Shown: positions 1 through 64,000 of the stretch, in pieces
How positions within the stretch are numbered: the stretch's first letter is position 1
Layout of the letters: each line of letters opens with the position of its first letter
From: Elizabethkingia sp. YR214
GTDB taxonomy: Bacteria > Bacteroidota > Bacteroidia > Flavobacteriales > Weeksellaceae
Length of the DNA stretch: 64,000 bases
Assembly: GCF_003058195.1 (NCBI RefSeq)
Contig: NZ_QBUH01000001.1
Span: forward strand, 372,001 to 436,000
Reading direction: 5' to 3'
Notes under the pieces: generated by a model
What the model saw: only the letters and a program-made list of their open reading frames with translations
Databases searched by the model: none
What the model was told of the DNA's origin: nothing
Program-made: the position numbers and the translations under genes

Positions 1-1240
1 GAGGAGCAACTTTAGCTGTATTTTCAACGTCTTGCTTCTGTCTAGGTTTAGAAACTTGTTCTACTTCCGATTTTGGCTGCGTCGGTCTGTTTTCCTGTTT
101 ATTGTTATTATTAGGCTTCTGGCTTTTCTGTCTGTTACGGCTGTTTTTGCTTTTTCTTTCAAAACGATCCACATTATTCTCCTGAATAAGGTCTACAGTC
201 TGCAAAGGTTTATCGTCTACCTTATAATCTTCTAATGGCGGAATCTTTTCACCTCTCTTATTCATTCCAATAAACTTCTTCACAATCTGGATATCCAAAT
301 CGTACCAGCTCATAGAATTTTCCACATAAGCAAACCACATTTTTCGTTTGAAAACGTCGATTTTTATACAGAAAGCTCTTCCTTTTTCGGTATCTAAAAC
401 AGTCGATGAAGATGGAAAATCACTAAGAGCATCAACATAACTATCCAGCTCATAATTAAGACAACATTTCAGTTTACCACACTGACCTGCTAATTTCTGC
501 GGATTAATACTTAGCTGCTGGTATCTTGCAGCTTGTGTATTTACAGAGCGGAAGTCTGTTAACCACGTGGAACAGCATAATTCGCGTCCACAAGAACCTA
601 TACCTCCTACTTTAGCAGCTTCCTGGCGATAACCAATCTGCTTCATATCAATCTTTGTACGGAAAGCAACAGCATATTCTTTAATAAGCTGTCTAAAGTC
701 TACTCTTCCTTCCGCAGTATAATAGAATGTTATTTTTGCTCCGTCTCCCTGATATTCGATATCGGTAATCTTCATTTCAAGATTGAGATTCCGAGCAATT
801 TTCCTTGCCTCCAGCTTAATAGCATCCTCCTTTCTACGAGCTTCCTGCCAGATTTCCACATCTTTAGCCGAAGCAACTCGGTATACTTTTAGGGCCTGAT
901 CTTCTGAGATCTTTTTCTTTTTCATTTGGATTTTCACCAGTTCTCCAGTGAGGCTCACTACACCTATATCATGTCCGGGACTTGATTCTACTGTGATAAC
1001 ACTACCCATATGAAGCGGTAGTTTATTTACATTATGATAAAAAGCTTTACGGTCATTCTTAAACCTTACTTCTACATAATGACATTGATTCGATGTAGGC
1101 TGAGCTACATTGGATAACCAGTCAAAAACGCTTAATTTATAACTATTCCCGCAGGTATCTACATTTTCACAGCCATTCGAGGAGATTTTCGGCCCACACG
1201 AATGGGAAGAATCGCCGGATGTCTTACATCCACAACTCAT
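1..1240 (-). CDS. ricT: RicT/YaaT-like PSP1 domain protein (3' part cut by window edge)
   Basis: I translated this reading frame by hand from the ATG complement at 1238-1240; it stays open to the window edge, so about 413 residues are visible and the C-terminus is missing. The N-terminus is cysteine-rich (MSCGCKTSG, then further Cys before residue 30). The middle carries the PSP1 hallmarks GSCGRELCCSTWL and QCGKLKCCLNYE. After the domain comes a long Lys/Gln/Asn-rich tail. In Bacillus, RicT (YaaT) with RicA and RicF forms an Fe-S-binding complex affecting RNase Y and RNA maturation; the role in Bacteroidota is not established. The extra N-terminal cysteines and basic low-complexity tail are lineage additions. 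Confidence 0.85.
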   Translation of the reverse strand, partial: MSCGCKTSGDSSHSCGPKISSNGCENVDTCGNSYKLSVFDWLSNVAQPTSNQCHYVEVRFKNDRKAFYHNVNKLPLHMGSVITVESSPGHDIGVVSLTGELVKIQMKKKKISEDQALKVYRVASAKDVEIWQEARRKEDAIKLEARKIARNLNLEMKITDIEYQGDGAKITFYYTAEGRVDFRQLIKEYAVAFRTKIDMKQIGYRQEAAKVGGIGSCGRELCCSTWLTDFRSVNTQAARYQQLSINPQKLAGQCGKLKCCLNYELDSYVDALSDFPSSSTVLDTEKGRAFCIKIDVFKRKMWFAYVENSMSWYDLDIQIVKKFIGMNKRGEKIPPLEDYKVDDKPLQTVDLIQENNVDRFERKSKNSRNRQKSQKPNNNNKQENRPTQPKSEVEQVSKPRQKQDVENTAKVAP

Positions 1241-1264
1241 ATTTTCTATTTATATTAATTACTG

Positions 1265-1272
1265 CAAATTTA
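1265..1272 (-). promoter_or_regulatory. -7 promoter element (TAAATTTG) for ricT
   Basis: On the minus strand this reads TAAATTTG, an exact match to the Bacteroidota -7 consensus TAnnTTTG, 24 nt before the ricT ATG. No clear -33 TTG was identified at the expected distance. Confidence 0.6.
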
Positions 1273-1459
1273 TAATATTTTTTTGATGCTTTTTTTATTT
1301 TATATTTTTCACAATCAGGTATGTTTTAATAACATTTTCTCAAATAATAAAACCTATTATTAAAAATATAAAAACAGTACTATTTCTGAATACTCCGCTA
1401 ATTTAACAAATACAAAAATTAAACAAAAAAACAAGGCCCCTTAAACGCTCCTAATATAG

Positions 1460-1467
1460 TATATTTG
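1460..1467 (+). promoter_or_regulatory. Upstream -7 element (TATATTTG) ahead of the FadL-like gene
   Basis: Exact TAnnTTTG match 120 nt before the ATG at 1587. With the second match at 1555-1562 it suggests tandem promoters. The remainder of the 1241-1586 intergenic region is very AT-rich and I see no hairpin or ORF in it. Confidence 0.4.
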
Positions 1468-1536
1468 TAGCTAAATAGTATTTTAAACATAGTTTTTCTT
1501 CCGATAAAACCTTAAATATTAACGAAGAATTAACAA

Positions 1537-1562
1537 TTGTAAATAAAATAATTTTATATTTG
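1537..1562 (+). promoter_or_regulatory. Proximal promoter (TTG / TATATTTG) of the FadL-like gene
   Basis: TTG at 1537-1539 could be the -33 element and TATATTTG at 1555-1562 the -7 element; the 15-nt spacer is a little short. Transcription would start near 1568, so the in-frame TTG at 1560 cannot be the start codon. This supports the ATG at 1587. Confidence 0.6.
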
Positions 1563-1586
1563 AGAAAATTAATTATTCCAGTAATT

Positions 1587-2825
1587 ATGAAAAAAGTTTT
1601 TTTATCTGTAGCACTAGCAGCAAGTATGGCAACATATGCAGGTGGTTTCAGGCTATCCTTACAAGGGGTTAAGCAACTTGCAATGGCTCATACCAGTGCT
1701 CACACAGAAGATGCCAGTGTAGCATTCTTCAACCCGGCAGGTATTTCATTTATCCCTTCTAAGCTTAGCGTTGCAGCTGGGGGCTTTGGGGTAAAAACAT
1801 CAATGACTTTTCAGAATCCTTCAACATTACAATCTTACAAAACAGACAATCCTATTAGTACTCCGATATATGCGGCAGTAACTTATAAGGTTTTAGAGAA
1901 TGTTTCTGTTGGTTTCAGTTTCACAACACCATATGGCAGCCACCTGATTTGGGATAAGAACTGGGAAGGCAGAGAAGTTGTTCAGGAACTAAATCTAAGA
2001 TCTTTCTTCTTCCAGCCTATGATCTCCGTGAAATTAGCACCGTGGATGTCTGTGGGGGTTAGCTATATCCACGCAACAGGAAAGCTGGACTGGACAAAAA
2101 CGGCTACACTTGTTAATGGTGAAGCAAATCTAAAAGATGAAAAAGCAAAAGGTAATGGATTTGGATTAGGTTTCTATTTCCGTCCGGACGAAAAATTAGA
2201 CATCTCTATTGCATACCGTTCTGCAGTAGATATGAAAGCAAACAATGGTACTGTGCAGCTTAGCAATGTCTCGCCAGCGTTATATCCTGCATTAGGATTA
2301 AACAGCACCGGAGCAGATTCTTTCAAGGCAATGTTACCATTAGTTGATGAATATACAATTGGTTTAACTTATAAAGTAACTCCAAGATGGTCAGTTTCAG
2401 GGGACTTCAACTATTACGGATGGGATCGTTACAGCAAGTTGAATATCAACTTTGCTAACGCAAAATTAGGAAATGACCCAAGCGATATGAGAGTTTATTC
2501 GGCTCCTAAAAACTTCAAAAACACGAAATCTTACAGAGTTGGTACACAATACTGGTTTACTGATATGATTGCCGGAAGACTTGGATATTACTATGATGAG
2601 TCTCCTTACAACGATAACCAATTTAGCCCGGAAACTCCTTCTATGAATAACAATGTACTAACAGGGGGTATTGGATTGAAGTTTGGAAAACTTGGAGTAG
2701 ACTTAGCAGCCAGCTACAATTTCTACAAGAGCAGAACTGTTAGCAATGACTTCTACAACATGAGCGGACAGATAAAAGGAAGTGCTTTTATCTTCGGACT
2801 TGGCCTTTCATATAATGCATTTTAA
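1587..2825 (+). CDS. FadL/OmpP1-family outer membrane transporter
   Basis: A 412-residue beta-barrel protein of the OmpP1/FadL/TodX family, which moves hydrophobic compounds such as fatty acids across the outer membrane. It has a signal peptide (MKKVFLSVALAASMATYAGG) followed directly by the family-typical FRLSLQGVKQLAMAHTSAH and the DASVAFFNPAGISF motif (plug/N-terminal NPA region). The end is a barrel strand finishing in Phe (GLGLSYNAF). The frame extends up to a TTG at 1560, but that codon lies inside the promoter, so the ATG at 1587 is preferred. The next gene, 11 nt downstream, encodes a GDSL/SGNH lipoprotein, so the pair may release and import lipids; that coupling is inference. Confidence 0.88.
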   Translation: MKKVFLSVALAASMATYAGGFRLSLQGVKQLAMAHTSAHTEDASVAFFNPAGISFIPSKLSVAAGGFGVKTSMTFQNPSTLQSYKTDNPISTPIYAAVTYKVLENVSVGFSFTTPYGSHLIWDKNWEGREVVQELNLRSFFFQPMISVKLAPWMSVGVSYIHATGKLDWTKTATLVNGEANLKDEKAKGNGFGLGFYFRPDEKLDISIAYRSAVDMKANNGTVQLSNVSPALYPALGLNSTGADSFKAMLPLVDEYTIGLTYKVTPRWSVSGDFNYYGWDRYSKLNINFANAKLGNDPSDMRVYSAPKNFKNTKSYRVGTQYWFTDMIAGRLGYYYDESPYNDNQFSPETPSMNNNVLTGGIGLKFGKLGVDLAASYNFYKSRTVSNDFYNMSGQIKGSAFIFGLGLSYNAF

Positions 2826-2836
2826 TCTTGAATAAC

Positions 2837-4318
2837 ATGAAAAAATATATTTTAACATCATTATCTGTTGCTTCATTTCTTGCTTTATCGAGCTGTAAAA
2901 CAGACTTCGATCAAAATGTATCAAGCATAAAGCCTACAAGTGGTGATGCTGACTTTAGCAACTATGTATCCTTAGGAAACTCTTTAACTTCAGGATTCAG
3001 AGACAATGCTCTTTATCTTGACGGACAGAAGGAATCTTACCCTTCCATAATTGCAGCTCAAATGAAACTTGCTGGCGGAGGTGATTTCAAACAACCTTTT
3101 ATGCCTAATAATACAGGTGGATTTACAGATCTTAAAGACGATAAAGGCAATATTATATACTCGGGAAAACTAAACTTACAGGTGGTAAGCGGAGCTCTTT
3201 CTCCAGTTCCTTCAGCACCAGCAGCAGCATTAGACAATATTACATCAGGAGGACCATACAACAATATGGGAGTACCTGGAGCTAAATCATACCATTTGTT
3301 AGCTGACGGTTATGGAAATACTGAGTATGCCAAGGCAGGAAAAGCAAATCCTTATTTTGCAAGATTTGCCAGTTCTTCATCAACTAGTGTTATAAAAGAT
3401 GCAGTTGCAAAGAAACCTACTTTCTTCTCTTTATGGATTGGTAACAATGATGTATTAAGCTATGCAACTAGCGGTGGAGCAGGAAAAGATCAGAAAGGAA
3501 ATATTAATCCTGCTACTTATGGTAGTAATGATATTTCTGACCCACAAGTTGTTGCCGGATCTATTGAACAAGTGGTCGTTGCTTTAAAAGCAGCCGGAAC
3601 AACAAAAGGCATTCTTGCTAATATCCCGGATGTATCAACAATACCATTCTTTACAACTGTTCCCGCTAGGCCAATAACAGGTTTAACAGCAGATCAGGTA
3701 GCTGCCTTGAACTCTGCTCAGGCATATGGAAAGTATAATGCAGGACTAGCAACTGCAAAAGGTGCAGGTTTATTATCAGATACAGAATACCAACAAAGGT
3801 TAATCAAATTTACTGCTGGTGCAACTATTAATGGAGCTGTAATTGTAGATAAAGATTTGACTAATCTATCTGCATTAGGAATTCCTAGCTACAGACAAAC
3901 AACAGCAAAAGATATGATTATCTTACCTGCTTCGACTTTATTAAAGTCAGGATCAGGGACTCAAACAGCACTTGAAGATCAATACGTGCTAACTGAGAAA
4001 GAAGCTGCGAAGGTAGCAACTGCGGTAACAGCGTATAATGCTGCAATTGCTGCAATTGCACAGAAATATGGTTTAGCTTTAGTTGATGCTAATTCAAAAA
4101 TGAAAGAACTGAGTTCTCAGTCAGGAATTCAATACAATGGTGTAAAATATACTGCAACATTTGTTACTGGTGGGTCTTTCTCTCTTGATGGTGTACACTT
4201 AACAGGTCGTGGCTATGCAGTTATTGCAAATGAGTTTATTAAGGCAATTAATAAAACTTACAAATCTACTCTAACACAGGTTAATCCTAACGATTACTCT
4301 GGCGTTAAATTCCCGTAA
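2837..4318 (+). CDS. SGNH/GDSL-like hydrolase lipoprotein
   Basis: A 493-residue lipoprotein (signal ending LALSSC-K). Block I is YVSLGNSLTSG, with GNSL in place of GDSL and the presumed nucleophilic Ser. Block III is WIGNNDVLSYA (GxND). Block V is SLDGVHLTGRGYAVIA (DxxH). All catalytic blocks of an SGNH esterase/lipase are therefore recognisable, with a long insert between blocks III and V. The frame could begin at TTG 2828, but ATG 2837 starts a clean lipoprotein signal. Located immediately after the FadL-like gene and followed by a strong terminator, so the two probably form one operon. Substrate unknown; likely surface or periplasmic ester hydrolysis. Confidence 0.8.
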   Translation: MKKYILTSLSVASFLALSSCKTDFDQNVSSIKPTSGDADFSNYVSLGNSLTSGFRDNALYLDGQKESYPSIIAAQMKLAGGGDFKQPFMPNNTGGFTDLKDDKGNIIYSGKLNLQVVSGALSPVPSAPAAALDNITSGGPYNNMGVPGAKSYHLLADGYGNTEYAKAGKANPYFARFASSSSTSVIKDAVAKKPTFFSLWIGNNDVLSYATSGGAGKDQKGNINPATYGSNDISDPQVVAGSIEQVVVALKAAGTTKGILANIPDVSTIPFFTTVPARPITGLTADQVAALNSAQAYGKYNAGLATAKGAGLLSDTEYQQRLIKFTAGATINGAVIVDKDLTNLSALGIPSYRQTTAKDMIILPASTLLKSGSGTQTALEDQYVLTEKEAAKVATAVTAYNAAIAAIAQKYGLALVDANSKMKELSSQSGIQYNGVKYTATFVTGGSFSLDGVHLTGRGYAVIANEFIKAINKTYKSTLTQVNPNDYSGVKFP

Positions 4319-4343
4319 ATCAAATATTTAAATATTAATTATA

Positions 4344-4375
4344 AAAACCACTCGAGCAATTGAGTGGTTTTTTTT
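4344..4375 (+). terminator. Rho-independent terminator after the FadL/SGNH pair
   Basis: Ten-base stem AAAACCACTC / GAGTGGTTTT with an 8-nt loop, followed by a run of T. The T run merges directly into the -7 element of prs. Confidence 0.85.
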
Positions 4376-4382
4376 AAATTTG
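4375..4382 (+). promoter_or_regulatory. -7 promoter element (TAAATTTG) of prs
   Basis: Exact TAnnTTTG match 19 nt before the prs ATG. It abuts the U-tract of the preceding terminator, so the -33 region lies within the hairpin. Confidence 0.65.
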
Positions 4383-4401
4383 CACCAAATAAAAAGTAAA
4401 G

Positions 4402-5343
4402 ATGATTGAGAGTCAACCAACCTACCTTTTCTCTACAAGAACTAGTAAAGAACTGGCAGAGAAAATTGCTACCCACTATGGCCAGAATCTTGGAGCCATT
4501 AATATCTTAAATTTTAGCGATGGCGAATTTGAGCCTATATTAGAACAGTCTGTAAGAGGCGGAAGGGTATTCTTAATTGGATCAACATTTCCTCCGGCAG
4601 ACAATCTGTTAGAACTTCTTCTAATGATTGATGCTGCAAAGAGAGCATCCGCAAAAAACATTACAGTTGTTATCCCTTACTACGGATTGGCAAGACAAGA
4701 CAGAAAAGATAAGCCAAGAGCTCCAATAGGTGCTAAATTAGTGGCAAATCTTTTAACAGCAGCTGGTGCTACAAGAATCATGACAATGGATCTACACGCA
4801 GATCAGATTCAGGGATTCTTCGAAATTCCGGTAGACCATTTGTATGCTTCTACAATTTTCATAGACTACATTCAGTCTTTAAATATTGAAAACCTTACTA
4901 TTGCATCTCCAGATATGGGAGGAGCTAAAAGAGCTAAAAACTATGCTGGCCACCTTGGTGCAGAAGTAGTAATCGCATATAAGGAAAGAAAAAAAGCTAA
5001 TGTTGTAGAAGAAATGTTCCTTATTGGTGATGTAAAAGACAGAAACGTTGTTCTTATAGACGATATGATCGATACAGCGGGGACTCTTTGCAAAGCTGCC
5101 GATATCCTTATGGAAAAAGGTGCTAAGACCGTAAGAGCAATGGCTACACACGGCGTACTTTCCGGAAAAGCATACGAAAACATCGAAAAATCTCAACTTT
5201 TAGAAGTAATCGTTACAGATACAATTCCTGTAAACACTGAATTATCTTCTAAAATTAAGGTATTATCATGTGCTCCGTTGTTTGCAGATGTTATGAGAAG
5301 TGTTCACGAACATCAATCTATTAGTGATAAATTTATTATTTAA
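4402..5343 (+). CDS. prs: Ribose-phosphate pyrophosphokinase
   Basis: A 313-residue enzyme making PRPP from ribose 5-phosphate and ATP, the entry metabolite for nucleotide, His, Trp and NAD synthesis. Visible signatures are the PRPP-synthetase motif DLHADQIQGFFEIPVDHLYA near residue 132, the flexible-loop region around YYGLARQDRKDK and the PRPP-binding loop VVLIDDMIDTAGT near residue 215. The length equals the usual 310-320. It is monocistronic, with its own promoter; the following L25 gene also has one. Confidence 0.97.
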   Translation: MIESQPTYLFSTRTSKELAEKIATHYGQNLGAINILNFSDGEFEPILEQSVRGGRVFLIGSTFPPADNLLELLLMIDAAKRASAKNITVVIPYYGLARQDRKDKPRAPIGAKLVANLLTAAGATRIMTMDLHADQIQGFFEIPVDHLYASTIFIDYIQSLNIENLTIASPDMGGAKRAKNYAGHLGAEVVIAYKERKKANVVEEMFLIGDVKDRNVVLIDDMIDTAGTLCKAADILMEKGAKTVRAMATHGVLSGKAYENIEKSQLLEVIVTDTIPVNTELSSKIKVLSCAPLFADVMRSVHEHQSISDKFII

Positions 5344-5354
5344 AAAATAATTAA

Positions 5355-5362
5355 TATCTTTG
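5355..5362 (+). promoter_or_regulatory. -7 promoter element (TATCTTTG) of the L25 gene
   Basis: Exact TAnnTTTG match in the short prs-rplY spacer, 38 nt before the ATG. Confidence 0.65.
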
Positions 5363-5400
5363 CACTCGAAAAATTTTAAACATTTTAAAATTCATTTATA

Positions 5401-6039
5401 ATGAAATCTATTACAATTCAAGGTACAAAAAGAGAAAGCGTGGGCAAAAAGTCTACAAAAGCTTTACGTGATGCTGAATTAGTTCCTTGTGTTGTTTATG
5501 GAGGTACTGAAATTTTAAACTTCTCTACAGAAGAGAGAAGCTTTAAGGCTTTAGTTTACACTCCTGAAGCACACACGGTATCTATTGAGGTTGATGGTCA
5601 GGTAATCCCAGCTGTTCTTCAGGACATTCAGTTCCACCCAATTACTGACAAAATTTTACATGTTGACTTCTACCAATTATCAGAAGATAAGCCTGTAATT
5701 ATGGAAGTTCCTGTAAGAATTACAGGACGTGCAAAAGGTGTTGTTAGAGGTGGTGTTTTACGCCAGTCTTTCAGAAAATTGAAGATAAAAGCTCTTCCAG
5801 CTAACTTACCAGATGAAGTTGTTGTTGATGTTACTAAACTAAACATTGGTAACAAAATCTATGTTGGTGATATCAAAACTGACGTTTATGCATTCATGCA
5901 CCCAGACAATGCAGTTATTGCAGCTGTTAAGATGTCTAGAAATGCAATGAAAGCAGGAGCTGCAGCTGATGATGACGATGAAGAAGAAACTGTATCTCCA
6001 GATGTTCCGACAACTGAAGAAAAATCTTTCGAAGGATAA
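5401..6039 (+). CDS. rplY: 50S ribosomal protein L25/general stress protein Ctc
   Basis: A 212-residue long-form L25 (Ctc/TL5 type) that binds 5S rRNA. The N-terminal L25 domain (about 1-95) opens with the typical block of Arg/Lys and [13 protein letters not shown]. The TL5 domain (about 100-185) includes [23 protein letters not shown]. The tail is very acidic (DDDDEEE). The prs-ctc order is common across bacteria. It is followed by a clear terminator that faces the leftward TolC gene. Confidence 0.95.
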
Positions 6040-6062
6040 GATCCCCAGAATATTTAAAAATA

Positions 6063-6088
6063 AAATCCCGCTTTATGCGGGATTTTTC
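6063..6088 (+). terminator. Rho-independent terminator after rplY
   Basis: Stem AAATCCCGC / GCGGGATTT with loop TTTAT and a following T run. It sits between convergent genes and may act for both. Confidence 0.9.
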
Positions 6089-6135
6089 ATTTAGAACCTT
6101 ATTTAAAAAATATTTGAAGAATAATTTTTTATCAA

Positions 6136-7458
6136 TTATAAACTCAACGGTATCCCTGCATAGAAATTTAGTAATTTCTGACTAAACAGATAATTGTACT
6201 TTGCCTGTGCTACAGAGCCCTGAGCATTTGCATAGTTATTACGCGCAATATTCAGGTCATAAATTGTAGTTTTCCCGGCATCATAACTTTTCTGAGCAAA
6301 ATCCAAAGCCAATCCTGTACTCTTTTCTGCTTCCTGTGCTGCCAGATACTTTTCATAATTAGCATTAACGTCAAATGCCGCCTTCTGCACATTTTCTTTA
6401 ACAGCTTGTTTCTGCTGTGCCAATGAGTTTTTGGCAATTTCTTCATTAATCTTAGCCTGCTCTACCTGTACTTTTGTATTTCCCTGATTAAAAATCGGAA
6501 TGTTAGCAGAAAGACCTAACTGTTGAGAAAAGTTGTCTTTATACTGCTTAAACAATGGTGGTGCAGTATACTGATTCTGATTTAGCGATGTATAATAGTT
6601 AGTTCCTATACCCGCATTTCCTGTTATTGAAGGCCAATAAGCAGCTTTTGTTATCAAAGTTTGGGTTTCAGATGATTTTATTCTTGATTCGGCCGCTTTA
6701 ATCTGAGGCTGAGTTTCATATGCTTTGTTTAAAACACTATCATCGGATACTAAAGGGGCGGCTAGTCCATCTATTCTATGATCTTCTACATCAAAAGTTT
6801 TATAATCTGCTAATTGTAATAACTGCGCCAGATTAAACAAAGCTCTTTCAGTCTCAATACGAGCGTTACTAAGATTTTGCTTTTCTCTTGCTAATGCAGC
6901 TTCAGCTTCATACTGAACAGTCAAAGGAGTTGTGCCCACATCTGTTGTCATCTTTGCTTTATCAAAAGCCTTCTGAGCATTGTTTACAGCACTCTCATTA
7001 ATCTTTATAATTTCTTTATTCAGTAAAACCGAAAGATATTGCTGAGCAATCTGAAGCGAAACATCATTTTTCACCGTTTCCAGATCATAGATACTTGCCT
7101 CTATATCATAATTAGCCTTACGTACCTGCTTTTCCAGCCTGCCGTTATTATAGATAAGGATATTAGCTCCTAGTCCGATAGAGTTATTGTAGTTATCGGT
7201 ACGGTTAACAATACCTGTGTTTGTTATATTCTGTCCAAAGTTGGCATTATTGGATATAGACCCTCCCAGCGTAGGCAAAGAAGAATTTTTAGCCATTGAA
7301 AGATTTTTATCCTGAATCTGTTTATTGTACTGATTCTGTATGACTTTCAGATTATTTTTCATTGCATATTCTACGCATTCCTGCAAGGTCCATTTCTTTT
7401 GGGCACTTGCTGAAAAATAAAATCCAACGCATAACAATAAACAACAGATTTTCTTCAT
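6136..7458 (-). CDS. TolC-family outer membrane efflux protein
   Basis: A 440-residue TolC-like outer membrane channel component. The signal peptide ends FYFSASAQ and is followed by KKWTLQECVEYAMKNNLKVIQNQ, the standard start of TolC-family proteins. Two repeats of long Ala/Gln/Lys-rich helices follow, including LSNARIETERALFNLAQLL and the matching YDAGKTTIYDLNIARNNYANAQ. These channels work with a periplasmic adaptor and an inner-membrane pump, but neither partner is encoded next to it here, so it is an orphan copy. No exact TAnnTTTG was found in front of it. Confidence 0.92.
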   Translation of the reverse strand: MKKICCLLLCVGFYFSASAQKKWTLQECVEYAMKNNLKVIQNQYNKQIQDKNLSMAKNSSLPTLGGSISNNANFGQNITNTGIVNRTDNYNNSIGLGANILIYNNGRLEKQVRKANYDIEASIYDLETVKNDVSLQIAQQYLSVLLNKEIIKINESAVNNAQKAFDKAKMTTDVGTTPLTVQYEAEAALAREKQNLSNARIETERALFNLAQLLQLADYKTFDVEDHRIDGLAAPLVSDDSVLNKAYETQPQIKAAESRIKSSETQTLITKAAYWPSITGNAGIGTNYYTSLNQNQYTAPPLFKQYKDNFSQQLGLSANIPIFNQGNTKVQVEQAKINEEIAKNSLAQQKQAVKENVQKAAFDVNANYEKYLAAQEAEKSTGLALDFAQKSYDAGKTTIYDLNIARNNYANAQGSVAQAKYNYLFSQKLLNFYAGIPLSL

Positions 7459-7520
7459 AGTCTTGTTTTACTTCAATTAGACGTATAAAATATTGGTTTG
7501 TTACAACACACTTCCGAAAA

Positions 7521-8444
7521 TTATTTTTTCACCTCATTTTCCATTATAATCAATGCTTCCGTAAGGCTATTTGGTCTGTATCCCAGCCTCTCTTTTGCCA
7601 AAGAAAGATCAAACCCAGTTCTCACCGGTCTGTTTTTATCCTGCCCAATATCTTCTGATGAAATGGCTGTAATTAAGCTCTCATCCAGGTGATAAAACTG
7701 TGCAATTTTTCTGGCAAATTCTTCTATGCTGTATTCTTCCTCTCCACTAATGTTAAAGATTCCTTTAGCTTTCTTTTCTACTACCAGACGACAGGCCATA
7801 GCAAGATCATTAATAAAGGTAGGCATCCTCCAGTGATTGTTAACGACTTTAATTTCATTTCCTTCAGACAACATTTTCTTCGCCCATAAAACAAAATTTC
7901 CTCTGGCCGGATCATCCGAATTTCCATATACCAAAATAGTTCTTAGTATGGCATAGTCACATCCGGATTCTTCCAACTTCTCTTCTGCCAGAGCTTTGGT
8001 TCTTCCATATTCATTGACCGGACATTTCTTATCATCTTCTTTGTAAGGTCCGTTCAACCCGTCAAAAACAAAATCTGTTGATAATTGTATTACAAGACTT
8101 TCATGCTTTTTGGCCTGTTCTGCAATATTTACAACCGCATCAACATTAATGGCATATGCAAAATCTTTATCTTTTTCACACCCTTCTACATTGGTTACAG
8201 CTCCCGCATTGATAACAAAAGAAGGTTTGTACTCATTAAAAATATTGTTCACCTCTTCTTTATTGGCAATATCCAATTTTCTGAAGGTTGTATTTTCTGG
8301 TAAATCTGAAATTTTGTTTTCGCTAAGAGATGTTGCTATAATTCTATAAGACAGCCCCGAAAATTCTTTTATTAGGCGTCTTCCTAAAAAACCATTACTA
8401 CCTGTAATAAGAATTATCTGAAGATTATCATTTTTACCATTCAT
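7521..8444 (-). CDS. RmlD-like NAD(P)-dependent sugar-nucleotide reductase
   Basis: A 307-residue extended short-chain dehydrogenase. The N-terminal Rossmann motif is GSNGFLGRRL (GxxGxxG). The body matches the dTDP-4-dehydrorhamnose reductase family: INAGAVTNVEGCEKDKDFAYAINVDAV, LSTDFVFDG and the catalytic YGRTKALAEE (YxxxK). No other rhamnose-pathway gene is adjacent, so the substrate may be another nucleotide sugar. A near-consensus -7 element lies 21 nt upstream. It is transcribed towards the TolC gene with a 62-nt gap. Confidence 0.8.
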   Translation of the reverse strand: MNGKNDNLQIILITGSNGFLGRRLIKEFSGLSYRIIATSLSENKISDLPENTTFRKLDIANKEEVNNIFNEYKPSFVINAGAVTNVEGCEKDKDFAYAINVDAVVNIAEQAKKHESLVIQLSTDFVFDGLNGPYKEDDKKCPVNEYGRTKALAEEKLEESGCDYAILRTILVYGNSDDPARGNFVLWAKKMLSEGNEIKVVNNHWRMPTFINDLAMACRLVVEKKAKGIFNISGEEEYSIEEFARKIAQFYHLDESLITAISSEDIGQDKNRPVRTGFDLSLAKERLGYRPNSLTEALIIMENEVKK

Positions 8445-8464
8445 TTTTATTATATTTATTGATA

Positions 8465-8472
8465 CGAAGCTA
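8465..8472 (-). promoter_or_regulatory. Possible -7 element (TAGCTTCG) of the RmlD-like gene
   Basis: On the minus strand TAGCTTCG differs from TAnnTTTG at one base. Same variant ending (TTCG) as the element before the GG-leader peptide gene. Confidence 0.35.
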
Positions 8473-8507
8473 AAAAAGATATTTCAATATTTTACTAAAT
8501 TAGCGCA

Positions 8508-9161
8508 ATGTTTATTAAGGAATATATTTCTAAAGACTATCCCGCCTTTCATCTATCAGATTCTCTGGAAGAAGTTAAAGCTATTGTGCAGGACTTTGGC
8601 TACTCCCATATTTTTGTAAAAAAGAATAGTGTATTTCTTGGAAATATAAGTACAGAACTTATAGAGGAAAGTGAAGCCAAGCATCTTAATGAACTAAATC
8701 ATCATCTGGAAAGATTTGCAATGCTGGAAGACAGCACATCCCTGGACAGTATCAGACTTCTGCATACATTCAACGCAAATGTTGTTCCGATTATCAATCA
8801 GAATGAAAAGTACTTAGGCTACATTTCTTGCGAAGATGTTTTTGCGGATTTCTCCAAATACCCATTGTTTTCAGAAAACGGAGCTGTGTTAATTGTTGAG
8901 ACCGCTACCCGGAATTACTCTATGACCGAGATTGCTAAAATTGTAGAAAGTAATAATGGTAAATTTTACGGAGCCTTCATCTATCATATGACTGAAGAAA
9001 CGATTCAGATAGCACTGAAAATAAGCAGCGAGAACCTTAGTTCTATTGACGAAACATTTGACCGGTACAACTATATTGTGGTTCACAAATTTTACCACAA
9101 TGAAAAAGATGACTTATTAAAAGATCGTTTTGGTTTTTTACAAAAATATATGGAATTTTGA
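8508..9161 (+). CDS. CBS-domain protein upstream of NAD kinase
   Basis: A 217-residue cytoplasmic protein. Residues 1-60 and about 65-115 fit two CBS motifs, the pair that binds adenine nucleotides (for example FHLSDSLEEVKAIVQDFGYSHIFVKK is split across the first; VPIINQNEKYLGYIS closes the second). The C-terminal third, from AVLIVETATRNYSMTEIAKIV, looks ACT-like. It ends 3 nt before nadK, so the two are co-transcribed; a role in sensing adenylate or NAD status for the kinase is a plausible inference, not shown. The ATG at 8508 is the only good start. Confidence 0.8.
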   Translation: MFIKEYISKDYPAFHLSDSLEEVKAIVQDFGYSHIFVKKNSVFLGNISTELIEESEAKHLNELNHHLERFAMLEDSTSLDSIRLLHTFNANVVPIINQNEKYLGYISCEDVFADFSKYPLFSENGAVLIVETATRNYSMTEIAKIVESNNGKFYGAFIYHMTEETIQIALKISSENLSSIDETFDRYNYIVVHKFYHNEKDDLLKDRFGFLQKYMEF

Positions 9162-9164
9162 TTT

Positions 9165-10025
9165 ATGAAGGCAGCAATATACACACAAAAGAGAGATCTG
9201 GACACATTTCTATATCTGAGCAGGTTTATCTCTGAGCTCAACAAACGAAATGTTACCGCTGTACTTCATAAGGACACTGCCGAAGGGCTACAGTTTTCCA
9301 AGGTTTTTCCTATTTTTTCAAACAAAGAAGATCTTAAAGATCAGGAGATCGATTATTTTTTCAGTTTTGGTGGAGATGGTACCATTCTGAATGCGTTAAT
9401 TTTTGTTCAGGATTTGGGTATTCCTGTAGTGGGGGTCAATACCGGAAGATTAGGATTTCTCGCCAGTTTTACCAAAGAAGAAGTTTTTGACAATATAGAT
9501 AAAGTTCTGGATAAACAACTTATTATTACTCAAAGATCAGTTATTAAAGTAAACGGGGTCAATATAGATTTTCCGTATGCATTGAACGATGTTACTATTT
9601 CCAGAAAAGAAACAACCTCAATGATTACGGTTAATTCTTATATCAATGATGAGTTTCTGAATGTTTTCTGGGGAGATGGCCTTATTATCTCTACTCCGAC
9701 AGGATCTACAGCCTATTCACTAAGTTGTGGCGGACCTATTATCTCTCCGGAGAATGATAACTTTGCCATTACACCTATTGCACCACACAACCTTAATGTA
9801 AGACCCCTGATATTAAAAGACGATGTAAAAATCCGCCTGAAAGTAGAAAGTCGTGTACCGCAATATTCTCTTTCTCTGGATTCAAGATTATATCACATCG
9901 ATACTTTAGAAGAAATTTCTCTTGAAAAAGCGCCATTCACACTGTCTTTAGTGCAGCCAGATGACATCAGCTTTTTCGAAACAATAAGACAAAAACTACT
10001 TTGGGGGAACGATAAAAGAAATTAG
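9165..10025 (+). CDS. nadK: NAD kinase
   Basis: A 286-residue ATP-NAD kinase producing NADP. The GGDG motif is at residues 69-72 (SFGGDGTILNAL), followed by the substrate-binding NTGRLGFLASF and the conserved TPTGSTAYSLSCGGPII. Length is typical. Starts 3 nt after the CBS gene stop; followed after 22 nt by a thioredoxin-fold gene that may be part of the same transcript. Confidence 0.97.
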   Translation: MKAAIYTQKRDLDTFLYLSRFISELNKRNVTAVLHKDTAEGLQFSKVFPIFSNKEDLKDQEIDYFFSFGGDGTILNALIFVQDLGIPVVGVNTGRLGFLASFTKEEVFDNIDKVLDKQLIITQRSVIKVNGVNIDFPYALNDVTISRKETTSMITVNSYINDEFLNVFWGDGLIISTPTGSTAYSLSCGGPIISPENDNFAITPIAPHNLNVRPLILKDDVKIRLKVESRVPQYSLSLDSRLYHIDTLEEISLEKAPFTLSLVQPDDISFFETIRQKLLWGNDKRN

Positions 10026-10047
10026 AAACACAAAATCACATTTTAAT

Positions 10048-10878
10048 ATGAAGGGAAAATTTATTTTTTTATTCTTAATTCTATTCATCCATTTTGGTTA
10101 TTCTCAAATATGGATAAATGATATAAATGAGGCAAAAAAACTGGCTCAAGCAACTAATAAATTAGTGCTTATGGACTTAAATGCTGTTTGGTGTGAGCCT
10201 TGTAGAAAAATGCAACTCGAATATCTTAATAATCCCCAATATAAGAATACTTTAGAAAAATTCATTTTGGTATCTGTAGACATCGATAATGACAGAAATA
10301 CAGCAGCCCAATATGGCATAAGAACCATCCCAAACCTACTAATTACGGATATTAAAGGTAATTCTATTTTTAATAAATCAGGATATGTGAATGCAAAAAG
10401 TACAGATGATGACCTCTCTGGATTTCCCGCATCCACCAGAGATTTATATAATCTGTTAGATTTTGCAAATCCTAAAAAGCCTACAGATGAAGAACTTTTG
10501 TCACTTGCATCATCTTATCAAGCTTTGTTACAAACATCCAAAAATACAAATGCAAAAGAGGCATTCAGAAAATTAAGCGATGACTCTTTTGTGAAGGCAA
10601 AGAAGGTTTCACTAAACAAAAACGACATTGAAAAAGCTGATATTTCTATAATTTACAATGATGTTTTATTAAATAAAACAAAAAAAGCTTTTAAAAATCT
10701 AGACACATCCAAAATTAACCCAGAAAATCAGTCATTTGCTTACTATGTACTAGCACAAGCCTATTTTATTGAAGGAAAAAATGAACAAGCATTACAAGCA
10801 ATAGAAGAAATTAATAAACAAGGCAAAGAGGAATGGCTAACTAACGCCAAACTTTTAAGTAAGAAATATGAGAAGTAG
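10048..10878 (+). CDS. Secreted thioredoxin-fold protein with TPR-like C-terminus
   Basis: A 276-residue protein with a signal peptide (FLFLILFIHFGYSQ). Residues 22-130 form a thioredoxin fold with active site C49-E-P-C52 in LNAVWCEPCRKM and the cis-Pro region GIRTIPNLLI. The C-terminal half is helical, and AYYVLAQAYFIEGKNEQALQAI resembles a tetratricopeptide repeat. Probably a periplasmic thiol-disulphide protein; the CEPC sequence is unlike the CGPC of thioredoxin. Partner unknown. Base composition is more AT-rich than nadK. Confidence 0.75.
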   Translation: MKGKFIFLFLILFIHFGYSQIWINDINEAKKLAQATNKLVLMDLNAVWCEPCRKMQLEYLNNPQYKNTLEKFILVSVDIDNDRNTAAQYGIRTIPNLLITDIKGNSIFNKSGYVNAKSTDDDLSGFPASTRDLYNLLDFANPKKPTDEELLSLASSYQALLQTSKNTNAKEAFRKLSDDSFVKAKKVSLNKNDIEKADISIIYNDVLLNKTKKAFKNLDTSKINPENQSFAYYVLAQAYFIEGKNEQALQAIEEINKQGKEEWLTNAKLLSKKYEK

Positions 10879-10940
10879 ATTTTTTCTTATCTTTACCAAA
10901 TAAAATTTTAAATAACCTACATCAAATAAAAAATAAAAAA

Positions 10941-12011
10941 ATGAGCAAAATGTTTCCAGCTGGCGTGGCCACAGGTTCAATGGTTACTGACATTTTTCAG
11001 TATGCAAAAGAAAACAAATTTGCCTTACCGGCAGTAAATGTTATCGGTTCCAGCAACATCAATGCAACAATGGAAACAGCCGCTAAACTTAATGCACCGG
11101 TTATTATTCAGTTTTCCAACGGTGGAGCAATCTACAATGCAGGAAAAGGATTATCTAATGAGGGACAGAGAGCTGCAATTCTTGGATCTATTGCAGGAGC
11201 ACAACATATCCATACATTAGCAGAAGCTTATGGAGCTACTGTAATCTTACACACAGACCACTGTGCAAAGAAATTACTTCCGTGGATCGATGGACTTTTA
11301 GATGCTAGTGAAGCATTCTATAAGCAAAATGGAAAATCTTTATACTCTTCTCATATGCTTGACCTTTCTGAAGAGCCACTAGAAGAAAACCTGGAGATCA
11401 GTGCAAAATATTTCGAAAGAATGGCAAAAATGCAAATGACTTTAGAAGTAGAGATAGGCGTAACAGGAGGTGAAGAAGATGGTGTAGACAACTCTGGTAT
11501 AGACAATTCATTATTATATACTCAACCGGAAGATGTAGCTTACACTTATGAAAAACTAAGAGCTATTTCTGACAACTTTACTATTGCTGCTGCTTTTGGT
11601 AATGTTCACGGAGTATACAAGCCAGGTAACGTAAAACTTACACCAAAAATTTTAGATAACTCTCAGAAATTTGTTCAGGAGAAATTCGGAACAGGAGACA
11701 AGCCAATAAACTTTGTATTCCACGGAGGTTCAGGTTCTACACTTGAAGAAATCCGCGAAGCAATTGGTTACGGTGTTATCAAAATGAATATTGATACAGA
11801 CCTTCAATTTGCTTACGCAGAAGGAATCAGAGATTACATGAATGAAAAAATTGAATATCTGAGACACCAAATCGGTAACCCTGAAGGAGCTGACGTACCA
11901 AACAAGAAATTCTATGACCCTAGAGTATGGATCAGAAAAGGAGAAGAAACATTCTCTAAACGTCTGGTTCAGGCTTTCGAGGATCTAAACAATATCGATA
12001 CCCTTAAATAA
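10941..12011 (+). CDS. fbaA: Class II fructose-bisphosphate aldolase
   Basis: A 356-residue zinc-dependent aldolase of glycolysis and gluconeogenesis. Visible signatures are the zinc-binding TVILHTDHCAKKLLPWIDGLL, the second conserved block LEVEIGVTGGEEDGVDN and the phosphate-binding NFVFHGGSGSTLEEI with NMNIDTDLQ-type residues downstream (KMNIDTDLQFAY). Length matches the class IIA (E. coli FbaA) type. A near-consensus -7 element (TATCTTTA, 10888-10895) precedes it, and a hairpin follows. Confidence 0.97.
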   Translation: MSKMFPAGVATGSMVTDIFQYAKENKFALPAVNVIGSSNINATMETAAKLNAPVIIQFSNGGAIYNAGKGLSNEGQRAAILGSIAGAQHIHTLAEAYGATVILHTDHCAKKLLPWIDGLLDASEAFYKQNGKSLYSSHMLDLSEEPLEENLEISAKYFERMAKMQMTLEVEIGVTGGEEDGVDNSGIDNSLLYTQPEDVAYTYEKLRAISDNFTIAAAFGNVHGVYKPGNVKLTPKILDNSQKFVQEKFGTGDKPINFVFHGGSGSTLEEIREAIGYGVIKMNIDTDLQFAYAEGIRDYMNEKIEYLRHQIGNPEGADVPNKKFYDPRVWIRKGEETFSKRLVQAFEDLNNIDTLK

Positions 12012-12020
12012 TAAATCAAC

Positions 12021-12056
12021 AGAAACAGAGTTAAAATTTTAGCTCTGTTTCTTCTC
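12021..12056 (+). terminator. Hairpin after fbaA
   Basis: Ten-base stem AGAAACAGAG / CTCTGTTTCT around an AT loop that is itself self-complementary. The tail is pyrimidine-rich rather than a pure T run, so termination may be partial and accD may be read through. Confidence 0.55.
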
Positions 12057-12072
12057 TTAAATAAATTAGAAA

Positions 12073-12930
12073 ATGGCTTTTGACTGGTTTAAAAGAAAGA
12101 AACAAAACATCAACACTCCAACGGAGCAGAAGAAAGATTCTCCGAAAGGATTGTGGCACCAAACACCAACAGGAAAAATTATTGAACACGAAGAACTGAA
12201 AAACAATAACTTCGTTTCTCCTGAGGATGGATTCCACGTGAGAATTGGAAGCAGAGAGTACTTCGATATGCTTTTCGACGGCAGCAAGTTTAAAGAATTA
12301 GATGCTAATGTTGAAAGTGTAGATATTCTTAATTTTAAAGATACTAAAGCTTATACTGACAGACTAAAAGAAGTAAAAGGCAAGACTAAATTAACGGATT
12401 CTGTACGTAACGCTGTTGGTAAAGTAAACGGATTGGAACTTGTGGTTTCCTGTATGGATTTCTCTTTTATCGGAGGTTCATTAGGTTCTGTAATGGGAGA
12501 GAAAATTAGCCGTGCTATCGACTATGCAATGAAGCATAAATTACCGTTTATGATTATTTGCCAATCAGGTGGAGCAAGAATGCAGGAAGCAGCTTATTCA
12601 CTAATGCAGTTAGCAAAAGTTCAGGCTAAGTTGGCTCAGCTTTCAGACAAAGGTTTACCATATGTTGCTTATTTAACTGACCCTACTTTTGGTGGTATTA
12701 CAGCTTCTTTTGCAATGACTGCTGATATCATTATGGCAGAACCAGGAGCACTTATCGGTTTCGCGGGTCCTAGAGTTATCAGAGAAACGATTGGTAAAGA
12801 CCTTCCTGAAGGTTTCCAAACATCTGAATTCCTTTTAGAAAAAGGTTTTGTAGACTTTATCGTAAGAAGAAACGAAATTAAAGATACAGTATCCAGATCA
12901 ATGAGGTTACTGATGAATGTTAACGCTTAA
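12073..12930 (+). CDS. accD: Acetyl-CoA carboxylase carboxyltransferase subunit beta, no zinc ribbon cysteines
   Basis: A 285-residue AccD, half of the carboxyltransferase that makes malonyl-CoA. The crotonase-like core is intact ([63 protein letters not shown]). The N-terminal region aligns with the E. coli zinc ribbon, but the four cysteines are absent: KCDSC becomes HQTPTG (about residues 29-34) and VCPKC becomes VSPED (about 48-52). The only cysteines lie in the core. I infer that this AccD does not bind zinc. The partner AccA is not in the window. Confidence 0.93.
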
Positions 12931-12941
12931 TATATCAGTTA

Positions 12942-13451
12942 ATGAAAACCCTAAAAGTTTTTATTAATACTTTTAGACAATTAACATTTAAAAAATTTAT
13001 AAGGTTGCTTAAACTCTCTTTAAGCAACCCTATTTTTTCTATATTATCCTTTGTTGCAACTGTCCGGGCCTATCTTATTGCCAAAAAATATTTCCCGAGA
13101 ACCAACAGTACAGATGGTAAAGGAAATGCCTTCAGACATGCTTTGTGGTGTTGTCTGATCCTGATGTATTGCTGCAAGGTATCTTCACCCCGAAAGTGCA
13201 TCCGTTGGTGCAAAAGAGTCACAGATTTTCATGAAGAGCTTTTCCCCAACGAGCCCTTACAAACCAAGATGGATCTACACAACAATGCAATAGGAATTCA
13301 GTTTTTTGAAAGCCTGTTACCAGGTGTCCACCGCCAGTTTTTCGAAACTTCATTTTTTATCAACGGTCTTATCGAAAAAACGCGTCATGCTGTATTTATT
13401 TCCAGTATGGATGAAGATGCAGGAAATCAGTTAATGTATATTCAGTTATAG
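12942..13451 (+). CDS. DUF6973-like protein of unknown function
   Basis: A 169-residue protein starting 11 nt after accD, probably co-transcribed. The N-terminus is basic and hydrophobic. The centre carries NSTDGKGNAFRHALWCC and later KMDLHNNAIGIQF, the N-x-F-R-H-A-x-W and D-x-x-N-N-x-x-G pattern that I recall for DUF6973 proteins. The conserved His and Asn could be catalytic or metal-binding but no activity is known to me. The family name is from memory and uncertain. Confidence 0.6.
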   Translation: MKTLKVFINTFRQLTFKKFIRLLKLSLSNPIFSILSFVATVRAYLIAKKYFPRTNSTDGKGNAFRHALWCCLILMYCCKVSSPRKCIRWCKRVTDFHEELFPNEPLQTKMDLHNNAIGIQFFESLLPGVHRQFFETSFFINGLIEKTRHAVFISSMDEDAGNQLMYIQL

Positions 13452-13469
13452 TATTTGGCCACTTTATAC

Positions 13470-14141
13470 TCAGTTGGTAAGTGCAAAATTTCCGTACTTG
13501 TATCTGGCAACAGGATCTGTTTTTTCAGCATAAATAATTTTATACCCACTATCCAAAACTATTGGTAAATACATTGCATTGAAATACAGAATTAATATTT
13601 TTCTGGGGTTTCTTATAAGAGACAATTCAATATTGTACATAACAACCTTTAAGACAGGTGGTGCAAAAGGATTAAAAAAATAGAATACATTTATATCGTC
13701 CGGAATTGTATATTTTGTGGCATCACAATTATAAACGGCATAATCAATTTCCTTTTTTCCTATAAATTTTCTGATATTCTTCCTACATTCTTCTGCCAAT
13801 AAGGGAGATAATTCTACTCCAATATATCTCTTAAAATTGTAGCGTGTAGCCAATAAAATAGCAGCTCCTTTCCCACAGCCAATGTCAATAAAGGTACTTT
13901 CCTTCCAGTCCCAATCAATTCCTTTCAGCATCCTGTTGAAGGAATAATGCATAATAGGTTCGTACTTATAGGCATATATGTTCTGTATATTAAGCTGATC
14001 GGGAGTAAAGACTTTAGATAACTTTATTCTGTATTTTAAGAAATATCCATAGCGAGAATAAATAAATTTACAACTGTTGACAATTCCTCTCTCTTTGACC
14101 AGAAATGTTGCCCTTCTAATGATATATGGTATACTTCTCAT
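13470..14141 (-). CDS. Class I SAM-dependent methyltransferase
   Basis: A 223-residue protein with the SAM-binding motif I FIDIGCGKGAAILLATRY (about residues 86-103), an acidic end of strand 2 (YIGVELSPLLAEEC) and YNCDATKY as motif II region, all typical of the Rossmann-fold methyltransferases. The pattern resembles the Bacteroidota family that also contains DOT1-like methyltransferases. Substrate unknown. Convergent with the DUF6973-like gene across an 18-nt gap. Confidence 0.75.
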   Translation of the reverse strand: MRSIPYIIRRATFLVKERGIVNSCKFIYSRYGYFLKYRIKLSKVFTPDQLNIQNIYAYKYEPIMHYSFNRMLKGIDWDWKESTFIDIGCGKGAAILLATRYNFKRYIGVELSPLLAEECRKNIRKFIGKKEIDYAVYNCDATKYTIPDDINVFYFFNPFAPPVLKVVMYNIELSLIRNPRKILILYFNAMYLPIVLDSGYKIIYAEKTDPVARYKYGNFALTN

Positions 14142-14316
14142 TGTATATTGTGTGAAATGGTTTTAATGCAGATAAACAGCTATTATATAGTCAAATATAA
14201 GTTTTTTAACACTTATGTCTGATTATTTAACAATATTATTATCATAACCTTACTGTACCCGCGAATAAGAAGCAGAATCAATATTTTTTCCTTATTTTTA
14301 CTAAAATTTAGCATAA

Positions 14317-15720
14317 ATGGCTTTAAGCAGAATCTGGAGTGCTTTCATTATCGTTGCAATTGCCGTTGCAAGTATTAAATACCTCAGCTCTAATGATTAT
14401 AAATCGGTCTACAATGATATGATTGTAGGAAAAAGCGGAGATACTATACAAATCGGAAAGAAAAATCTGACACAATTTTCACCAATAATCCGGGATTCAA
14501 TTGCTAAAAATCCGAATTATCAGGAGAACAGAATTCATTATAGTAAGAAAGAAGGCAGTGAAGATATTAAGATATACCGGATTCAAGGTTCAGACGGGGT
14601 AATTAACACCAGTAAAACCGCTGTTGATATTTGTATCGGTCTTATCGGTATTATGACCTTATTCATGGGTTTTATGAGCATTGCTGAAAAAGCAGGAGGA
14701 ATCAATTTCCTTAGTCGCCTAATACAACCTTTTTTCTCAAAACTGTTTCCGGAGATTCCAAAAGGACACCCGTCTTATGGGCATATGATGCTAAACTTTA
14801 GTGCCAACCTTCTGGGATTGGATAATGCAGCGACTCCTTTTGGCCTAAAAGCTATGGAAAGTTTGCAAACCTTAAATCCAAATAAAGACAGAGCCAGCAA
14901 TGCACAAATCATGTTTTTATGTCTGCATGCCAGCGGATTAACCTTAATTCCCGTTAGTATTATTGCTATTCGTGCTTCTATGAAGTCTGCAACTCCTACA
15001 GACATCTTCCTTCCATGTATGATCGCAACCTTTTTTGCAACAATGGCTGCGATGATTATTGTTTCTTTTAAACAAAAAATCAACCTGTTACAGCCTATTG
15101 TCCTGGCTTATTTGGGAGGTATATCTGCTATTATTGCCCTTTTGGTAATGTTTCTGGTTCGCCTGAACAAGGAAGAGTTGGATGACTTTAGCAAGCTTCT
15201 GAGTAATGGTATCATCCTATTAATATTCTTACTTATTGTATTAGGAGGTATTTATAAAAAAATAAATATTTTCGACGCTTTTATAGAGGGCGCAAAAGAA
15301 GGTTTCTATACCTGTGTAAAGATTATACCTTACTTGGTAGGCATCCTTATCGCTATCTCTTTACTTAGAACCAGCGGTGTTTTCGATATTATCATCGACG
15401 GAATGAAATATCTGGCAAATCTTTCGCATTTAGATACCAGATTTGTAGATGGCCTTCCGACAGCATTAATTAAACCTTTAAGCGGCTCCGGAGCACGTGG
15501 TATGATGGTAGATACTATGCAGACTTTTGGGCCGGACAGTTTTCAGGGAAGACTTTCTGCTATATTACAGGGGAGCTCTGATACTACATTTTATGTGATT
15601 GCAGTATATTTTGGCGCCGTTTCTATTCGTGATACACGCTATACGGTGGGAGCAATGCTTTTAGCCGACTTAGTAGGTGTTATCACTTCTATTTTATTAG
15701 CTTATATGTTCTTTGGATAA
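14317..15720 (+). CDS. SpmA-SpmB-like nucleoside-recognition (Gate) domain membrane protein
   Basis: A 467-residue polytopic inner-membrane protein. Two Gate/nucleoside-recognition regions are visible: HPSYGHMMLNFSANLLGLDN at about 147-166 with NAATPFGLKAMESLQ after it, and KPLSGSGARGMMVDTMQ with LQGSSDTTFYVIAVYFG near the end. These correspond to spore maturation proteins SpmA and SpmB joined in one chain; the organism type is not a spore former, so the name is only historical. A periplasmic-looking segment (about 24-95) follows the first membrane helix. Probably a transporter; substrate unknown. Confidence 0.82.
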   Translation: MALSRIWSAFIIVAIAVASIKYLSSNDYKSVYNDMIVGKSGDTIQIGKKNLTQFSPIIRDSIAKNPNYQENRIHYSKKEGSEDIKIYRIQGSDGVINTSKTAVDICIGLIGIMTLFMGFMSIAEKAGGINFLSRLIQPFFSKLFPEIPKGHPSYGHMMLNFSANLLGLDNAATPFGLKAMESLQTLNPNKDRASNAQIMFLCLHASGLTLIPVSIIAIRASMKSATPTDIFLPCMIATFFATMAAMIIVSFKQKINLLQPIVLAYLGGISAIIALLVMFLVRLNKEELDDFSKLLSNGIILLIFLLIVLGGIYKKINIFDAFIEGAKEGFYTCVKIIPYLVGILIAISLLRTSGVFDIIIDGMKYLANLSHLDTRFVDGLPTALIKPLSGSGARGMMVDTMQTFGPDSFQGRLSAILQGSSDTTFYVIAVYFGAVSIRDTRYTVGAMLLADLVGVITSILLAYMFFG

Positions 15721-15729
15721 ATTAAAAAT

Positions 15730-16110
15730 ATGATTCAGGATAAAGACTTTACAATACGATTAATCAGACAACTTTCTCAGGCATTGGAAAAACTGCTTTT
15801 AGGGAAACCGGAAGAAAGTTTGATGCAGAAAGAACTGGATTTTGATTCTCTTATGAGAGATATTTTCAAAATGGATTTTCAGGATGTCTCTTCCAAAACT
15901 TCGGAAGAGCTTATTCAATTGGTTGAGGAAAGGGAAACTAAAGATCATCCCGATTATTATGAAATGCTGGGAAATCTTTTTTATTTCCATTATCAACAGG
16001 AAAATAATGCTGAATATGGAGTGAAAGCAAAAGCTATGTATCAGAAATACCTGCAAACCAGCGGGATATTCGCATTGCCTGTTATCAATAGAATAAACAG
16101 CATTCAATAG
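15730..16110 (+). CDS. Small helical protein of unknown function
   Basis: A 126-residue soluble, mostly helical protein. It opens IQDKDFTIRLIRQLSQALEK and continues with an acidic central region; the C-terminal part (YYEMLGNLFYFHYQQENN...AMYQKYL) resembles a single TPR-like helical hairpin. It may belong to the DUF6483 group (from memory, uncertain). It starts 9 nt after the SpmAB-like gene and is followed by a terminator, so the two form an operon. Confidence 0.65.
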   Translation: MIQDKDFTIRLIRQLSQALEKLLLGKPEESLMQKELDFDSLMRDIFKMDFQDVSSKTSEELIQLVEERETKDHPDYYEMLGNLFYFHYQQENNAEYGVKAKAMYQKYLQTSGIFALPVINRINSIQ

Positions 16111-16147
16111 CAATACTTCTGAGAAGTATTTAGAAAAACAACATAAA

Positions 16148-16176
16148 AAACTCCCTGAAATTCAGGGAGTTTTATT
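16148..16176. terminator. Bidirectional terminator between convergent genes
   Basis: Near-perfect palindrome with CTCCCTGAA / TTCAGGGAG core, A tracts on the left and T-rich sequence on the right, so it can end transcripts from both sides. Confidence 0.88.
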
Positions 16177-17862
16177 TTATTTAGTTTTCTTCTGATTTGC
16201 TTTTTCAATAATTTTTTCCAGAATTCTTAATGTAATCAGATATGTTGGTTTTACACCTGTAAGACCCAATCCGCCTGAGGATAGTGTACTACCCGTTTCC
16301 AGTGGATTATCCGATGCGTAATAAGCATAGATTACAAACAAATCTTCTTCAATGTGATTTCTGATTTTTGATGCAATCTGAATCGCTTTCTGATAATGCG
16401 CACCTTCCATTTCCAGCCCTACAGCTTTCCATGAAGTCGTCATAAAGTAAGAAAGGATATCTTTATTCTGAAGTGAGGTTCCCAAAACTGTAATCATGCT
16501 TCCTTCGAATGCTTTCAGCTCATTGTCTGTAAAGTCATCTTTACTCAATGCATTTTTGAAAACATAGTTATCCGCAGTTCCTTCAAAAATATGAGATGTA
16601 GGAATCATAATATCTCCTTTACCTCCGGTAAGGATACCAGCTTTACCCATTACAGAAACAGATTTCACATTCATTTTAAATGTAATACTATTTGTTTCAA
16701 ACGGACGAAGCAATTCATCCATTACCTCAAAAGCCTGCTCACCGAAAGCATAATCAAAAACCATGATAACATCGTCTCCGGAATACTTATAGTGTCCTAA
16801 CGGGCTATTTTTAAGATCAGTCTTTGCCAGATCAATGATCTGAACATCGATATTACTTCCGCTGTCATCATCAATGTAAATAACACTTTTATTCTGAGCA
16901 TAATCTGAAATCTTATCTCTAAGCTCTTTTGTGTTACTTATTTTCTGATATAGAAGGTAATCTACTTCTTTTGTAACTTTTTTGTTCAGTGCATCATTCG
17001 CAAAAAGCATATTCTGCACACTGTGCATATTGGCACTTATAATATGTAAAGGTCTTTCATGAAGATTATTTTCCACCAAGACTCTCTTTACATTATTCGC
17101 CCATTTTTCACCAAAGAAGTGATGCCCCACACGCTCCTGAAGGATCGAACTGAAATAAATTTCACGCTCTCTGCTTTCCTTCCAGTCATCAAGACTTATC
17201 TGGCCCAACCAGTAAATAATCTTGAATAAACGATCTGGGTTATCATCGTCTCCGAAGTTATTATATGCTTCTAAAGTTTCATCAAACGGTCTTCCCAGCA
17301 ATGCTGAAAGATGAACCAATGCCACTTCTTTTTCCTTTCTGGAAAACTTTTTCTCTCCTAATGCAACCTCTTCAATAATTTTCCAAACACGCTTAGGACG
17401 CCCGCCTTCATTCATATCGAAGCCAATATCTCGTATTTTATCCGCTTCAAGATATAAGAATGTAAGGTGAGTTAGAATATCATAAATTTCTGATCTTCCC
17501 AAAAGAACTTCAATGTTCATTTGGTGTTCATCTATACGATAACAATTTCTTCGACGTTTTTTAGGAACGATAGGGTCAAAGCTTCCTTTTTCGAAGCCTT
17601 CATCTGAAGTTAAATGAATGAAAGCACATTCTTCTATTCCTTCCGGAAGTCTGTCCAAAACATATAAAAGACCATTAAGCTCTACTTTGTTGGGATTCCC
17701 CATACTACCATAGATCTCTGGTTGAATGATCATTAAAAGTTTTCGTAATGCTTCTCCGGAAATACCTCCAGGTTTGAAAAACCCTCTGTAGAATAAGTGT
17801 CGCATGGAAACATAGATACGCTCGATAGCCTCTGTCGTTTCTCTCGCTCTTGAATTTACCAT
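16177..17862 (-). CDS. Large uncharacterised protein with phosphorylase-like C-terminal half
   Basis: A 561-residue cytoplasmic protein from the ATG at 17860-17862. The frame extends to a GTG at 17916, but a perfect -7 element lies between the two, so the ATG is preferred. The N-terminal half is helical and opens with a dimer-like helix (ARETTEAIERIYVSMRHLFYRG). The C-terminal half (about 330-555) has SVSVMGKAGILTGGKGDIMIPTSH, FEGSMITVLGT and VGLEMEGAHYQKAI, the last resembling the conserved ME segment of purine nucleoside phosphorylase superfamily enzymes. I recall a Flavobacteriia family named DUF6909 of this form; that is uncertain. Function unknown, possibly nucleoside-related. Confidence 0.7.
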   Translation of the reverse strand: MVNSRARETTEAIERIYVSMRHLFYRGFFKPGGISGEALRKLLMIIQPEIYGSMGNPNKVELNGLLYVLDRLPEGIEECAFIHLTSDEGFEKGSFDPIVPKKRRRNCYRIDEHQMNIEVLLGRSEIYDILTHLTFLYLEADKIRDIGFDMNEGGRPKRVWKIIEEVALGEKKFSRKEKEVALVHLSALLGRPFDETLEAYNNFGDDDNPDRLFKIIYWLGQISLDDWKESREREIYFSSILQERVGHHFFGEKWANNVKRVLVENNLHERPLHIISANMHSVQNMLFANDALNKKVTKEVDYLLYQKISNTKELRDKISDYAQNKSVIYIDDDSGSNIDVQIIDLAKTDLKNSPLGHYKYSGDDVIMVFDYAFGEQAFEVMDELLRPFETNSITFKMNVKSVSVMGKAGILTGGKGDIMIPTSHIFEGTADNYVFKNALSKDDFTDNELKAFEGSMITVLGTSLQNKDILSYFMTTSWKAVGLEMEGAHYQKAIQIASKIRNHIEEDLFVIYAYYASDNPLETGSTLSSGGLGLTGVKPTYLITLRILEKIIEKANQKKTK

Positions 17863-17876
17863 ACTATTTCTTTTAG

Positions 17877-17884
17877 CAAATATA
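17877..17884 (-). promoter_or_regulatory. -7 promoter element (TATATTTG) of the phosphorylase-like gene
   Basis: Exact TAnnTTTG match on the minus strand, 14 nt before the ATG at 17862. It decides against the upstream GTG start. Confidence 0.65.
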
Positions 17885-18026
17885 GGAGATATTCTTATTC
17901 CGTGAAAGTTTTCCACCCTCTACACCACGTAAAAAAGCCTTTATTAAATAAAATTAATGATGCTTGCAGATCTCTTAAAACTATTTTACAACAAGGTAAA
18001 TAACTCGGCATTTCTTCAGTAAAATA

Positions 18027-18060
18027 AAAAAGCCCTTACAGTATTTTGTAAGGGCTTTTT
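18027..18060. terminator. Terminator after glyS
   Basis: Fourteen-base stem AAAAAGCCCTTACA / TGTAAGGGCTTTTT around a 6-nt loop. On the minus strand, 17 nt after the glyS stop, it ends in T residues. Confidence 0.9.
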
Positions 18061-18076
18061 ACTTATATCGCTAAGA

Positions 18077-19618
18077 TTAGATTTTACTCAAAAGATTTCT
18101 GAAGTTAACCTTATCATCGATGATTCTCCTTAGTTCAGAAACCGGAACTCTTTCCTGTTGCATTGTATCTCTGTCTCTAAGTGTTACAGTATGATCGTTT
18201 AATGAATCATGATCAATTGTAATACAGAATGGCGTTCCTATAGCATCTTGTCTTCTGTAACGCTTACCAATAGCATCCTTTTCCTCATAATAAACATTGA
18301 AATCATATTTCAAATCATCAAATACTTTCTCCGCATATTCAGCAAGGCCATCTTTCTTCATTAACGGTAATACCGCCACTTTAAATGGTGCTAAAGCTGG
18401 AGGAAGAGAAAGAACTGTTCTTTCGGATCCGTCCTCAAGTGCTTCATCTTTCAGGCAGTGAGAAAGGATAGAAAGGAATAATCTGTCCAGACCTACGGAA
18501 GTTTCCACTACGTATGGTACATAGCTTTCATTTCTTTCCGGATCAAAATATTGTAGTTTTTTACCCGAGAATTTCTCATGTGCAGAAAGGTCAAAGTCAG
18601 TTCTGCTGTGAATACCTTCCAATTCTTTGAATCCAAATGGGAATTTAAATTCTATATCAGCCGCAGCATTTGCATAATGCGCTAGTTTCTCATGATCGTG
18701 AAATTTGTAATTCTCTTCACCAAGACCTAAAGCCAAGTGCCATTTCAAACGGGTTTGTTTCCATTTTTCATAGTATTCAAGCTCTGTTCCAGGAGGTACA
18801 AAGAACTGCATTTCCATTTGTTCGAACTCACGCATTCTGAAGATAAATTGTCTTGCTACGATTTCGTTACGGAATGCTTTACCTATTTGGGCAATACCAA
18901 AAGGAAGTTTATGGCGGGAAGTTTTCTGAACGTTCAGGTAATTTACAAAAATACCTTGTGCTGTTTCCGGACGAAGATAAAGATCCATTGCTGTTTCCGT
19001 AGTAGCACCAAGCTTAGTACCGAACATTAAGTTGAATTGTCTTACTTCTGTCCAGTTTTTAGAACCTGTATCCGGATCTGCAATTTCCAATTCTTCAATC
19101 AGAGATTTCACATCTGCCAGATCTTCATTTTCAAGAGATTTTGCCAGACGGGACAGAATAGTTTTCTGCTTCTCTCTGTACTCTATTACTCTTGGATTTG
19201 TAGCTTCAAACTGAGCTTTATCAAAAGCTTCGCCGAAACGTTTTGCTGCTTTATCTATCTCTTTCTGAGCTTTATCTTCTAATTTCGCACAATAATCTTC
19301 TACCAGCACATCTGCACGGAAGCGTTTTTTAGAATCTTTATTATCAATTAATGGATCATTGAAAGCGTCTACGTGTCCGGAAGCCTTCCAGATTGTAGGG
19401 TGCATAAAGATTGCTGAATCGATTCCCACAATGTTTTCGTTCAGTTGTACCATTGCTTTCCACCAATACTGCTTGATATTGTTTTTCAGCTCAGCACCAT
19501 TCTGTCCGTAGTCATAGATTGCAGAAAGTCCGTCATAAATTTCACTTGACGGAAATATAAAACCATACTCTTTCGCGTGAGAAATCACCTTCTTGAAAAC
19601 GTCTTCCTGTTTAGCCAT
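18077..19618 (-). CDS. glyS: Glycine-tRNA ligase (single-chain class II type)
   Basis: A 513-residue homodimeric glycyl-tRNA synthetase of the eukaryote/archaeal-like type, not the alpha2-beta2 form. The N-terminus is typical (EDVFKKVISHAKEYGFIFPS, then YDYGQNGAELKNNIKQYWW). Class II motif 2 is around GKAFRNEI and RMREFEQMEMQFF; motif 3 is ETSVGLDRLFLSIL. The anticodon-binding domain occupies the last 130 residues (ALAPFKVAVLPL). Monocistronic with its own promoter and terminator. Confidence 0.97.
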   Translation of the reverse strand: MAKQEDVFKKVISHAKEYGFIFPSSEIYDGLSAIYDYGQNGAELKNNIKQYWWKAMVQLNENIVGIDSAIFMHPTIWKASGHVDAFNDPLIDNKDSKKRFRADVLVEDYCAKLEDKAQKEIDKAAKRFGEAFDKAQFEATNPRVIEYREKQKTILSRLAKSLENEDLADVKSLIEELEIADPDTGSKNWTEVRQFNLMFGTKLGATTETAMDLYLRPETAQGIFVNYLNVQKTSRHKLPFGIAQIGKAFRNEIVARQFIFRMREFEQMEMQFFVPPGTELEYYEKWKQTRLKWHLALGLGEENYKFHDHEKLAHYANAAADIEFKFPFGFKELEGIHSRTDFDLSAHEKFSGKKLQYFDPERNESYVPYVVETSVGLDRLFLSILSHCLKDEALEDGSERTVLSLPPALAPFKVAVLPLMKKDGLAEYAEKVFDDLKYDFNVYYEEKDAIGKRYRRQDAIGTPFCITIDHDSLNDHTVTLRDRDTMQQERVPVSELRRIIDDKVNFRNLLSKI

Positions 19619-19634
19619 AATATTATTTAAAGTG

Positions 19635-19642
19635 CAAAAATA
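19635..19642 (-). promoter_or_regulatory. -7 promoter element (TATTTTTG) of glyS
   Basis: Exact TAnnTTTG match on the minus strand, 16 nt before the glyS ATG. Confidence 0.6.
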
Positions 19643-19771
19643 AGTTTTTTAGGGAGTTCTTTCAATTTTTTCATAAAAGTCATTATTATTTAGATACTAA
19701 TTAGTACTCCTTTTCCGTTTCAGAATACTAATTTTACCGAAAATGAAATTTTTTTTCCAAAATCTTATATG

Positions 19772-19779
19772 TATTTTTG
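19772..19779 (+). promoter_or_regulatory. -7 promoter element (TATTTTTG) of mutL
   Basis: Exact TAnnTTTG match 24 nt before the mutL ATG. Confidence 0.6.
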
Positions 19780-19803
19780 ACATTAGAAAAATAAAAATCT
19801 ACA

Positions 19804-21579
19804 ATGCCTGATATCATTAGACTCCTTCCCGATCATGTAGCTAACCAGATTGCCGCCGGCGAAGTGGTGCAGAGACCTGCATCCATCGTTAAAGAGCTTT
19901 TGGAGAATGCTATAGATGCTGGTGCAACGTCCATAGAACTAATTGTGAAGGATGGTGGCCGGACTCTGGTACAGGTTGTAGATAACGGAAGCGGAATGTC
20001 GGCTACGGATGCCCGGCTGGCTTTTGAGCGCCATGCCACTTCCAAAATAAGAACAACGGAAGATATTTTCCGAATTGCGACTAAAGGTTTCAGAGGTGAA
20101 GCTTTAGCATCTATTGCGGCTGTTGCTCAGATAGATCTTAAAACCAAACAGACAGACACTTCCTACGGAACACATATTATGATCCACGGAGGGGAACTGA
20201 TTGAACAGGAACCTGTACAAAGTACAGATGGAAGTAACTTCGCTGTGAAAAATCTATTCTATAATGTGCCTGCAAGAAGAAAGTTCTTAAAATCGGATAA
20301 TGTTGAAATCCGCCATATTATGGATGAATTCCAGCGTGTTGCTATTGCACATCCGGGATTAGAATTTTCACTTTATAATAATGATTCTGAAGTATTCCGT
20401 CTACGAAAAAGTACAGAATTACAAAGAATCATCGATATTTTCGGAAGACGTTTACATTCTCTCCTGGTTCCGATTAAAGAAGAGACAGATTGGGTAAGAC
20501 TTAACGGATATGTAGGAAAACCAGAAGCCGCAAGAAAGAACAGAGGCGAACAGTTTTTCTTTGTTAATGGCAGGTATTTTAAAAGCCCTTATCTTTCCCG
20601 TGCGGTTCAGGAAGCATTCGAAGGTCTTTTGCAGCCTCAATATATTCCAAGCTATTTCTTGTTTTTAGAAATAGATCCGGCAAAAATAGATGTAAACATA
20701 CATCCACAGAAAACAGAAGTGAAATTCGAGGATGAGAATGTTATTTTCGCAATGCTGCGTTCCTCTATCAAAAGATCTCTCGGGATTTATAACATCTCCC
20801 CAAGCTTGGATTTTGACAGAGAACCTATGCATGATGAAATGATTGTTTCTCGTTCTCCTAGTGACAGAGTTGTAATTCCTACCATACAGGTAGACCGCAA
20901 TTACAATCCTTTCCGGGAAGAGACTTCTGCACCGAAACCACAAGAGATAGTTAGTCTTACAGAAATGTACCAGACAAGTGTTTCGCCTTCCCCTTCAAAA
21001 ATCAATTTATTTGATGAAGACGATACGGAAGATGAATTGATGCGACTTCCTAACGGATTCTGGCTTTACAATCACAACAGTAAAACGTTGATGCTTGATC
21101 TGGGCAGAATGCACCAATTGGTGCTTTATGAAAGAAAGCAAAAGAAGAAAACATCTCAAACCCATAGCCAGAAATTATTATTCTCTCATGAAATTTATCT
21201 AAATGAGATAGAAAAGATGACCTACCTGGCGGTTCGTGAGAAGTTGATTAAAATAGGTTTTGATATGAATCTGGATGGAAGTGAACATATATTACATATT
21301 CATGCTGTACCGGAAGATTTATCAGACAAAGATATTATACCTCTTTTACAAAAAATTTTTGCAGAATATGAAGACGAAAGTTTAGACTTTTTTGAATTCT
21401 TTGAAAGCAAACAGGTAAAATTACAATCTAAATCCAACTTCGACTTCCATCAGAAAGAAGACGTAGAGAGCCTTATTGAAGATTTTTCAGCACTGGGATT
21501 CCCGGAATACAACCACAATAAAAAGAAGTGCTATATAGAGCTTCCTATTGAGGAACTGAAAAATAAACTTAAAATGTAA
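19804..21579 (+). CDS. mutL: DNA mismatch repair protein MutL, endonuclease motif degenerate
   Basis: A 591-residue MutL. The N-terminal GHKL ATPase is fully conserved: QIAAGEVVQRPASIVKELLENAIDAG, DNGSGM, FERHATSKI and GFRGEALASIA. The middle and linker are normal. The C-terminal dimerisation domain lacks the nickase signature: where DQHAxxExxxxE is expected the sequence is D432-LGRMHQLVLY-E443, and the C-terminal CPHGRP-type motif is replaced by HNKKKCYIEL. It may therefore act only as an ATP-dependent matchmaker. No mutS or mutH is in the window. It is followed after 5 nt by a rhomboid gene, likely one operon. Confidence 0.93.
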   Translation: MPDIIRLLPDHVANQIAAGEVVQRPASIVKELLENAIDAGATSIELIVKDGGRTLVQVVDNGSGMSATDARLAFERHATSKIRTTEDIFRIATKGFRGEALASIAAVAQIDLKTKQTDTSYGTHIMIHGGELIEQEPVQSTDGSNFAVKNLFYNVPARRKFLKSDNVEIRHIMDEFQRVAIAHPGLEFSLYNNDSEVFRLRKSTELQRIIDIFGRRLHSLLVPIKEETDWVRLNGYVGKPEAARKNRGEQFFFVNGRYFKSPYLSRAVQEAFEGLLQPQYIPSYFLFLEIDPAKIDVNIHPQKTEVKFEDENVIFAMLRSSIKRSLGIYNISPSLDFDREPMHDEMIVSRSPSDRVVIPTIQVDRNYNPFREETSAPKPQEIVSLTEMYQTSVSPSPSKINLFDEDDTEDELMRLPNGFWLYNHNSKTLMLDLGRMHQLVLYERKQKKKTSQTHSQKLLFSHEIYLNEIEKMTYLAVREKLIKIGFDMNLDGSEHILHIHAVPEDLSDKDIIPLLQKIFAEYEDESLDFFEFFESKQVKLQSKSNFDFHQKEDVESLIEDFSALGFPEYNHNKKKCYIELPIEELKNKLKM

Positions 21580-21584
21580 AAAAT

Positions 21585-22349
21585 ATGCAAAGATATATTC
21601 CACCTATTACCAAAACCCTGCTGATTGTTAATGTTCTGCTATTTGTAGCTACTTTTCTTTTAAAGCCCATTGGAATAGATTTAGGAGTAATTCTGGGGGC
21701 TTTTTTCCCGGGATCACCTAACTTCCAGTTTTATCAGGTGATTACCCACATGTTTATGCATGACGGGTATATGCACATCATATTCAACATGATTGCTTTA
21801 TGGTCTTTCGGTTCGGCAATTGAAATGACTTTAGGACCTAAAAAGTATGCAATATTCTACTTTGTATGTGGTATTGGGGCTTATATTTTATTTAACATCG
21901 TTAACTATATCCAGGTAGACAGTCTTATTAACAGTCTTGTTGCGCAGGGAACAGATATCGAACAGCTTTTTCATCTTTCAAAGTTAGGTATTAACGGCTC
22001 TTTTGTTAATGATGTTCAGAATGCTACTTTTAGAGGAAATCCGCAAGAAGTTCAGGAACTTTTCGATTTTCTAAGAACACCAATGGTAGGAGCTTCAGGA
22101 GCCATTTATGGGCTTTTAGTAGCTTTTGCAATGCTTTATCCGGATGCTAAGATCATGATGCTGATCCCGCCAATTCCTATTAAAGCTAAGTATTTAATGC
22201 CTTTCCTTATCATCGTTGAGTTTTTCTTAGGTGTAAGAGATTCTCAGGGAGATAATGTTGCACACTTTGCACATCTTGGTGGCGCAGTTATTGCTTTTAT
22301 CCTGATCAAAATTTGGACTAAAAACAGATTCAGGATAGATCGCCGATGA
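21585..22349 (+). CDS. Rhomboid-family intramembrane serine protease
   Basis: A 254-residue polytopic membrane protease with about six helices. The oxyanion/fold motif HDGYMHIIFNMIALWSFG occupies 59-76. The nucleophile is Ser171 in GASGAIYGLL and the catalytic His is in NVAHFAHLGGA (H227 or H230). There is a long loop (about 108-165) between helices that is larger than in E. coli GlpG. It starts 5 nt after mutL and overlaps the next gene by 4 nt (ATGA). Substrates unknown. Confidence 0.93.
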   Translation: MQRYIPPITKTLLIVNVLLFVATFLLKPIGIDLGVILGAFFPGSPNFQFYQVITHMFMHDGYMHIIFNMIALWSFGSAIEMTLGPKKYAIFYFVCGIGAYILFNIVNYIQVDSLINSLVAQGTDIEQLFHLSKLGINGSFVNDVQNATFRGNPQEVQELFDFLRTPMVGASGAIYGLLVAFAMLYPDAKIMMLIPPIPIKAKYLMPFLIIVEFFLGVRDSQGDNVAHFAHLGGAVIAFILIKIWTKNRFRIDRR

Positions 22350-23329
22350 AAGTTATTCGACTTATACTTACATTATTGCATTTGGTGCTATTTTTTGCCC
22401 TTGCTGCAATGTTACTCAATAGTTTTATACCACCTAAGGTTTTTAAGTGGTTTAATTTTGTCCCTTTAGTATTTCCTCCACTTATAATTGCATACATTGT
22501 ACTTACTATTGTATGGATTGCAACGTGGAAAAAGAGGGCTATATTTTTCCTTATTGGTCTTCTTTTCTTTTTCAACCCTATCAGAAGATGGGTTAATTAC
22601 AGTCCAGGCTCTGTAGCAGGAAATCTAAAAGTTGTTACCTATAATATTCATGCTGGACGCGATCTTCCCACCCTAAAATCCTTTTTGGAAGGCGAAGCTC
22701 CTGATGTTATATTTTTCCAGGAAAAAGGCTACCACAATAAAGAATCTCTTTCTATTCCTGGGTTTAAGCATGTTGTAGAAGAACGAGTTGTCTCTATATA
22801 TTCTAAATATCCGGTTAAAAATCAGGGTGAGATTATAAAAGATGGCAGCAATGGACATTCTCTGTATGCAGATATCAATATAAATGGAAAAACCATCCGT
22901 TTTATTAATGTTTATCTCGAGCCTTTTTATCTGAAAAAAGATATGCTTCGCCCAACCGGCGACAATAAAATTAATGAAGAAAAAGCAAAAATTTTAGGTT
23001 CCCGAATGGCGGAAAGTTTCAGAATTCACCAGGACCAGGTAGCTGCTGTACGGGAATTTGTACAAAACTCCCCCTATCCTGTTATTCTGGGTGGAGATTT
23101 CAACTCTGTACCTAGCTCCTATGAATATTACCATTTAAGCAAAAACCTTAATGATGCATTTATGGAAGCAGGTTCAGGATCTGCTACAAGTTTTCACGAT
23201 TACAAATTTCCGATTCGTATAGATTATCTCTTCTGTAGCCCACAAATAAAGGCTACAAGCTATACAGTAGACAGAGAATTAAAAATTTCTGATCACTTCC
23301 CGGTAATTTCTTCTTTTAAAGTAAAATAA
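22346..23329 (+). CDS. Membrane-anchored endonuclease/exonuclease/phosphatase-family protein
   Basis: A 327-residue protein with two or three N-terminal membrane helices (about 1-75), then an EEP-fold domain: LKVVTYNIHAGRD, DVIFFQEKGYH, INVYLEP, VILGGDFNSVP (metal/catalytic Asp and Asn), IRIDYLFCSP and the terminal ISDHFPVISSF. These are the conserved metal and catalytic motifs of the superfamily. Substrate could be phospholipid, sugar phosphate or nucleic acid. It overlaps the rhomboid gene by 4 nt, so mutL, rhomboid and this gene form an operon. Confidence 0.88.
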   Translation: MKVIRLILTLLHLVLFFALAAMLLNSFIPPKVFKWFNFVPLVFPPLIIAYIVLTIVWIATWKKRAIFFLIGLLFFFNPIRRWVNYSPGSVAGNLKVVTYNIHAGRDLPTLKSFLEGEAPDVIFFQEKGYHNKESLSIPGFKHVVEERVVSIYSKYPVKNQGEIIKDGSNGHSLYADININGKTIRFINVYLEPFYLKKDMLRPTGDNKINEEKAKILGSRMAESFRIHQDQVAAVREFVQNSPYPVILGGDFNSVPSSYEYYHLSKNLNDAFMEAGSGSATSFHDYKFPIRIDYLFCSPQIKATSYTVDRELKISDHFPVISSFKVK

Positions 23330-23381
23330 ATATCATTTTTTTACGTTAAATTCACATCTTAAACATTTTAATCAACTAAAT

Positions 23382-23795
23382 ATGAAAAAAACAATTTTAG
23401 GTGTAGCAGTATTCTCTGCACTGGCTTTGACTTCTTGCAAAAAGGAAACTACAAGTACTGAAATTAAATCTACAGATTCCGGTACAGTTACAACGACTAC
23501 AACTACTGAAACAAAATTAGATAGCGCGAAAGTAAAAGAAGGCGTTCAGAAAGCTGAGGACAAAGTAGAAAATGCGGCTAACAAAACTGGTGATGCAATA
23601 AAAAATGCAGCTGATAAAACTGGTGACGCTGTGAAGAACGCGGCTGACAAGACTGGTGATGCCGTGAAAGATGCTGCTCATAAGACTGGTGATGCTGTAG
23701 ACAAAGCTGGTAAAGATATTAAGCAAGGTGCTCAGAAAGCAGGTGATAAAATAGACAGAGCTGCAACCGCTGCTAAAGAAGAATTAAAAAAATAA
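23382..23795 (+). CDS. Small lipoprotein with LEA-like 11-residue repeats
   Basis: A 137-residue lipoprotein (signal ending LALTSC-KKE). After a Thr-rich linker come four tandem 11-residue repeats of the type KTGDAVKNAAD, then further Ala/Lys-rich sequence. The composition and period match late-embryogenesis-abundant group 3 and apolipoprotein-like amphipathic helices. A role in desiccation, osmotic or membrane stress is plausible but not shown. It stands alone, before a strong terminator; no exact TAnnTTTG is visible upstream. Confidence 0.85.
   Translation: MKKTILGVAVFSALALTSCKKETTSTEIKSTDSGTVTTTTTTETKLDSAKVKEGVQKAEDKVENAANKTGDAIKNAADKTGDAVKNAADKTGDAVKDAAHKTGDAVDKAGKDIKQGAQKAGDKIDRAATAAKEELKK
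23583..23714 (+). repeat. Four tandem 33-bp repeats inside the LEA-like lipoprotein gene
   Basis: Units start at 23583, 23616, 23649 and 23682. They encode KTGDAIKNAAD, KTGDAVKNAAD, KTGDAVKDAAH and KTGDAVDKAGK. In-frame repeats of this kind can change in number by slippage or recombination. Confidence 0.9.
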
Positions 23796-23820
23796 TTAGA
23801 TCTTCTTTTTCACAAGATAT

Positions 23821-23853
23821 AACGGGCATTTCAATTGAAACGCCCGTTTTTTT
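23821..23853 (+). terminator. Terminator after the LEA-like lipoprotein gene
   Basis: Stem AACGGGC / GCCCGTT enclosing a further palindrome TTTCAATTGAAA, then a run of seven or more T. Confidence 0.9.
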
Positions 23854-23911
23854 GTTATGATTATTACATTTATCTATCAGAACAAGGCGTTTTCATAAAT
23901 GAAATTTTTCA

Positions 23912-23919
23912 TATTTTTG
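23912..23919 (+). promoter_or_regulatory. -7 promoter element (TATTTTTG) of the antiporter gene
   Basis: Exact TAnnTTTG match 46 nt before the ATG at 23966. Confidence 0.55.
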
Positions 23920-23965
23920 ACGACAATTCTTTATTTTCCAACACACAATTTAATACAATTATCAA

Positions 23966-25573
23966 ATGATCGAAAACTATTTACTCTGGGGAATAGGCAT
24001 TGCCTTTGGTGTAATGCTCCTGGTAATGCTTGGACAAAAGATCCGCATTGCTTATCCTATATTCCTTACAGTTGCCGGACTTTTGATAAGCTTTATTCCT
24101 GGCTTACCAACTTTTCAGGTAGATCCTAGTATTGTTTTCCTTATCTTCCTGCCCCCTATTCTTTTTGAAGCGGCATGGAATACCTCATGGAAAGACTTTC
24201 TAAGGTTCAGAAGACCCATACTGGGACTCGCCTTTGGTTTGGTCTTTCTGACATCCATAGTAGTAGCATATCTCTCTTCTAATATGATTCCGGGAATAAC
24301 TGTAGCAATGGGATTTTTACTGGGCGGGATTAACTCCCCTCCGGATGCTGTTGCCGCTACATCCATCTTAAAACACCTAAAGATTCCCAAAAGAACACTT
24401 AGCATCCTGGAAGGAGAAAGCTTAATAAACGATGCATCGAGTTTAATTGTAATGAAGTTTGCACTGGCAGCCATACTTACCGGGCAGTTCGTAATGCAGG
24501 AAGCCATAGGAAACTTCTTTGTAATGGCTATTATGGGTGCACTTGTAGGTCTTGTCGTTGCCTTCCTGTTAATGCTGATTTTCAGAATCCTGCCAACGAC
24601 TTCTGATATCGATACTATCTTTACACTGATTACACCTTATATCATGTATATTGTTGCGGAACACTTCCATTATTCGGGGGTTCTGGCTGTTGTTACCGGC
24701 GGACTTGTTATGTCTTATAACTCTAACCGTTTTCAGACACATACAACACGTATACAGGCTGTAAATGTGTGGAGCACGATTATATTCCTGATGAATGCTT
24801 TTATCTTTATCCTGATAGGCTTGCAAATGCCCGGTATTATAGATGAAATGTCACCGGAAGCTATAAAATCCGGTTTAGGTTATGCCGTAATCATTGGCGG
24901 GGCTATTGTATTAACCCGATTTGTGTGGACCTTTACCTGGACCTATCTCCCGCCTTTATTATTTAAAAGCATCCGTAAAAAAGACAAACATTTGGATTGG
25001 AGGGAACCTTTTATATTAAGCCTTGCGGCCATGCGGGGTGTTGTATCCCTTGCCGGAGCGCTGGCCATACCCTTGGCTCTGCCATCAGGAGAAGCTTTCC
25101 CTCATAGAGATATGATTATTTTTGTAACATTTATTATTATCCTGCTCACCCTTGTAGGACAGGGGCTTTTATTGCCTATTATCCTGAAATACATTGATAT
25201 TAAGGAAGTAGGAGCTACTATGTCTGAAGAAGAGCAAGAAACAAGAATATTGTGGAAATTAAAAAGAATTGCGCTACATACTCTGGAAAAGAATTATTCG
25301 GAAGAAGTGCAAAAATATTCTTTGGTCAATAACCGAAAAATGCAACTGCAGGCAGATCTGGAGCTACTGGAAAATCGATTAAAATGCATTAACAACAGTT
25401 TTCATGGTGATGCAGTAAAATCGGTTACAGAAATCCGGAGAGAGATTATAAAGGAGCAGAGAAAGCTACTTACTGAGCTTCGCAGAATGGATGAATTTGA
25501 CGATTCTGTTCTTCGAAAACAGGAATTAAGCCTAGATCTGGACGAAGCAAAGATTACGGGATTCCAACATTAA
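23966..25573 (+). CDS. CPA1-family Na+/H+ antiporter
   Basis: A 535-residue protein with about twelve membrane helices and a 120-residue cytoplasmic C-terminal tail. Family signatures are FLPPILFEAAWNTSW, GGINSPPDAVAATSIL and GESLINDASSLIVMKFAL; the ND in the last carries the transport Asp. AAMRGVVSLAGALAIPLALP is the conserved C-terminal helix block. The tail (from about residue 420) is helical and charged. Expected role is exchange of protons for sodium or other monovalent cations at the inner membrane. Single gene with its own promoter and terminator. Confidence 0.95.
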   Translation: MIENYLLWGIGIAFGVMLLVMLGQKIRIAYPIFLTVAGLLISFIPGLPTFQVDPSIVFLIFLPPILFEAAWNTSWKDFLRFRRPILGLAFGLVFLTSIVVAYLSSNMIPGITVAMGFLLGGINSPPDAVAATSILKHLKIPKRTLSILEGESLINDASSLIVMKFALAAILTGQFVMQEAIGNFFVMAIMGALVGLVVAFLLMLIFRILPTTSDIDTIFTLITPYIMYIVAEHFHYSGVLAVVTGGLVMSYNSNRFQTHTTRIQAVNVWSTIIFLMNAFIFILIGLQMPGIIDEMSPEAIKSGLGYAVIIGGAIVLTRFVWTFTWTYLPPLLFKSIRKKDKHLDWREPFILSLAAMRGVVSLAGALAIPLALPSGEAFPHRDMIIFVTFIIILLTLVGQGLLLPIILKYIDIKEVGATMSEEEQETRILWKLKRIALHTLEKNYSEEVQKYSLVNNRKMQLQADLELLENRLKCINNSFHGDAVKSVTEIRREIIKEQRKLLTELRRMDEFDDSVLRKQELSLDLDEAKITGFQH

Positions 25574-25586
25574 AATAACATCATAA

Positions 25587-25617
25587 AAAAATGATCGGAA
25601 AATTTCCGATCATTTTT
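25587..25617. terminator. Bidirectional terminator between antiporter gene and suf operon
   Basis: Almost uninterrupted palindrome AAAAATGATCGGAAA / TTTCCGATCATTTTT; T runs result in both directions. Confidence 0.92.
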
Positions 25618-25646
25618 ATCATATAAGAAAGATTTGTCTTCTTGTT

Positions 25647-26867
25647 TTATGCCAACATCTTTTGAGCTTTTTTCACACCCTCTGTTAAGATATCTATTTC
25701 TTCAAATGTATTGTATACAGCAAAACTGGCTCTTACCGTTCCTGCAACACCAAAATATTCCATGATTGGTTGTGTACAATGGTGTCCTGTTCTTACAGCA
25801 ATACCCAATTTATCCAGGATCATACCTACATCCGAGGCAATACCTATTCCGGATAGATTAAAGGAAACTACACCTGCTCTATTGGCGTGTTCACCATATA
25901 CTTTTAGGCCTTCTATTTCCAGAAGTTTACGTTGTGCATATTTTAATAATGCATGTTCATGTGCTGCAATATTGGATCTTCCTACTTTCTCCATAAAATC
26001 CACTGCTGTTCCTATTGCAATATTACCTGCAATATTTGGTGTTCCGGCTTCAAATCTGAAAGGAAGCCCTGCGTAAGTTGTTTTTTCGAAAGTACAATGG
26101 TCAATCATTTCGCCACCTCCGTGAAATGGATTTAACTGCTCCAAAGCGGATGCTTTTCCATATAAAATTCCGGTTCCTGTTGGTCCATACATTTTATGGC
26201 CTGAGAAAGCGAAGAAATCACAGTCCATTGCCTGAACATCTATTTCGAAATGTGGCGCAGCCTGTGCACCGTCTATAAATACAAAAGCATTAGATTTTGC
26301 TCTTACTTTTCTGATGATTTCATCAATCGGGTTAACAATACCTAAGGCATTGGAAACCTGATTTACAGAAACAAGCTTCGTTTTCTCAGAAAGCCATTCA
26401 TCCAGAACATCTATTTGCAAAATACCTTCTTCATTCATCGGAATTACACGAAGTTTTGCTCCTGTTCTTTGACATAACATCTGCCAAGGAACAATATTAG
26501 AATGGTGCTCCAGGTAAGAAATAATGATCTCATCATCTTTCTTAATCAGATCAGTAATTGCATAAGCAACAAGATTAATCCCCTCAGTTGTCCCCTTAGT
26601 AAATAGTACTTCATAATCATGCTTTGCATTGATAAATCGCTGTACCTTCTTACGAGCATCTTCCATCATCTCTGTAGCTACCTGGCTAAGTGTATGAATC
26701 CCTCTGTGAACATTTGCATTGTAATGCTCATAATAGTTATTAATAGCATCCAAAACCATTTTAGGTTTCTGGCTGGTTGCTGCATTATCCAAGTAAACTA
26801 AATCTTTACCATTAACCTTTTCCTGAAGAATAGGAAACTGTGAACGGATTTCTTGTACATCAAACAT
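25647..26867 (-). CDS. sufS: SufS-type cysteine desulfurase
   Basis: A 406-residue PLP enzyme that takes sulfur from cysteine for Fe-S assembly. The start YLDNAATSQKP, THRGIHTLSQ-type segment (VHRGIHTLSQ), the PLP lysine in FSGHKMYGPTG and the catalytic cysteine in RTGHHCTQPIM identify group II (SufS) enzymes. Last gene of the leftward suf operon. No SufE or SufU partner is encoded in the visible operon. Confidence 0.96.
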   Translation of the reverse strand: MFDVQEIRSQFPILQEKVNGKDLVYLDNAATSQKPKMVLDAINNYYEHYNANVHRGIHTLSQVATEMMEDARKKVQRFINAKHDYEVLFTKGTTEGINLVAYAITDLIKKDDEIIISYLEHHSNIVPWQMLCQRTGAKLRVIPMNEEGILQIDVLDEWLSEKTKLVSVNQVSNALGIVNPIDEIIRKVRAKSNAFVFIDGAQAAPHFEIDVQAMDCDFFAFSGHKMYGPTGTGILYGKASALEQLNPFHGGGEMIDHCTFEKTTYAGLPFRFEAGTPNIAGNIAIGTAVDFMEKVGRSNIAAHEHALLKYAQRKLLEIEGLKVYGEHANRAGVVSFNLSGIGIASDVGMILDKLGIAVRTGHHCTQPIMEYFGVAGTVRASFAVYNTFEEIDILTEGVKKAQKMLA

Positions 26868-26872
26868 TACTT

Positions 26873-27394
26873 TTAGTTTTTTTGTTCTGTTAAAGCCATT
26901 ATAAAGGCATCAACTTCTGCTTTTTCATCAGCATATTTCTGTTGAAGTTCAGAGCCTTCACCCATTCTTCCGTAATATGTGTAAGCTTTGTCCGCAAAGA
27001 ATTTTTTATGAAAGACGGAAAGTTCCGGTAACTGAGGAAAGCGCTTATGAAACAGCATTTCATAATAAGCCTGCCATTCTCTTTCATTTTTATCTTCAAC
27101 AAAGTCTTTAGCTGCTCTTTGTGAAACATGAACCATCTCGTGGGCAATCACATTCATTACAAGAGCTAAATCAAAGTCAAACAGGTTCCGGGGAATTATA
27201 ATCCGCTGGGCCTCTCCAAATTCTCCTTCTGTAGTCAACAAAATAGAGTTTGGCTCTATTTCTTCCCGAAAACCGAAACCTTCAAAGTCCTTATTCTCAA
27301 GACCAAACTGATGTACAACAAAATTTGCAGCATCCAAAATCTGGTTGTGCTCCTTATAAGCTTTGAGATTAAAACTGATCTGGCCCAGGTCCAT
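26873..27394 (-). CDS. Predicted HExxH zinc-metalloprotease-like protein in the suf operon
   Basis: A 173-residue soluble protein without signal peptide. The motif NVIAHEMVHVSQ (H85-E86-x-x-H89) followed by NEREWQAYYE (a Glu near 104-106) has the gluzincin arrangement. I do not recognise a named family. It sits 5 nt before sufS and 8 nt after the ybjQ-like gene, so it is a member of the suf transcript. Possible roles are an Fe-S-linked protease or a metal-binding protein; both are inference. Confidence 0.75.
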   Translation of the reverse strand: MDLGQISFNLKAYKEHNQILDAANFVVHQFGLENKDFEGFGFREEIEPNSILLTTEGEFGEAQRIIIPRNLFDFDLALVMNVIAHEMVHVSQRAAKDFVEDKNEREWQAYYEMLFHKRFPQLPELSVFHKKFFADKAYTYYGRMGEGSELQQKYADEKAEVDAFIMALTEQKN

Positions 27395-27402
27395 TTTACG
27401 GT

Positions 27403-27720
27403 CTATATAACTACTGCTGTTCCGCTTGCAGTAACCATCAACATTCCTCCGTTCGGGCCAACAGTTTCGTAGTCTAAATCGATACCGATAACCGCATTAG
27501 CGCCCATCTGTACCGCACGCTCCTGTAACTCTCTTAAAGCAGTATCTTTTCCTTCGATAAGAACCTTTTCATAGGTAGTAGATCTTCCTCCGAAAAAGTC
27601 GGTTAATCCTGCCATAAAGTCTTTAAGAGCATTCGCTCCGATAATGGTTTCCCCGGTAACAATTCCTTTGTATTCTTTTACCGGATGTCCTTCGATTGTG
27701 TTGGTGGTAGTTAGTATCAT
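27403..27720 (-). CDS. YbjQ-family (DUF74) protein
   Basis: A 105-residue protein matching the YbjQ/UPF0145 family: MILTTTNTIEGHPVKEYKGIVTGETI, then RELQERAVQMGANAVIGIDLDYE, and a C-terminal VTASGTAVVI. The family forms small, often pentameric beta-alpha proteins once called heavy-metal-binding domains; function is unproven. It lies 11 nt after sufD in the suf operon. Confidence 0.9.
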   Translation of the reverse strand: MILTTTNTIEGHPVKEYKGIVTGETIIGANALKDFMAGLTDFFGGRSTTYEKVLIEGKDTALRELQERAVQMGANAVIGIDLDYETVGPNGGMLMVTASGTAVVI

Positions 27721-27731
27721 CTTTATGTTAA

Positions 27732-29036
27732 TTAGAATTCGATATCTACTTCTAACTTCTCAGCTAAAAGCTTAGAAACTTTTAACTTAAGAGGTTCAAT
27801 GTCAATATTCTGCATTGCATCATGAGCAAAGGCATATAGCAATAGTGCTCTTGCTTCATTTTTAGAGATACCTCTGGCTCTCAGATAGAATAATGCTTCA
27901 TCATCCAGCTGACCTACTGTACAACCGTGAGAACACTTCACATCATCTGCAAAGATTTCTAACTGAGGTTTGGTATCTATTGTTGCTCCTTCGCTTAACA
28001 AAACATTGTTGTTTTGCTGATAAGCATTGGTTTTTTGTGCAATTTTATCTACAAATACTTTCCCGTTGAATACACCATGTGATTTACCATTGTAAACACC
28101 TTTATAATTCTGGTAGCTTTCACAGTTAGGAAAGTTGTGATGTACAGCTGTATGGTGGTCTACTAACTGATCATTATTAATGATCGTAATCCCGTTCATA
28201 AAGCTGTTGATATTCTCTCCGTTATGAATAAAATCCAGGTTGTTTCTTACCAGCTTACCTCCGAAAGAGAAGGTATTTACAGTCGCAAGGCTGTCTTTCT
28301 CTTGTCTTGCGTAGGTATTATCCACTAAATAAGAAGTATCGCTGTCATTTTGCAGTTTATGCCAGTCTGCTTTAGCATTTGGATAAACAAAAATCTCAGT
28401 TACAGAATTGGTAAAGGTAAAGGTATCGTCGAAGTTATGATGACTTTCAATAACCTCAATTTTAGATCCTGCTTCAGCAATTAGTAAATTTCTTGTATTG
28501 TAGAAAGTGTTTTCTTCCTGATTTTGTGATAAATAAAATACATGAATTGGTTTTTCAATTACTGTATTTTTCGGTACATGAAGGAAAAAACCATATTTGC
28601 AGTACGCAAGGTTAAGGTCTGCAAACGGATTATCCTCATGGGTAATTGTATTGAAATACTTCTCAAAAACTTCTTTGTGCTTTTCATCATTCAACGCATA
28701 ATTGAAAGATAAAAACTCTACATTTTCAATTGAAATTTTTGAAAACTCTTTGCGTAACTCTCCGTTAATGAAAACAATATAATCAAAATTCTCTTCACCA
28801 ATATGTAAAGCATCCAGATCCTTTTTAGATACATTATGCTCTTTTTTAGGGAAGAAATTATATTCCTTGTTAACGATTTCCGCAAGGTTAGTATATTTAT
28901 ATTCTTCGTTTTTCTTTTTAGGAAACCCTATTTCCACGAATTTTGCCAATGCCGCTTTTCTTTTATCGTCCAGAAAGCGGTGTTTTAGGGTTTCTAAAAA
29001 AGCTTCGTGTTGTTGTAAAACTTGTTCTTGTAACAT
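27732..29036 (-). CDS. sufD: Fe-S cluster assembly scaffold protein SufD
   Basis: A 434-residue SufD, partner of SufB and SufC in the SufBCD scaffold. The C-terminal beta-helix region is typical: VDHHTAVHHNFPNCESYQNYKG, HGVFNGKVFVDKIAQKTNAYQQN, ATIDTKPQLEIFADDVKCSHGCTVGQLDDEALFYLRARGI. The N-terminal region is shorter and more variable, as usual. Transcribed from the operon promoter upstream of the A-type carrier gene, 53 nt after sufC. Confidence 0.96.
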   Translation of the reverse strand: MLQEQVLQQHEAFLETLKHRFLDDKRKAALAKFVEIGFPKKKNEEYKYTNLAEIVNKEYNFFPKKEHNVSKKDLDALHIGEENFDYIVFINGELRKEFSKISIENVEFLSFNYALNDEKHKEVFEKYFNTITHEDNPFADLNLAYCKYGFFLHVPKNTVIEKPIHVFYLSQNQEENTFYNTRNLLIAEAGSKIEVIESHHNFDDTFTFTNSVTEIFVYPNAKADWHKLQNDSDTSYLVDNTYARQEKDSLATVNTFSFGGKLVRNNLDFIHNGENINSFMNGITIINNDQLVDHHTAVHHNFPNCESYQNYKGVYNGKSHGVFNGKVFVDKIAQKTNAYQQNNNVLLSEGATIDTKPQLEIFADDVKCSHGCTVGQLDDEALFYLRARGISKNEARALLLYAFAHDAMQNIDIEPLKLKVSKLLAEKLEVDIEF

Positions 29037-29089
29037 TGTAATGATTTAAGTTTGAATTTGATTATGATCTTCTTATCTCCTTCTAAGGA

Positions 29090-29827
29090 TTAGATAAGCC
29101 AGTCATAACCTTTCGCTTCAAGCTCTAATGCTAAAGTTTTATCTCCTGTTTTTACAATCTTACCATCTGCTAATACGTGTACAAAGTCTGGCTGAATGTA
29201 GTTCAGTAGTCTCTGATAGTGAGTAATAACTAAAACAGCATTTCCTTCGTTACGGAATTTGTTTACACCGTCTGCTACAATTCTCAACGCATCGATATCC
29301 AAACCTGAATCTGTTTCATCCAGAATAGCTAATTTCGGATCTAACATCATCATCTGGAAAATCTCATTTCTCTTTTTCTCTCCACCAGAGAATCCTTCAT
29401 TTAAAGAACGGGAAAGGAAATCTTTTTTGATCTCCAAAAGCTCAGATTTTTCACGAATTAACGCCAGCATTTCTTTTGCAGGCATTTCTTCCAAACCTTT
29501 TGCTTTTCTGGTTTCGTTCATTGCTGCTTTAATGAAGTTAGTTACCGAAACTCCAGGAATTTCTACCGGATATTGGAAAGAAAGGAAAATACCTTTGTGT
29601 GCTCTTTCCTCCGGAGCATCTTCAAGAATTTCTTCACCTTCAAAAAGAATTTCACCTTCAGTTACTTCATACTCTTCTTTCCCTGCAATAACAGAAGAAA
29701 GTGTAGACTTCCCGGCACCGTTAGGTCCCATAATAGCATGAACCTCACCTGCTTTTATTTCTAAATTGATTCCTTTTAAAATTTCTCTTTCTTCAATTCC
29801 TGCATGAAGATTCTTTATATTTAACAT
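29090..29827 (-). CDS. sufC: Fe-S cluster assembly ATPase SufC
   Basis: A 245-residue ABC-type ATPase. Walker A is GPNGAGKST, the signature region is SLNEGFSGGEKKRNEI (typical of SufC), Walker B is LAILDETDSGLD, and the H-loop is VITHYQ. It powers the SufBCD scaffold in the cytoplasm. Situated between sufB and sufD. Confidence 0.98.
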   Translation of the reverse strand: MLNIKNLHAGIEEREILKGINLEIKAGEVHAIMGPNGAGKSTLSSVIAGKEEYEVTEGEILFEGEEILEDAPEERAHKGIFLSFQYPVEIPGVSVTNFIKAAMNETRKAKGLEEMPAKEMLALIREKSELLEIKKDFLSRSLNEGFSGGEKKRNEIFQMMMLDPKLAILDETDSGLDIDALRIVADGVNKFRNEGNAVLVITHYQRLLNYIQPDFVHVLADGKIVKTGDKTLALELEAKGYDWLI

Positions 29828-29860
29828 GTTAAATGTGGTAAATTATTGTTGATTATTTTT

Positions 29861-31309
29861 TTATCCTACTGATCCTTCTAATGAGATCTCCAAAAGTTTC
29901 TGTGCTTCAATAGCAAATTCCATTGGCAGCTTATTCAGAACTTCTTTACTAAAACCATTTACAATTAATGCAATTGCTCTTTCGGTATCTATACCTCTCT
30001 GGTTACAGTAGAAAATCTGATCTTCTCCAATTTTAGAAGTTGTCGCTTCATGCTCTAACTGAGCCGTAGGGTCTTTAATTTCTATGTAAGGGAAAGTGTG
30101 TGCTCCACATTCGTTACCCATTAACAACGAGTCACATTGTGAGAAGTTTCTTGCGCCTTTTGCAGAAGGCATTACCTTCACCTGTCCACGATATGAATTG
30201 TTAGACTTACCGGCAGAAATACCTTTAGAAATAATTGTTGATTTGGTATTCTTACCAATATGGATCATTTTAGTTCCGGTATCTGCATACTGATGGTTAT
30301 TCGTAACTGCTATAGAATAAAACTCTCCTACAGAATAATCACCTTTCAGGATACAAGACGGATATTTCCATGTAACTGCAGATCCTGTTTCAACCTGCGT
30401 CCAGGAGATTTTTGCTCTTTTCTCACAAAGACCTCTTTTTGTTACGAAGTTGAAGACACCTCCTTTACCGCTTTCGTCACCTGGATACCAGTTCTGTACA
30501 GTAGAATATTTAATCTCAGCATCGTCCATTGCGATTAGCTCTACAACTGCAGCATGCAATTGGTTTTCGTCTCTGGATGGCGCAGTACACCCTTCCAGAT
30601 AAGAAACATAACTTCCTTCGTCAGCAATAAGTAATGTTCTTTCAAACTGTCCTGTTCCTGCCTGGTTAATACGGAAATAGGTAGAAAGTTCCATTGGGCA
30701 TCTTACCCCTTTCGGAATATAGCAGAAACTACCGTCAGAGAATACTGCAGAATTAAGTGCAGCATAGAAGTTATCTCCTCTTGGCACAACTTTACCAATA
30801 TATTGTTTTACTAAATCCGGGTGATTTTTAATCGCTTCAGAAATAGAGCAAAATATAATTCCTTTTTCAGCAAGTGTTTCCTGAAATGTAGTTTTTACCG
30901 AAACGGAATCCATTACGATATCTACAGCAACACCTGTTAAACGTTTTTGTTCATCAATTGAAATACCTAGCTTTTCAAAAGTTTTTAGTAATTCCGGATC
31001 TACTTCATCAAGATTAGCCAATTCCGGTTTAACTTTTGGTGCAGCATAATAACGAATTGCCTGGAAATCAGGTTTTTCATACTTAATATTTGCCCAGTCC
31101 GGTTCTTCCATTTTCAACCAGATACGGTAAGATTCCAGTCTCCATTCCGTCATCCATTCTGGCTCTTCTTTTTTTGCCGAAATAGCACGAATAATATCTT
31201 CATTCAGTCCAATCGGGAAATCTTCATAATCGATCTTTGTTTCCCAACCGAATTCATATTTTTTATTCTCGAGGTCAACCCTTAGGTCGTCTTCTGTGTA
31301 TTTACTCAT
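29861..31309 (-). CDS. sufB: Fe-S cluster assembly scaffold protein SufB
   Basis: A 482-residue SufB. Hallmarks: [79 protein letters not shown] and [16 protein letters not shown]. Length is close to the standard 470-495. Second gene of the operon, 71 nt after the A-type carrier gene. Confidence 0.98.
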
Positions 31310-31380
31310 TATTTATTTTGTTTTGGAAATTATGGGCAAAAAAGCCCCAATCTCCGATGTCTCCTGTATTTTTTATAAAT

Positions 31381-31710
31381 TTATAAACTAAAGCTTTCTC
31401 CACATCCGCATGTTCTTGATGCATTTGGATTATTGAAGATAAAGCCTTTACCATTAAGTCCTCCGGAATATTCTAAAGTTGTCCCTACCAGATAAAGAAA
31501 TGATTTTTTGTCTACGATAATTTTGATCCCGTTGTCTTCAAAAACCTGGTCAATATCGTGTTTTTCTTTATCAAAATTCAGAACATACTCCAATCCAGAG
31601 CATCCACCACTCTTCACTCCAACACGGATATAATCTTGTGTTGGATCAAAGCCATCCTCAGTCATTAACTGAACAGCTTTTAATTTTGCCTGATCGGATA
31701 CTTTTATCAT
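31381..31710 (-). CDS. A-type Fe-S carrier protein (SufA/IscA family)
   Basis: A 109-residue HesB/IscA-family protein. The three ligand cysteines are present: GVKSGGCSGLEYVLNF and ASRTCGCGESFSL. It delivers assembled clusters to target proteins. First gene of the suf operon, with an exact -7 element 31 nt upstream. Could be called sufA by context. Confidence 0.93.
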   Translation of the reverse strand: MIKVSDQAKLKAVQLMTEDGFDPTQDYIRVGVKSGGCSGLEYVLNFDKEKHDIDQVFEDNGIKIIVDKKSFLYLVGTTLEYSGGLNGKGFIFNNPNASRTCGCGESFSL

Positions 31711-31741
31711 TATTTCAATAATTTAGAATAAATTTAGATTG

Positions 31742-31749
31742 CAAAATTA
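31742..31749 (-). promoter_or_regulatory. -7 promoter element (TAATTTTG) of the suf operon
   Basis: Exact TAnnTTTG match on the minus strand, with TTTGTCT just before it, like the L,D-transpeptidase and NlpC/P60 gene promoters. No iron or Fe-S operator is obvious. Confidence 0.6.
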
Positions 31750-31914
31750 AGACAAATAATACCAAATTCAAATCCGTCCATCATATATTTATCTATAACA
31801 AGAATAGATAGCTTTAACTTTTTACAGGATACATCATCAAACCGGCATAAATTCTTTCTTAAAATGAAAAAGATATTTTTATATAACCCTATTGAACTTT
31901 ATTAGATATTTTTT

Positions 31915-31939
31915 CATTGTCACTTTTAACATTGTCACT
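31915..31939 (+). promoter_or_regulatory. Direct repeat upstream of the GLPGLI gene
   Basis: CATTGTCACT occurs at 31915-31924 and again at 31930-31939, a 15-bp period, 33 nt before the ATG. Two spaced direct repeats are a common layout for response-regulator sites. No exact TAnnTTTG lies between them and the gene. Confidence 0.4.
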
Positions 31940-31972
31940 CTTTTATAATCCAAAAAGACAGAAATAATTACA

Positions 31973-32782
31973 ATGAAAGTATTCAAACTATTACCAATAT
32001 TTATTGTATCCCTTGTATTTTCACAGAGTACAAGATTTGTATATCAGGTAAGCATGAAGCCTGACGCTACAAATAAAGGGGATATTAAGACAGAACAAGC
32101 CAATCTGGATGTAACACCGCAAGGATCTATTTTCTACAGTGCTAAAACAATACAGAGAGATTCTATAATGGATCGTATGCGCCAGACAAGAAATTTTGAC
32201 CGTACCCAGATGCAGGACCTTCGTTCTGCCATTAATTATATTATTGAAAAGGATTATCCAAAACAAAGTATAACTCTTAAAAACAGAATTGGCCGAGATC
32301 AGTATTCTTATTCTGAAAACCAGCCTTTCCAATGGAAGATACTAAATGAAACGGCTAAAATTGGAGAATACAACACCCAAAAAGCAGAAACACAATATGG
32401 AGGAAGAACATGGTACGCATGGTTCACAACAGAAGTTCCTTTTCAGGATGGGCCATATAAATTCAGTGGCTTGCCCGGACTTATTGTAAAAGCTGAAGAT
32501 AATAATGGTGATTACTCTTTTGATCTGATGCAGACTAAAAAAATTGCAGAGCCATATGCTATTAAAAACAGAGGTGGCCAGGTAATAACTGTGAAAAAAG
32601 CCGATTACCTGAAAATGGAAAAGAGATTCCAGGACGATCCCGGATCTTTCTTCACCAACAATTCAGGTGGTGGCGGTGGAAACGGCCGAAGAATGAACAT
32701 GGACCCTCAGCGAATGAAACAAATGCAAGACCGTTTTAAAGAAGAACAAAAGAAAAATAATAATCCTATTGAACTTCAATAA
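31973..32782 (+). CDS. GLPGLI family secreted protein
   Basis: A 269-residue protein with a signal peptide (MKVFKLLPIFIVSLVFSQS). The family-defining FSGLPGLIVKAED is at about 160-172, preceded by the typical AWFTTEVPFQDGPY. The C-terminus is Asn/Gly/Gln-rich and ends NNPIELQ, the usual GLPGLI ending. The family is restricted largely to Bacteroidota and its function is unknown; it is envelope-located. Single gene with a strong terminator. Confidence 0.92.
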   Translation: MKVFKLLPIFIVSLVFSQSTRFVYQVSMKPDATNKGDIKTEQANLDVTPQGSIFYSAKTIQRDSIMDRMRQTRNFDRTQMQDLRSAINYIIEKDYPKQSITLKNRIGRDQYSYSENQPFQWKILNETAKIGEYNTQKAETQYGGRTWYAWFTTEVPFQDGPYKFSGLPGLIVKAEDNNGDYSFDLMQTKKIAEPYAIKNRGGQVITVKKADYLKMEKRFQDDPGSFFTNNSGGGGGNGRRMNMDPQRMKQMQDRFKEEQKKNNNPIELQ

Positions 32783-32821
32783 AAAATAGAACAAGCACTT
32801 CCAGATACAAGTGAAAAATCA

Positions 32822-32856
32822 AAAAAAATCTCACATTTATTGTGAGATTTTTTTTG
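32822..32856 (+). terminator. Terminator after the GLPGLI gene
   Basis: Stem AAAAAAATCTCACA / TGTGAGATTTTTTT with a 5-nt loop and a following T run. It faces the leftward acetyltransferase gene and may serve both. Confidence 0.9.
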
Positions 32857-32890
32857 ATTGGCAATTTCGCCTGAATTTTGTTATATAATG

Positions 32891-33418
32891 TTAGCTTGAG
32901 TAATATTTCCTGTATTCTATAATATTTAAATCAACAGATTCATTTTTATATTTATTATAGGATTTATAGGGTTCAAATCCAAGTTTTTCAGGTATTCTTT
33001 TGCTTTTAATGTTATTTTTATCAACGGGATAAATTATATAATTTATTTTTAAATTTTGCTCAATAAAATCAATCAATAAAATTATGATCTCCGTTCCCAA
33101 GCCCTTACTTTGTGAATCTTCCTTTAACCACAACCCAACTTCAACAGATTCTTCGTTTATATTGTGAATTCCACAACATCCAAGAAAATTTTCATCTGAA
33201 TCTAAAACTACAAAAACGATATCTGTTTTTTTTATTAAACTTTCTTTCGAATTTTCAACAAAGCTTATTATTTCATTTTTATTTCCATTTGGATTGAAAG
33301 GCATAAATTCTGTCACTTTCTTTGTGAAATTTATATAAATTTCATCAATATACTCTTCGTGGATTGGTTTTAGAATTAAACGATTTGTTTTTAAATTCAA
33401 GTCTGGATTTAGACCCAT
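32891..33418 (-). CDS. GNAT-family N-acetyltransferase (RimJ/RimL-like)
   Basis: A 175-residue acetyltransferase. Motifs: NLKTNRLILKPIHEEYIDEI at the start, CCGIHNI, VEVGLWLKEDSQSKGLGTEII (acetyl-CoA pyrophosphate loop, SKGLGT) and SKRIPEKLGFEP. The frame continues upstream to a TTG at 33445, but the ATG at 33416-33418 gives the usual family start. It is noticeably AT-rich and rich in Ile, Asn and Lys compared with neighbours, which hints at recent acquisition but is weak evidence. Substrate unknown. Confidence 0.82.
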   Translation of the reverse strand: MGLNPDLNLKTNRLILKPIHEEYIDEIYINFTKKVTEFMPFNPNGNKNEIISFVENSKESLIKKTDIVFVVLDSDENFLGCCGIHNINEESVEVGLWLKEDSQSKGLGTEIIILLIDFIEQNLKINYIIYPVDKNNIKSKRIPEKLGFEPYKSYNKYKNESVDLNIIEYRKYYSS

Positions 33419-33462
33419 ATTTGTTTGAAAATTATTGTAGCTCAAATGCCACTTGGTATATT

Positions 33463-34260
33463 TTAATTATTTGCAATTCTTGCCTTCTCCATACTCATAT
33501 CATCCACTGGTGATTTTAACCATTGTGAAGAAGCAAGGTAATTCTGATCCGGATAATAAATAAATAATATATTTTTCTCTTTTATTGCATCGATAAGAGA
33601 GGCAGCTATATCTCTTGGAACAGCCGGACAGCCCCAGCTTCTTCCGATACGTTTGTGCTGTATTGCAAAAGCCTCGTTAACATAATCCGCACCATGCATT
33701 ACAATTGCTCTTTTGTAGGCAGCATCGTTATAACCTGCATCTAATCCTTCTAATTTCAGAGAATATCCATTATCCCCCTGATAAGTATTCTCTGTTGTAT
33801 AGAAGCCTAAGCTGCTCTGATGTGAACTTTCTCTGTTTGAAAATTTTTCTGCAAACTCTTCTCCTGTTCCTTTTCCGTGTGCAACCAAAGAGTTGAAAAT
33901 AATCTTCTTCTCTTTTACATCAATCACCCATAATCTTTTCAGGTTAGAAGACAGACTAAAGTCGCAGATTGTTAAAAGGTTACTATTTTCAGGCACTTTC
34001 CCTGCCTTTTTCAGGTTTACATATCCAAGATATGCTTTTTCGAAAACTGTTTCTGATAATTTGCTGAAGCCGGTAAAGTCAATTGCCTCGTACAATACTG
34101 AGGAAGAAGAGACAGCTTCATGTTTTGTTTCTGTTTTTTTTACCGTCACGGCAACGTCTTTCTTTACCAAAGATTTTGATTCCTCAAAATTGGTATCGTT
34201 GACAAAAAAAGAGGTTGACACAACATAAACAGAAATTAATGAAATGATTAATTTCTTCAT
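33463..34260 (-). CDS. L,D-transpeptidase catalytic-domain (YkuD_2-type) protein
   Basis: A 265-residue exported protein; the N-terminus is a signal sequence (LIISLISVYVVSTSFFV). The catalytic domain (about 85-235) carries AIVMHGADYVNEAF and the active-site segment GRSWGCPAVPRDIA with Cys211 and the conserved His before it. This is the murein L,D-transpeptidase catalytic-domain family, expected to modify peptidoglycan cross-links. It has an exact -7 element and a 5' leader almost identical to those of the NlpC/P60 gene at 63.2-63.8 kb. Confidence 0.88.
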   Translation of the reverse strand: MKKLIISLISVYVVSTSFFVNDTNFEESKSLVKKDVAVTVKKTETKHEAVSSSSVLYEAIDFTGFSKLSETVFEKAYLGYVNLKKAGKVPENSNLLTICDFSLSSNLKRLWVIDVKEKKIIFNSLVAHGKGTGEEFAEKFSNRESSHQSSLGFYTTENTYQGDNGYSLKLEGLDAGYNDAAYKRAIVMHGADYVNEAFAIQHKRIGRSWGCPAVPRDIAASLIDAIKEKNILFIYYPDQNYLASSQWLKSPVDDMSMEKARIANN

Positions 34261-34270
34261 GTAATACTAT

Positions 34271-34298
34271 TTAAAATGTCTTTTTTGAAAATTGCTTC
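34271..34298 (-). promoter_or_regulatory. Conserved 5' leader of the L,D-transpeptidase gene
   Basis: On the minus strand it reads GAAGCAATTTTCAAAAAA, then GACATTTTAA. The first 18 bases are identical to the leader of the NlpC/P60 lipoprotein gene (63880-63897), and the second block recurs with a 3-4 nt insertion. It begins 2 nt after the -7 element, so it is probably at or near the mRNA 5' end. Confidence 0.65.
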
Positions 34299-34300
34299 GG

Positions 34301-34308
34301 CAAAATTA
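34301..34308 (-). promoter_or_regulatory. -7 promoter element (TAATTTTG) of the L,D-transpeptidase gene
   Basis: Exact TAnnTTTG match on the minus strand, 40 nt before the ATG, with TTTGTTC directly upstream. Confidence 0.65.
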
Positions 34309-34366
34309 GAACAAATTCAATATCAACACTTTAAATAGACATAAGTTTAACTTTATTTAAGAAACT

Positions 34367-34909
34367 TTAACGCTGAGATTCACTATCCGGAACAAAATCC
34401 AGACTAACAGAATTCATACAATAGCGTACTCCTGTAGGCTCCGGCCCATCGTTAAAAACATGACCTAAATGGGAGTCACATCTACCACAAACAACCTCTA
34501 TTCTTTCCATTCCGTGAGTAGAGTCTCTTTTATATTTCACAGCATCTTTTTCAGATTGAAAGAAACTAGGCCATCCGCAAGTGCTGGCGAACTTTGAAGA
34601 TGAGCGGAAAAGATGATTTCCACATACGGCACAGTAATATTCGCCTAATTCATCTGTTTCATTATATTTCCCGGTAAAAGGACGCTCTGTTGCAGCTTCT
34701 CTGGCAACCGCATAGAGATCCGGAGACAATATCTTTTTCCACTCCTCATTGGAAACATTTAATTTCGTTTTATCTGTTCTGGAGTAGTATGGATTGTTTT
34801 TTGATGTTTCTGTATTCATAGAATTGGTTTTAACAGGCACTTTCATTTCTGAGCATTGTAAGAACAAACTCAGAATGCATAGATTAAAAATAAGATGCCA
34901 GATTTTCAT
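34367..34909 (-). CDS. msrB: Peptide-methionine (R)-S-oxide reductase, lipoprotein form
   Basis: A 180-residue MsrB with an N-terminal lipoprotein signal (CILSLFLQC). The domain begins SNEEWKKILSPDLYAVAREAATERPFTGKY. The structural zinc cysteines are CAVC and CGRC; CGWPSFF is present and the catalytic Cys164 is in RYCMNSVSLDF. It repairs methionine-R-sulfoxide in proteins, here at the envelope. The gene diverges from the DUF445 gene across only 26 nt, with a -7 element just 4 nt before the ATG, suggesting a leaderless mRNA. Confidence 0.94.
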   Translation of the reverse strand: MKIWHLIFNLCILSLFLQCSEMKVPVKTNSMNTETSKNNPYYSRTDKTKLNVSNEEWKKILSPDLYAVAREAATERPFTGKYNETDELGEYYCAVCGNHLFRSSSKFASTCGWPSFFQSEKDAVKYKRDSTHGMERIEVVCGRCDSHLGHVFNDGPEPTGVRYCMNSVSLDFVPDSESQR

Positions 34910-34913
34910 ATTT

Positions 34914-34930
34914 CAAATTTACTAAATTTG
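34914..34930. promoter_or_regulatory. Palindromic divergent -7 elements between msrB and the DUF445 gene
   Basis: CAAATTTA-C-TAAATTTG is a perfect inverted repeat. The right half (34923-34930) is the -7 element for the + gene at 34936 and the left half (34914-34921) that for msrB. Each ends 4-5 nt from its ATG, so transcription would begin at or next to the start codons. Confidence 0.6.
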
Positions 34931-34935
34931 TTCAG

Positions 34936-36177
34936 ATGACAGAATCACAAAAAAGAAAACAACTCTTTAAGTACAAAGCTCTGGCGACCGGATTATTTCT
35001 TCTGATGGCCTGTATCTTTATAACAACAACTGTACTACAAAAGCAATATACCTCTCACTGGATTGGCTATATACATGCGTTTTCCGAAGCAGCTATGGTA
35101 GGTGCTCTTGCAGACTGGTTTGCTGTCACTGCACTTTTCCATTATCCTATGGGTATAAAAATACCGCATACCAATCTGATTGAGAACAGTAAACAGAAAA
35201 TTGGGGATAACCTGGGGAACTTTGTAGTCGAAAATTTTGCTTCTGCAGAAAATATCCGCCCGTATATAGAAAAAATAAAGGTAACCGGTTTTCTAAGTGA
35301 ATGGCTTTTAAAAGAAAAGAATCAGGAAGTACTGGTGAAAGAAATTGCTATTTTATTGAAAAATGCCATCTCTCAGTTTCAAGATCCGGATATCATCAGC
35401 TTCATTGCCGGAAAAATAAAAGAAGCCGGAGAAAATCTGAAAATCAACCATATACTTTCTAATGGTATTTTCTATCTTCTGGAGAAAGGAGAACAGCATT
35501 CAATTATAACTTTTCTGTCCTCTAAAATCAAGAATTATATCCTTGAAAATGATGAATTAATCCGTGACAAGGTCCACCAGAATAGCTATTCTCTGGTTCC
35601 AAAATTTGTTGATAATAAGATAGCAAACAAAATCACAACGGGGCTAGCCAGCTTTTTTGAAGATATAGAAAACAATCCTGATCATAAGGTCAGAAATGAA
35701 ATTTCAGAGAGTATTTATCAATTTGCAAATGAAATAAAAACATCTGATCGATGGGAAAATGAGCTGAGTAAAATAAAAGCTTCCATCCTGAATGAGGATA
35801 AATTAAATGATTACGCTACAGATATATGGCATTCTCTAAAGAAAACATTAATGTCTGAACTGGACAATGATCATTCCGCACTAAAGCAATATGCTCAGAA
35901 AAACATACGCCAGTTTGCAGAGGACCTGAACAAAAATGAGTCTCAACAAAACAAAATAGATCAATGGATCCGTTTTAACGCTTACAGGCTTATTCTAAAA
36001 AATACAGGAAAGGTTTCTGAACTTATCAGTACTACTGTTGGCAATTGGGAAGGTAAAGAACTAAGCCGAAAATTAGAATTAGAAGTGGGCAAAGACCTTC
36101 AGTTTATCAGGATCAATGGAACCATAGTTGGTGGATTGGTTGGGCTAATTATATATACCCTTGCTGCCTTTATTTAA
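34936..36177 (+). CDS. DUF445 family membrane protein
   Basis: A 413-residue protein of the YheB/YjiN-like DUF445 family. An N-terminal membrane helix (about 14-32) is followed by the family motif AAMVGALADWFAVTALFHYPMGIKIPHTNLIENSKQ, shown in parts at about 52-90. A long helical soluble region ends in a second membrane helix (GTIVGGLVGLIIYTLAAFI). Function unknown; found in envelopes. Divergent from msrB, with a -7 element immediately before the ATG. Confidence 0.88.
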   Translation: MTESQKRKQLFKYKALATGLFLLMACIFITTTVLQKQYTSHWIGYIHAFSEAAMVGALADWFAVTALFHYPMGIKIPHTNLIENSKQKIGDNLGNFVVENFASAENIRPYIEKIKVTGFLSEWLLKEKNQEVLVKEIAILLKNAISQFQDPDIISFIAGKIKEAGENLKINHILSNGIFYLLEKGEQHSIITFLSSKIKNYILENDELIRDKVHQNSYSLVPKFVDNKIANKITTGLASFFEDIENNPDHKVRNEISESIYQFANEIKTSDRWENELSKIKASILNEDKLNDYATDIWHSLKKTLMSELDNDHSALKQYAQKNIRQFAEDLNKNESQQNKIDQWIRFNAYRLILKNTGKVSELISTTVGNWEGKELSRKLELEVGKDLQFIRINGTIVGGLVGLIIYTLAAFI

Positions 36178-36507
36178 CCGATAATCGACAAAAACAATCA
36201 TTGAATTTATTTCAATAATTTATATAAATAATTATCCAACAATTCAATTTCTCTGTTTAGCTTTAAAAATTAGATAATAAAACTAACATAATACTAGTTT
36301 TACCATAAATATATTTAAGCTTTTTCAATTCAAATTTTAACGTCATAACAGTAAAAAGTAAAAAGATTCATACTTACAATAAATAAATAGATTAACTTTT
36401 TTCTTATTTAACAAATCATTAAATTTTATTCCTACATTCGTTAACATTGTGTTAATATAAACTTGACACAAGAAGTTATTAGTCCAAATTATAAAATTTA
36501 AGTTAGT
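36178..36507. other. AT-rich intergenic region before susC
   Basis: 330 bases with no convincing ORF, no strong hairpin and no exact TAnnTTTG. It must hold the susCD promoter; TTAACATTGTGTTAA at about 36442 is an imperfect palindrome that could be an operator. No neighbouring sigma/anti-sigma or regulator gene is present. Confidence 0.5.
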
Positions 36508-39429
36508 ATGAAAAAACGATCCATTATGATGGTTCTTTTAGCATCCTCTATTGGCCTATACGCCCAGGAAGGAAAAGCTAAAGATTCTACAAAAACATCC
36601 AATATTCAGGAGGTTGTAATCACCTCTCTGGGTATTAAAAGACAAGCCAGATCACTGACCTACTCTGCCCAACAGATAGGGGGAGATGAACTTACTGAAG
36701 TCAAAACCCCAAACTTACTAAATTCCATTAACGGAAAAGTATCCAATGTACAAATCAATAAAACCAATGGTGGTGTCGGTGGTTCTGTAAGAATTGTAAT
36801 GCGAGGAGACAAATCAACCAGAAATAGTCAACCTTTATTTGTTATAGATGGTATTCCTATTGTAAATAATACAGGAGGTCCAGAAACAATGGTATTTGCA
36901 CAAATGCCTGACACCGGAGATATCTTCAGTACCATTAACCCGGAAGATATACAAAGTGTAAGCTTTCTGAAAGGGGCATCTGCCGCTGCCCTATACGGAG
37001 CACAAGGGAGTAATGGTGCTGTTTTAATTACTACTAAAAAAGGAGTAGCCGGTAAAAGCAAAATATCATTCTCATCCAGCTTAACATTTGATAAAGCCTA
37101 TAGCCTTCCTAAGCTACAATACAAATATCTTCAGACAACCCCACACGATCTGGCAACACAAACGCCAGGTTCAGAAGAAAGCTGGGGACAGCCGGGTGCA
37201 TCAAAAGATTACCTTAATCGCTTCTTGGATACAGGTGTAACTTTAATTAATAATGTAACTTTTAGTTCCGGAAACCAAAAAACAACTAACTTCTTTTCAA
37301 TAGGAAATACTTCTAATGACGGAATTGTTCCAACCTCAACTTTCAAACAATATAATATCGGTTATAGAAATTCCAGTAAATTTCTTGACGACAAGCTAAC
37401 TCTGGATGCCAATGTTATGGCCTCTCTTCAGGATTCTAAGAACAGATTAACACCTGGTGCATATTACTCTCCCCTTACCAATATTTACTGGTTACCAAGA
37501 GGAGTTGATTTAGATAATTACATGAATGATTATACATATCTCAACAAATCCCGAAACTTAACAGCTCAGAGGTGGTGGGCTATTGATAAAGATGGAAATT
37601 TTAGTGCTGAAAGCCAAAATCCAATGTGGATATTGGACAAAAACCCGGTATTAACCAAAAATAAAAATTTTTATGGGTCTTTAGCATTAAATTATGCAAT
37701 CAACAGCTGGTTAAATTTTAAAGTAAGAGGAAATTATAGCTATTTCTATTCAGATTCAGAAAGAGATCTTTATGCATATACCCATCCAACATTTTTACCA
37801 GGATCATTCCAGGGTAAGAAAAACGGAAGGATCATTAAAAACACTATCGAAAGAACCACTAAATACGGAGATGCATTATTAATAGGTAGCCCGCATATCA
37901 ATGATAATATTAGTTTTGATTTCACAGTTGGTGCCAGTATTTCCGATATCAGAACTACCACAACAAAACTGGACAACAGTATGTTAATGACTCCGAATTT
38001 GTTTGCTCTTAACAATCTGTACTGGCCTGTTGAACTTCAGAAAAACGCAGCCAGCCACACTATTTATCAGGGTAACAGACAGGACCAATCTGTTTTCGCC
38101 AGTACATCATTAGGATATAAGAAATTTCTTTATTTAGATCTAACCTTCAGAAATGACTGGTCTTCAACACTATCCAATACAGGAAGTTATTCTTTCGATT
38201 ATGAATCCATTGGAGCAAATGTTATCCTTTCTGACATATTAACCCTTCCAAAAGCAGTTAGCTTCTGGAAAGTAAGAGCTTCTTATGCTACAGTAGGACA
38301 GGCTTTAGATCCTCTTACAACAGTAATTGCAAGAGGTCTTGATGCTGGTACTATAGATGGATTTAGTTCATCTCCCATTACACAGGAAAAATTTAAAGAT
38401 TTATGGTTGAAGCCTGAATTAAATAAAACATTTGAAGCAGGAACAGAGCTAAGGCTTTTTAAAAACCGTTTAACTTTTGACTTTACTTATTACAGATCTA
38501 ACGTTAAGAATCAGCTCCTTAAAAGTGTAGATGCTGTAAATTTTGGTGATCCATATAACACTGGAAAAATCGACATCAACGGAGGAAACATTCAGAATAC
38601 AGGTTTCGAAGCAAACTTAGCTTATGATGTTTTTAAACAGAAAAAATTTGGTTGGACTGTAACTCTGAATGGGTCTGCCAATAAAAATAGAATCGTAGAA
38701 CTACTTCCTGATAAATATTTTGGTGGAGACGCTCTAAACAATCCTTTACCCTTATTAGGTAGTGGTTATAACAGGCTTAAAGTAGGTGGTTCTTTTGGCG
38801 ACATCTATGGTCGTGGTTACTTAAGAGATGCGCAGGGAAGAATTATCGTTGACGAAAAAGGAGTACCAAAAAGAACAGCTGATGACAAACAGTTTTTAGG
38901 TAATCCAAATCCTAAATTTATTCTTGGATTAAATAATTCATTTTATATTGGGAATTTCAGCCTAAGCTTCTTGATTGACGGTAAATTTGGTGGAAAAGTT
39001 TTAAGTATAACGGAAGCTGTTAATGATGCTCTTGGTGTTAGTAAGGCTTCTGCCGATGCAAGAGATGCGGGCGGAGTATCAATATCTAATGCTGTATACG
39101 AAAATGGGACAAGTTACACAGGCAAAACAAATGCACAGGAATATTATACTAAAGTAGGAGGTAGAGACCCTTTAACAGAAGCATATATGTATAGTGCCAC
39201 TACTATCCGTTTAAGGCAAGCTTCCGCTTCATATACTTTTAAATTAAATTCTAAATATCTTGAAGATGCGACATTAAGCCTTATAGGAACCAACTTGTTC
39301 TTCTTCTACAAGAAAGCTCCTTTCGATCCAGAGCAAGTATCTGGAGTTAACCCTGGTGGTGTTGGTATTGACATTTATGGATTGCCACTTACCCGTTCAA
39401 TAGGACTTTCTGTTAAGCTTAATTTCTAA
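36508..39429 (+). CDS. SusC/RagA-family TonB-linked outer membrane protein
   Basis: A 973-residue TonB-dependent transporter. Signal peptide MKKRSIMMVLLASSIGLYAQ, TonB-box-like NIQEVVITSLGI, then the plug domain (about 50-190) with QPLFVIDGIPIVN, INPEDIQSVSFLKGASAAALYGAQGSNG split by short gaps, and the 22-strand barrel ending SIGLSVKLNF. The usual N-terminal carboxypeptidase-regulatory-like domain of SusC proteins is absent. It pairs with the SusD-like lipoprotein gene 11 nt downstream. The substrate is unknown; no glycan-degrading genes flank it. Confidence 0.95.
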   Translation: MKKRSIMMVLLASSIGLYAQEGKAKDSTKTSNIQEVVITSLGIKRQARSLTYSAQQIGGDELTEVKTPNLLNSINGKVSNVQINKTNGGVGGSVRIVMRGDKSTRNSQPLFVIDGIPIVNNTGGPETMVFAQMPDTGDIFSTINPEDIQSVSFLKGASAAALYGAQGSNGAVLITTKKGVAGKSKISFSSSLTFDKAYSLPKLQYKYLQTTPHDLATQTPGSEESWGQPGASKDYLNRFLDTGVTLINNVTFSSGNQKTTNFFSIGNTSNDGIVPTSTFKQYNIGYRNSSKFLDDKLTLDANVMASLQDSKNRLTPGAYYSPLTNIYWLPRGVDLDNYMNDYTYLNKSRNLTAQRWWAIDKDGNFSAESQNPMWILDKNPVLTKNKNFYGSLALNYAINSWLNFKVRGNYSYFYSDSERDLYAYTHPTFLPGSFQGKKNGRIIKNTIERTTKYGDALLIGSPHINDNISFDFTVGASISDIRTTTTKLDNSMLMTPNLFALNNLYWPVELQKNAASHTIYQGNRQDQSVFASTSLGYKKFLYLDLTFRNDWSSTLSNTGSYSFDYESIGANVILSDILTLPKAVSFWKVRASYATVGQALDPLTTVIARGLDAGTIDGFSSSPITQEKFKDLWLKPELNKTFEAGTELRLFKNRLTFDFTYYRSNVKNQLLKSVDAVNFGDPYNTGKIDINGGNIQNTGFEANLAYDVFKQKKFGWTVTLNGSANKNRIVELLPDKYFGGDALNNPLPLLGSGYNRLKVGGSFGDIYGRGYLRDAQGRIIVDEKGVPKRTADDKQFLGNPNPKFILGLNNSFYIGNFSLSFLIDGKFGGKVLSITEAVNDALGVSKASADARDAGGVSISNAVYENGTSYTGKTNAQEYYTKVGGRDPLTEAYMYSATTIRLRQASASYTFKLNSKYLEDATLSLIGTNLFFFYKKAPFDPEQVSGVNPGGVGIDIYGLPLTRSIGLSVKLNF

Positions 39430-39440
39430 ATACAATTACA

Positions 39441-41084
39441 ATGAAAAAATTTAATCATAAAATATTTCCGATTATCATCACCAGCTTACTCGCAGCTAAT
39501 AGTTGTACGCGTGACTTCAATGACATTAACAAAGAGTATGTAAAAGGACTGGATGAAGAACAGTTAAATGCTGATTATGGACAATTAGTTACCGCAATGA
39601 AACTAATGCAAAAAAGCATATTAGGTATTGATTTAGGTGTTTATCAGTTAACTCAAAATCTTAATTCAGATATGTATAGCGGATACTTTAGTACTCCAAA
39701 CCCTTTTGGTGGACCAAACAATCTTACCTACTTCATGAAAGACAACTGGAATGAGAGAATCATGATTACGCAACTGGAAGATGTTCTCAATCGTGCAGAA
39801 ATATTCAAATCTGTTGCAACAAAAACATATCCAAGTTACGATTTTACACATGCAACAGCTATTATTAATATTGTTAAAGTAATATCATCATTAAAAACAT
39901 CTGATGCACATGGGCCTGTAATCTATAGCAAATTTAATAACCCAAATGCTGATGGTTCTACCGATTTTGACTCTCAGGCAGATGCTTATCATTTCTTTAT
40001 TGCAGATCTTAACAAGTCCATAACTGTACTAAGTAATAAAACTCTTTCACAAGAGGATAATTCAGTTATAAAAGGAGCTGATATATTCTATAACGGAGAT
40101 ACCTCTAAATGGATGAAGTTTGCTAATTCCCTTAAATTTAGAATAGCCATGAGAATGTCATATGCAGCTCCTGCTGATGCAAAAAAATACGCAGAAGAAG
40201 CTCTTGTTTCACCTGCTGGTTTAATAGAAAACAATGTGGACAATGCATTACTAAGTTATAATGCTCCATCTCCTCTAGGTGGTGATATTTACGATTGGAC
40301 TGACTGTAGAGCCGGAGCTCCGCTGTTATCTTACATGACAAGTTATAAAGATCCTCGAATTACAGCATACGCAGACCCTGCAACTGATCCATTATTAAAA
40401 GGACAATACATTGGTATTAGAAATGGTATCAATCTGTCAAAAAATGGTAAATCATTTTATGTCAACTATTCTATTCCTAAAGCTGAAGCTGCTAGTGGAG
40501 CTTATTTCACCCGAGACAATGCTTCCGGTAAGGGTAAATTCTTCGGAGCTTCTGAAACATGGTTTCTAAAAGCTGAAGCCGCATTAAAAGGTTATGCAGG
40601 AGCTGGAGATGCTAAAACTAATTATGAAACAGCAATTAAAACCTCTTTTGAAGAATGGGGTAAAAGTGCTGATGCAATAGCTTATTTACAGGATGCCACT
40701 TCTGTACAACAACCATATATTGACCCTAAAGATTCGGGAAACAATATTCCTGCAGGAAGCCCAATGTTAAGTACAATTACCATTAAATGGAACGATGCTG
40801 ATTCTAACGAACGAAAACTAGAAAGAATTATGACCCAAAAATGGTTGGCTCTTTATCCTGATGGTTCTGAAGCATGGGCTGAACAAAGAAGAACAGGTTA
40901 TCCTATTCTATTCCAAAACCTTGTTAATGAAAGTCAGGGAACCATTGACACTAAATTAATGATTAGAAGAATTCCTATTGCTAATAAGTATAGAAATAAT
41001 AATCCTGTAGGCTACCAGCGAGCACTAAGCACATTAGGCGGTCCTGATACCGGAGGAACTAAATTATGGTGGGATAAAAAATAA
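39441..41084 (+). CDS. SusD/RagB-family nutrient-binding lipoprotein
   Basis: A 547-residue surface lipoprotein (lipobox LLAANSC-TRDF). Helical TPR-like scaffold with SusD-like segments such as WMKFANSLKFRIAMRMSYAAP, ETWFLKAEAALKGY and the C-terminal QKWLALYPDGSEAWAEQRRTGYP, then LIRRIPI-type ending (MIRRIPIANKYRNNN). This fits the SusD-like 2 subgroup. It forms the lid over the SusC barrel for import of an oligomeric nutrient. Terminated 5 nt after the stop. Confidence 0.93.
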   Translation: MKKFNHKIFPIIITSLLAANSCTRDFNDINKEYVKGLDEEQLNADYGQLVTAMKLMQKSILGIDLGVYQLTQNLNSDMYSGYFSTPNPFGGPNNLTYFMKDNWNERIMITQLEDVLNRAEIFKSVATKTYPSYDFTHATAIINIVKVISSLKTSDAHGPVIYSKFNNPNADGSTDFDSQADAYHFFIADLNKSITVLSNKTLSQEDNSVIKGADIFYNGDTSKWMKFANSLKFRIAMRMSYAAPADAKKYAEEALVSPAGLIENNVDNALLSYNAPSPLGGDIYDWTDCRAGAPLLSYMTSYKDPRITAYADPATDPLLKGQYIGIRNGINLSKNGKSFYVNYSIPKAEAASGAYFTRDNASGKGKFFGASETWFLKAEAALKGYAGAGDAKTNYETAIKTSFEEWGKSADAIAYLQDATSVQQPYIDPKDSGNNIPAGSPMLSTITIKWNDADSNERKLERIMTQKWLALYPDGSEAWAEQRRTGYPILFQNLVNESQGTIDTKLMIRRIPIANKYRNNNPVGYQRALSTLGGPDTGGTKLWWDKK

Positions 41085-41088
41085 TTTC

Positions 41089-41120
41089 AAAAAAGTACGG
41101 GAAAATTCCCGTACTTTTTT
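41089..41120. terminator. Terminator after susD
   Basis: Fifteen-base stem AAAAAAGTACGGGAA / TTCCCGTACTTTTTT. Symmetrical, so it can also end the leftward peptide gene. Confidence 0.92.
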
Positions 41121-41144
41121 GTTTTATAAAGTCTGCATTAACTA

Positions 41145-41387
41145 TTAATAAGGACAAATTTCTTCCCAACAGCTTAGCGGACCATATCCAAAATTGCCAT
41201 GAACTTTGGTATAATTACTAAAACATTGTGCATACGAAGAGTAGTTAGCACTGAAATTACATGATCCGGCACTAGATCTACATGTACTATTTACATCCGC
41301 ACATGTAGTTTGAGTAGCACCGCCACTGATATTTTTCAATTCTGTTCTTGTTAAAGGATTTCTTTTCATGTTTTTAAGATTTTTCAT
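41145..41387 (-). CDS. Bacteriocin-like double-glycine-leader peptide with six cysteines
   Basis: An 80-residue peptide precursor. The leader MKNLKNMKRNPLTRTELKNI ends in SGG (Gly22-Gly23), the Chryseobacterium-type leader pattern (L-T-R-x-E-L-K-x-I-x-G-G) recognised by C39-peptidase transporters. The predicted 57-residue core has cysteines at 29, 36, 43, 55, 73 and 78 and is rich in Ser, Asn and Tyr, so three disulphides or a RiPP-type modification are possible. A second Met at residue 7 could also start it. No maturation enzyme, immunity gene or exporter is adjacent. A near-consensus -7 element lies 29 nt upstream. Confidence 0.78.
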   Translation of the reverse strand: MKNLKNMKRNPLTRTELKNISGGATQTTCADVNSTCRSSAGSCNFSANYSSYAQCFSNYTKVHGNFGYGPLSCWEEICPY

Positions 41388-41415
41388 AGTAAATATTTTT
41401 ATTTGGTTAGTTTAT

Positions 41416-41423
41416 CGAAGATA
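41416..41423 (-). promoter_or_regulatory. Possible -7 element (TATCTTCG) of the GG-leader peptide gene
   Basis: One mismatch from TAnnTTTG on the minus strand, 28 nt before the ATG at 41387. Confidence 0.4.
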
Positions 41424-41601
41424 CAACTTTTTCATTATCAGAAATCTACCATTTAAAAAAAGCTTCATCATTCGTAAATAAAATATCTGATCGTGAAAAG
41501 ATTCCGAGTATCTCCCTTTTTTTACCTGCAAATATTCTCTTTTTATCACTGAATATGAACAGTATCCTTTCTAAAACAGCAATCTCTTTATCATAATTTT
41601 T

Positions 41602-41609
41602 TATCTTTG
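41602..41609 (+). promoter_or_regulatory. -7 promoter element (TATCTTTG) of the M1 peptidase gene
   Basis: Exact match. It overlaps the in-frame TTG at 41607, excluding that codon as start and favouring ATG 41625. Confidence 0.65.
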
Positions 41610-41624
41610 GAAAAAATTAATAAA

Positions 41625-43472
41625 ATGGTTAGAAACTTCCTTTCTATTGCTCTTATGCTGGTTTTCGGACTGGCACTAGCTCAAAAAGGGCCTTACTATC
41701 AGCAAAAGGCAAAGTACAAGATGGATATTGATGTAGATGCTACTAAGTTCACTTACCTTGGAAAACAAAGCATTCAGTACACCAACAATTCACCTGATGA
41801 ATTAAAAGTTATTTATATGCATCTTTATTGGAATGCCTTCAAATCGGGCTCCATGATGGATGAAAGAGTAAGAAATCAGGGTAAAAATTCTGATAAAAGA
41901 TTACAAAAGGACGGTGTATCACGTTTAGCATCAATTCCTACAGATCAGGAAGGACGCCAAAACATTCATTGGATTAAACAAAACGGAAAGGATCTAAAGT
42001 TTGAAATACAGGAAACTGTAATGAAAGTTATTCTTAATGAACCTTTAAAGCCTAACAGTACTACCTCTTTATCTATGGAATGGGATGCTAATATTCCAAT
42101 GCAAATCCGTAGAGCAGGCCGTAACAACAGCGAAGGTGTAGATATGACGATGACCCAGTGGTATCCTAAAATTTCTGAATACGATTACGATGGCTGGGCA
42201 GCTTTCGACTATATTGGAAGAGAGTTCCACGCTCCGTTTTCAGACTTTGACGTTACTATAAAAATAGATAAAAACTACGTATTAGGTGCCGGAGGAACTC
42301 TGGAGAATTCTACAGAAGTAAAAGGTTATACTGCAGCATCAAATGTAAAAGCAGACCAGGATGGTAAGGCAACATGGAAATGGACAGCTAAAAATATTCT
42401 GGATTTTGCATGGGCTGCGGACAGAGATTATTCCGTTGACGAATTCACTGTACTGGGCGGACCTAAAGTTTATTTTGTCTATCAGAAGTCAGAAAAAACA
42501 AAATACTGGGAAGAGGCGAAGCCTTATATAACCAAATATTTCCAGATAATGAACGCACAGTTCGGGCAATATGCCTGGCCTTCTTATTCCTTTATACAAG
42601 GTGGAGACGGAGGAATGGAATACGGAATGTGTACCATGATCTTAGGAGAAGCGAAATCGGTAAAAGATTTATGTGGCCTTATGTTCCACGAAGGATCTCA
42701 TTCTTGGTATCAGCAAATGCTGGCAACTAATGAAAGTGTGAGACCGTGGATGGATGAAGGATTTACAAGCTATGCAGAAGCTTATGTGAGCAATCAGCTT
42801 TTCCCTCCTGCAAAACCACAAGCTAATCCTTTTGTTTCCAGCATCAATAACTATATAAAATTTGTAAAAACTGGAAAAGAAGAGCCTGCGTCATGGTTAG
42901 GAGATCACCACGATGATGGAACTGCATATACTTTTGCTTCTTATGTAAAAGGAGAGTTATTCCTTGTAGAATTAGGCTACATTATGGGTGAGCAGAACCT
43001 TTCAAAAACAATGAAAAAATACTATGATGATTGGAGCATGAAACATCCTACAGATAGAGATTTCATACACATTGCACAAAAGATTTCCGGAATGGATTTG
43101 AAGTGGTTCCAGAATTACTGGATCAACACCACAAAAACGATTGATTATGGTATTAAAAGTGTAAAATACGGAGACACATCTACAACAATTACATTAACAA
43201 ATAACGGAACCCTTCCGATGCCTATAGACTTCAATGTCTTAACCAAGGATAAAAAGGTATTAACATACCACATCCCGCTTAATATGATGCGTACACCTAA
43301 AACTACAGATATCTATGGTCCTATTACTGTAATGCCTTTCTGGAATTGGACAATGAAAGATTACGAACTGACTATTCCATACAGTAAGGCTCAGCTTCAG
43401 GCTATCGGAATCGATTTCAGTCAGCGTTTAGCAGATGTTAACCCTGCCGATAATATTATCGAGGTAAAATAG
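41625..43472 (+). CDS. M1-family metallopeptidase (exported)
   Basis: A 615-residue exported aminopeptidase-like enzyme. Signal peptide MVRNFLSIALMLVFGLALAQ. The N-terminal beta-domain (about 20-260) includes TQWYPKISEYDYDGW. The zinc site is H355-E-G-S-H359 in MFHEGSHSWYQQM with E378 in WMDEGFTSYAEAY. The exopeptidase GGMEYGM motif (GxMEN-like) is at about 333. All catalytic parts are present. The following coaX gene is 4 nt away, so the two are likely co-transcribed. Confidence 0.92.
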   Translation: MVRNFLSIALMLVFGLALAQKGPYYQQKAKYKMDIDVDATKFTYLGKQSIQYTNNSPDELKVIYMHLYWNAFKSGSMMDERVRNQGKNSDKRLQKDGVSRLASIPTDQEGRQNIHWIKQNGKDLKFEIQETVMKVILNEPLKPNSTTSLSMEWDANIPMQIRRAGRNNSEGVDMTMTQWYPKISEYDYDGWAAFDYIGREFHAPFSDFDVTIKIDKNYVLGAGGTLENSTEVKGYTAASNVKADQDGKATWKWTAKNILDFAWAADRDYSVDEFTVLGGPKVYFVYQKSEKTKYWEEAKPYITKYFQIMNAQFGQYAWPSYSFIQGGDGGMEYGMCTMILGEAKSVKDLCGLMFHEGSHSWYQQMLATNESVRPWMDEGFTSYAEAYVSNQLFPPAKPQANPFVSSINNYIKFVKTGKEEPASWLGDHHDDGTAYTFASYVKGELFLVELGYIMGEQNLSKTMKKYYDDWSMKHPTDRDFIHIAQKISGMDLKWFQNYWINTTKTIDYGIKSVKYGDTSTTITLTNNGTLPMPIDFNVLTKDKKVLTYHIPLNMMRTPKTTDIYGPITVMPFWNWTMKDYELTIPYSKAQLQAIGIDFSQRLADVNPADNIIEVK

Positions 43473-43476
43473 TTTT

Positions 43477-44235
43477 ATGAGATCAATTGTCATCAATATA
43501 GGAAATACCAATATCCGTTTCGGTTTGTTTAACGGAGACAGTTGTGAAATTTCCTGGGTAATCAATACAAAACCATACCGTACAAGTGATGAACTCTTCA
43601 TACAGTTCCTTACGCTTTATCAGTACAATAAAATTGATATTGATAATATTGAGAAAATCATCATTGGTTCCGTTGTACCTCAGCTTACCTATGATATTTC
43701 CAGAGCTGTACACAAGATCCATAATATGAAACCCATTCTGGTAGACCGCAGTACGCCTTCTGGTGTACAAGCCAAGTCTAAACAGATGGGTACAGATATT
43801 TACGCAAATCTTGTAGCAGCACACAATCTTTATCCGGACAGAAAAAAGATTATTCTGGATTTTGGAACCGCACTTACTGCAAGCTGCGTTGCAGAAACAG
43901 GTGAAACATTGGGTGTTATTATTGCTCCCGGTATTATTACCTCACTTAATTCGTTGATTAATCAGACTGCTCAGCTGCCTGAAATTGAATTAAAGAAACC
44001 AAAATCTGTATTGGGATTAGATACGGTAACCTGTATGCAAAGCGGAATGGTATACGGCTTCCTTGGAATGGTAGAAGGCTTTGTGGACAGAATTAATAGC
44101 GAAGTGAATGATGACTGCTTCGTAATTGCAACAGGCGGAGTATCCCATGTATACAAGCCTCTGACAGAAAAAATTCATGTTGCAGACAGGCTCCACACCC
44201 TTAAAGGGCTTTACTACCTAGGTAAAGATTTATAA
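43477..44235 (+). CDS. coaX: Type III pantothenate kinase (divergent)
   Basis: A 252-residue CoaX-type pantothenate kinase, first step of coenzyme A synthesis. The ASKHA phosphate motif reads VINIGNTNIRFGLF, where DxGNT is usual (Asp replaced by Asn). The GxDR-type segment is MGTDIYANLVAA, keeping the Asp but not the Arg. The third motif is DFGTALTASCVAE, followed by LGVIIAPGI and IATGGVSHVY. Overall assignment is firm, but several normally invariant residues differ. Located between the M1 peptidase and acetyltransferase genes, closely packed. Confidence 0.88.
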   Translation: MRSIVINIGNTNIRFGLFNGDSCEISWVINTKPYRTSDELFIQFLTLYQYNKIDIDNIEKIIIGSVVPQLTYDISRAVHKIHNMKPILVDRSTPSGVQAKSKQMGTDIYANLVAAHNLYPDRKKIILDFGTALTASCVAETGETLGVIIAPGIITSLNSLINQTAQLPEIELKKPKSVLGLDTVTCMQSGMVYGFLGMVEGFVDRINSEVNDDCFVIATGGVSHVYKPLTEKIHVADRLHTLKGLYYLGKDL

Positions 44236-44236
44236 A

Positions 44237-44761
44237 ATGGAAGTTCCTTTAAAAATAGAAACAGAACGTCTGATTCTTTCTCCTCTGAAAGAATCAGATA
44301 TTCCGTTGATTACAGAGTATTTACAGGAAAAAATTATTTCTGACAATACTTCTAATATCCCCCATCCCTATTCTGAATCCGATGCCCGGACCTGGATAAA
44401 AATGTCAGACGATGCTCTGACAGCTAAAACCGGCTATACTTTTGCCATACGTGAAAAAGAAGGAAAAATAATTGGTGCCATTGGTCTACACGACAGAAGT
44501 GATAATAAAGCTGAACTAGGCTACTGGATAGCTGTTCCTTTCTGGAATAAAGGTTATGCTACAGAAGCAGCATCTGCAATTCTGAATTTCGGAATTAAAG
44601 AGTTAAAGTTCCATAAGATTTATGCCACACACTTTATTCATAATCCGGCTTCAGGAAAAATTATGGAAAAAATTGGAATGCAGAAAGAAGCTATTTTAAA
44701 ACATCATATAAAAAAGGAAGAGCAATACTTAGACATCCAAATGTACTCTCTTATCGTCTAA
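44237..44761 (+). CDS. GNAT-family N-acetyltransferase (RimJ/RimL-like)
   Basis: A 174-residue acetyltransferase. It begins IETERLILSPLKESDIPLI and contains IGLHDRSDNKAELGYWIAVPFWNKGYATEAA, given here in outline, the acetyl-CoA-binding block (NKGYATEA) at about 105-112. SGKIMEKIGMQKEAIL closes the domain. It starts 1 nt after coaX, and its last 4 nt overlap the end of the convergent tadA gene. Substrate may be a protein N-terminus or small amine; unknown. Confidence 0.88.
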   Translation: MEVPLKIETERLILSPLKESDIPLITEYLQEKIISDNTSNIPHPYSESDARTWIKMSDDALTAKTGYTFAIREKEGKIIGAIGLHDRSDNKAELGYWIAVPFWNKGYATEAASAILNFGIKELKFHKIYATHFIHNPASGKIMEKIGMQKEAILKHHIKKEEQYLDIQMYSLIV

Positions 44762-45189
44762 CGTTTCGATTTGAAAAAATCTTTGATGAGTGCCGAGCAT
44801 TCATTTTCCAGAACTCCGGAAACAATTTCTGTTTTAGGATGGAGAGATAAACCTTTATTGATAAATCCTCTCTTCTCATCCCTCGCTCCTATCACTATTT
44901 TTGAAAGCTGTGACCAAGCCAACGCTCCGGCACACATTACACAAGGCTCAAGCGTAACATACATTGTACAGTCTATAAGATATTTTCCGCCCAACATATT
45001 CGCTGCAGCTGTTATCGCCTGCATTTCGGCATGAGCTGTCACATCATTCAGTAGTTCTGTAAGATTATGTGCTCTGGCAATGATCCTTTCATTATAGACC
45101 ACAATACAGCCTACCGGGACTTCATCCTTTTCCAATGCTGCTTGCGCCTCTTGAAAGGCCATTTTCATAAAATATTCGTCTGTAAACAT
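44758..45189 (-). CDS. tadA: tRNA-adenosine (A34) deaminase
   Basis: A 143-residue zinc deaminase converting A34 to inosine in tRNA-Arg(ACG). The catalytic HAE motif is H53-A-E55 and the zinc cysteines are C83-V-M-C86 in LEPCVMCAGAL. KIVIGARDEKRGFINKGLSL is the TadA-specific block. Its stop lies directly against the next upstream gene in the leftward pair, so it is co-transcribed with the TonB-C-like gene; the two genes abut at 45189/45190. Confidence 0.93.
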   Translation of the reverse strand: MFTDEYFMKMAFQEAQAALEKDEVPVGCIVVYNERIIARAHNLTELLNDVTAHAEMQAITAAANMLGGKYLIDCTMYVTLEPCVMCAGALAWSQLSKIVIGARDEKRGFINKGLSLHPKTEIVSGVLENECSALIKDFFKSKR

Positions 45190-45813
45190 CTAGTCAAATT
45201 TCATAGTAATCGGAAAGGTAAATCTGGATCGGACTGCTACACCATGCAATGTTCCCGGAATAAATTTATCCGGTACAAGATACATACATATTTCGGCCTG
45301 TCTGTTGAAGACAATATTGCCTCCCTCGGATTTTACCTGAGCAATGCTTCCGTCCCTTTCAACAACAAAGGTAACAATGCTTTTCAGCACTGCATTACGA
45401 TCTACATCAGCATCAAAGTAAAAAGAACTGCTTACTATTTCTCTCAGCTTATCAATTCCACCTGGATACTCAGCTGCATGGTCTGGGTTTTTCTCTACAA
45501 TTACTTCTTTTTTCTGGGGAACTTCTTTGTTTAGCTTTGCCAGTTGTTCAAGGTTTTTAGTCTTGATTAAAACGCCAAGATAGGCCTGGTTACGTACACT
45601 GTCCAATTTCTTGATAAAGAAACCATATTCACTTTCCAGTTTTATTTTTTCTTCGAAATTTCGAACCAGCCCCAGTCTTCGTTTAAACTCTTCATTAACT
45701 TTTAACTGATGCTGATCATAAAAATTCTTTACCTCTCTGAACTCTTCAGTTTGTTGTGAAAAATAAAAAACAGAAAACAATAAAAAGCAAAAACAATATA
45801 GAGATCTTTTCAT
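45190..45813 (-). CDS. Secreted protein with TonB C-terminal-like domain
   Basis: A 207-residue exported protein from the ATG at 45811-45813 (the frame extends to a TTG at 45828). Signal peptide MKRSLYCFCFLLFSVFYFS. A helical charged region (about 20-110) precedes a TonB-like C-terminal domain: HAAEYPGGIDKLREIVSSSF, LKSIVTFVVERDGSIAQVK and FPITMKF. Many Bacteroidota encode such proteins without the cytoplasmic/membrane anchor of true TonB; role unknown. It precedes tadA on the same strand. Confidence 0.8.
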   Translation of the reverse strand: MKRSLYCFCFLLFSVFYFSQQTEEFREVKNFYDQHQLKVNEEFKRRLGLVRNFEEKIKLESEYGFFIKKLDSVRNQAYLGVLIKTKNLEQLAKLNKEVPQKKEVIVEKNPDHAAEYPGGIDKLREIVSSSFYFDADVDRNAVLKSIVTFVVERDGSIAQVKSEGGNIVFNRQAEICMYLVPDKFIPGTLHGVAVRSRFTFPITMKFD

Positions 45814-45996
45814 AACCACGTTCCTCAAAATATAGTATCAAATATAGTCAAATAGTCTGTAAAGCGCAGCATCTTAAAGCGCTCTTAGACACAAATTATG
45901 AGGCCAATATAATTTGTAACTATTCTAAATTAATGAAATCTAATGAAAGTCATTTCACCGTTTATACATATCAATTCTTTTTAACAATTAATAGCT

Positions 45997-46004
45997 TAAA
46001 TTTG
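45997..46004 (+). promoter_or_regulatory. -7 promoter element (TAAATTTG) of the hem operon
   Basis: Exact match 12 nt before ATG 46017. It lies inside the longer open frame that begins at 45933, ruling out the upstream ATG. Confidence 0.65.
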
Positions 46005-46016
46005 CACCCTGATATA

Positions 46017-47288
46017 ATGGCAGCCAAATTGAATACATATCAAACCTCACAATTTACGGTTCTCAGTATTAGTTTCGAGAAAGCCGATGCTGTTACCAGA
46101 GGGAGATTTGCCTTTTTCGACGATCATATTAAAAGTTTTGTTAATCATATTCACGATCGCGAAATGGGTGACGCTTTTGTCGTTTCCACATGTAATAGAA
46201 CCGAAATTTATACCACAACACATAATTATATGTTTGTGGCGCAGTTATTTTGTGAAACCGTTGGTGTACAACTAATGGATTTCATGCAGTTTGTAACTGT
46301 AAAAAAAGGAACTGATGCTCTGGATCACCTTTTCAGAGTTGCTGCCGGTCTGGAAAGTCAGATTATCGGAGATTTTGAGATTATTTCTCAGATCAAAAAT
46401 GCCTACAACCGTTTCAAAGAATACAAACTACATTCCAACGCATATCTGGAAAGAGCAATTAACTCTTCTATTCAGATATCAAAAAGAATAAAGAATGAAA
46501 CCGGGATCAGTAATGGAGCAGCTTCTGTTTCTTATGCTGCGGTTCATTATATTCTAAAAACTCAGAAACAACTTCCTGAGAAAAACATCTTATTATTGGG
46601 TGTTGGTGAAATCGGGCAAAATACAATTGAAAATCTTGTAAAGCATATTTACAAACCAAAAGTAAAAATCGCAAATAGAACTGCCGAAAAAGCAGAGAAG
46701 ATTGCCGAAAAATATCATATTCCTCATATCAATTTCGAGGACTTCCCTAAGGAACTGGAACAAACCGATATTCTTATCGTTGCAACAGGTGCAAGTAAGC
46801 CTATCCTGTATCCTGAGAACATGCCTAAAAAGGATATCCTGGTTATAGATCTTTCCATTCCGAATAACGTAGACAAAACAGTTGCTGATGTTGACGGAGT
46901 AGAGCTTATCGATGTCGATGCTCTTTCTGTTCAGATTCAGGAGACAATGGAACAACGTAAGAAAGAAATTCCTAAAGCAGAAATCATCATTAAAGAAATG
47001 TCTAAGGATTTTATAGAGTGGGAAAAAAAAAGAAAGATGGCCCCACATATCCATGTTTTTAAAAACAACCTGAAAAAAATTGAACAAAATGAAATTCATA
47101 AGGTTGCCCGGAAGAATGGTGAAGTAGATGAGGAAGATTTGCATCTGACCCGCAAAATGATTCAGAAAATTACCAATCGTTTCGCTAAATACATCATAGA
47201 AAATCCACACCGTTCGGAAGAAGTAACAAAGCTTCTGGATGACATCCTAAACCTCCAACCAAAGGAAGACAGTTATGAAGACCATTAA
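46017..47288 (+). CDS. hemA: Glutamyl-tRNA reductase
   Basis: A 423-residue enzyme making glutamate-1-semialdehyde from Glu-tRNA, the first step of tetrapyrrole synthesis by the C5 route. The catalytic Cys59 is in VVSTCNRTEIY. AAGLESQIIGDFEI and the NADPH site NILLLGVGEIGQNTIE follow, then IVATGASKPIL and IDLSIPNNVD. An open frame runs 28 codons further upstream, but the promoter lies within it, so the ATG at 46017 is chosen. It overlaps hemC by 14 nt. Confidence 0.96.
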   Translation: MAAKLNTYQTSQFTVLSISFEKADAVTRGRFAFFDDHIKSFVNHIHDREMGDAFVVSTCNRTEIYTTTHNYMFVAQLFCETVGVQLMDFMQFVTVKKGTDALDHLFRVAAGLESQIIGDFEIISQIKNAYNRFKEYKLHSNAYLERAINSSIQISKRIKNETGISNGAASVSYAAVHYILKTQKQLPEKNILLLGVGEIGQNTIENLVKHIYKPKVKIANRTAEKAEKIAEKYHIPHINFEDFPKELEQTDILIVATGASKPILYPENMPKKDILVIDLSIPNNVDKTVADVDGVELIDVDALSVQIQETMEQRKKEIPKAEIIIKEMSKDFIEWEKKRKMAPHIHVFKNNLKKIEQNEIHKVARKNGEVDEEDLHLTRKMIQKITNRFAKYIIENPHRSEEVTKLLDDILNLQPKEDSYEDH

Positions 47289-48177
47289 AATCGGTACACG
47301 AAACAGCCCGTTAGCCATGTGGCAAGCAGAGAGAGTAGCTTCTCAGCTTCAGACTCTGGGGCATAATACAGAACTTGTTCCGGTTGTTTCTACAGGAGAT
47401 AAAAATTTACAACAACCTTTATATGCGCTAGGAATAACAGGTGTTTTCACAAAAGACCTGGATATTGCTTTGCTTAATAAAGAAGTTGATATTGCAGTAC
47501 ATTCACTAAAGGATGTTCCTACAGCTCTTCCTACCGGAGTTATTATTTCTGCTGTACTGGAAAGAGATTTTCCTGAAGATGTATTGATCAGAAATCCAAA
47601 AGCAAAAGATAAAGATATATCCGAGTTATCGGTTGCAACCAGTAGCCTGAGAAGAAAAGCTTTCTGGCTAAACCAATATCCAAATACTCATTTTTCAGAT
47701 ATTCGCGGAAACGTACAAACACGTCTGAAAAAACTTGAGGATGGACTTGCAGATGCTACCCTGCTTTCTTTGGCAGGAATAAAGAGGATGGAAATGGATG
47801 TTGAATATGAACATTTACCATTTCTGCTTCAGGCTCCGTCACAAGGAGTAGTCTGTTGTGCATCTTTAGCTGAAAATGAAGAATTAACTTCAATATTAGC
47901 TCAGATTAACCACGAAGAAACCAATAAGTGTACTAAGATTGAAAGAGATTTCCTTAGACATCTGGAAGGCGGATGTACAGCTCCAATTGGTGCCCGTGCA
48001 ACAATTTCCGGAAACAGCATTACATTTGAAGGAAGAATTGCTTCTTTGGACGGCTCTAAAGAAATTGATCTGAAAGAAGTTGCTGAATGGAATGACGATC
48101 TGGGTGTACATTTTGCACAACAGGTTTTGGACAATGGTGGAAAAGCCATTATGGAAGAGATAAAAACCCAGCTATAA
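47275..48177 (+). CDS. hemC: Hydroxymethylbilane synthase (porphobilinogen deaminase)
   Basis: A 300-residue enzyme that polymerises four porphobilinogens. KIGTRNSPLAMWQAERVA, FTKDLDIALLNKEVDIAVHSLKDVP in part, and SSLRRKA are conserved. The cysteine that holds the dipyrromethane cofactor is in LEGGCTAPIGARA. Starts inside the end of hemA and ends 3 nt before hemD, so translation is coupled. Confidence 0.97.
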   Translation: MKTIKIGTRNSPLAMWQAERVASQLQTLGHNTELVPVVSTGDKNLQQPLYALGITGVFTKDLDIALLNKEVDIAVHSLKDVPTALPTGVIISAVLERDFPEDVLIRNPKAKDKDISELSVATSSLRRKAFWLNQYPNTHFSDIRGNVQTRLKKLEDGLADATLLSLAGIKRMEMDVEYEHLPFLLQAPSQGVVCCASLAENEELTSILAQINHEETNKCTKIERDFLRHLEGGCTAPIGARATISGNSITFEGRIASLDGSKEIDLKEVAEWNDDLGVHFAQQVLDNGGKAIMEEIKTQL

Positions 48178-48180
48178 GAC

Positions 48181-48843
48181 ATGGCCATCCGTATTCTTTT
48201 CACAAAGGAATTGTCTAAAGAATACATCCAACAACAATTGGGTGATTATTTCGATCCCTCATTTCTTCCTGTTATCGGAATCCGTTATACGGAAGATCAA
48301 ATTGATATCGAAGATTATCATCATTTTATTTTCACAAGTATTCAGGGAGTAAAAGCAATTAAAGAAAAAATTATCTTCCCGGAAAATTCAAAATTCTATA
48401 CTGTAGGTGAGAAATCCCGAAAAGCTCTGGAAAAAATGGGATTTTCTGTGGAAATTGTAGCCAAAAATGCATTGGAACTCTCTGATAAAATTCAGGAGCT
48501 AAATCCCATAAAAATAATGCATTTTTGCAGTTCAAAAGCTTTAACTACATTAAAGCTTCAATTGTCCGAAGCTGGCTTTGATTTTGCCGAAAAGATAGTT
48601 TATGAAACCATACCTTTGTATCCAGAGTGGAATACCCCGACAGATGCTATTGTATTTTTCAGTCCTTCCGGTGTAGAAAGCTTTATGAAAAACAATTCTG
48701 TAAAAAATGAAAGATTATTTGCCATTGGTGAAACAACGACCAACTATCTAAAATCTTTTACAGACAACGAAATTATAAAAAGTGAACAAGAAACCCTCGA
48801 AGATTTGCTTCAGGTAATAAAAGATACTTATAGAAATGATTAA
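48181..48843 (+). CDS. hemD: Uroporphyrinogen-III synthase
   Basis: A 220-residue protein with the weakly conserved two-domain HemD fold. [10 protein letters not shown] and [12 protein letters not shown] are the typical paired segments, with [16 protein letters not shown] and [12 protein letters not shown] as their partners. HemD is recognised mainly by context: between hemC (3 nt gap) and hemE (8 nt overlap). Confidence 0.92.
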
Positions 48844-49861
48844 GAACGACTTATACTTAAGAGCCCTAAAAGGTGAAACTGTTGAAAGACCTCCGGTATG
48901 GATGATGAGACAAGCAGGAAGATATCTTCCTGAGTTTATTGCTCTTCGCGATAAATATGATTTCTTCACCCGTTGCCAGACTCCTGAGCTGGCTGCTGAA
49001 ATTACAGTACAGCCTATCAGAAGATTTCCGCTAGATGCAGCAATCCTGTTCTCTGATATTTTAGTTGTTCCTCAGGCAATGGGCATCGATTTCAAAATGA
49101 AAGAGAATGTTGGCCCTTGGCTGGACAACCCTATACGTACAAAAGAAGCTGTAGAACAAATTGTAGTTCCGGATGTAGATGATACTTTATCCTATGTTTT
49201 TGATGCTATTACCTTAACACTGGAACATCTTAATAACGAAATCCCTTTAATTGGTTTCGCAGGCAGCCCTTGGACAATCTTGTGTTACTGCGTAGAAGGA
49301 AAAGGAAGTAAGGCTTTTGATATAGCTAAATCTTTCTGCTTCCAGCAGCCGGAAGCTGCGCACCAGCTTTTACAGAAAATAACTGATACTACAATTGCTT
49401 ATCTGAAAAGAAAAGTAGAAAAAGGAGTTTCTGCAGTACAGGTTTTCGACTCTTGGGGAGGAATGCTTTCCCCTGCAGATTATCAGGAATTCTCTTGGAA
49501 ATATATCAACCAGATCGTAGAAGCTTTAAGCCCACTAACCGAAGTTGTTGTATTTGCTAAAGGATGTTGGTATGCACTGGAAGACATGGCTAAATCTAAG
49601 GCTTCAGCACTTGGTGTAGACTGGACAGTAACTCCTGAAATTGCAAGAAAGTTAACTGGCGGAAATATTACACTTCAGGGTAATTTCGATCCGGCAAGAT
49701 TACATTCTTCACCGGAAACGATCCGAAAAATGGTTCATGAGATGATTGACCGTTTCGGAAAAGATAAATACATCGCTAATCTTGGACACGGAATTCTGCC
49801 TAATATCCCGGTAGAAAATGCAGAAGCCTTCATCAGAGCTGTTGTAGAATATAAAGCATAA
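48836..49861 (+). CDS. hemE: Uroporphyrinogen decarboxylase
   Basis: A 341-residue enzyme turning uroporphyrinogen III into coproporphyrinogen III. Signatures: [17 protein letters not shown] near the N-terminus, [32 protein letters not shown] and [10 protein letters not shown]. Length is normal. Last gene of hemACDE, followed by a strong terminator. Confidence 0.97.
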
Positions 49862-49880
49862 CGTTAATATTATAAATTAT

Positions 49881-49910
49881 AAGCCGGTTCATAGTGACCG
49901 GCTTTTTTTA
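49881..49910 (+). terminator. Terminator of the hem operon
   Basis: Stem AAGCCGGT / ACCGGCTT with an 8-nt loop and a T run. Confidence 0.92.
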
Positions 49911-49960
49911 GCTTACTGGTTCTGAGGTTATTTTTATATATTTATCAATAACTTATAACC

Positions 49961-51997
49961 ATGAACAAATTTCTTAATCTTTTTATTCTGCTTTTTATTC
50001 CCTGCAGTATCATCGCTCAGGCAGTTAAAGAACCTTCAAAACCTAATATTATTTTCATTTTAGTAGATGATTTAGGATATGGAGATATTGGTATTTTAAA
50101 TCAGAATCAAAGAAAAAAGGAAAGAAAACCCTATATAGCGACCCCATTTCTTGACAAACTCGCTACTCAAGGTGCTATACTTACCCAATCCTATAGTAAT
50201 GCTCCCGTTTGTGCCCCTTCACGAGCCTCTCTACTAACGGGTCGCACGCAAGGACACTCCGAGGTAAGAGATAATCAATTCGATAAAGCTCTTGAAGACA
50301 ATTATACGATAGGAAATACCCTGCAGAAAGTTGGATATACAACAATAGCTATAGGGAAATGGGGACTACAGGGAACAGATGCAAACTGGCCTTCTCATCC
50401 ACTTAAAAGAGGCTTTAATGAATATTACGGATATATCAGACATTCCGATGGTCATGAGCATTATCCTAAAGAAGGAAAGTACAGAGGCAAGAAGGAGGTA
50501 TATGATAATTACACCAATGTAGCTGAAGATCTGGACAAATCTTATACGGGAGACTTGTGGACAGCCCGTGCAAAATATTGGATTACTCAACACAACCAGA
50601 ACCAAAAAGACAAACCATTCTTCATGTATTTAGCCTATGATACGCCTCATGCTGTTATTGAGCTTCCTACACAAGGATATCCAAAGGGAAATGGGCTAAA
50701 TGGAGGATTGCAATGGCTTGGTAAAAAGGGACAAATGATCAATACAGCATCTGGGGAAATCGATTCCTGGTATGCACCCGAATATGCAAATGCCACCTAT
50801 AAAACAGCTGACGGAACAGAACAACCGTGGACAGATGTAAACAAGAGATACGCAACGGTAATACAACGTTTAGACGCTCAGGTTGGTGATCTATTACAAC
50901 TTCTGAAAGATCTGAAAATTGATCAAAACACGTTGGTTGTATTCTCTTCAGACAACGGTCCTTCACAGGAGTCTTATTTAAAAGAACCCTATACACCCGA
51001 ATTTTTCGATGGCTATGGCCCTTTTGACGGTATAAAAAGGGATCTATGGGAAGGTGGAGAGCGCATGCCTGTTTTTGTACAATGGAATAGCAAAATCGCA
51101 CCGGGACAGAAAATTGATCTCCCGAATATGCTGTCCGACTGGATGCCGACTTTTCTGGATGTAGCTGGAGCAACAACTCCACAGCGTGCAGATGGTATAT
51201 CTATTTTACCAATACTTACCGGAATGGTTGATCAACAAAATGCCCCTATTGTCTATGCAGAATATTTCGAAGAAGGACATACTCCTAATTACACCGATTT
51301 TGAAGTCAAAAGACGTAAAAGAACACGAGGACAAATGCAACTGGTCCGTTTCGGAAAATACAGTGGTGTACGCTACAATATTAAAGATGCACAAGATAAC
51401 TTTGAGATTTATAATGTAGTTACTGATTCTAAACAAAAAACAGACTTAGCAGCATCCATGCCTTCGCTGCAACAAAATATGAAAGATTTCGTTCTGCAGA
51501 ACCGCCGTCCAGACTCCTCCGCAGTGCGCCCGTACGACAAAGCATACATCCCGGGAATCCCTCATAAATCAGCAAAAAAAGGTATTCAGTGGTACAGTTA
51601 TCAGACAAATTCTCCATGGGTACCAGATACAAATAATCTGAAGCCTGTAAGCAACGGTACTCTTACTACTCCTATCATCATAAATAAAAGTATCAAAGGA
51701 AATATTGTTACTATAAAAGGAGCTCTCAATATTCCTCAAAATGCCAATTATACATTTTACCTCAAAGCATTTGGAAAGGCTTTTCTGAGAATACATAAAG
51801 CAGCTTTAATCGATGCTGACTACAACTACATTTCCGGAACAGAAAAACGTGCAGAGATCTTACTAAAAGCAGGTCTTCACCCATTTACACTCACTTATAA
51901 AAAGCCGGAAAACGATGTAACTGCAAAGGATTTTATATTCGAATGGAGCAGCGAGAATTTCAGCAGAAGAAAGTTCTCTCCGGAGGATTTCCATTAA
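49961..51997 (+). CDS. Exported sulfatase (formylglycine type) with PA14-like C-terminal domain
   Basis: A 678-residue sulfatase with signal peptide ending CSIIAQA. Metal-binding DDLGYGD begins at Asp36. The formylglycine site is C84-A-P-S-R in NAPVCAPSRASLLTGR; IAIGKWG and FSSDNGPSQ follow. The catalytic domain ends near residue 540. The last 110 residues (YTFYLKAFGKAFLRIH ... LKAGLHPFTLTY ... FIFEWSS) look like a PA14-type carbohydrate-binding module. It needs a formylglycine-generating enzyme not seen here. The substrate is probably a sulfated glycan; inference. Confidence 0.9.
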   Translation: MNKFLNLFILLFIPCSIIAQAVKEPSKPNIIFILVDDLGYGDIGILNQNQRKKERKPYIATPFLDKLATQGAILTQSYSNAPVCAPSRASLLTGRTQGHSEVRDNQFDKALEDNYTIGNTLQKVGYTTIAIGKWGLQGTDANWPSHPLKRGFNEYYGYIRHSDGHEHYPKEGKYRGKKEVYDNYTNVAEDLDKSYTGDLWTARAKYWITQHNQNQKDKPFFMYLAYDTPHAVIELPTQGYPKGNGLNGGLQWLGKKGQMINTASGEIDSWYAPEYANATYKTADGTEQPWTDVNKRYATVIQRLDAQVGDLLQLLKDLKIDQNTLVVFSSDNGPSQESYLKEPYTPEFFDGYGPFDGIKRDLWEGGERMPVFVQWNSKIAPGQKIDLPNMLSDWMPTFLDVAGATTPQRADGISILPILTGMVDQQNAPIVYAEYFEEGHTPNYTDFEVKRRKRTRGQMQLVRFGKYSGVRYNIKDAQDNFEIYNVVTDSKQKTDLAASMPSLQQNMKDFVLQNRRPDSSAVRPYDKAYIPGIPHKSAKKGIQWYSYQTNSPWVPDTNNLKPVSNGTLTTPIIINKSIKGNIVTIKGALNIPQNANYTFYLKAFGKAFLRIHKAALIDADYNYISGTEKRAEILLKAGLHPFTLTYKKPENDVTAKDFIFEWSSENFSRRKFSPEDFH

Positions 51998-52075
51998 AAA
52001 CACAATATAGTTTTTCCAATTACCTGCATTTGATGCTTTCAATAACAATACGTTTTTCAATAGATTAAGTTGTTG

Positions 52076-52083
52076 TAACTTTG
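52076..52083 (+). promoter_or_regulatory. -7 promoter element (TAACTTTG) of mnmA
   Basis: Exact TAnnTTTG match 17 nt before the mnmA ATG. Confidence 0.6.
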
Positions 52084-52100
52084 CAAAAAATTTTTGTAGA

Positions 52101-53285
52101 ATGAAAATTGTAGTCGGACTATCCGGAGGAGTAGACTCCAGTGTGGCAGCTTATTTACTAAAACAACAGGGACATGATGTTGTTGGACTTTTCATGCGTA
52201 ACTGGAACGATGCTTCGGTTACTCTGGAAGATGAATGCCCATGGATAGAAGATAGTAATGATGCACTAATGGTTGCCCAAAAGCTGGGAATACCTTTCCA
52301 GGTAATCGATATGAGCGAACTTTATAAGGAACGTATTGTAGATTACATGTTCGAAGAATACGAAAAAGGACGTACACCCAACCCGGATGTTTTGTGTAAC
52401 CGTGAGGTAAAGTTTGATGCCTTCATGGATGTTGCACTTTCTCTGGGAGCTGAAAAAGTGGCTACAGGTCATTATGCACAACTTTCTTCTGTAGAAAAAG
52501 ATGGTGAAACAATTTACCGCCTGTTAGCCGGTAACGACAATAATAAAGATCAGTCTTATTTTCTTTGTCAATTAAGTCAGGATCAGCTTTCCAAGGCTCT
52601 TTTTCCGATTGGTCATTTAACAAAACCACAGGTAAGAGAAATTGCAAAAGAAATCGGTTTGGTAACAGCTGACAAGAAAGACTCCCAAGGACTTTGTTTT
52701 ATTGGGAAAGTAAGTCTTCCTGAATTTTTGAAACAACAGTTACAGCCAAAAGAAGGTGAAATTGTAGAAATATTCAGAGACTTTTCTGGGTTTAATAAGT
52801 CTCAGCCTGAATTCTCATCAAAACAAGAAGAACTGGAGTACCTTTCTTCAAAAATCAGGTATCAGAAAAGTGACGGAAAAGTCATTGGCAAGCATCAGGG
52901 CGCTCAGTATTACACAATTGGTCAAAGTAAAGGCCTTGGTATAGGGGGGCATAAAGAATCTTGCTTTGTGATCTCCCGTGATATGGAGAATAATATACTT
53001 TTTGTAGGAGAAAGCCACAGCTTCCCGGGATTGTATAAAAAAGCACTGAAAATAAATAATGACGAAGTAAAATGGATCCGTAAAGATCTGCAGCTTCAAA
53101 ATGGCGAAAGCCGTGAAGTAATGGCCAGAATCCGTTACAGACAGCCTTTACAGAAGGCTACAATTTATCAGTTTGAAGATGCTTTTTATATAGAATTTGA
53201 AGAACCTCAATCAGCTATTGCTGAAGGGCAATTTGCAGCCTGGTACGTCGGAGAAGAAACGCTTGGAAGTGGTGTAATTTCTTAA
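52101..53285 (+). CDS. mnmA: tRNA-specific 2-thiouridylase MnmA
   Basis: A 394-residue enzyme that thiolates U34 of Lys, Glu and Gln tRNAs. The PP-loop is [15 protein letters not shown]. The two catalytic cysteines are in [12 protein letters not shown] and [11 protein letters not shown], and HYAQLS and DQSYFLCQL are conserved. It uses sulfur that would come from a desulfurase. Followed by the FMN reductase gene 3 nt later. Confidence 0.96.
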
Positions 53286-53288
53286 GGT

Positions 53289-53813
53289 ATGAAACCTCGG
53301 ATTTTAGCTATTATTGGTAGTACAAGACCCAATTCTTCAAACCAAAAGATTGTAGAAAAGATTGAAAAGCTGCTTCATCATAATTTTACAATCACTTATT
53401 TTAACGGATTAACAAGCCTTCCCTATTTCTCGCCAGATCAGGCCTTTGAAAATACGCCTGAAAAGGTGATCGCATTCAGGGAAGAAATAAAATATGCAGA
53501 CATCGTTCTGATCTGTACACCGGAATACATTTTTAGTATTCCGGGAGTACTGAAAAATGCTCTGGAATGGCTTGTTGCAACAGATATATTCTATCAGAAG
53601 CCATCAGTGCTTATTACAGCTTCCGCATCCGGAGAAAAGGGACAAGAGGAACTACACCTCATTATGAAAACCCTGGGAGCAAAATTTTCTGAAGAATCTA
53701 CCCTTCTGATTCCGGGAGTAAAAGGGAGATTCAATACCGATGGACAGCTTACAGATCCCGATACCATTGAAGCTCTTCAGAAATTATCAGAAAACATCAA
53801 AAATCTGCTGTAA
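53289..53813 (+). CDS. NADPH-dependent FMN reductase-like flavoprotein
   Basis: A 174-residue flavodoxin-like protein. The FMN phosphate loop is IIGSTRPNSSNQKI near the N-terminus, and VLICTPEYIFSIPGVLKNALEWL, shown here in part, is the family-typical EY segment. LITASASGEKGQEELH lines the flavin. It is 3 nt after mnmA and so co-transcribed. Probably a quinone, azo or metal reductase; substrate unknown. Confidence 0.88.
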   Translation: MKPRILAIIGSTRPNSSNQKIVEKIEKLLHHNFTITYFNGLTSLPYFSPDQAFENTPEKVIAFREEIKYADIVLICTPEYIFSIPGVLKNALEWLVATDIFYQKPSVLITASASGEKGQEELHLIMKTLGAKFSEESTLLIPGVKGRFNTDGQLTDPDTIEALQKLSENIKNLL

Positions 53814-53857
53814 CTTTTTCTATTTTAGATTGTCTTTATCATAAAGAACTGCAATCT

Positions 53858-54247
53858 ATGAAGAAATTACTCTACACTACTTTTCTAGCTTCTATTATTC
53901 TTTCATCATGTTCAGGAACCTTTGGCTTTAGGGGAGTTTATGCCCAACTTTGGAATATTGATGGCCAGAAAGAATACATACTGACTTCTAACACTTCCAG
54001 AAATCACAAATTTGATTTAATTAATACCTCCACTGAGGATTCCACTTTTAAGATCTATACTTCTGATCACAAATTGTATCAAATCATTAAGAAAGGCGAA
54101 AAAGCATGCTTTATGGACACTTCCTTTAATGGAATCATAATAGAGAATACGACTTCTGTAAATGGAAAGGTACAATTCTATGCCTACATCCAGGAAAAAG
54201 GATATCTTACGGCTCCCACAGTCAAAATTTCAGAAGTAAAGAGATAG
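53858..54247 (+). CDS. Small lipoprotein of unknown function
   Basis: A 129-residue lipoprotein (signal ending IILSSC-SGTF). The mature part is beta-rich, with no motif I recognise. It stands 44 nt after the FMN reductase gene and could be on the same transcript. Probably an envelope protein. Confidence 0.65.
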   Translation: MKKLLYTTFLASIILSSCSGTFGFRGVYAQLWNIDGQKEYILTSNTSRNHKFDLINTSTEDSTFKIYTSDHKLYQIIKKGEKACFMDTSFNGIIIENTTSVNGKVQFYAYIQEKGYLTAPTVKISEVKR

Positions 54248-54489
54248 CATGTTTTCTTTATTATAAAAAAACCGTTATTTGATTAGCCTGGAAAATAAAG
54301 AAGGCCTCCTATTATGATGTTTGATTATTTATTATCCGGGAATCATTCGTATTATCTTATTAAGTATTTTAGGGATAATGATATTTGTTTATGATGCCTA
54401 TCTAACATAATCTAATTTCCCGAACTTCTTTATTATTAGTACAATTCAGAATTTGAAAAATAAATTTGGAGGGTAAATAAAAAAATACT
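54248..54489. other. Non-coding gap after the small lipoprotein gene
   Basis: Very AT-rich. A 29-codon TTG-initiated frame at 54321-54410 encodes a hydrophobic segment (YYPGIIRIILLSILGIMIF), perhaps a gene remnant; it has no credible start. No other structure seen. Confidence 0.4.
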
Positions 54490-54497
54490 TATCTTTG
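54490..54497 (+). promoter_or_regulatory. -7 promoter element (TATCTTTG) of a candidate small RNA
   Basis: Exact TAnnTTTG match with no ATG before the next terminator, so it appears to drive a short non-coding transcript. Confidence 0.5.
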
Positions 54498-54503
54498 TCG
54501 CCT

Positions 54504-54568
54504 TTCATTTTTACTTTTTATTAGATTTATTTCAAACTGCAGCGGCGTTCCGCTCGCAGTTTTTTTAT
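54504..54568 (+). ncRNA. Candidate small RNA of about 65 nt
   Basis: Predicted transcript from just after the promoter at 54490-54497 to the hairpin ending at about 54568. It starts with a U/A-rich stretch and ends in a long GC-rich hairpin. No ORF. It could instead be just the terminator for upstream genes. Confidence 0.4.
54534..54568 (+). terminator. Strong terminator hairpin
   Basis: Outer stem AAACTGC / GCAGTTT enclosing inner stem AGCGG / CCGCT with loop CGTT, then seven T. Orientation is +, before the leftward EamA transporter gene. Confidence 0.88.
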
Positions 54569-54570
54569 TT

Positions 54571-55446
54571 TTATTTATTGGCTCTCAGAAAAATAAGTCC
54601 AGAAATAATTAGTACAGCACCTGCTACCTGCACCATATTTAAAGTTTCACCATCTACAATTCCCCAACCTACAGCCACAATAGGCATTAGTAAAGTTACT
54701 GAAGAAGAAAACAAAGGTGTAGAGATATTCACCAGGCGATAGTTAAGCATCATAGCCAGCCCTGTTCCAAAAACAGATAACAGAGAGACAAAGCCTAAGC
54801 CCTCCCAGAAGCTGGCATCTGCCTTGAAGTTGGTAAAAAAGCCTGCAAAGACAAGGGTAAGAAGCGAGGGTAAAAATAATACCAATGAAAAAACATAGGC
54901 TGACAGCATTTTCGCTGGAATTGAACCTAACTTTGCCTTAACCGTTGTAACATTTATAGCATAGAATACCGTTGCCAGTAAAAGTAATAAAATAGGGATT
55001 ATCTCAATGGAGCCACTTTCATTTTTGGAGGCCAGCATCAGAATACAAGCTCCTACAAAGCTAATTCCAACGCCAATCATCTGTTTTTTTGTCGAATTAA
55101 TTCCCCACAATAATGGCCCGACTATAATAACAAAAATAGGTAGCATAGAATTAATAATTCCGGCAATACTGCTGCTGATTCTGGTTTCTGCAATCGGAAA
55201 CAGAAACATTGGAAAAAAATTACCACAAAGTGCTACCACCACAACCCATTTAAGTTGTTTTGCAGGAAAGCTTTTCAGGTGTTTTATTGCAATAGGCATT
55301 AGTATCAGAGAAGCTATTAGAATCCTCAGTGCTCCCACCTCAAACGGATTAAAATGCTGTAAAGATTTTTTAATCAGGATAAATGATGAACCCCATATTA
55401 GGGTAAGCACCATCAGAAGAACCCATTTTTCCCTATTTGTATCCAT
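54571..55446 (-). CDS. EamA-family (DMT superfamily) transporter
   Basis: A 291-residue inner-membrane protein of two EamA repeats, ten helices in all. The N-terminus is typical (MVLTLIWGSSFILIKKSLQHFNPFEVGALR, shown in part). Likely an exporter of metabolites or amino acids. Its start codon lies directly against the end of aat on the same strand. Confidence 0.92.
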   Translation of the reverse strand: MDTNREKWVLLMVLTLIWGSSFILIKKSLQHFNPFEVGALRILIASLILMPIAIKHLKSFPAKQLKWVVVVALCGNFFPMFLFPIAETRISSSIAGIINSMLPIFVIIVGPLLWGINSTKKQMIGVGISFVGACILMLASKNESGSIEIIPILLLLLATVFYAINVTTVKAKLGSIPAKMLSAYVFSLVLFLPSLLTLVFAGFFTNFKADASFWEGLGFVSLLSVFGTGLAMMLNYRLVNISTPLFSSSVTLLMPIVAVGWGIVDGETLNMVQVAGAVLIISGLIFLRANK

Positions 55447-56082
55447 TTATTTTAAAAAATTTAAATAATCCTGCTTATCTATCATCCTTGCTCCAAGGCT
55501 TTCCAAGTGGGCCGTATATACCTGACAGTCTATCACATCATACGTCTCTTGATATTTTTTTGCGAAATAAATAAATCCGGCTTTCGAAGCATTACTTACT
55601 TTCGCAAACATACTCTCTCCACAGAAAACATTTCCCAGATCTAGCCCATACAAACCACCAACCAGCTCTTCATCTTGCCAAACCTCAATACTTTTGGCCT
55701 TTCCGAGTCTGTGCAACTCTATATAAGCTTCTTCCATCTCGTCAGTTATCCAGGTCCCGTCCTGATCTTCTCTGTAAATATCTTTACAGTTCCTGATTAC
55801 CTCGATGAAGCATTGATTTTCGGTAAAAGAAAATGCTTCATCACGAAAAACCTTACGCATAGATCTAGAAATCTTTATTTCGTTCGGAAACAAAACAAAT
55901 CTCGGATCCGGGCACCACCAAAGAATTTCTTCGCCCTCATTAAACCAGGGAAAAATACCAAGCTGGTATGCAAACCAAATCCTTTCGACAGAAAGATCTC
56001 CGCCAAAAGCCATTAGCCCTTCTTCCGGATTATACAATGCCGGGTCCGGGAAAGAAATATCATTAGGGTCTAGCTGATACAT
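55447..56082 (-). CDS. aat: Leucyl/phenylalanyl-tRNA-protein transferase
   Basis: A 211-residue enzyme that adds Leu or Phe to N-termini beginning with Arg or Lys for the N-end rule. Hallmarks are FPDPALYNPEEGLMAFGGDLS, AYQLGIFPWFNEGEEILWWCPDPR in part, SRSMRK, and GLYGLDLGNVFCGESMFAKVSNASK in part. It is followed immediately by the EamA gene and is probably co-transcribed with it. Confidence 0.96.
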   Translation of the reverse strand: MYQLDPNDISFPDPALYNPEEGLMAFGGDLSVERIWFAYQLGIFPWFNEGEEILWWCPDPRFVLFPNEIKISRSMRKVFRDEAFSFTENQCFIEVIRNCKDIYREDQDGTWITDEMEEAYIELHRLGKAKSIEVWQDEELVGGLYGLDLGNVFCGESMFAKVSNASKAGFIYFAKKYQETYDVIDCQVYTAHLESLGARMIDKQDYLNFLK

Positions 56083-56090
56083 AGGAAAAA

Positions 56091-56120
56091 CAAAATCCTA
56101 CTCAATAAACAGTAGGATTT
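56091..56120 (-). terminator. Terminator after the DUF3127 gene
   Basis: Stem AAATCCTACT / AGTAGGATTT with an 8-nt loop; read leftwards it is followed by a T-rich tail. Lies between the leftward DUF3127 gene and aat. Confidence 0.8.
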
Positions 56121-56144
56121 ATATGATGGTATAAAGATTTCTGA

Positions 56145-56528
56145 TTAGAATGGTAAATCATCATCGTCATCGTTACCAAATACATTGGTATCCTGACTTG
56201 CAGTTGACTGATTAGCCTGCATAGGAGCAGCCTGAACTGGCTCATTAAAATCACCTGTCGCTTTTTCTACTCTCCATCCTGTAATAGAGTTGAAGTAACG
56301 GATTTGACCATCCGGTGCCTGCCATTCTCTACCACGAATGTTAATTCCGATCTTTACCTGCTCTCCTTCTGAAATAGTATTGAGCAAATCAATTTTATCT
56401 GATAAAAACTCTATACTTATAGGCTGCGGGTATTGTTCCTGAGTCAGAAGAATCAATTCTCTTTTCTGAAAACCGCTGTTAAAAGTCTGAACATCAAATA
56501 ATTTCTTTACTGTACCTATTAATTCCAT
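56145..56528 (-). CDS. DUF3127 family protein (OB-fold-like, acidic C-terminus)
   Basis: A 127-residue protein from the ATG at 56526-56528; a much longer frame exists upstream but the family begins MELIGTVKKLFDVQTF. QKRELILLT, EGEQVKIGINIRGREW and YFNSITGWRVEK belong to DUF3127. The C-terminus is acidic and ends DDDDDLPF, which strongly resembles the C-terminal tip of single-stranded-DNA-binding proteins. A role at ssDNA with SSB-partner binding is therefore plausible; inference. Confidence 0.85.
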   Translation of the reverse strand: MELIGTVKKLFDVQTFNSGFQKRELILLTQEQYPQPISIEFLSDKIDLLNTISEGEQVKIGINIRGREWQAPDGQIRYFNSITGWRVEKATGDFNEPVQAAPMQANQSTASQDTNVFGNDDDDDLPF

Positions 56529-56636
56529 TTCAATATTTTTTACGAATTGTAAAGGTAATAAAATTGGAATGAAGAGTGGTGAACGGAAGTGAAATTTTGT
56601 TGATTTTAAAAAAAAATGAAAAATTTCTAAAAAAGA

Positions 56637-56668
56637 TTTGGAGGGAATACAAATTGTCTCTATATTTG
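56637..56668 (+). promoter_or_regulatory. Promoter of the tRNA cluster (TTTG / TATATTTG)
   Basis: TTTG at 56637-56640 and TATATTTG at 56661-56668 with a 20-nt spacer. This is the best complete -33/-7 pair in the window. Transcription would begin near 56674, about 30 nt before the first tRNA. Confidence 0.75.
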
Positions 56669-56704
56669 CACTCACAAAAACGATAGAGAAGTTCTTTAAA
56701 TAAA

Positions 56705-56786
56705 GCGGATGTGGTGTAATTGGTAGCCACGCCAGACTTAGGATCTGGTGCCGTGAGGCGTGGGGGTTCGAGTCCCTTCATCCGCA
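56705..56786 (+). tRNA. tRNA-Leu (anticodon UAG)
   Basis: 82-nt class II tRNA. Acceptor GCGGATG pairs with CATCCGC; the anticodon stem-loop is CCAGA-CTTAGGA-TCTGG with anticodon TAG. It has a variable arm (TGCCGTGAGGCGT). T-loop GTTCGAGTC. Discriminator A; no encoded CCA. Confidence 0.95.
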
Positions 56787-56790
56787 CTAT

Positions 56791-56863
56791 GCGAAAATAG
56801 CTCAGCTGGTAGAGCACAACCTTGCCAAGGTTGGGGTCGCGGGTTCGAATCCCGTTTTTCGCT
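56791..56863 (+). tRNA. tRNA-Gly (anticodon GCC)
   Basis: 73-nt tRNA: acceptor GCGAAAA / TTTTCGC, D-arm AGCTCAGCTGGTAGAGC, anticodon loop TTGCCAA with GCC, T-loop GGTTCGAATCC. Discriminator T followed by encoded CCA at 56864-56866, unlike its two neighbours. Confidence 0.96.
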
Positions 56864-56872
56864 CCACTTCAC

Positions 56873-56956
56873 ACCCTGGTGGTGGAATTGGTAGACACGC
56901 AGGACTTAAAATCCTGTGCCCATTTGGGCGTACGGGTTCAAGTCCCGTCTGGGGTA
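56873..56956 (+). tRNA. tRNA-Leu (anticodon UAA)
   Basis: 84-nt class II tRNA. Acceptor ACCCTGG pairs with CTGGGGT (with two G-U pairs). The anticodon stem-loop is CAGGA-CTTAAAA-TCCTG with TAA. Variable arm TGCCCATTTGGGCGT; discriminator A; no encoded CCA. Confidence 0.94.
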
Positions 56957-56957
56957 C

Positions 56958-56995
56958 AAAAAGCATTGTTAATCTTTGATTGACAATGCTTTTTT
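56958..56995 (+). terminator. Terminator of the tRNA cluster
   Basis: Twelve-base stem AAAAAGCATTGT / ACAATGCTTTTT with a 13-nt loop and further T. The rest of the gap to mreB (to 57225) is AT-rich with nothing else seen. Confidence 0.92.
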
Positions 56996-57225
56996 CGTTT
57001 ATAGCCTACCTTCATTTCTCTCTATATAGAATATATAGATATCTGAAAATAAAAATTCCTATTTTTAGATATTTAATATTAATTGTCCTGACAAAAACCT
57101 TTTATAAAAGATTAGAAAATTTTAATATTAAAACATTTGCAGTAAAACGCAAGAAATTTTGTTTTTTTGCGTTAAATTTATGCTAAAATTATTGTAGCAG
57201 GCAGAAAGTCTGCTTGTTTAATTTG

Positions 57226-57233
57226 TATCTTTG
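57226..57233 (+). promoter_or_regulatory. -7 promoter element (TATCTTTG) of the mre operon
   Basis: Exact match 25 nt before ATG 57259. The longer open frame starting at TTG 57214 overlaps it and is not the start. Confidence 0.65.
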
Positions 57234-57258
57234 TCAACTTAAAAATCAGAAGAAAGAA

Positions 57259-58284
57259 ATGGGTTTATTTGATATGTTCACGCAAGAAATTGCTATTGAC
57301 CTTGGGACGGCGAATACGCTGATCATCCATAATAATAAAATTGTAATCGATCAGCCTTCTATCGTTGCAATAGAGCGATCCACCGGAAAGCCAATTGCTG
57401 TCGGTGAGCAGGCTAAACATATGCAGGGAAAAACCCACGAAGATATCAAAACTGTCCGTCCACTTAAAGATGGAGTTATTGCTGATTTCCAAGCTTCTGA
57501 ACATATGATTAAGGAATTCATCAAAAAAATTCCTGGAATCAAAGGAAAGCTTTTCCAACCAGCTTTACGTATCGTAATCTGTATCCCTTCTGGTATTACT
57601 GAAGTTGAAAAACGTGCTGTTAGAGATTCTGCCCAAAAAGTGAACGCTAAAGAAGTTCGTCTGATTTATGAACCAATGGCTGCTGCAATAGGTGTTGGTA
57701 TTGATGTACAAAAGCCTGAAGGTAATATGATTATCGATATAGGTGGTGGTACAACCGAAATTGCAGTTGTTGCATTAGGAGGTATCGTTTGTGATAAATC
57801 TGTGAAAATTGCAGGTGATGTATTCACTAACGATATTGCATATTACCTGAGAACGCACCACAATTTGTATATTGGAGAAAGAACCGCTGAAAGAGTTAAA
57901 ATTGAGGTTGGTTCTGCAGTTGAAGAACTGGATATGCCGATTGAAGATATTCCGGTACAAGGTAGAGACCTTATCACTGGTAAGCCTAAAGAGATTATGG
58001 TAGGTTACAAAGAGATTGCACGTGCATTAGACAAATCTATTATCCGCATTGAAGATGCTGTAATGGAAACACTGTCTCTTACACCTCCGGAATTGGCTGC
58101 TGACATTTACAAAACCGGTATTTATTTAGCTGGTGGCGGTGCCTTACTAAGAGGTTTAAGTGACAGAATTCACAGAAAAACAGGTTTGCCTGTATTCGTA
58201 GCAGAAGATCCACTAAGAGCCGTAGTTCGTGGTACTGGTATCGCGTTGAAAAACATGGATAAATTTAACTTCCTGATTAAGTAA
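57259..58284 (+). CDS. mreB: Rod-shape-determining actin homologue MreB
   Basis: A 341-residue bacterial actin that guides lateral-wall synthesis. It begins MGLFDMFTQEIAIDLGTANTLI. The nucleotide-binding motifs IDLGTANT, IDIGGGTTEIAVV and YLAGGGALLRGL are present. Length is standard. First gene of mreB-mreC-mreD-pbp2-rodA. Confidence 0.98.
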   Translation: MGLFDMFTQEIAIDLGTANTLIIHNNKIVIDQPSIVAIERSTGKPIAVGEQAKHMQGKTHEDIKTVRPLKDGVIADFQASEHMIKEFIKKIPGIKGKLFQPALRIVICIPSGITEVEKRAVRDSAQKVNAKEVRLIYEPMAAAIGVGIDVQKPEGNMIIDIGGGTTEIAVVALGGIVCDKSVKIAGDVFTNDIAYYLRTHHNLYIGERTAERVKIEVGSAVEELDMPIEDIPVQGRDLITGKPKEIMVGYKEIARALDKSIIRIEDAVMETLSLTPPELAADIYKTGIYLAGGGALLRGLSDRIHRKTGLPVFVAEDPLRAVVRGTGIALKNMDKFNFLIK

Positions 58285-58314
58285 TTGTAACCCTATATTC
58301 CCTCTGAAAATTAA

Positions 58315-59163
58315 ATGAGCTTTCTGATAAGATTATTTTCGAAGAATGGATTCTTCGTCTTCTTTATCGTCTTGCAGATTATTGCTGTAATCTTAATTTT
58401 CAGAAAAAATTCTATGCAGCAATCTTTTATTGCTGCGCAAACTTCTGCTTTTAACTCCAGGATTTCCGGATATATAGACGAAGGAACTAATTATCTGAAA
58501 CTAAAACAGATAAATGAGGATCTCGTTGCCCAGAACAAAGCTCTTATGATAGAGCTTTACGGAAAGGATTATTCGGGTCCGGCAAAACTTACAAAAGTAA
58601 ATGACTCTGTAAAAGGAGAACAGGTTTACACATTTGTAGATGCCGATGTTGTTTTTAACTCTATTAACAGGAGTGACAATTATTTTACGATAAACAGAGG
58701 ATCTCAGCAGGGAATTGCACCAGAAATGGGTGTAATCTCACCACAAGGGATTGCCGGAATTGTAATTAATACAACCAGCAATTATTCTCTTGTGCAATCT
58801 GTACTGAGTATCCACAAAATAAGAATTAATGCCTCTCTTAAAAATTCGGGGTATTTTGGTACACTAACATGGAGAGGTGAAGATTCCAGAACAATGCATC
58901 TTTCGGATGTACCAAAATATGTTCCTCTGAAAATCGGAGATACCGTTGTTACTGATGGTAAATCTTCTATTTTCCCAAAAGGAATTATGATTGGAAAAAT
59001 TGCCGGTTACGATGTAGATCCTAAAACCGGTTTCTGGGATATCTCAGTAGAGCTGAGCGAGAAACTGGGGCAGACCCAGAAGGTATTCATTGTGAATAAC
59101 TTTAAAAAAATGCCTGCAAAACAAATTCAGGATACTTTAATCAAAGTGCAGAATGGTAAGTAG
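58315..59163 (+). CDS. mreC: Rod-shape-determining protein MreC
   Basis: A 282-residue inner-membrane protein. It has one N-terminal helix (about 12-29), a coiled coil (about 55-85), and the periplasmic beta-domain with FTINRGSQQGIAPEMGVISPQGIAGIV in part and DVPKYVPLKIGDTVVTDG. It links MreB to PBP2. Overlaps mreD by 11 nt. Confidence 0.95.
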   Translation: MSFLIRLFSKNGFFVFFIVLQIIAVILIFRKNSMQQSFIAAQTSAFNSRISGYIDEGTNYLKLKQINEDLVAQNKALMIELYGKDYSGPAKLTKVNDSVKGEQVYTFVDADVVFNSINRSDNYFTINRGSQQGIAPEMGVISPQGIAGIVINTTSNYSLVQSVLSIHKIRINASLKNSGYFGTLTWRGEDSRTMHLSDVPKYVPLKIGDTVVTDGKSSIFPKGIMIGKIAGYDVDPKTGFWDISVELSEKLGQTQKVFIVNNFKKMPAKQIQDTLIKVQNGK

Positions 59164-59656
59164 AAATGTTATAACAGACCTTTTAATGATTGCATTGCTT
59201 ATTGCGTTGCAGATATTTCTGTTTAACAGACTTTCAATCTCCGGATATATACCCGTGGTATATCCTATTTTTGTAATGTTCTACCCATTCTACCGTAATA
59301 ATTATATTTATTTATTTTTAAGCTTTTTATTAGGTCTTGGTATTGATGCTTTCCTTGGAACATGGGGAATTAATGCATTTGCTACATGCCTTATAGCTTA
59401 TTTCAGAACACAATTATTTCAGTCTTCAATATCCAATGAAGCTGATAGTTTTTCATTTCAGTCCATTCAATGGACACAATTTTTGTTTTTTATATTTATC
59501 AATATTTTTATCCATCAGCTATTGGTACAATATCTTGAATTTTTTAAATTGAGCAGAATTCTGGAAGTCTTTATAAATGTTATTTTTACTACAATTATTT
59601 CATTTGTATTTATCCTCCTGTATGCCTTAATTTTTAGAATCAAACAAAAAGTGTGA
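59153..59656 (+). CDS. mreD: Rod-shape-determining protein MreD
   Basis: A 167-residue integral membrane protein with about five helices and few conserved residues. Identified by hydrophobicity, size and position between mreC and pbp2. Overlaps the PBP2 gene by 4 nt (GTGA). Confidence 0.88.
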   Translation: MVSRNVITDLLMIALLIALQIFLFNRLSISGYIPVVYPIFVMFYPFYRNNYIYLFLSFLLGLGIDAFLGTWGINAFATCLIAYFRTQLFQSSISNEADSFSFQSIQWTQFLFFIFINIFIHQLLVQYLEFFKLSRILEVFINVIFTTIISFVFILLYALIFRIKQKV

Positions 59657-61644
59657 AACCGTATTTCAGAATATTGGCCTTTATTAGTATTATCGCGTGC
59701 ATTTTCGTTGCGCGCTTGGCCTATTTACAGTTGTTTACCGACAGGTATGCTTTGAATGCTGCCAATACCTCTATTAAAATCGAATATGTTATCCCTCAGC
59801 GCGGTGTTATATTTGACAGAAATGGTAAAATTATGGTGGGCAATCAGCCTTCCTTCGAAATTTCATTCACTCAGGCACTTATGAAGCCTGATTTTGATAC
59901 GATTTCTTTCTGCAGCCTGGTGGGAATGAACAAAGCACAGTTTATCCAACGTATAGAAGAAGTAAAAGCTGAAAAATATTATTCGAAGCTTACTCCAATG
60001 ACCTTTATCAAGGATTTGGGAAGAGAGGATATTGCCAGAATTCAGGAGCGTATTTTTAAATATCCAGCATTTTCAATTGTTTCGAGACCACAAAGACAAT
60101 ACGAAATCAATACTTCAGGAAACCTTTTAGGCTATACCAATCAGGTAAACCCTTCTTATATCAAAAGAGACTCTACCTATTATCTTCCGGGAGATATTGC
60201 CGGTATGACCGGGGTTGAAAAATCTTATGAAAAGCAGCTTCGTGGTGTTAAGGGAATGAAGTATATCCAAAAAGATATCCGCCTGAGAAATATTGGTTCT
60301 TATAAAGATGGTAAGCTTGATAAACAAGTTGTTCCCGGGGACGACCTAACCCTGACAATAGACTACGACCTTCAGAAAATAGCTGAAGAAATGCTTGTTA
60401 ACAAACATGGTGCTATTGTCGCTATAGATCCTAATAACGGAGAAATTCTAGTTTTAGCTTCCGGTCCGGATATAGATCCTAATCAATTTACCGGTCCTGA
60501 GAAAAATAAAAACCTGTACAGACTACAGGTAGATACACTTTATGATAACAAGCCTACCTTCGACAGATCATTACAGGCAGCATATCCCCCAGGGTCGACA
60601 TTCAAATTACTTACAGCTTTGGCCGGGATGCAAATGGGAGTAATGGACGAGAAGACAGTATACCCTTGTGGCGGTGGCTTCAATTACAGAGGACTGAGAA
60701 TTAAGGGACATGGCGGTGCAGATCCATTGATTCCTGCAATACGAGTTTCCAGTAACTGTTATTTCTCCTATGCTTTTATCTCAATTATGAATAAATATCC
60801 GGGAGATCCTACCAAAGGAGTGGACGAATGGAAAAAAATAATGAATAGCTTTGGTGTTGGTGAATTCCTAAACAATGACTTAGCTGTTGGTTCTAAAGGG
60901 CGTATTCCGTCCGGAGAATTCTATGAGAAAAGAAGCGGTACTAAAAACTGGTTCTCCGACATTACCAGAAACGGAGCTATATTCAATGGTATGGGACAGG
61001 GAGATGTACTTCTCACACCACTTCAGATGGCTAATGCAGTTGCTGCAATTGCCAACAAAGGATGGTACATAACACCACATATTGTAAAGCTTGTTAACGG
61101 AAAACCTAACCCAGATCCTCGCTTTAAGGAAAAGCACAAAACTCTTGTAGATCCTAAGCATTTTGAGCCAATTCTGAAAGGTATGGAGCAGGTTGTATTA
61201 GCAGGTACTGCAAGAAGTTTGAGATCTTCAGACTTTACACAGCTAGCAAAAACAGGTACGGCTCAGGTTCCGCAGGGTAAGGATAACTCTATTTTCGTTC
61301 TGATTGCACCTGCGGACAAACCAAAAATTGTGGTAGCAGCCGTAATGGAGCATGCCGGATTCGGTGCCACATGGGCAGGGCCTGCCGCAACAGTGGTTGC
61401 TGAAAAATATATAACCGGGGAGCTTAAACGGGAACACCTGTACAAAAAAATGATAACTTCCAGCTTTATGCCGGAGTATAAAAGACAATGGATTGTTGAC
61501 TTGAAGAGAAAGGGACTTTACGTAGAGCCAAGCAAACAAGATTCTATCCAGAAAAAGAAAAAAACAGAAGATAGCCTGAAGGCATTGAGAATATCTGCGG
61601 AACAACCGAAACCGCAACAACAACAAAATAAAACCAAAAATTAG
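59653..61644 (+). CDS. mrdA: Penicillin-binding protein 2 (elongation transpeptidase)
   Basis: A 663-residue class B PBP. One N-terminal membrane helix, a pedestal domain (about 35-240), and the transpeptidase domain with S315-T-F-K318 in YPPGSTFKLL, SSN in VSSNCYFSYAF and the KTG box in LAKTGTAQVP. The C-terminus has a Lys/Gln/Pro-rich tail. Starts with GTG, translation-coupled to mreD. Works with RodA to build lateral peptidoglycan; target of beta-lactams. Confidence 0.96.
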   Translation: MKPYFRILAFISIIACIFVARLAYLQLFTDRYALNAANTSIKIEYVIPQRGVIFDRNGKIMVGNQPSFEISFTQALMKPDFDTISFCSLVGMNKAQFIQRIEEVKAEKYYSKLTPMTFIKDLGREDIARIQERIFKYPAFSIVSRPQRQYEINTSGNLLGYTNQVNPSYIKRDSTYYLPGDIAGMTGVEKSYEKQLRGVKGMKYIQKDIRLRNIGSYKDGKLDKQVVPGDDLTLTIDYDLQKIAEEMLVNKHGAIVAIDPNNGEILVLASGPDIDPNQFTGPEKNKNLYRLQVDTLYDNKPTFDRSLQAAYPPGSTFKLLTALAGMQMGVMDEKTVYPCGGGFNYRGLRIKGHGGADPLIPAIRVSSNCYFSYAFISIMNKYPGDPTKGVDEWKKIMNSFGVGEFLNNDLAVGSKGRIPSGEFYEKRSGTKNWFSDITRNGAIFNGMGQGDVLLTPLQMANAVAAIANKGWYITPHIVKLVNGKPNPDPRFKEKHKTLVDPKHFEPILKGMEQVVLAGTARSLRSSDFTQLAKTGTAQVPQGKDNSIFVLIAPADKPKIVVAAVMEHAGFGATWAGPAATVVAEKYITGELKREHLYKKMITSSFMPEYKRQWIVDLKRKGLYVEPSKQDSIQKKKKTEDSLKALRISAEQPKPQQQQNKTKN

Positions 61645-61645
61645 T

Positions 61646-62875
61646 ATGAAGTGGGCCGAAGGAATTGATAAGCTGGGACTAGGACTATACTTCCTGCTTT
61701 GTATTTTCGCTATTGCAAATATCAATAGTGTGGATGCCGAATTGGGAAAGAAGCAATTGGTATTCTTTGGTATTTCGGTGTTTGTTGGTATTATCATATT
61801 TTTTACCCGGAATAAGTTTTTCGAGAATATGGCCTCAATTATCTATGTTGGCGGAGTATTACTACTTATTGGTTTATTCCCTTTCGGAAAAGAGATTTTA
61901 GGACAAAAAAACTGGTACAAATTCGGGAGCTTTACCATGCAGCCCGTAGAATTTGCTAAAATTGGTACAGCACTTATGCTGGCCAACTATGTTGCCGGGC
62001 CCGATTTTAATTTAAAAAATAAGAAATCCCTGTGGACAGCTCTTGCTATTATTGGGATTCCTGCAGTTGTAGTTCTTGCGATTCCGGATGTAGGATCACT
62101 TTTGGTATTTGGTGCATTTTTTATCGCTTTATACCGCGAAGGACTTAGTGGGTGGCTATTTGGTTTAGGTTTCCTTTTTGCCGTAGTTTTTCTGGTCTCT
62201 CTTGCCATAAATCCACTTTATGTCGTTTTAGGAATTCTTATTATTACCGGATTACTTATCTTCTTTAATTATTACAAAATCTCCTGGAATATTATTTCCA
62301 TCGCTTCTATTGTAGGCTCGGTACTTGTTTTGAGCGGACTGGCTATGGCTTCTCCAAAAATCCTTGAAAAACTCCCTAAGCACCAGAGAGAAAGAATTGA
62401 GGTACTTTATAAAGGTGAAAGAATGTTTCGTGATACCTCTGGTTACAATCTTTTATATTCCAAGACCGCTATAGGTTCTGGTGGACTATGGGGAAAGGGC
62501 TATAAAGAAGGTTCTGTAACTCAGGGTAAGTTTGTACCTGAGCAGCAAACCGATTACATATTCTGTACAGTGGGTGAAGAATGGGGCTTTATAGGAAGTG
62601 CTACGCTTATTATTTGTTATGTTTTGTATATCGGACGGATATATTATTTGGCAGAAAAGCAGAAAAGCACCTTTAACAGGGTTTTTGGCTACAGCTTTGC
62701 TTCTATCCTTCTTTTACATTTTTGCATCAATTTAGGTATGGTTATGGGCTTATTTCCGACTGTTGGTATTCCTATGCCTTACTTCAGTTACGGTGGTAGT
62801 TCCTTACTGGCCTTTTCCATGATGACGTTTATATTTTTCAAACTAAACTACGCAGACCGTAATAGCCTGGTATAA
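61646..62875 (+). CDS. rodA: Peptidoglycan glycosyltransferase RodA (SEDS)
   Basis: A 409-residue SEDS-family polymerase with about ten membrane helices. GKEILGQKNWYKFGSFTMQPVEFAKIG, in part, and TDYIFCTVGEEWGFIGS, then FPTVGIPMPYFSYGGSSLL, are the family hallmarks. Directly follows PBP2 (1 nt gap) and ends the operon. Confidence 0.97.
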   Translation: MKWAEGIDKLGLGLYFLLCIFAIANINSVDAELGKKQLVFFGISVFVGIIIFFTRNKFFENMASIIYVGGVLLLIGLFPFGKEILGQKNWYKFGSFTMQPVEFAKIGTALMLANYVAGPDFNLKNKKSLWTALAIIGIPAVVVLAIPDVGSLLVFGAFFIALYREGLSGWLFGLGFLFAVVFLVSLAINPLYVVLGILIITGLLIFFNYYKISWNIISIASIVGSVLVLSGLAMASPKILEKLPKHQRERIEVLYKGERMFRDTSGYNLLYSKTAIGSGGLWGKGYKEGSVTQGKFVPEQQTDYIFCTVGEEWGFIGSATLIICYVLYIGRIYYLAEKQKSTFNRVFGYSFASILLLHFCINLGMVMGLFPTVGIPMPYFSYGGSSLLAFSMMTFIFFKLNYADRNSLV

Positions 62876-63135
62876 CTTATTTTAACCTTATATTATGCTT
62901 CCTGACAATCGGGATTAGCTGCTCCTGCTTACATATGTTATTCCATCAGGATTATCTGTTGATATAGTTTTGTAAAGAATTCTAGCTGTTCCTGACCAAA
63001 AGAATATAAAAGATTATAATATTATAATTGTCCCAAGAATATAATAACGGATATAAAAGCCGTTTACAGCCAATAAAACTGTTTTTCCGGGAAGAATATC
63101 ATCTATAAAGATTAGGACTTAAATACACCCTATAA
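62876..63135. other. Intergenic region after rodA
   Basis: AT-rich with no convincing ORF. An exact TAGTTTTG at 62965-62972 on the + strand could start a short transcript of about 190 nt reaching the terminator at 63136-63173. No other structure is evident. Confidence 0.35.
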
Positions 63136-63173
63136 AAAAACAAAGCCTTTAGAAATCTAAAGGCTTTGTTTTT
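63136..63173. terminator. Bidirectional terminator between rodA and the NlpC/P60 gene
   Basis: Eighteen-base stem AAAAACAAAGCCTTTAGA / TCTAAAGGCTTTGTTTTT with a 2-nt loop. Confidence 0.93.
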
Positions 63174-63199
63174 GTTATTTTCATTTATTCTACAAAATA

Positions 63200-63847
63200 C
63201 TAGTTCTCTGCAATAATTCTTTTTGCTGATCTGTATTTTCCTCTCCAATATGAATCATCCAGTGAAGATACCATTACCCCTCTTGATGTTGAAGCGTGGA
63301 TAAATTTAATTTCACCAGAAGATGTTACTTCTTCAACAATTCCTACGTGAGAAATTCGTCCTCTTCCTGAGTGAGCAAAGAAAATAAGGTCTCCCTTCTT
63401 TAAGTTTTCTTTTGCTATAGCTTCTCCTTCATGAGCCTGAGACGCAGCTACTCTTGGTAATTCTACACCTGTAGCTTCTTCATATACTGACAAAACAAAA
63501 GCAGAACAATCTATTCCGCTTCTAGTTGTACCGCCTAAACGGTACGGTGTACCAAGGTATGTATATGCCTGCTTCAGGACATTATCTATTGTATTATTTC
63601 TTTTTACTGATGCGTTTAATGCTTCTTCCATTCCCGCCTTCTCTAAGCTCGCAAATGTAGCCACAGATTCGCCTACATTTTCTTTGATTTCTTTTTTAGC
63701 TTCTGCTATTTTTTTCGGGCTTAGTTTCGCCAGTTTGGCATCGGTTTTGTATTGTACAGGGCTGGAAACAACATAATTAGAAACACACGATTGTAGTGAC
63801 ATAGCTCCTACAATTGCTATTAAATAAAGTGAAATTCTTTTCTTCAT
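63200..63847 (-). CDS. NlpC/P60-family (C40) peptidase lipoprotein
   Basis: A 215-residue lipoprotein (lipobox MSLQSC-VS, Cys21). The N-terminal third is a helical spacer. The C40 domain (about 86-210) has catalytic Cys114 in GIDCSAFVLSVY, His167 in ISHVGIVEE and His184 in FIHASTSRG. It is expected to cut peptidoglycan stem peptides at the envelope. Its promoter and 5' leader are almost identical to those of the L,D-transpeptidase gene at 33.5-34.3 kb. Confidence 0.94.
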   Translation of the reverse strand: MKKRISLYLIAIVGAMSLQSCVSNYVVSSPVQYKTDAKLAKLSPKKIAEAKKEIKENVGESVATFASLEKAGMEEALNASVKRNNTIDNVLKQAYTYLGTPYRLGGTTRSGIDCSAFVLSVYEEATGVELPRVAASQAHEGEAIAKENLKKGDLIFFAHSGRGRISHVGIVEEVTSSGEIKFIHASTSRGVMVSSLDDSYWRGKYRSAKRIIAEN

Positions 63848-63864
63848 ATATATTTAATTACTGT

Positions 63865-63897
63865 GTTAAAATGTACTCTTTTTTTGAAAATTGCTTC
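63865..63897 (-). promoter_or_regulatory. Conserved 5' leader of the NlpC/P60 gene
   Basis: On the minus strand: GAAGCAATTTTCAAAAAA, then AGAGTACATTTTAAC. The first 18 bases are identical to the L,D-transpeptidase leader. The last part, GTACATTTTAAC, is also repeated in inverted form at 63950-63961. Confidence 0.65.
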
Positions 63898-63898
63898 A

Positions 63899-63906
63899 CA
63901 AATTTA
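63899..63906 (-). promoter_or_regulatory. -7 promoter element (TAAATTTG) of the NlpC/P60 gene
   Basis: Exact TAnnTTTG on the minus strand, 51 nt before the ATG, with TTTGTC immediately upstream as in the L,D-transpeptidase promoter. Confidence 0.65.
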
Positions 63907-63949
63907 GACAAAGGTGTTTTTCGAGCACTGCTCAACCACCATGCACCCC

Positions 63950-63993
63950 GTACATTTTAACACTTTTTAACGTTTATATAGAGAGTGTTAAAA
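63950..63993. repeat. Inverted repeats upstream of the NlpC/P60 promoter
   Basis: GTACATTTTAAC at 63950-63961 is the exact inverse of GTTAAAATGTAC at 63865-63876, so the promoter is bracketed. TTTTAACACT at 63955-63964 also pairs with AGTGTTAAAA at 63984-63993. The second pair lacks a T tail in either direction, so it is not a simple terminator. The window ends soon after. Confidence 0.5.
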
Positions 63994-64000
63994 AAAAAGA

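Follow-up and report, generated by a model that had tools for sequence, protein, structure and literature searches.

Putative GTTAAA operators and a possible envelope regulon joining L,D-transpeptidase and MepS-like genes in Weeksellaceae

Introduction

Two unrelated cell-wall enzyme genes of Elizabethkingia sp. YR214, one encoding an L,D-transpeptidase (ldt) and the other an NlpC/P60 lipoprotein, carry the same 18 nucleotides, GAAGCAATTTTCAAAAAA, just downstream of their promoters. The promoters lie 30 kb apart within the 64,000-nucleotide stretch of DNA analysed here (the window). Are these genes regulated together, and if so, is the 18-mer the element responsible? The original prediction offered two possibilities: common post-transcriptional control through a shared untranslated leader, or an operator for an envelope-stress regulator. 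Our results partly supported this interpretation, as they favored an operator but not the leader. Relevant features are collected in Table 1. The NlpC/P60 protein matched best to the NCBIfam model PRK10838 (MepS/Spr family), although its 122 bits fell below the cut-off of 186; we refer to the gene as mepS-like.

Table 1. Genes, promoter elements, and putative operators in the window
Feature	Position	Strand	Basis and remarks
L,D-transpeptidase gene (ldt; YkuD_2), 265 aa ORF	33463..34260	-	Pfam PF13645, E=1e-67
NlpC/P60 lipoprotein gene, MepS/Spr-like, 215 aa	63200..63847	-	Pfam PF00877, E=1.3e-27
ldt promoter/leader 18-mer GAAGCAATTTTCAAAAAA	34281..34298	-	exact match; predicted -2 to +16 from an inferred +1
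NlpC/P60 gene promoter/leader 18-mer GAAGCAATTTTCAAAAAA	63880..63897	-	exact match; predicted -3 to +15 from an inferred +1
ldt -7 box TAATTTTG	34301..34308	-	sequence; sigma-A consensus TAnnTTTG (PMC9723704)
NlpC/P60 gene -7 box TAAATTTG	63899..63906	-	sequence; TAnnTTTG type
ldt putative operator array GTTAAAGTTT CTTAAATAAA GTTAAA, three half-sites, 10-bp pitch	34346..34371	-	sequence
NlpC/P60 putative operator GTTAAA-AAGT-GTTAAA, 10-bp pitch	63956..63971	-	sequence; pair in 40/40 orthologs
TTTAACA (inverted half-site), NlpC/P60 leader	63864..63870	-	sequence; role uncertain

Results

The 18-mer coincides with the predicted transcription starts

A search of the window confirmed that the 18-mer is identical at the two sites, with each copy immediately 3' of a TAnnTTTG box. 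Other parts of the proposed common layout were less robust. The -7 boxes are shared along with the 18-mer, while the TTTGT sits just a few bases 5' of the -7 box, away from the -33 position. The similarity said to trail the 18-mer also failed to hold, as the ldt sequence CATTTTAA reads CATCTTAA in three sister Elizabethkingia species. A sigma-54 promoter was set aside, the -7 boxes being of the sigma-A type.

In Flavobacterium psychrophilum, the TAnnTTTG box (the sigma-A consensus) occupies positions -12 to -5 (PMC9723704), which predicts transcription starts near 34296 for ldt and 63894 for the mepS-like gene. With these predicted starts, the 18-mer would comprise 2-3 discriminator bases followed by 15-16 nt at the 5' end of each message.

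We then asked how unusual this identity is. The 17-mer core of GAAGCAATTTTCAAAAAA is present at these two promoters and nowhere else in the 4.05-Mb genome. When 100-nt upstream regions (456 kb) were compared in 71,253 pairs, only two pairs had an 18-mer in common; the upstream DNA inspected for the second pair resembles the hairpin/U-run terminators of neighbouring genes. Third-order Markov copies of the window contained a mean of 0.17 exact repeats of at least 18 nt, or roughly one case in six. The identity is unusual, though not impossible, as a chance event, and it was also picked post hoc.

The shared leader is confined to one clade

Three other Elizabethkingia genomes carried the 17-mer at the ldt and NlpC/P60 genes and at no others. 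The whole intergenic DNA at these genes is nearly identical in the three sister genomes, and retention of the 18-mer inside Elizabethkingia is little informative because nearly all intergenic DNA is conserved there. Across 40 orthologs per gene, the 18-mer was present in 4 ldt and 4 NlpC/P60 promoters, all from Elizabethkingia sensu stricto; none of the more distant orthologs sampled carried it. The nearest relative outside this clade (G001) lacked it in both leaders. In this genome, the two proteins are 69% and 66% identical to their counterparts, and both promoters retain the -7 box and GTTAAA sites. Another genome (G005) has GCAATTTTCAAAAAA in the NlpC leader and not in the ldt leader. The leaders are therefore not conserved in relatives beyond Elizabethkingia sensu stricto, an outcome that the original prediction itself had named as refuting.

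Among the matches listed in a genome-collection scan for the 17-mer, two were the Elizabethkingia promoter hits, and the six others that were inspected (L010, L013, L025, L034, L039, and L072) look unrelated and mostly coding. A family-wide pattern, TTTGN0-4GAAGCAATTTT, occurred 0-3 times (rarely 5) per genome at scattered positions with variable spacers, and in the ortholog promoters inspected, the pairing of the two genes through this pattern was not repeated outside Elizabethkingia. Neither leader had a credible Rfam family match, and both folded no better than shuffled sequences (z-scores of -1.1 to +0.8).

These data bear on the idea that the leader itself is a post-transcriptional element, whose first ~15 nt a small RNA, an RNA-binding protein, or the ribosome would bind. 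Its appeal lies in 18 identical nucleotides at a matching position relative to the -7 box of two unrelated genes, in the rarity of such pairs, and in its retention by four Elizabethkingia genomes. Yet the confinement of the 18-mer to one clade, with leaders not conserved in relatives, leaves such control unsupported. The genome is also devoid of any other perfect 17-nt complement. On the grounds of conservation, folding, and Rfam searches, we rejected the leader as a conserved cis-regulatory RNA element, and we regard post-transcriptional control through it as very improbable.

We lean instead toward an origin of the 18-mer by local copying (gene conversion or a short duplication) or by chance, with no function of its own. 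Restriction to one clade, similarity spanning ~40 bp with small gaps, and the repeat frequency of the Markov copies are all consistent with this. So is the presence of GCAATTTTCAAAAAA in only the NlpC leader of G005, which suggests that the NlpC leader may have been the source of copying. Against it, the 18-mer begins exactly where the start region of each transcript is predicted, a placement not favored by chance, and few upstream pairs share a repeat of this length. In our favored reading, the 18-mer is what is transcribed first from the two genes within a single clade and is not a co-regulating device. An origin by copying or chance is compatible with an operator located elsewhere in the two promoters.

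GTTAAA repeats form a stronger shared feature

GTTAAA repeats further upstream, missed in the original prediction, are the stronger feature common to both promoters. The window contains only two sites matching GTTAAA-N3-6-[GC]TTAAA, one preceding ldt at 34356-34371(-) and one preceding the mepS-like gene at 63956-63971(-). The expected number was 0.38, and two sites were reached in 7 of 100 shuffles. Genome-wide, N4-5 sites were modestly enriched (20 compared with 14 for the reversed control), such that the site count alone is weak evidence.

The spacing of half-sites was more distinctive. Background statistics were drawn from one complete contig and additional genome stretches. In 456 kb of unselected sequence, same-strand [GC]TTAAA words formed 7 pairs at a 10-bp step, with no other step exceeding 2. 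Over 855.6 kb, part of which was chosen around known sites, the 10-bp step again led with 12 pairs, and no other step had more than 5. The complete 695.6-kb contig has seven 10-bp pairs, every one of them intergenic, although ~90% of the 456 kb in which the coding share was measured is coding. Two of the seven overlap one another at ldt; the others precede htrA, the mepS-like gene, and three tandem TonB receptors. Further putative targets include a glucosaminidase gene and, in G073, an LTXXQ/Spy-like gene.

Other sites were noted in passing. The pairs at the three tandem TonB-receptor paralogs (L218, L219, L220; G000:C1:219-228 kb) lie ~10 bp from the -7 region, are often preceded by TTAACA, and have a register unlike those of ldt and mepS. 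A GTTAAAGTTTGTTAAA site occurs upstream of a DinB-like gene in several genera (L464:8177, G000:C10 ~38.2 kb; L281, L287, L304, and L310 in relatives). In Elizabethkingia, it lies between the DinB-like gene and a divergent AAA+ ATPase-like gene (names from sequence reading). Upstream of ldt, an msrB-like gene (SelR domain, 34367-34909) has its stop codon inside the first ldt half-site, so that the putative operator and the end of msrB overlap.

The repeats are conserved and hold a fixed register

Orthologs were sampled from about a dozen genera; as these genomes are related, the ortholog counts given here are not independent events. GTTAAA-N4-GTTAAA was found upstream of all 40 mepS-like orthologs. 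For htrA, 28 of 31 orthologs had an N4-5 pair, with 10- and 11-bp pitches alternating among them. Orthologs of ldt had the one-turn N4 spacing in 25 of 40 cases and the two-turn N14-15 spacing in 34 of 40. Within this genome, by comparison, an N4 pair was present at 6 of 378 genes, and these were the targets themselves. The inverted word TTTAAC was located within 45 nt of the ATG in 29 of 40 NlpC/P60 orthologs and in 13 of 378 comparison genes.

Distances to the promoter were similarly constrained. The last half-site was 48-49 bp from the -7 box in 39 of 40 mepS-like promoters, 37-39 bp in 27 of 28 htrA promoters, and 36-38 bp in 32 of 35 ldt promoters. The register is thus nearly fixed for each gene, and that of mepS-like promoters differs from those of ldt and htrA by about one helical turn. 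Such near-fixed, helix-phased distances suggest a regulator on one face of the helix, most likely an activator.

Short half-site direct repeats spaced by one helical turn are a hallmark of OmpR/PhoB-family response regulators, and the sites described here share this feature, as seen in the 10-bp peak and in the mepS-like and htrA orthologs. A regulator of this family would bind GTTAAA half-sites arranged in helical phase (pitch, 10-11 bp) within a predicted operator upstream of TAnnTTTG-type sigma-A promoters, and would most likely activate. The suggestion of an operator for an envelope-stress regulator is therefore supported, with the difference that the element is the upstream GTTAAA repeat instead of the 18-mer and is also found at htrA.

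An RprX/RprY-like system is the leading candidate regulator

Nine proteins in the genome contain an OmpR-type DNA-binding domain. If the box is real, we give about an even chance to an RprX/RprY-like pair (G000:C1 ~650 kb), the best candidate. The response regulator matched best to the NCBIfam family RprY, at 301.8 bits against a cut-off of 370, and the gene for an RprX-like kinase is adjacent. Homologs of this kinase were found in all 70 genomes searched.

The kinase promoter carries [GC]TTAAA-N9-TTTAA[GC] in 30 of 30 orthologs, with no direct pairs there. Within the 695.6-kb contig, this 21-bp inverted form was confined to htrA, the rprX promoter, and one coding place. Where a second perfect inverted copy was present, it was always 63 bp away (16 of 16 kinase promoters). 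The suggestive arrangement of paired inverted sites 63 bp apart could represent a looped autoregulatory switch. In the kinase promoters L366-L395, the second inverted site lies near the start codon. As the hexamers are direct repeats at targets but inverted at rprX, two different proteins could be involved. Synteny contributed less: in several genera ldt adjoins rprXY or sits a few genes away, which is weak support because the mepS-like gene shares the same broadly conserved neighbourhood.

Two other two-component systems have related repeats. The kinase promoter of L297 (G000:C2:588650-593000) contains GTTATC, GTTATC, GTTAAA, and GTTATC at pitches of 11, 10, and 10 bp. We discarded this system as the regulator, since a close kinase match was found only in Elizabethkingia G000 and G002 and the system is not family-wide. 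In L298 (G000:C9:106700-110700), three GTTAAT repeats with an 11-bp pitch lie just upstream of the kinase gene. Versions of a single hexamer may be recognised by regulators that are related to one another.

A strict 11-bp CTTAA array together with TTAACA words, a candidate Pho-type box, was observed at L259:2220-2300 (G000:C5 ~332.5 kb), with a PhoB/PhoR-like operon on one side and, on the other, a divergent TonB-receptor-like gene. Could the response regulator encoded here (PhoB/PhoP-like; G000:C5 ~332 kb), instead of RprY, read the GTTAAA box? In Bacillus subtilis, the boxes of PhoP and WalR consist of TTAACA or TGTWAH direct repeats at ~11 bp and closely resemble TGTTAA repeats. The placement of the array, with the PhoB-like operon and a TonB receptor gene on its two sides, the 10- or 11-bp pitch of htrA boxes, and the boxes at three TonB receptors would also fit a PhoB-like regulator. 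However, the array is built of CTTAA at strictly 11 bp, whereas most sites at ldt and the mepS-like gene have GTTAAA with a 10-bp pitch. Moreover, no recognised phosphate gene was found among the 20 genome-wide sites, whose products were profiled in part, and the 21-bp inverted form at both rprX and htrA points away from PhoB. We therefore consider the PhoB-like protein an unlikely reader of the box.

Discussion

Considered together, the sequence data lead us to favor, as a probable explanation, a single envelope regulon that includes both ldt and the mepS-like gene and is controlled at transcription through the putative GTTAAA operator, likely by the RprX/RprY-like two-component system. The signal would presumably come from the envelope, and the inverted hexamer copies in the rprX promoter suggest that the system may regulate itself.

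Known targets of the Cpx response include degP and two LTXXQ proteins, CpxP and Spy. In E. coli, the CpxR box is GTAAA-N5-6-GTAAA (PMC9600279), and Cpx targets also include the L,D-transpeptidase gene ldtD (PMC4791840). The putative operator described here is likewise a direct repeat at about one helical turn, with targets that include an L,D-transpeptidase, an HtrA-type protease, and (in G073) an LTXXQ protein. In contrast, its half-site, as read from sequence, is GTTAAA and not GTAAA, and its targets extend to a MepS-like endopeptidase and TonB receptors. Three of the nine regulators were scored against the NCBIfam CpxR model (RprY-like, 118 bits; PhoB-like, 121 bits; L297, 91 bits; cut-off, 341). 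Given the different half-site and the lack of a CpxR among the three profiled regulators, we did not class the system as a member of Cpx.

B. subtilis offers another parallel, as WalR controls cell-wall endopeptidases including NlpC/P60 enzymes. The boxes of PhoP/WalR are of a similar type; however, these are Firmicute regulators, the pitch here is mostly 10 bp, and we claim no WalR ortholog.

For RprY itself, a study in Porphyromonas gingivalis demonstrates autoregulation, with binding to its own promoter as well as those of groES, dnaK, and clpB (PMC3646045). In the searched passages of the P. gingivalis papers, groES, clpB, dnaK, ahpC, and nqrA appear as targets and no binding motif is described. 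RprY probably acts as a repressor there. The Elizabethkingia candidate has RprY as its best NCBIfam family, and the sites in its kinase promoter similarly suggest autoregulation. It differs in scoring below the RprY cut-off and in our proposal of activation, as opposed to probable repression in P. gingivalis.

A broader model can be advanced more tentatively. RprXY may fill the role of Cpx in an envelope-stress regulon extending throughout the Weeksellaceae, linking the remodelling of peptidoglycan by an L,D-transpeptidase and a MepS-like endopeptidase to HtrA proteolysis in the periplasm. The same hexamer would be read as direct repeats at targets and as inverted pairs 63 bp apart (six helical turns) at its own promoter. 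Searches of the open-access literature returned no description of a GTTAAA box or an envelope-stress regulon in this family.

The Weeksellaceae include opportunistic pathogens with high intrinsic beta-lactam resistance. A conserved operator would join genes for 3,3-crosslinking, endopeptidase, and HtrA functions and provide a concrete experimental handle, for which our analysis supplies the genes, the site, the promoter register, and a candidate regulator.
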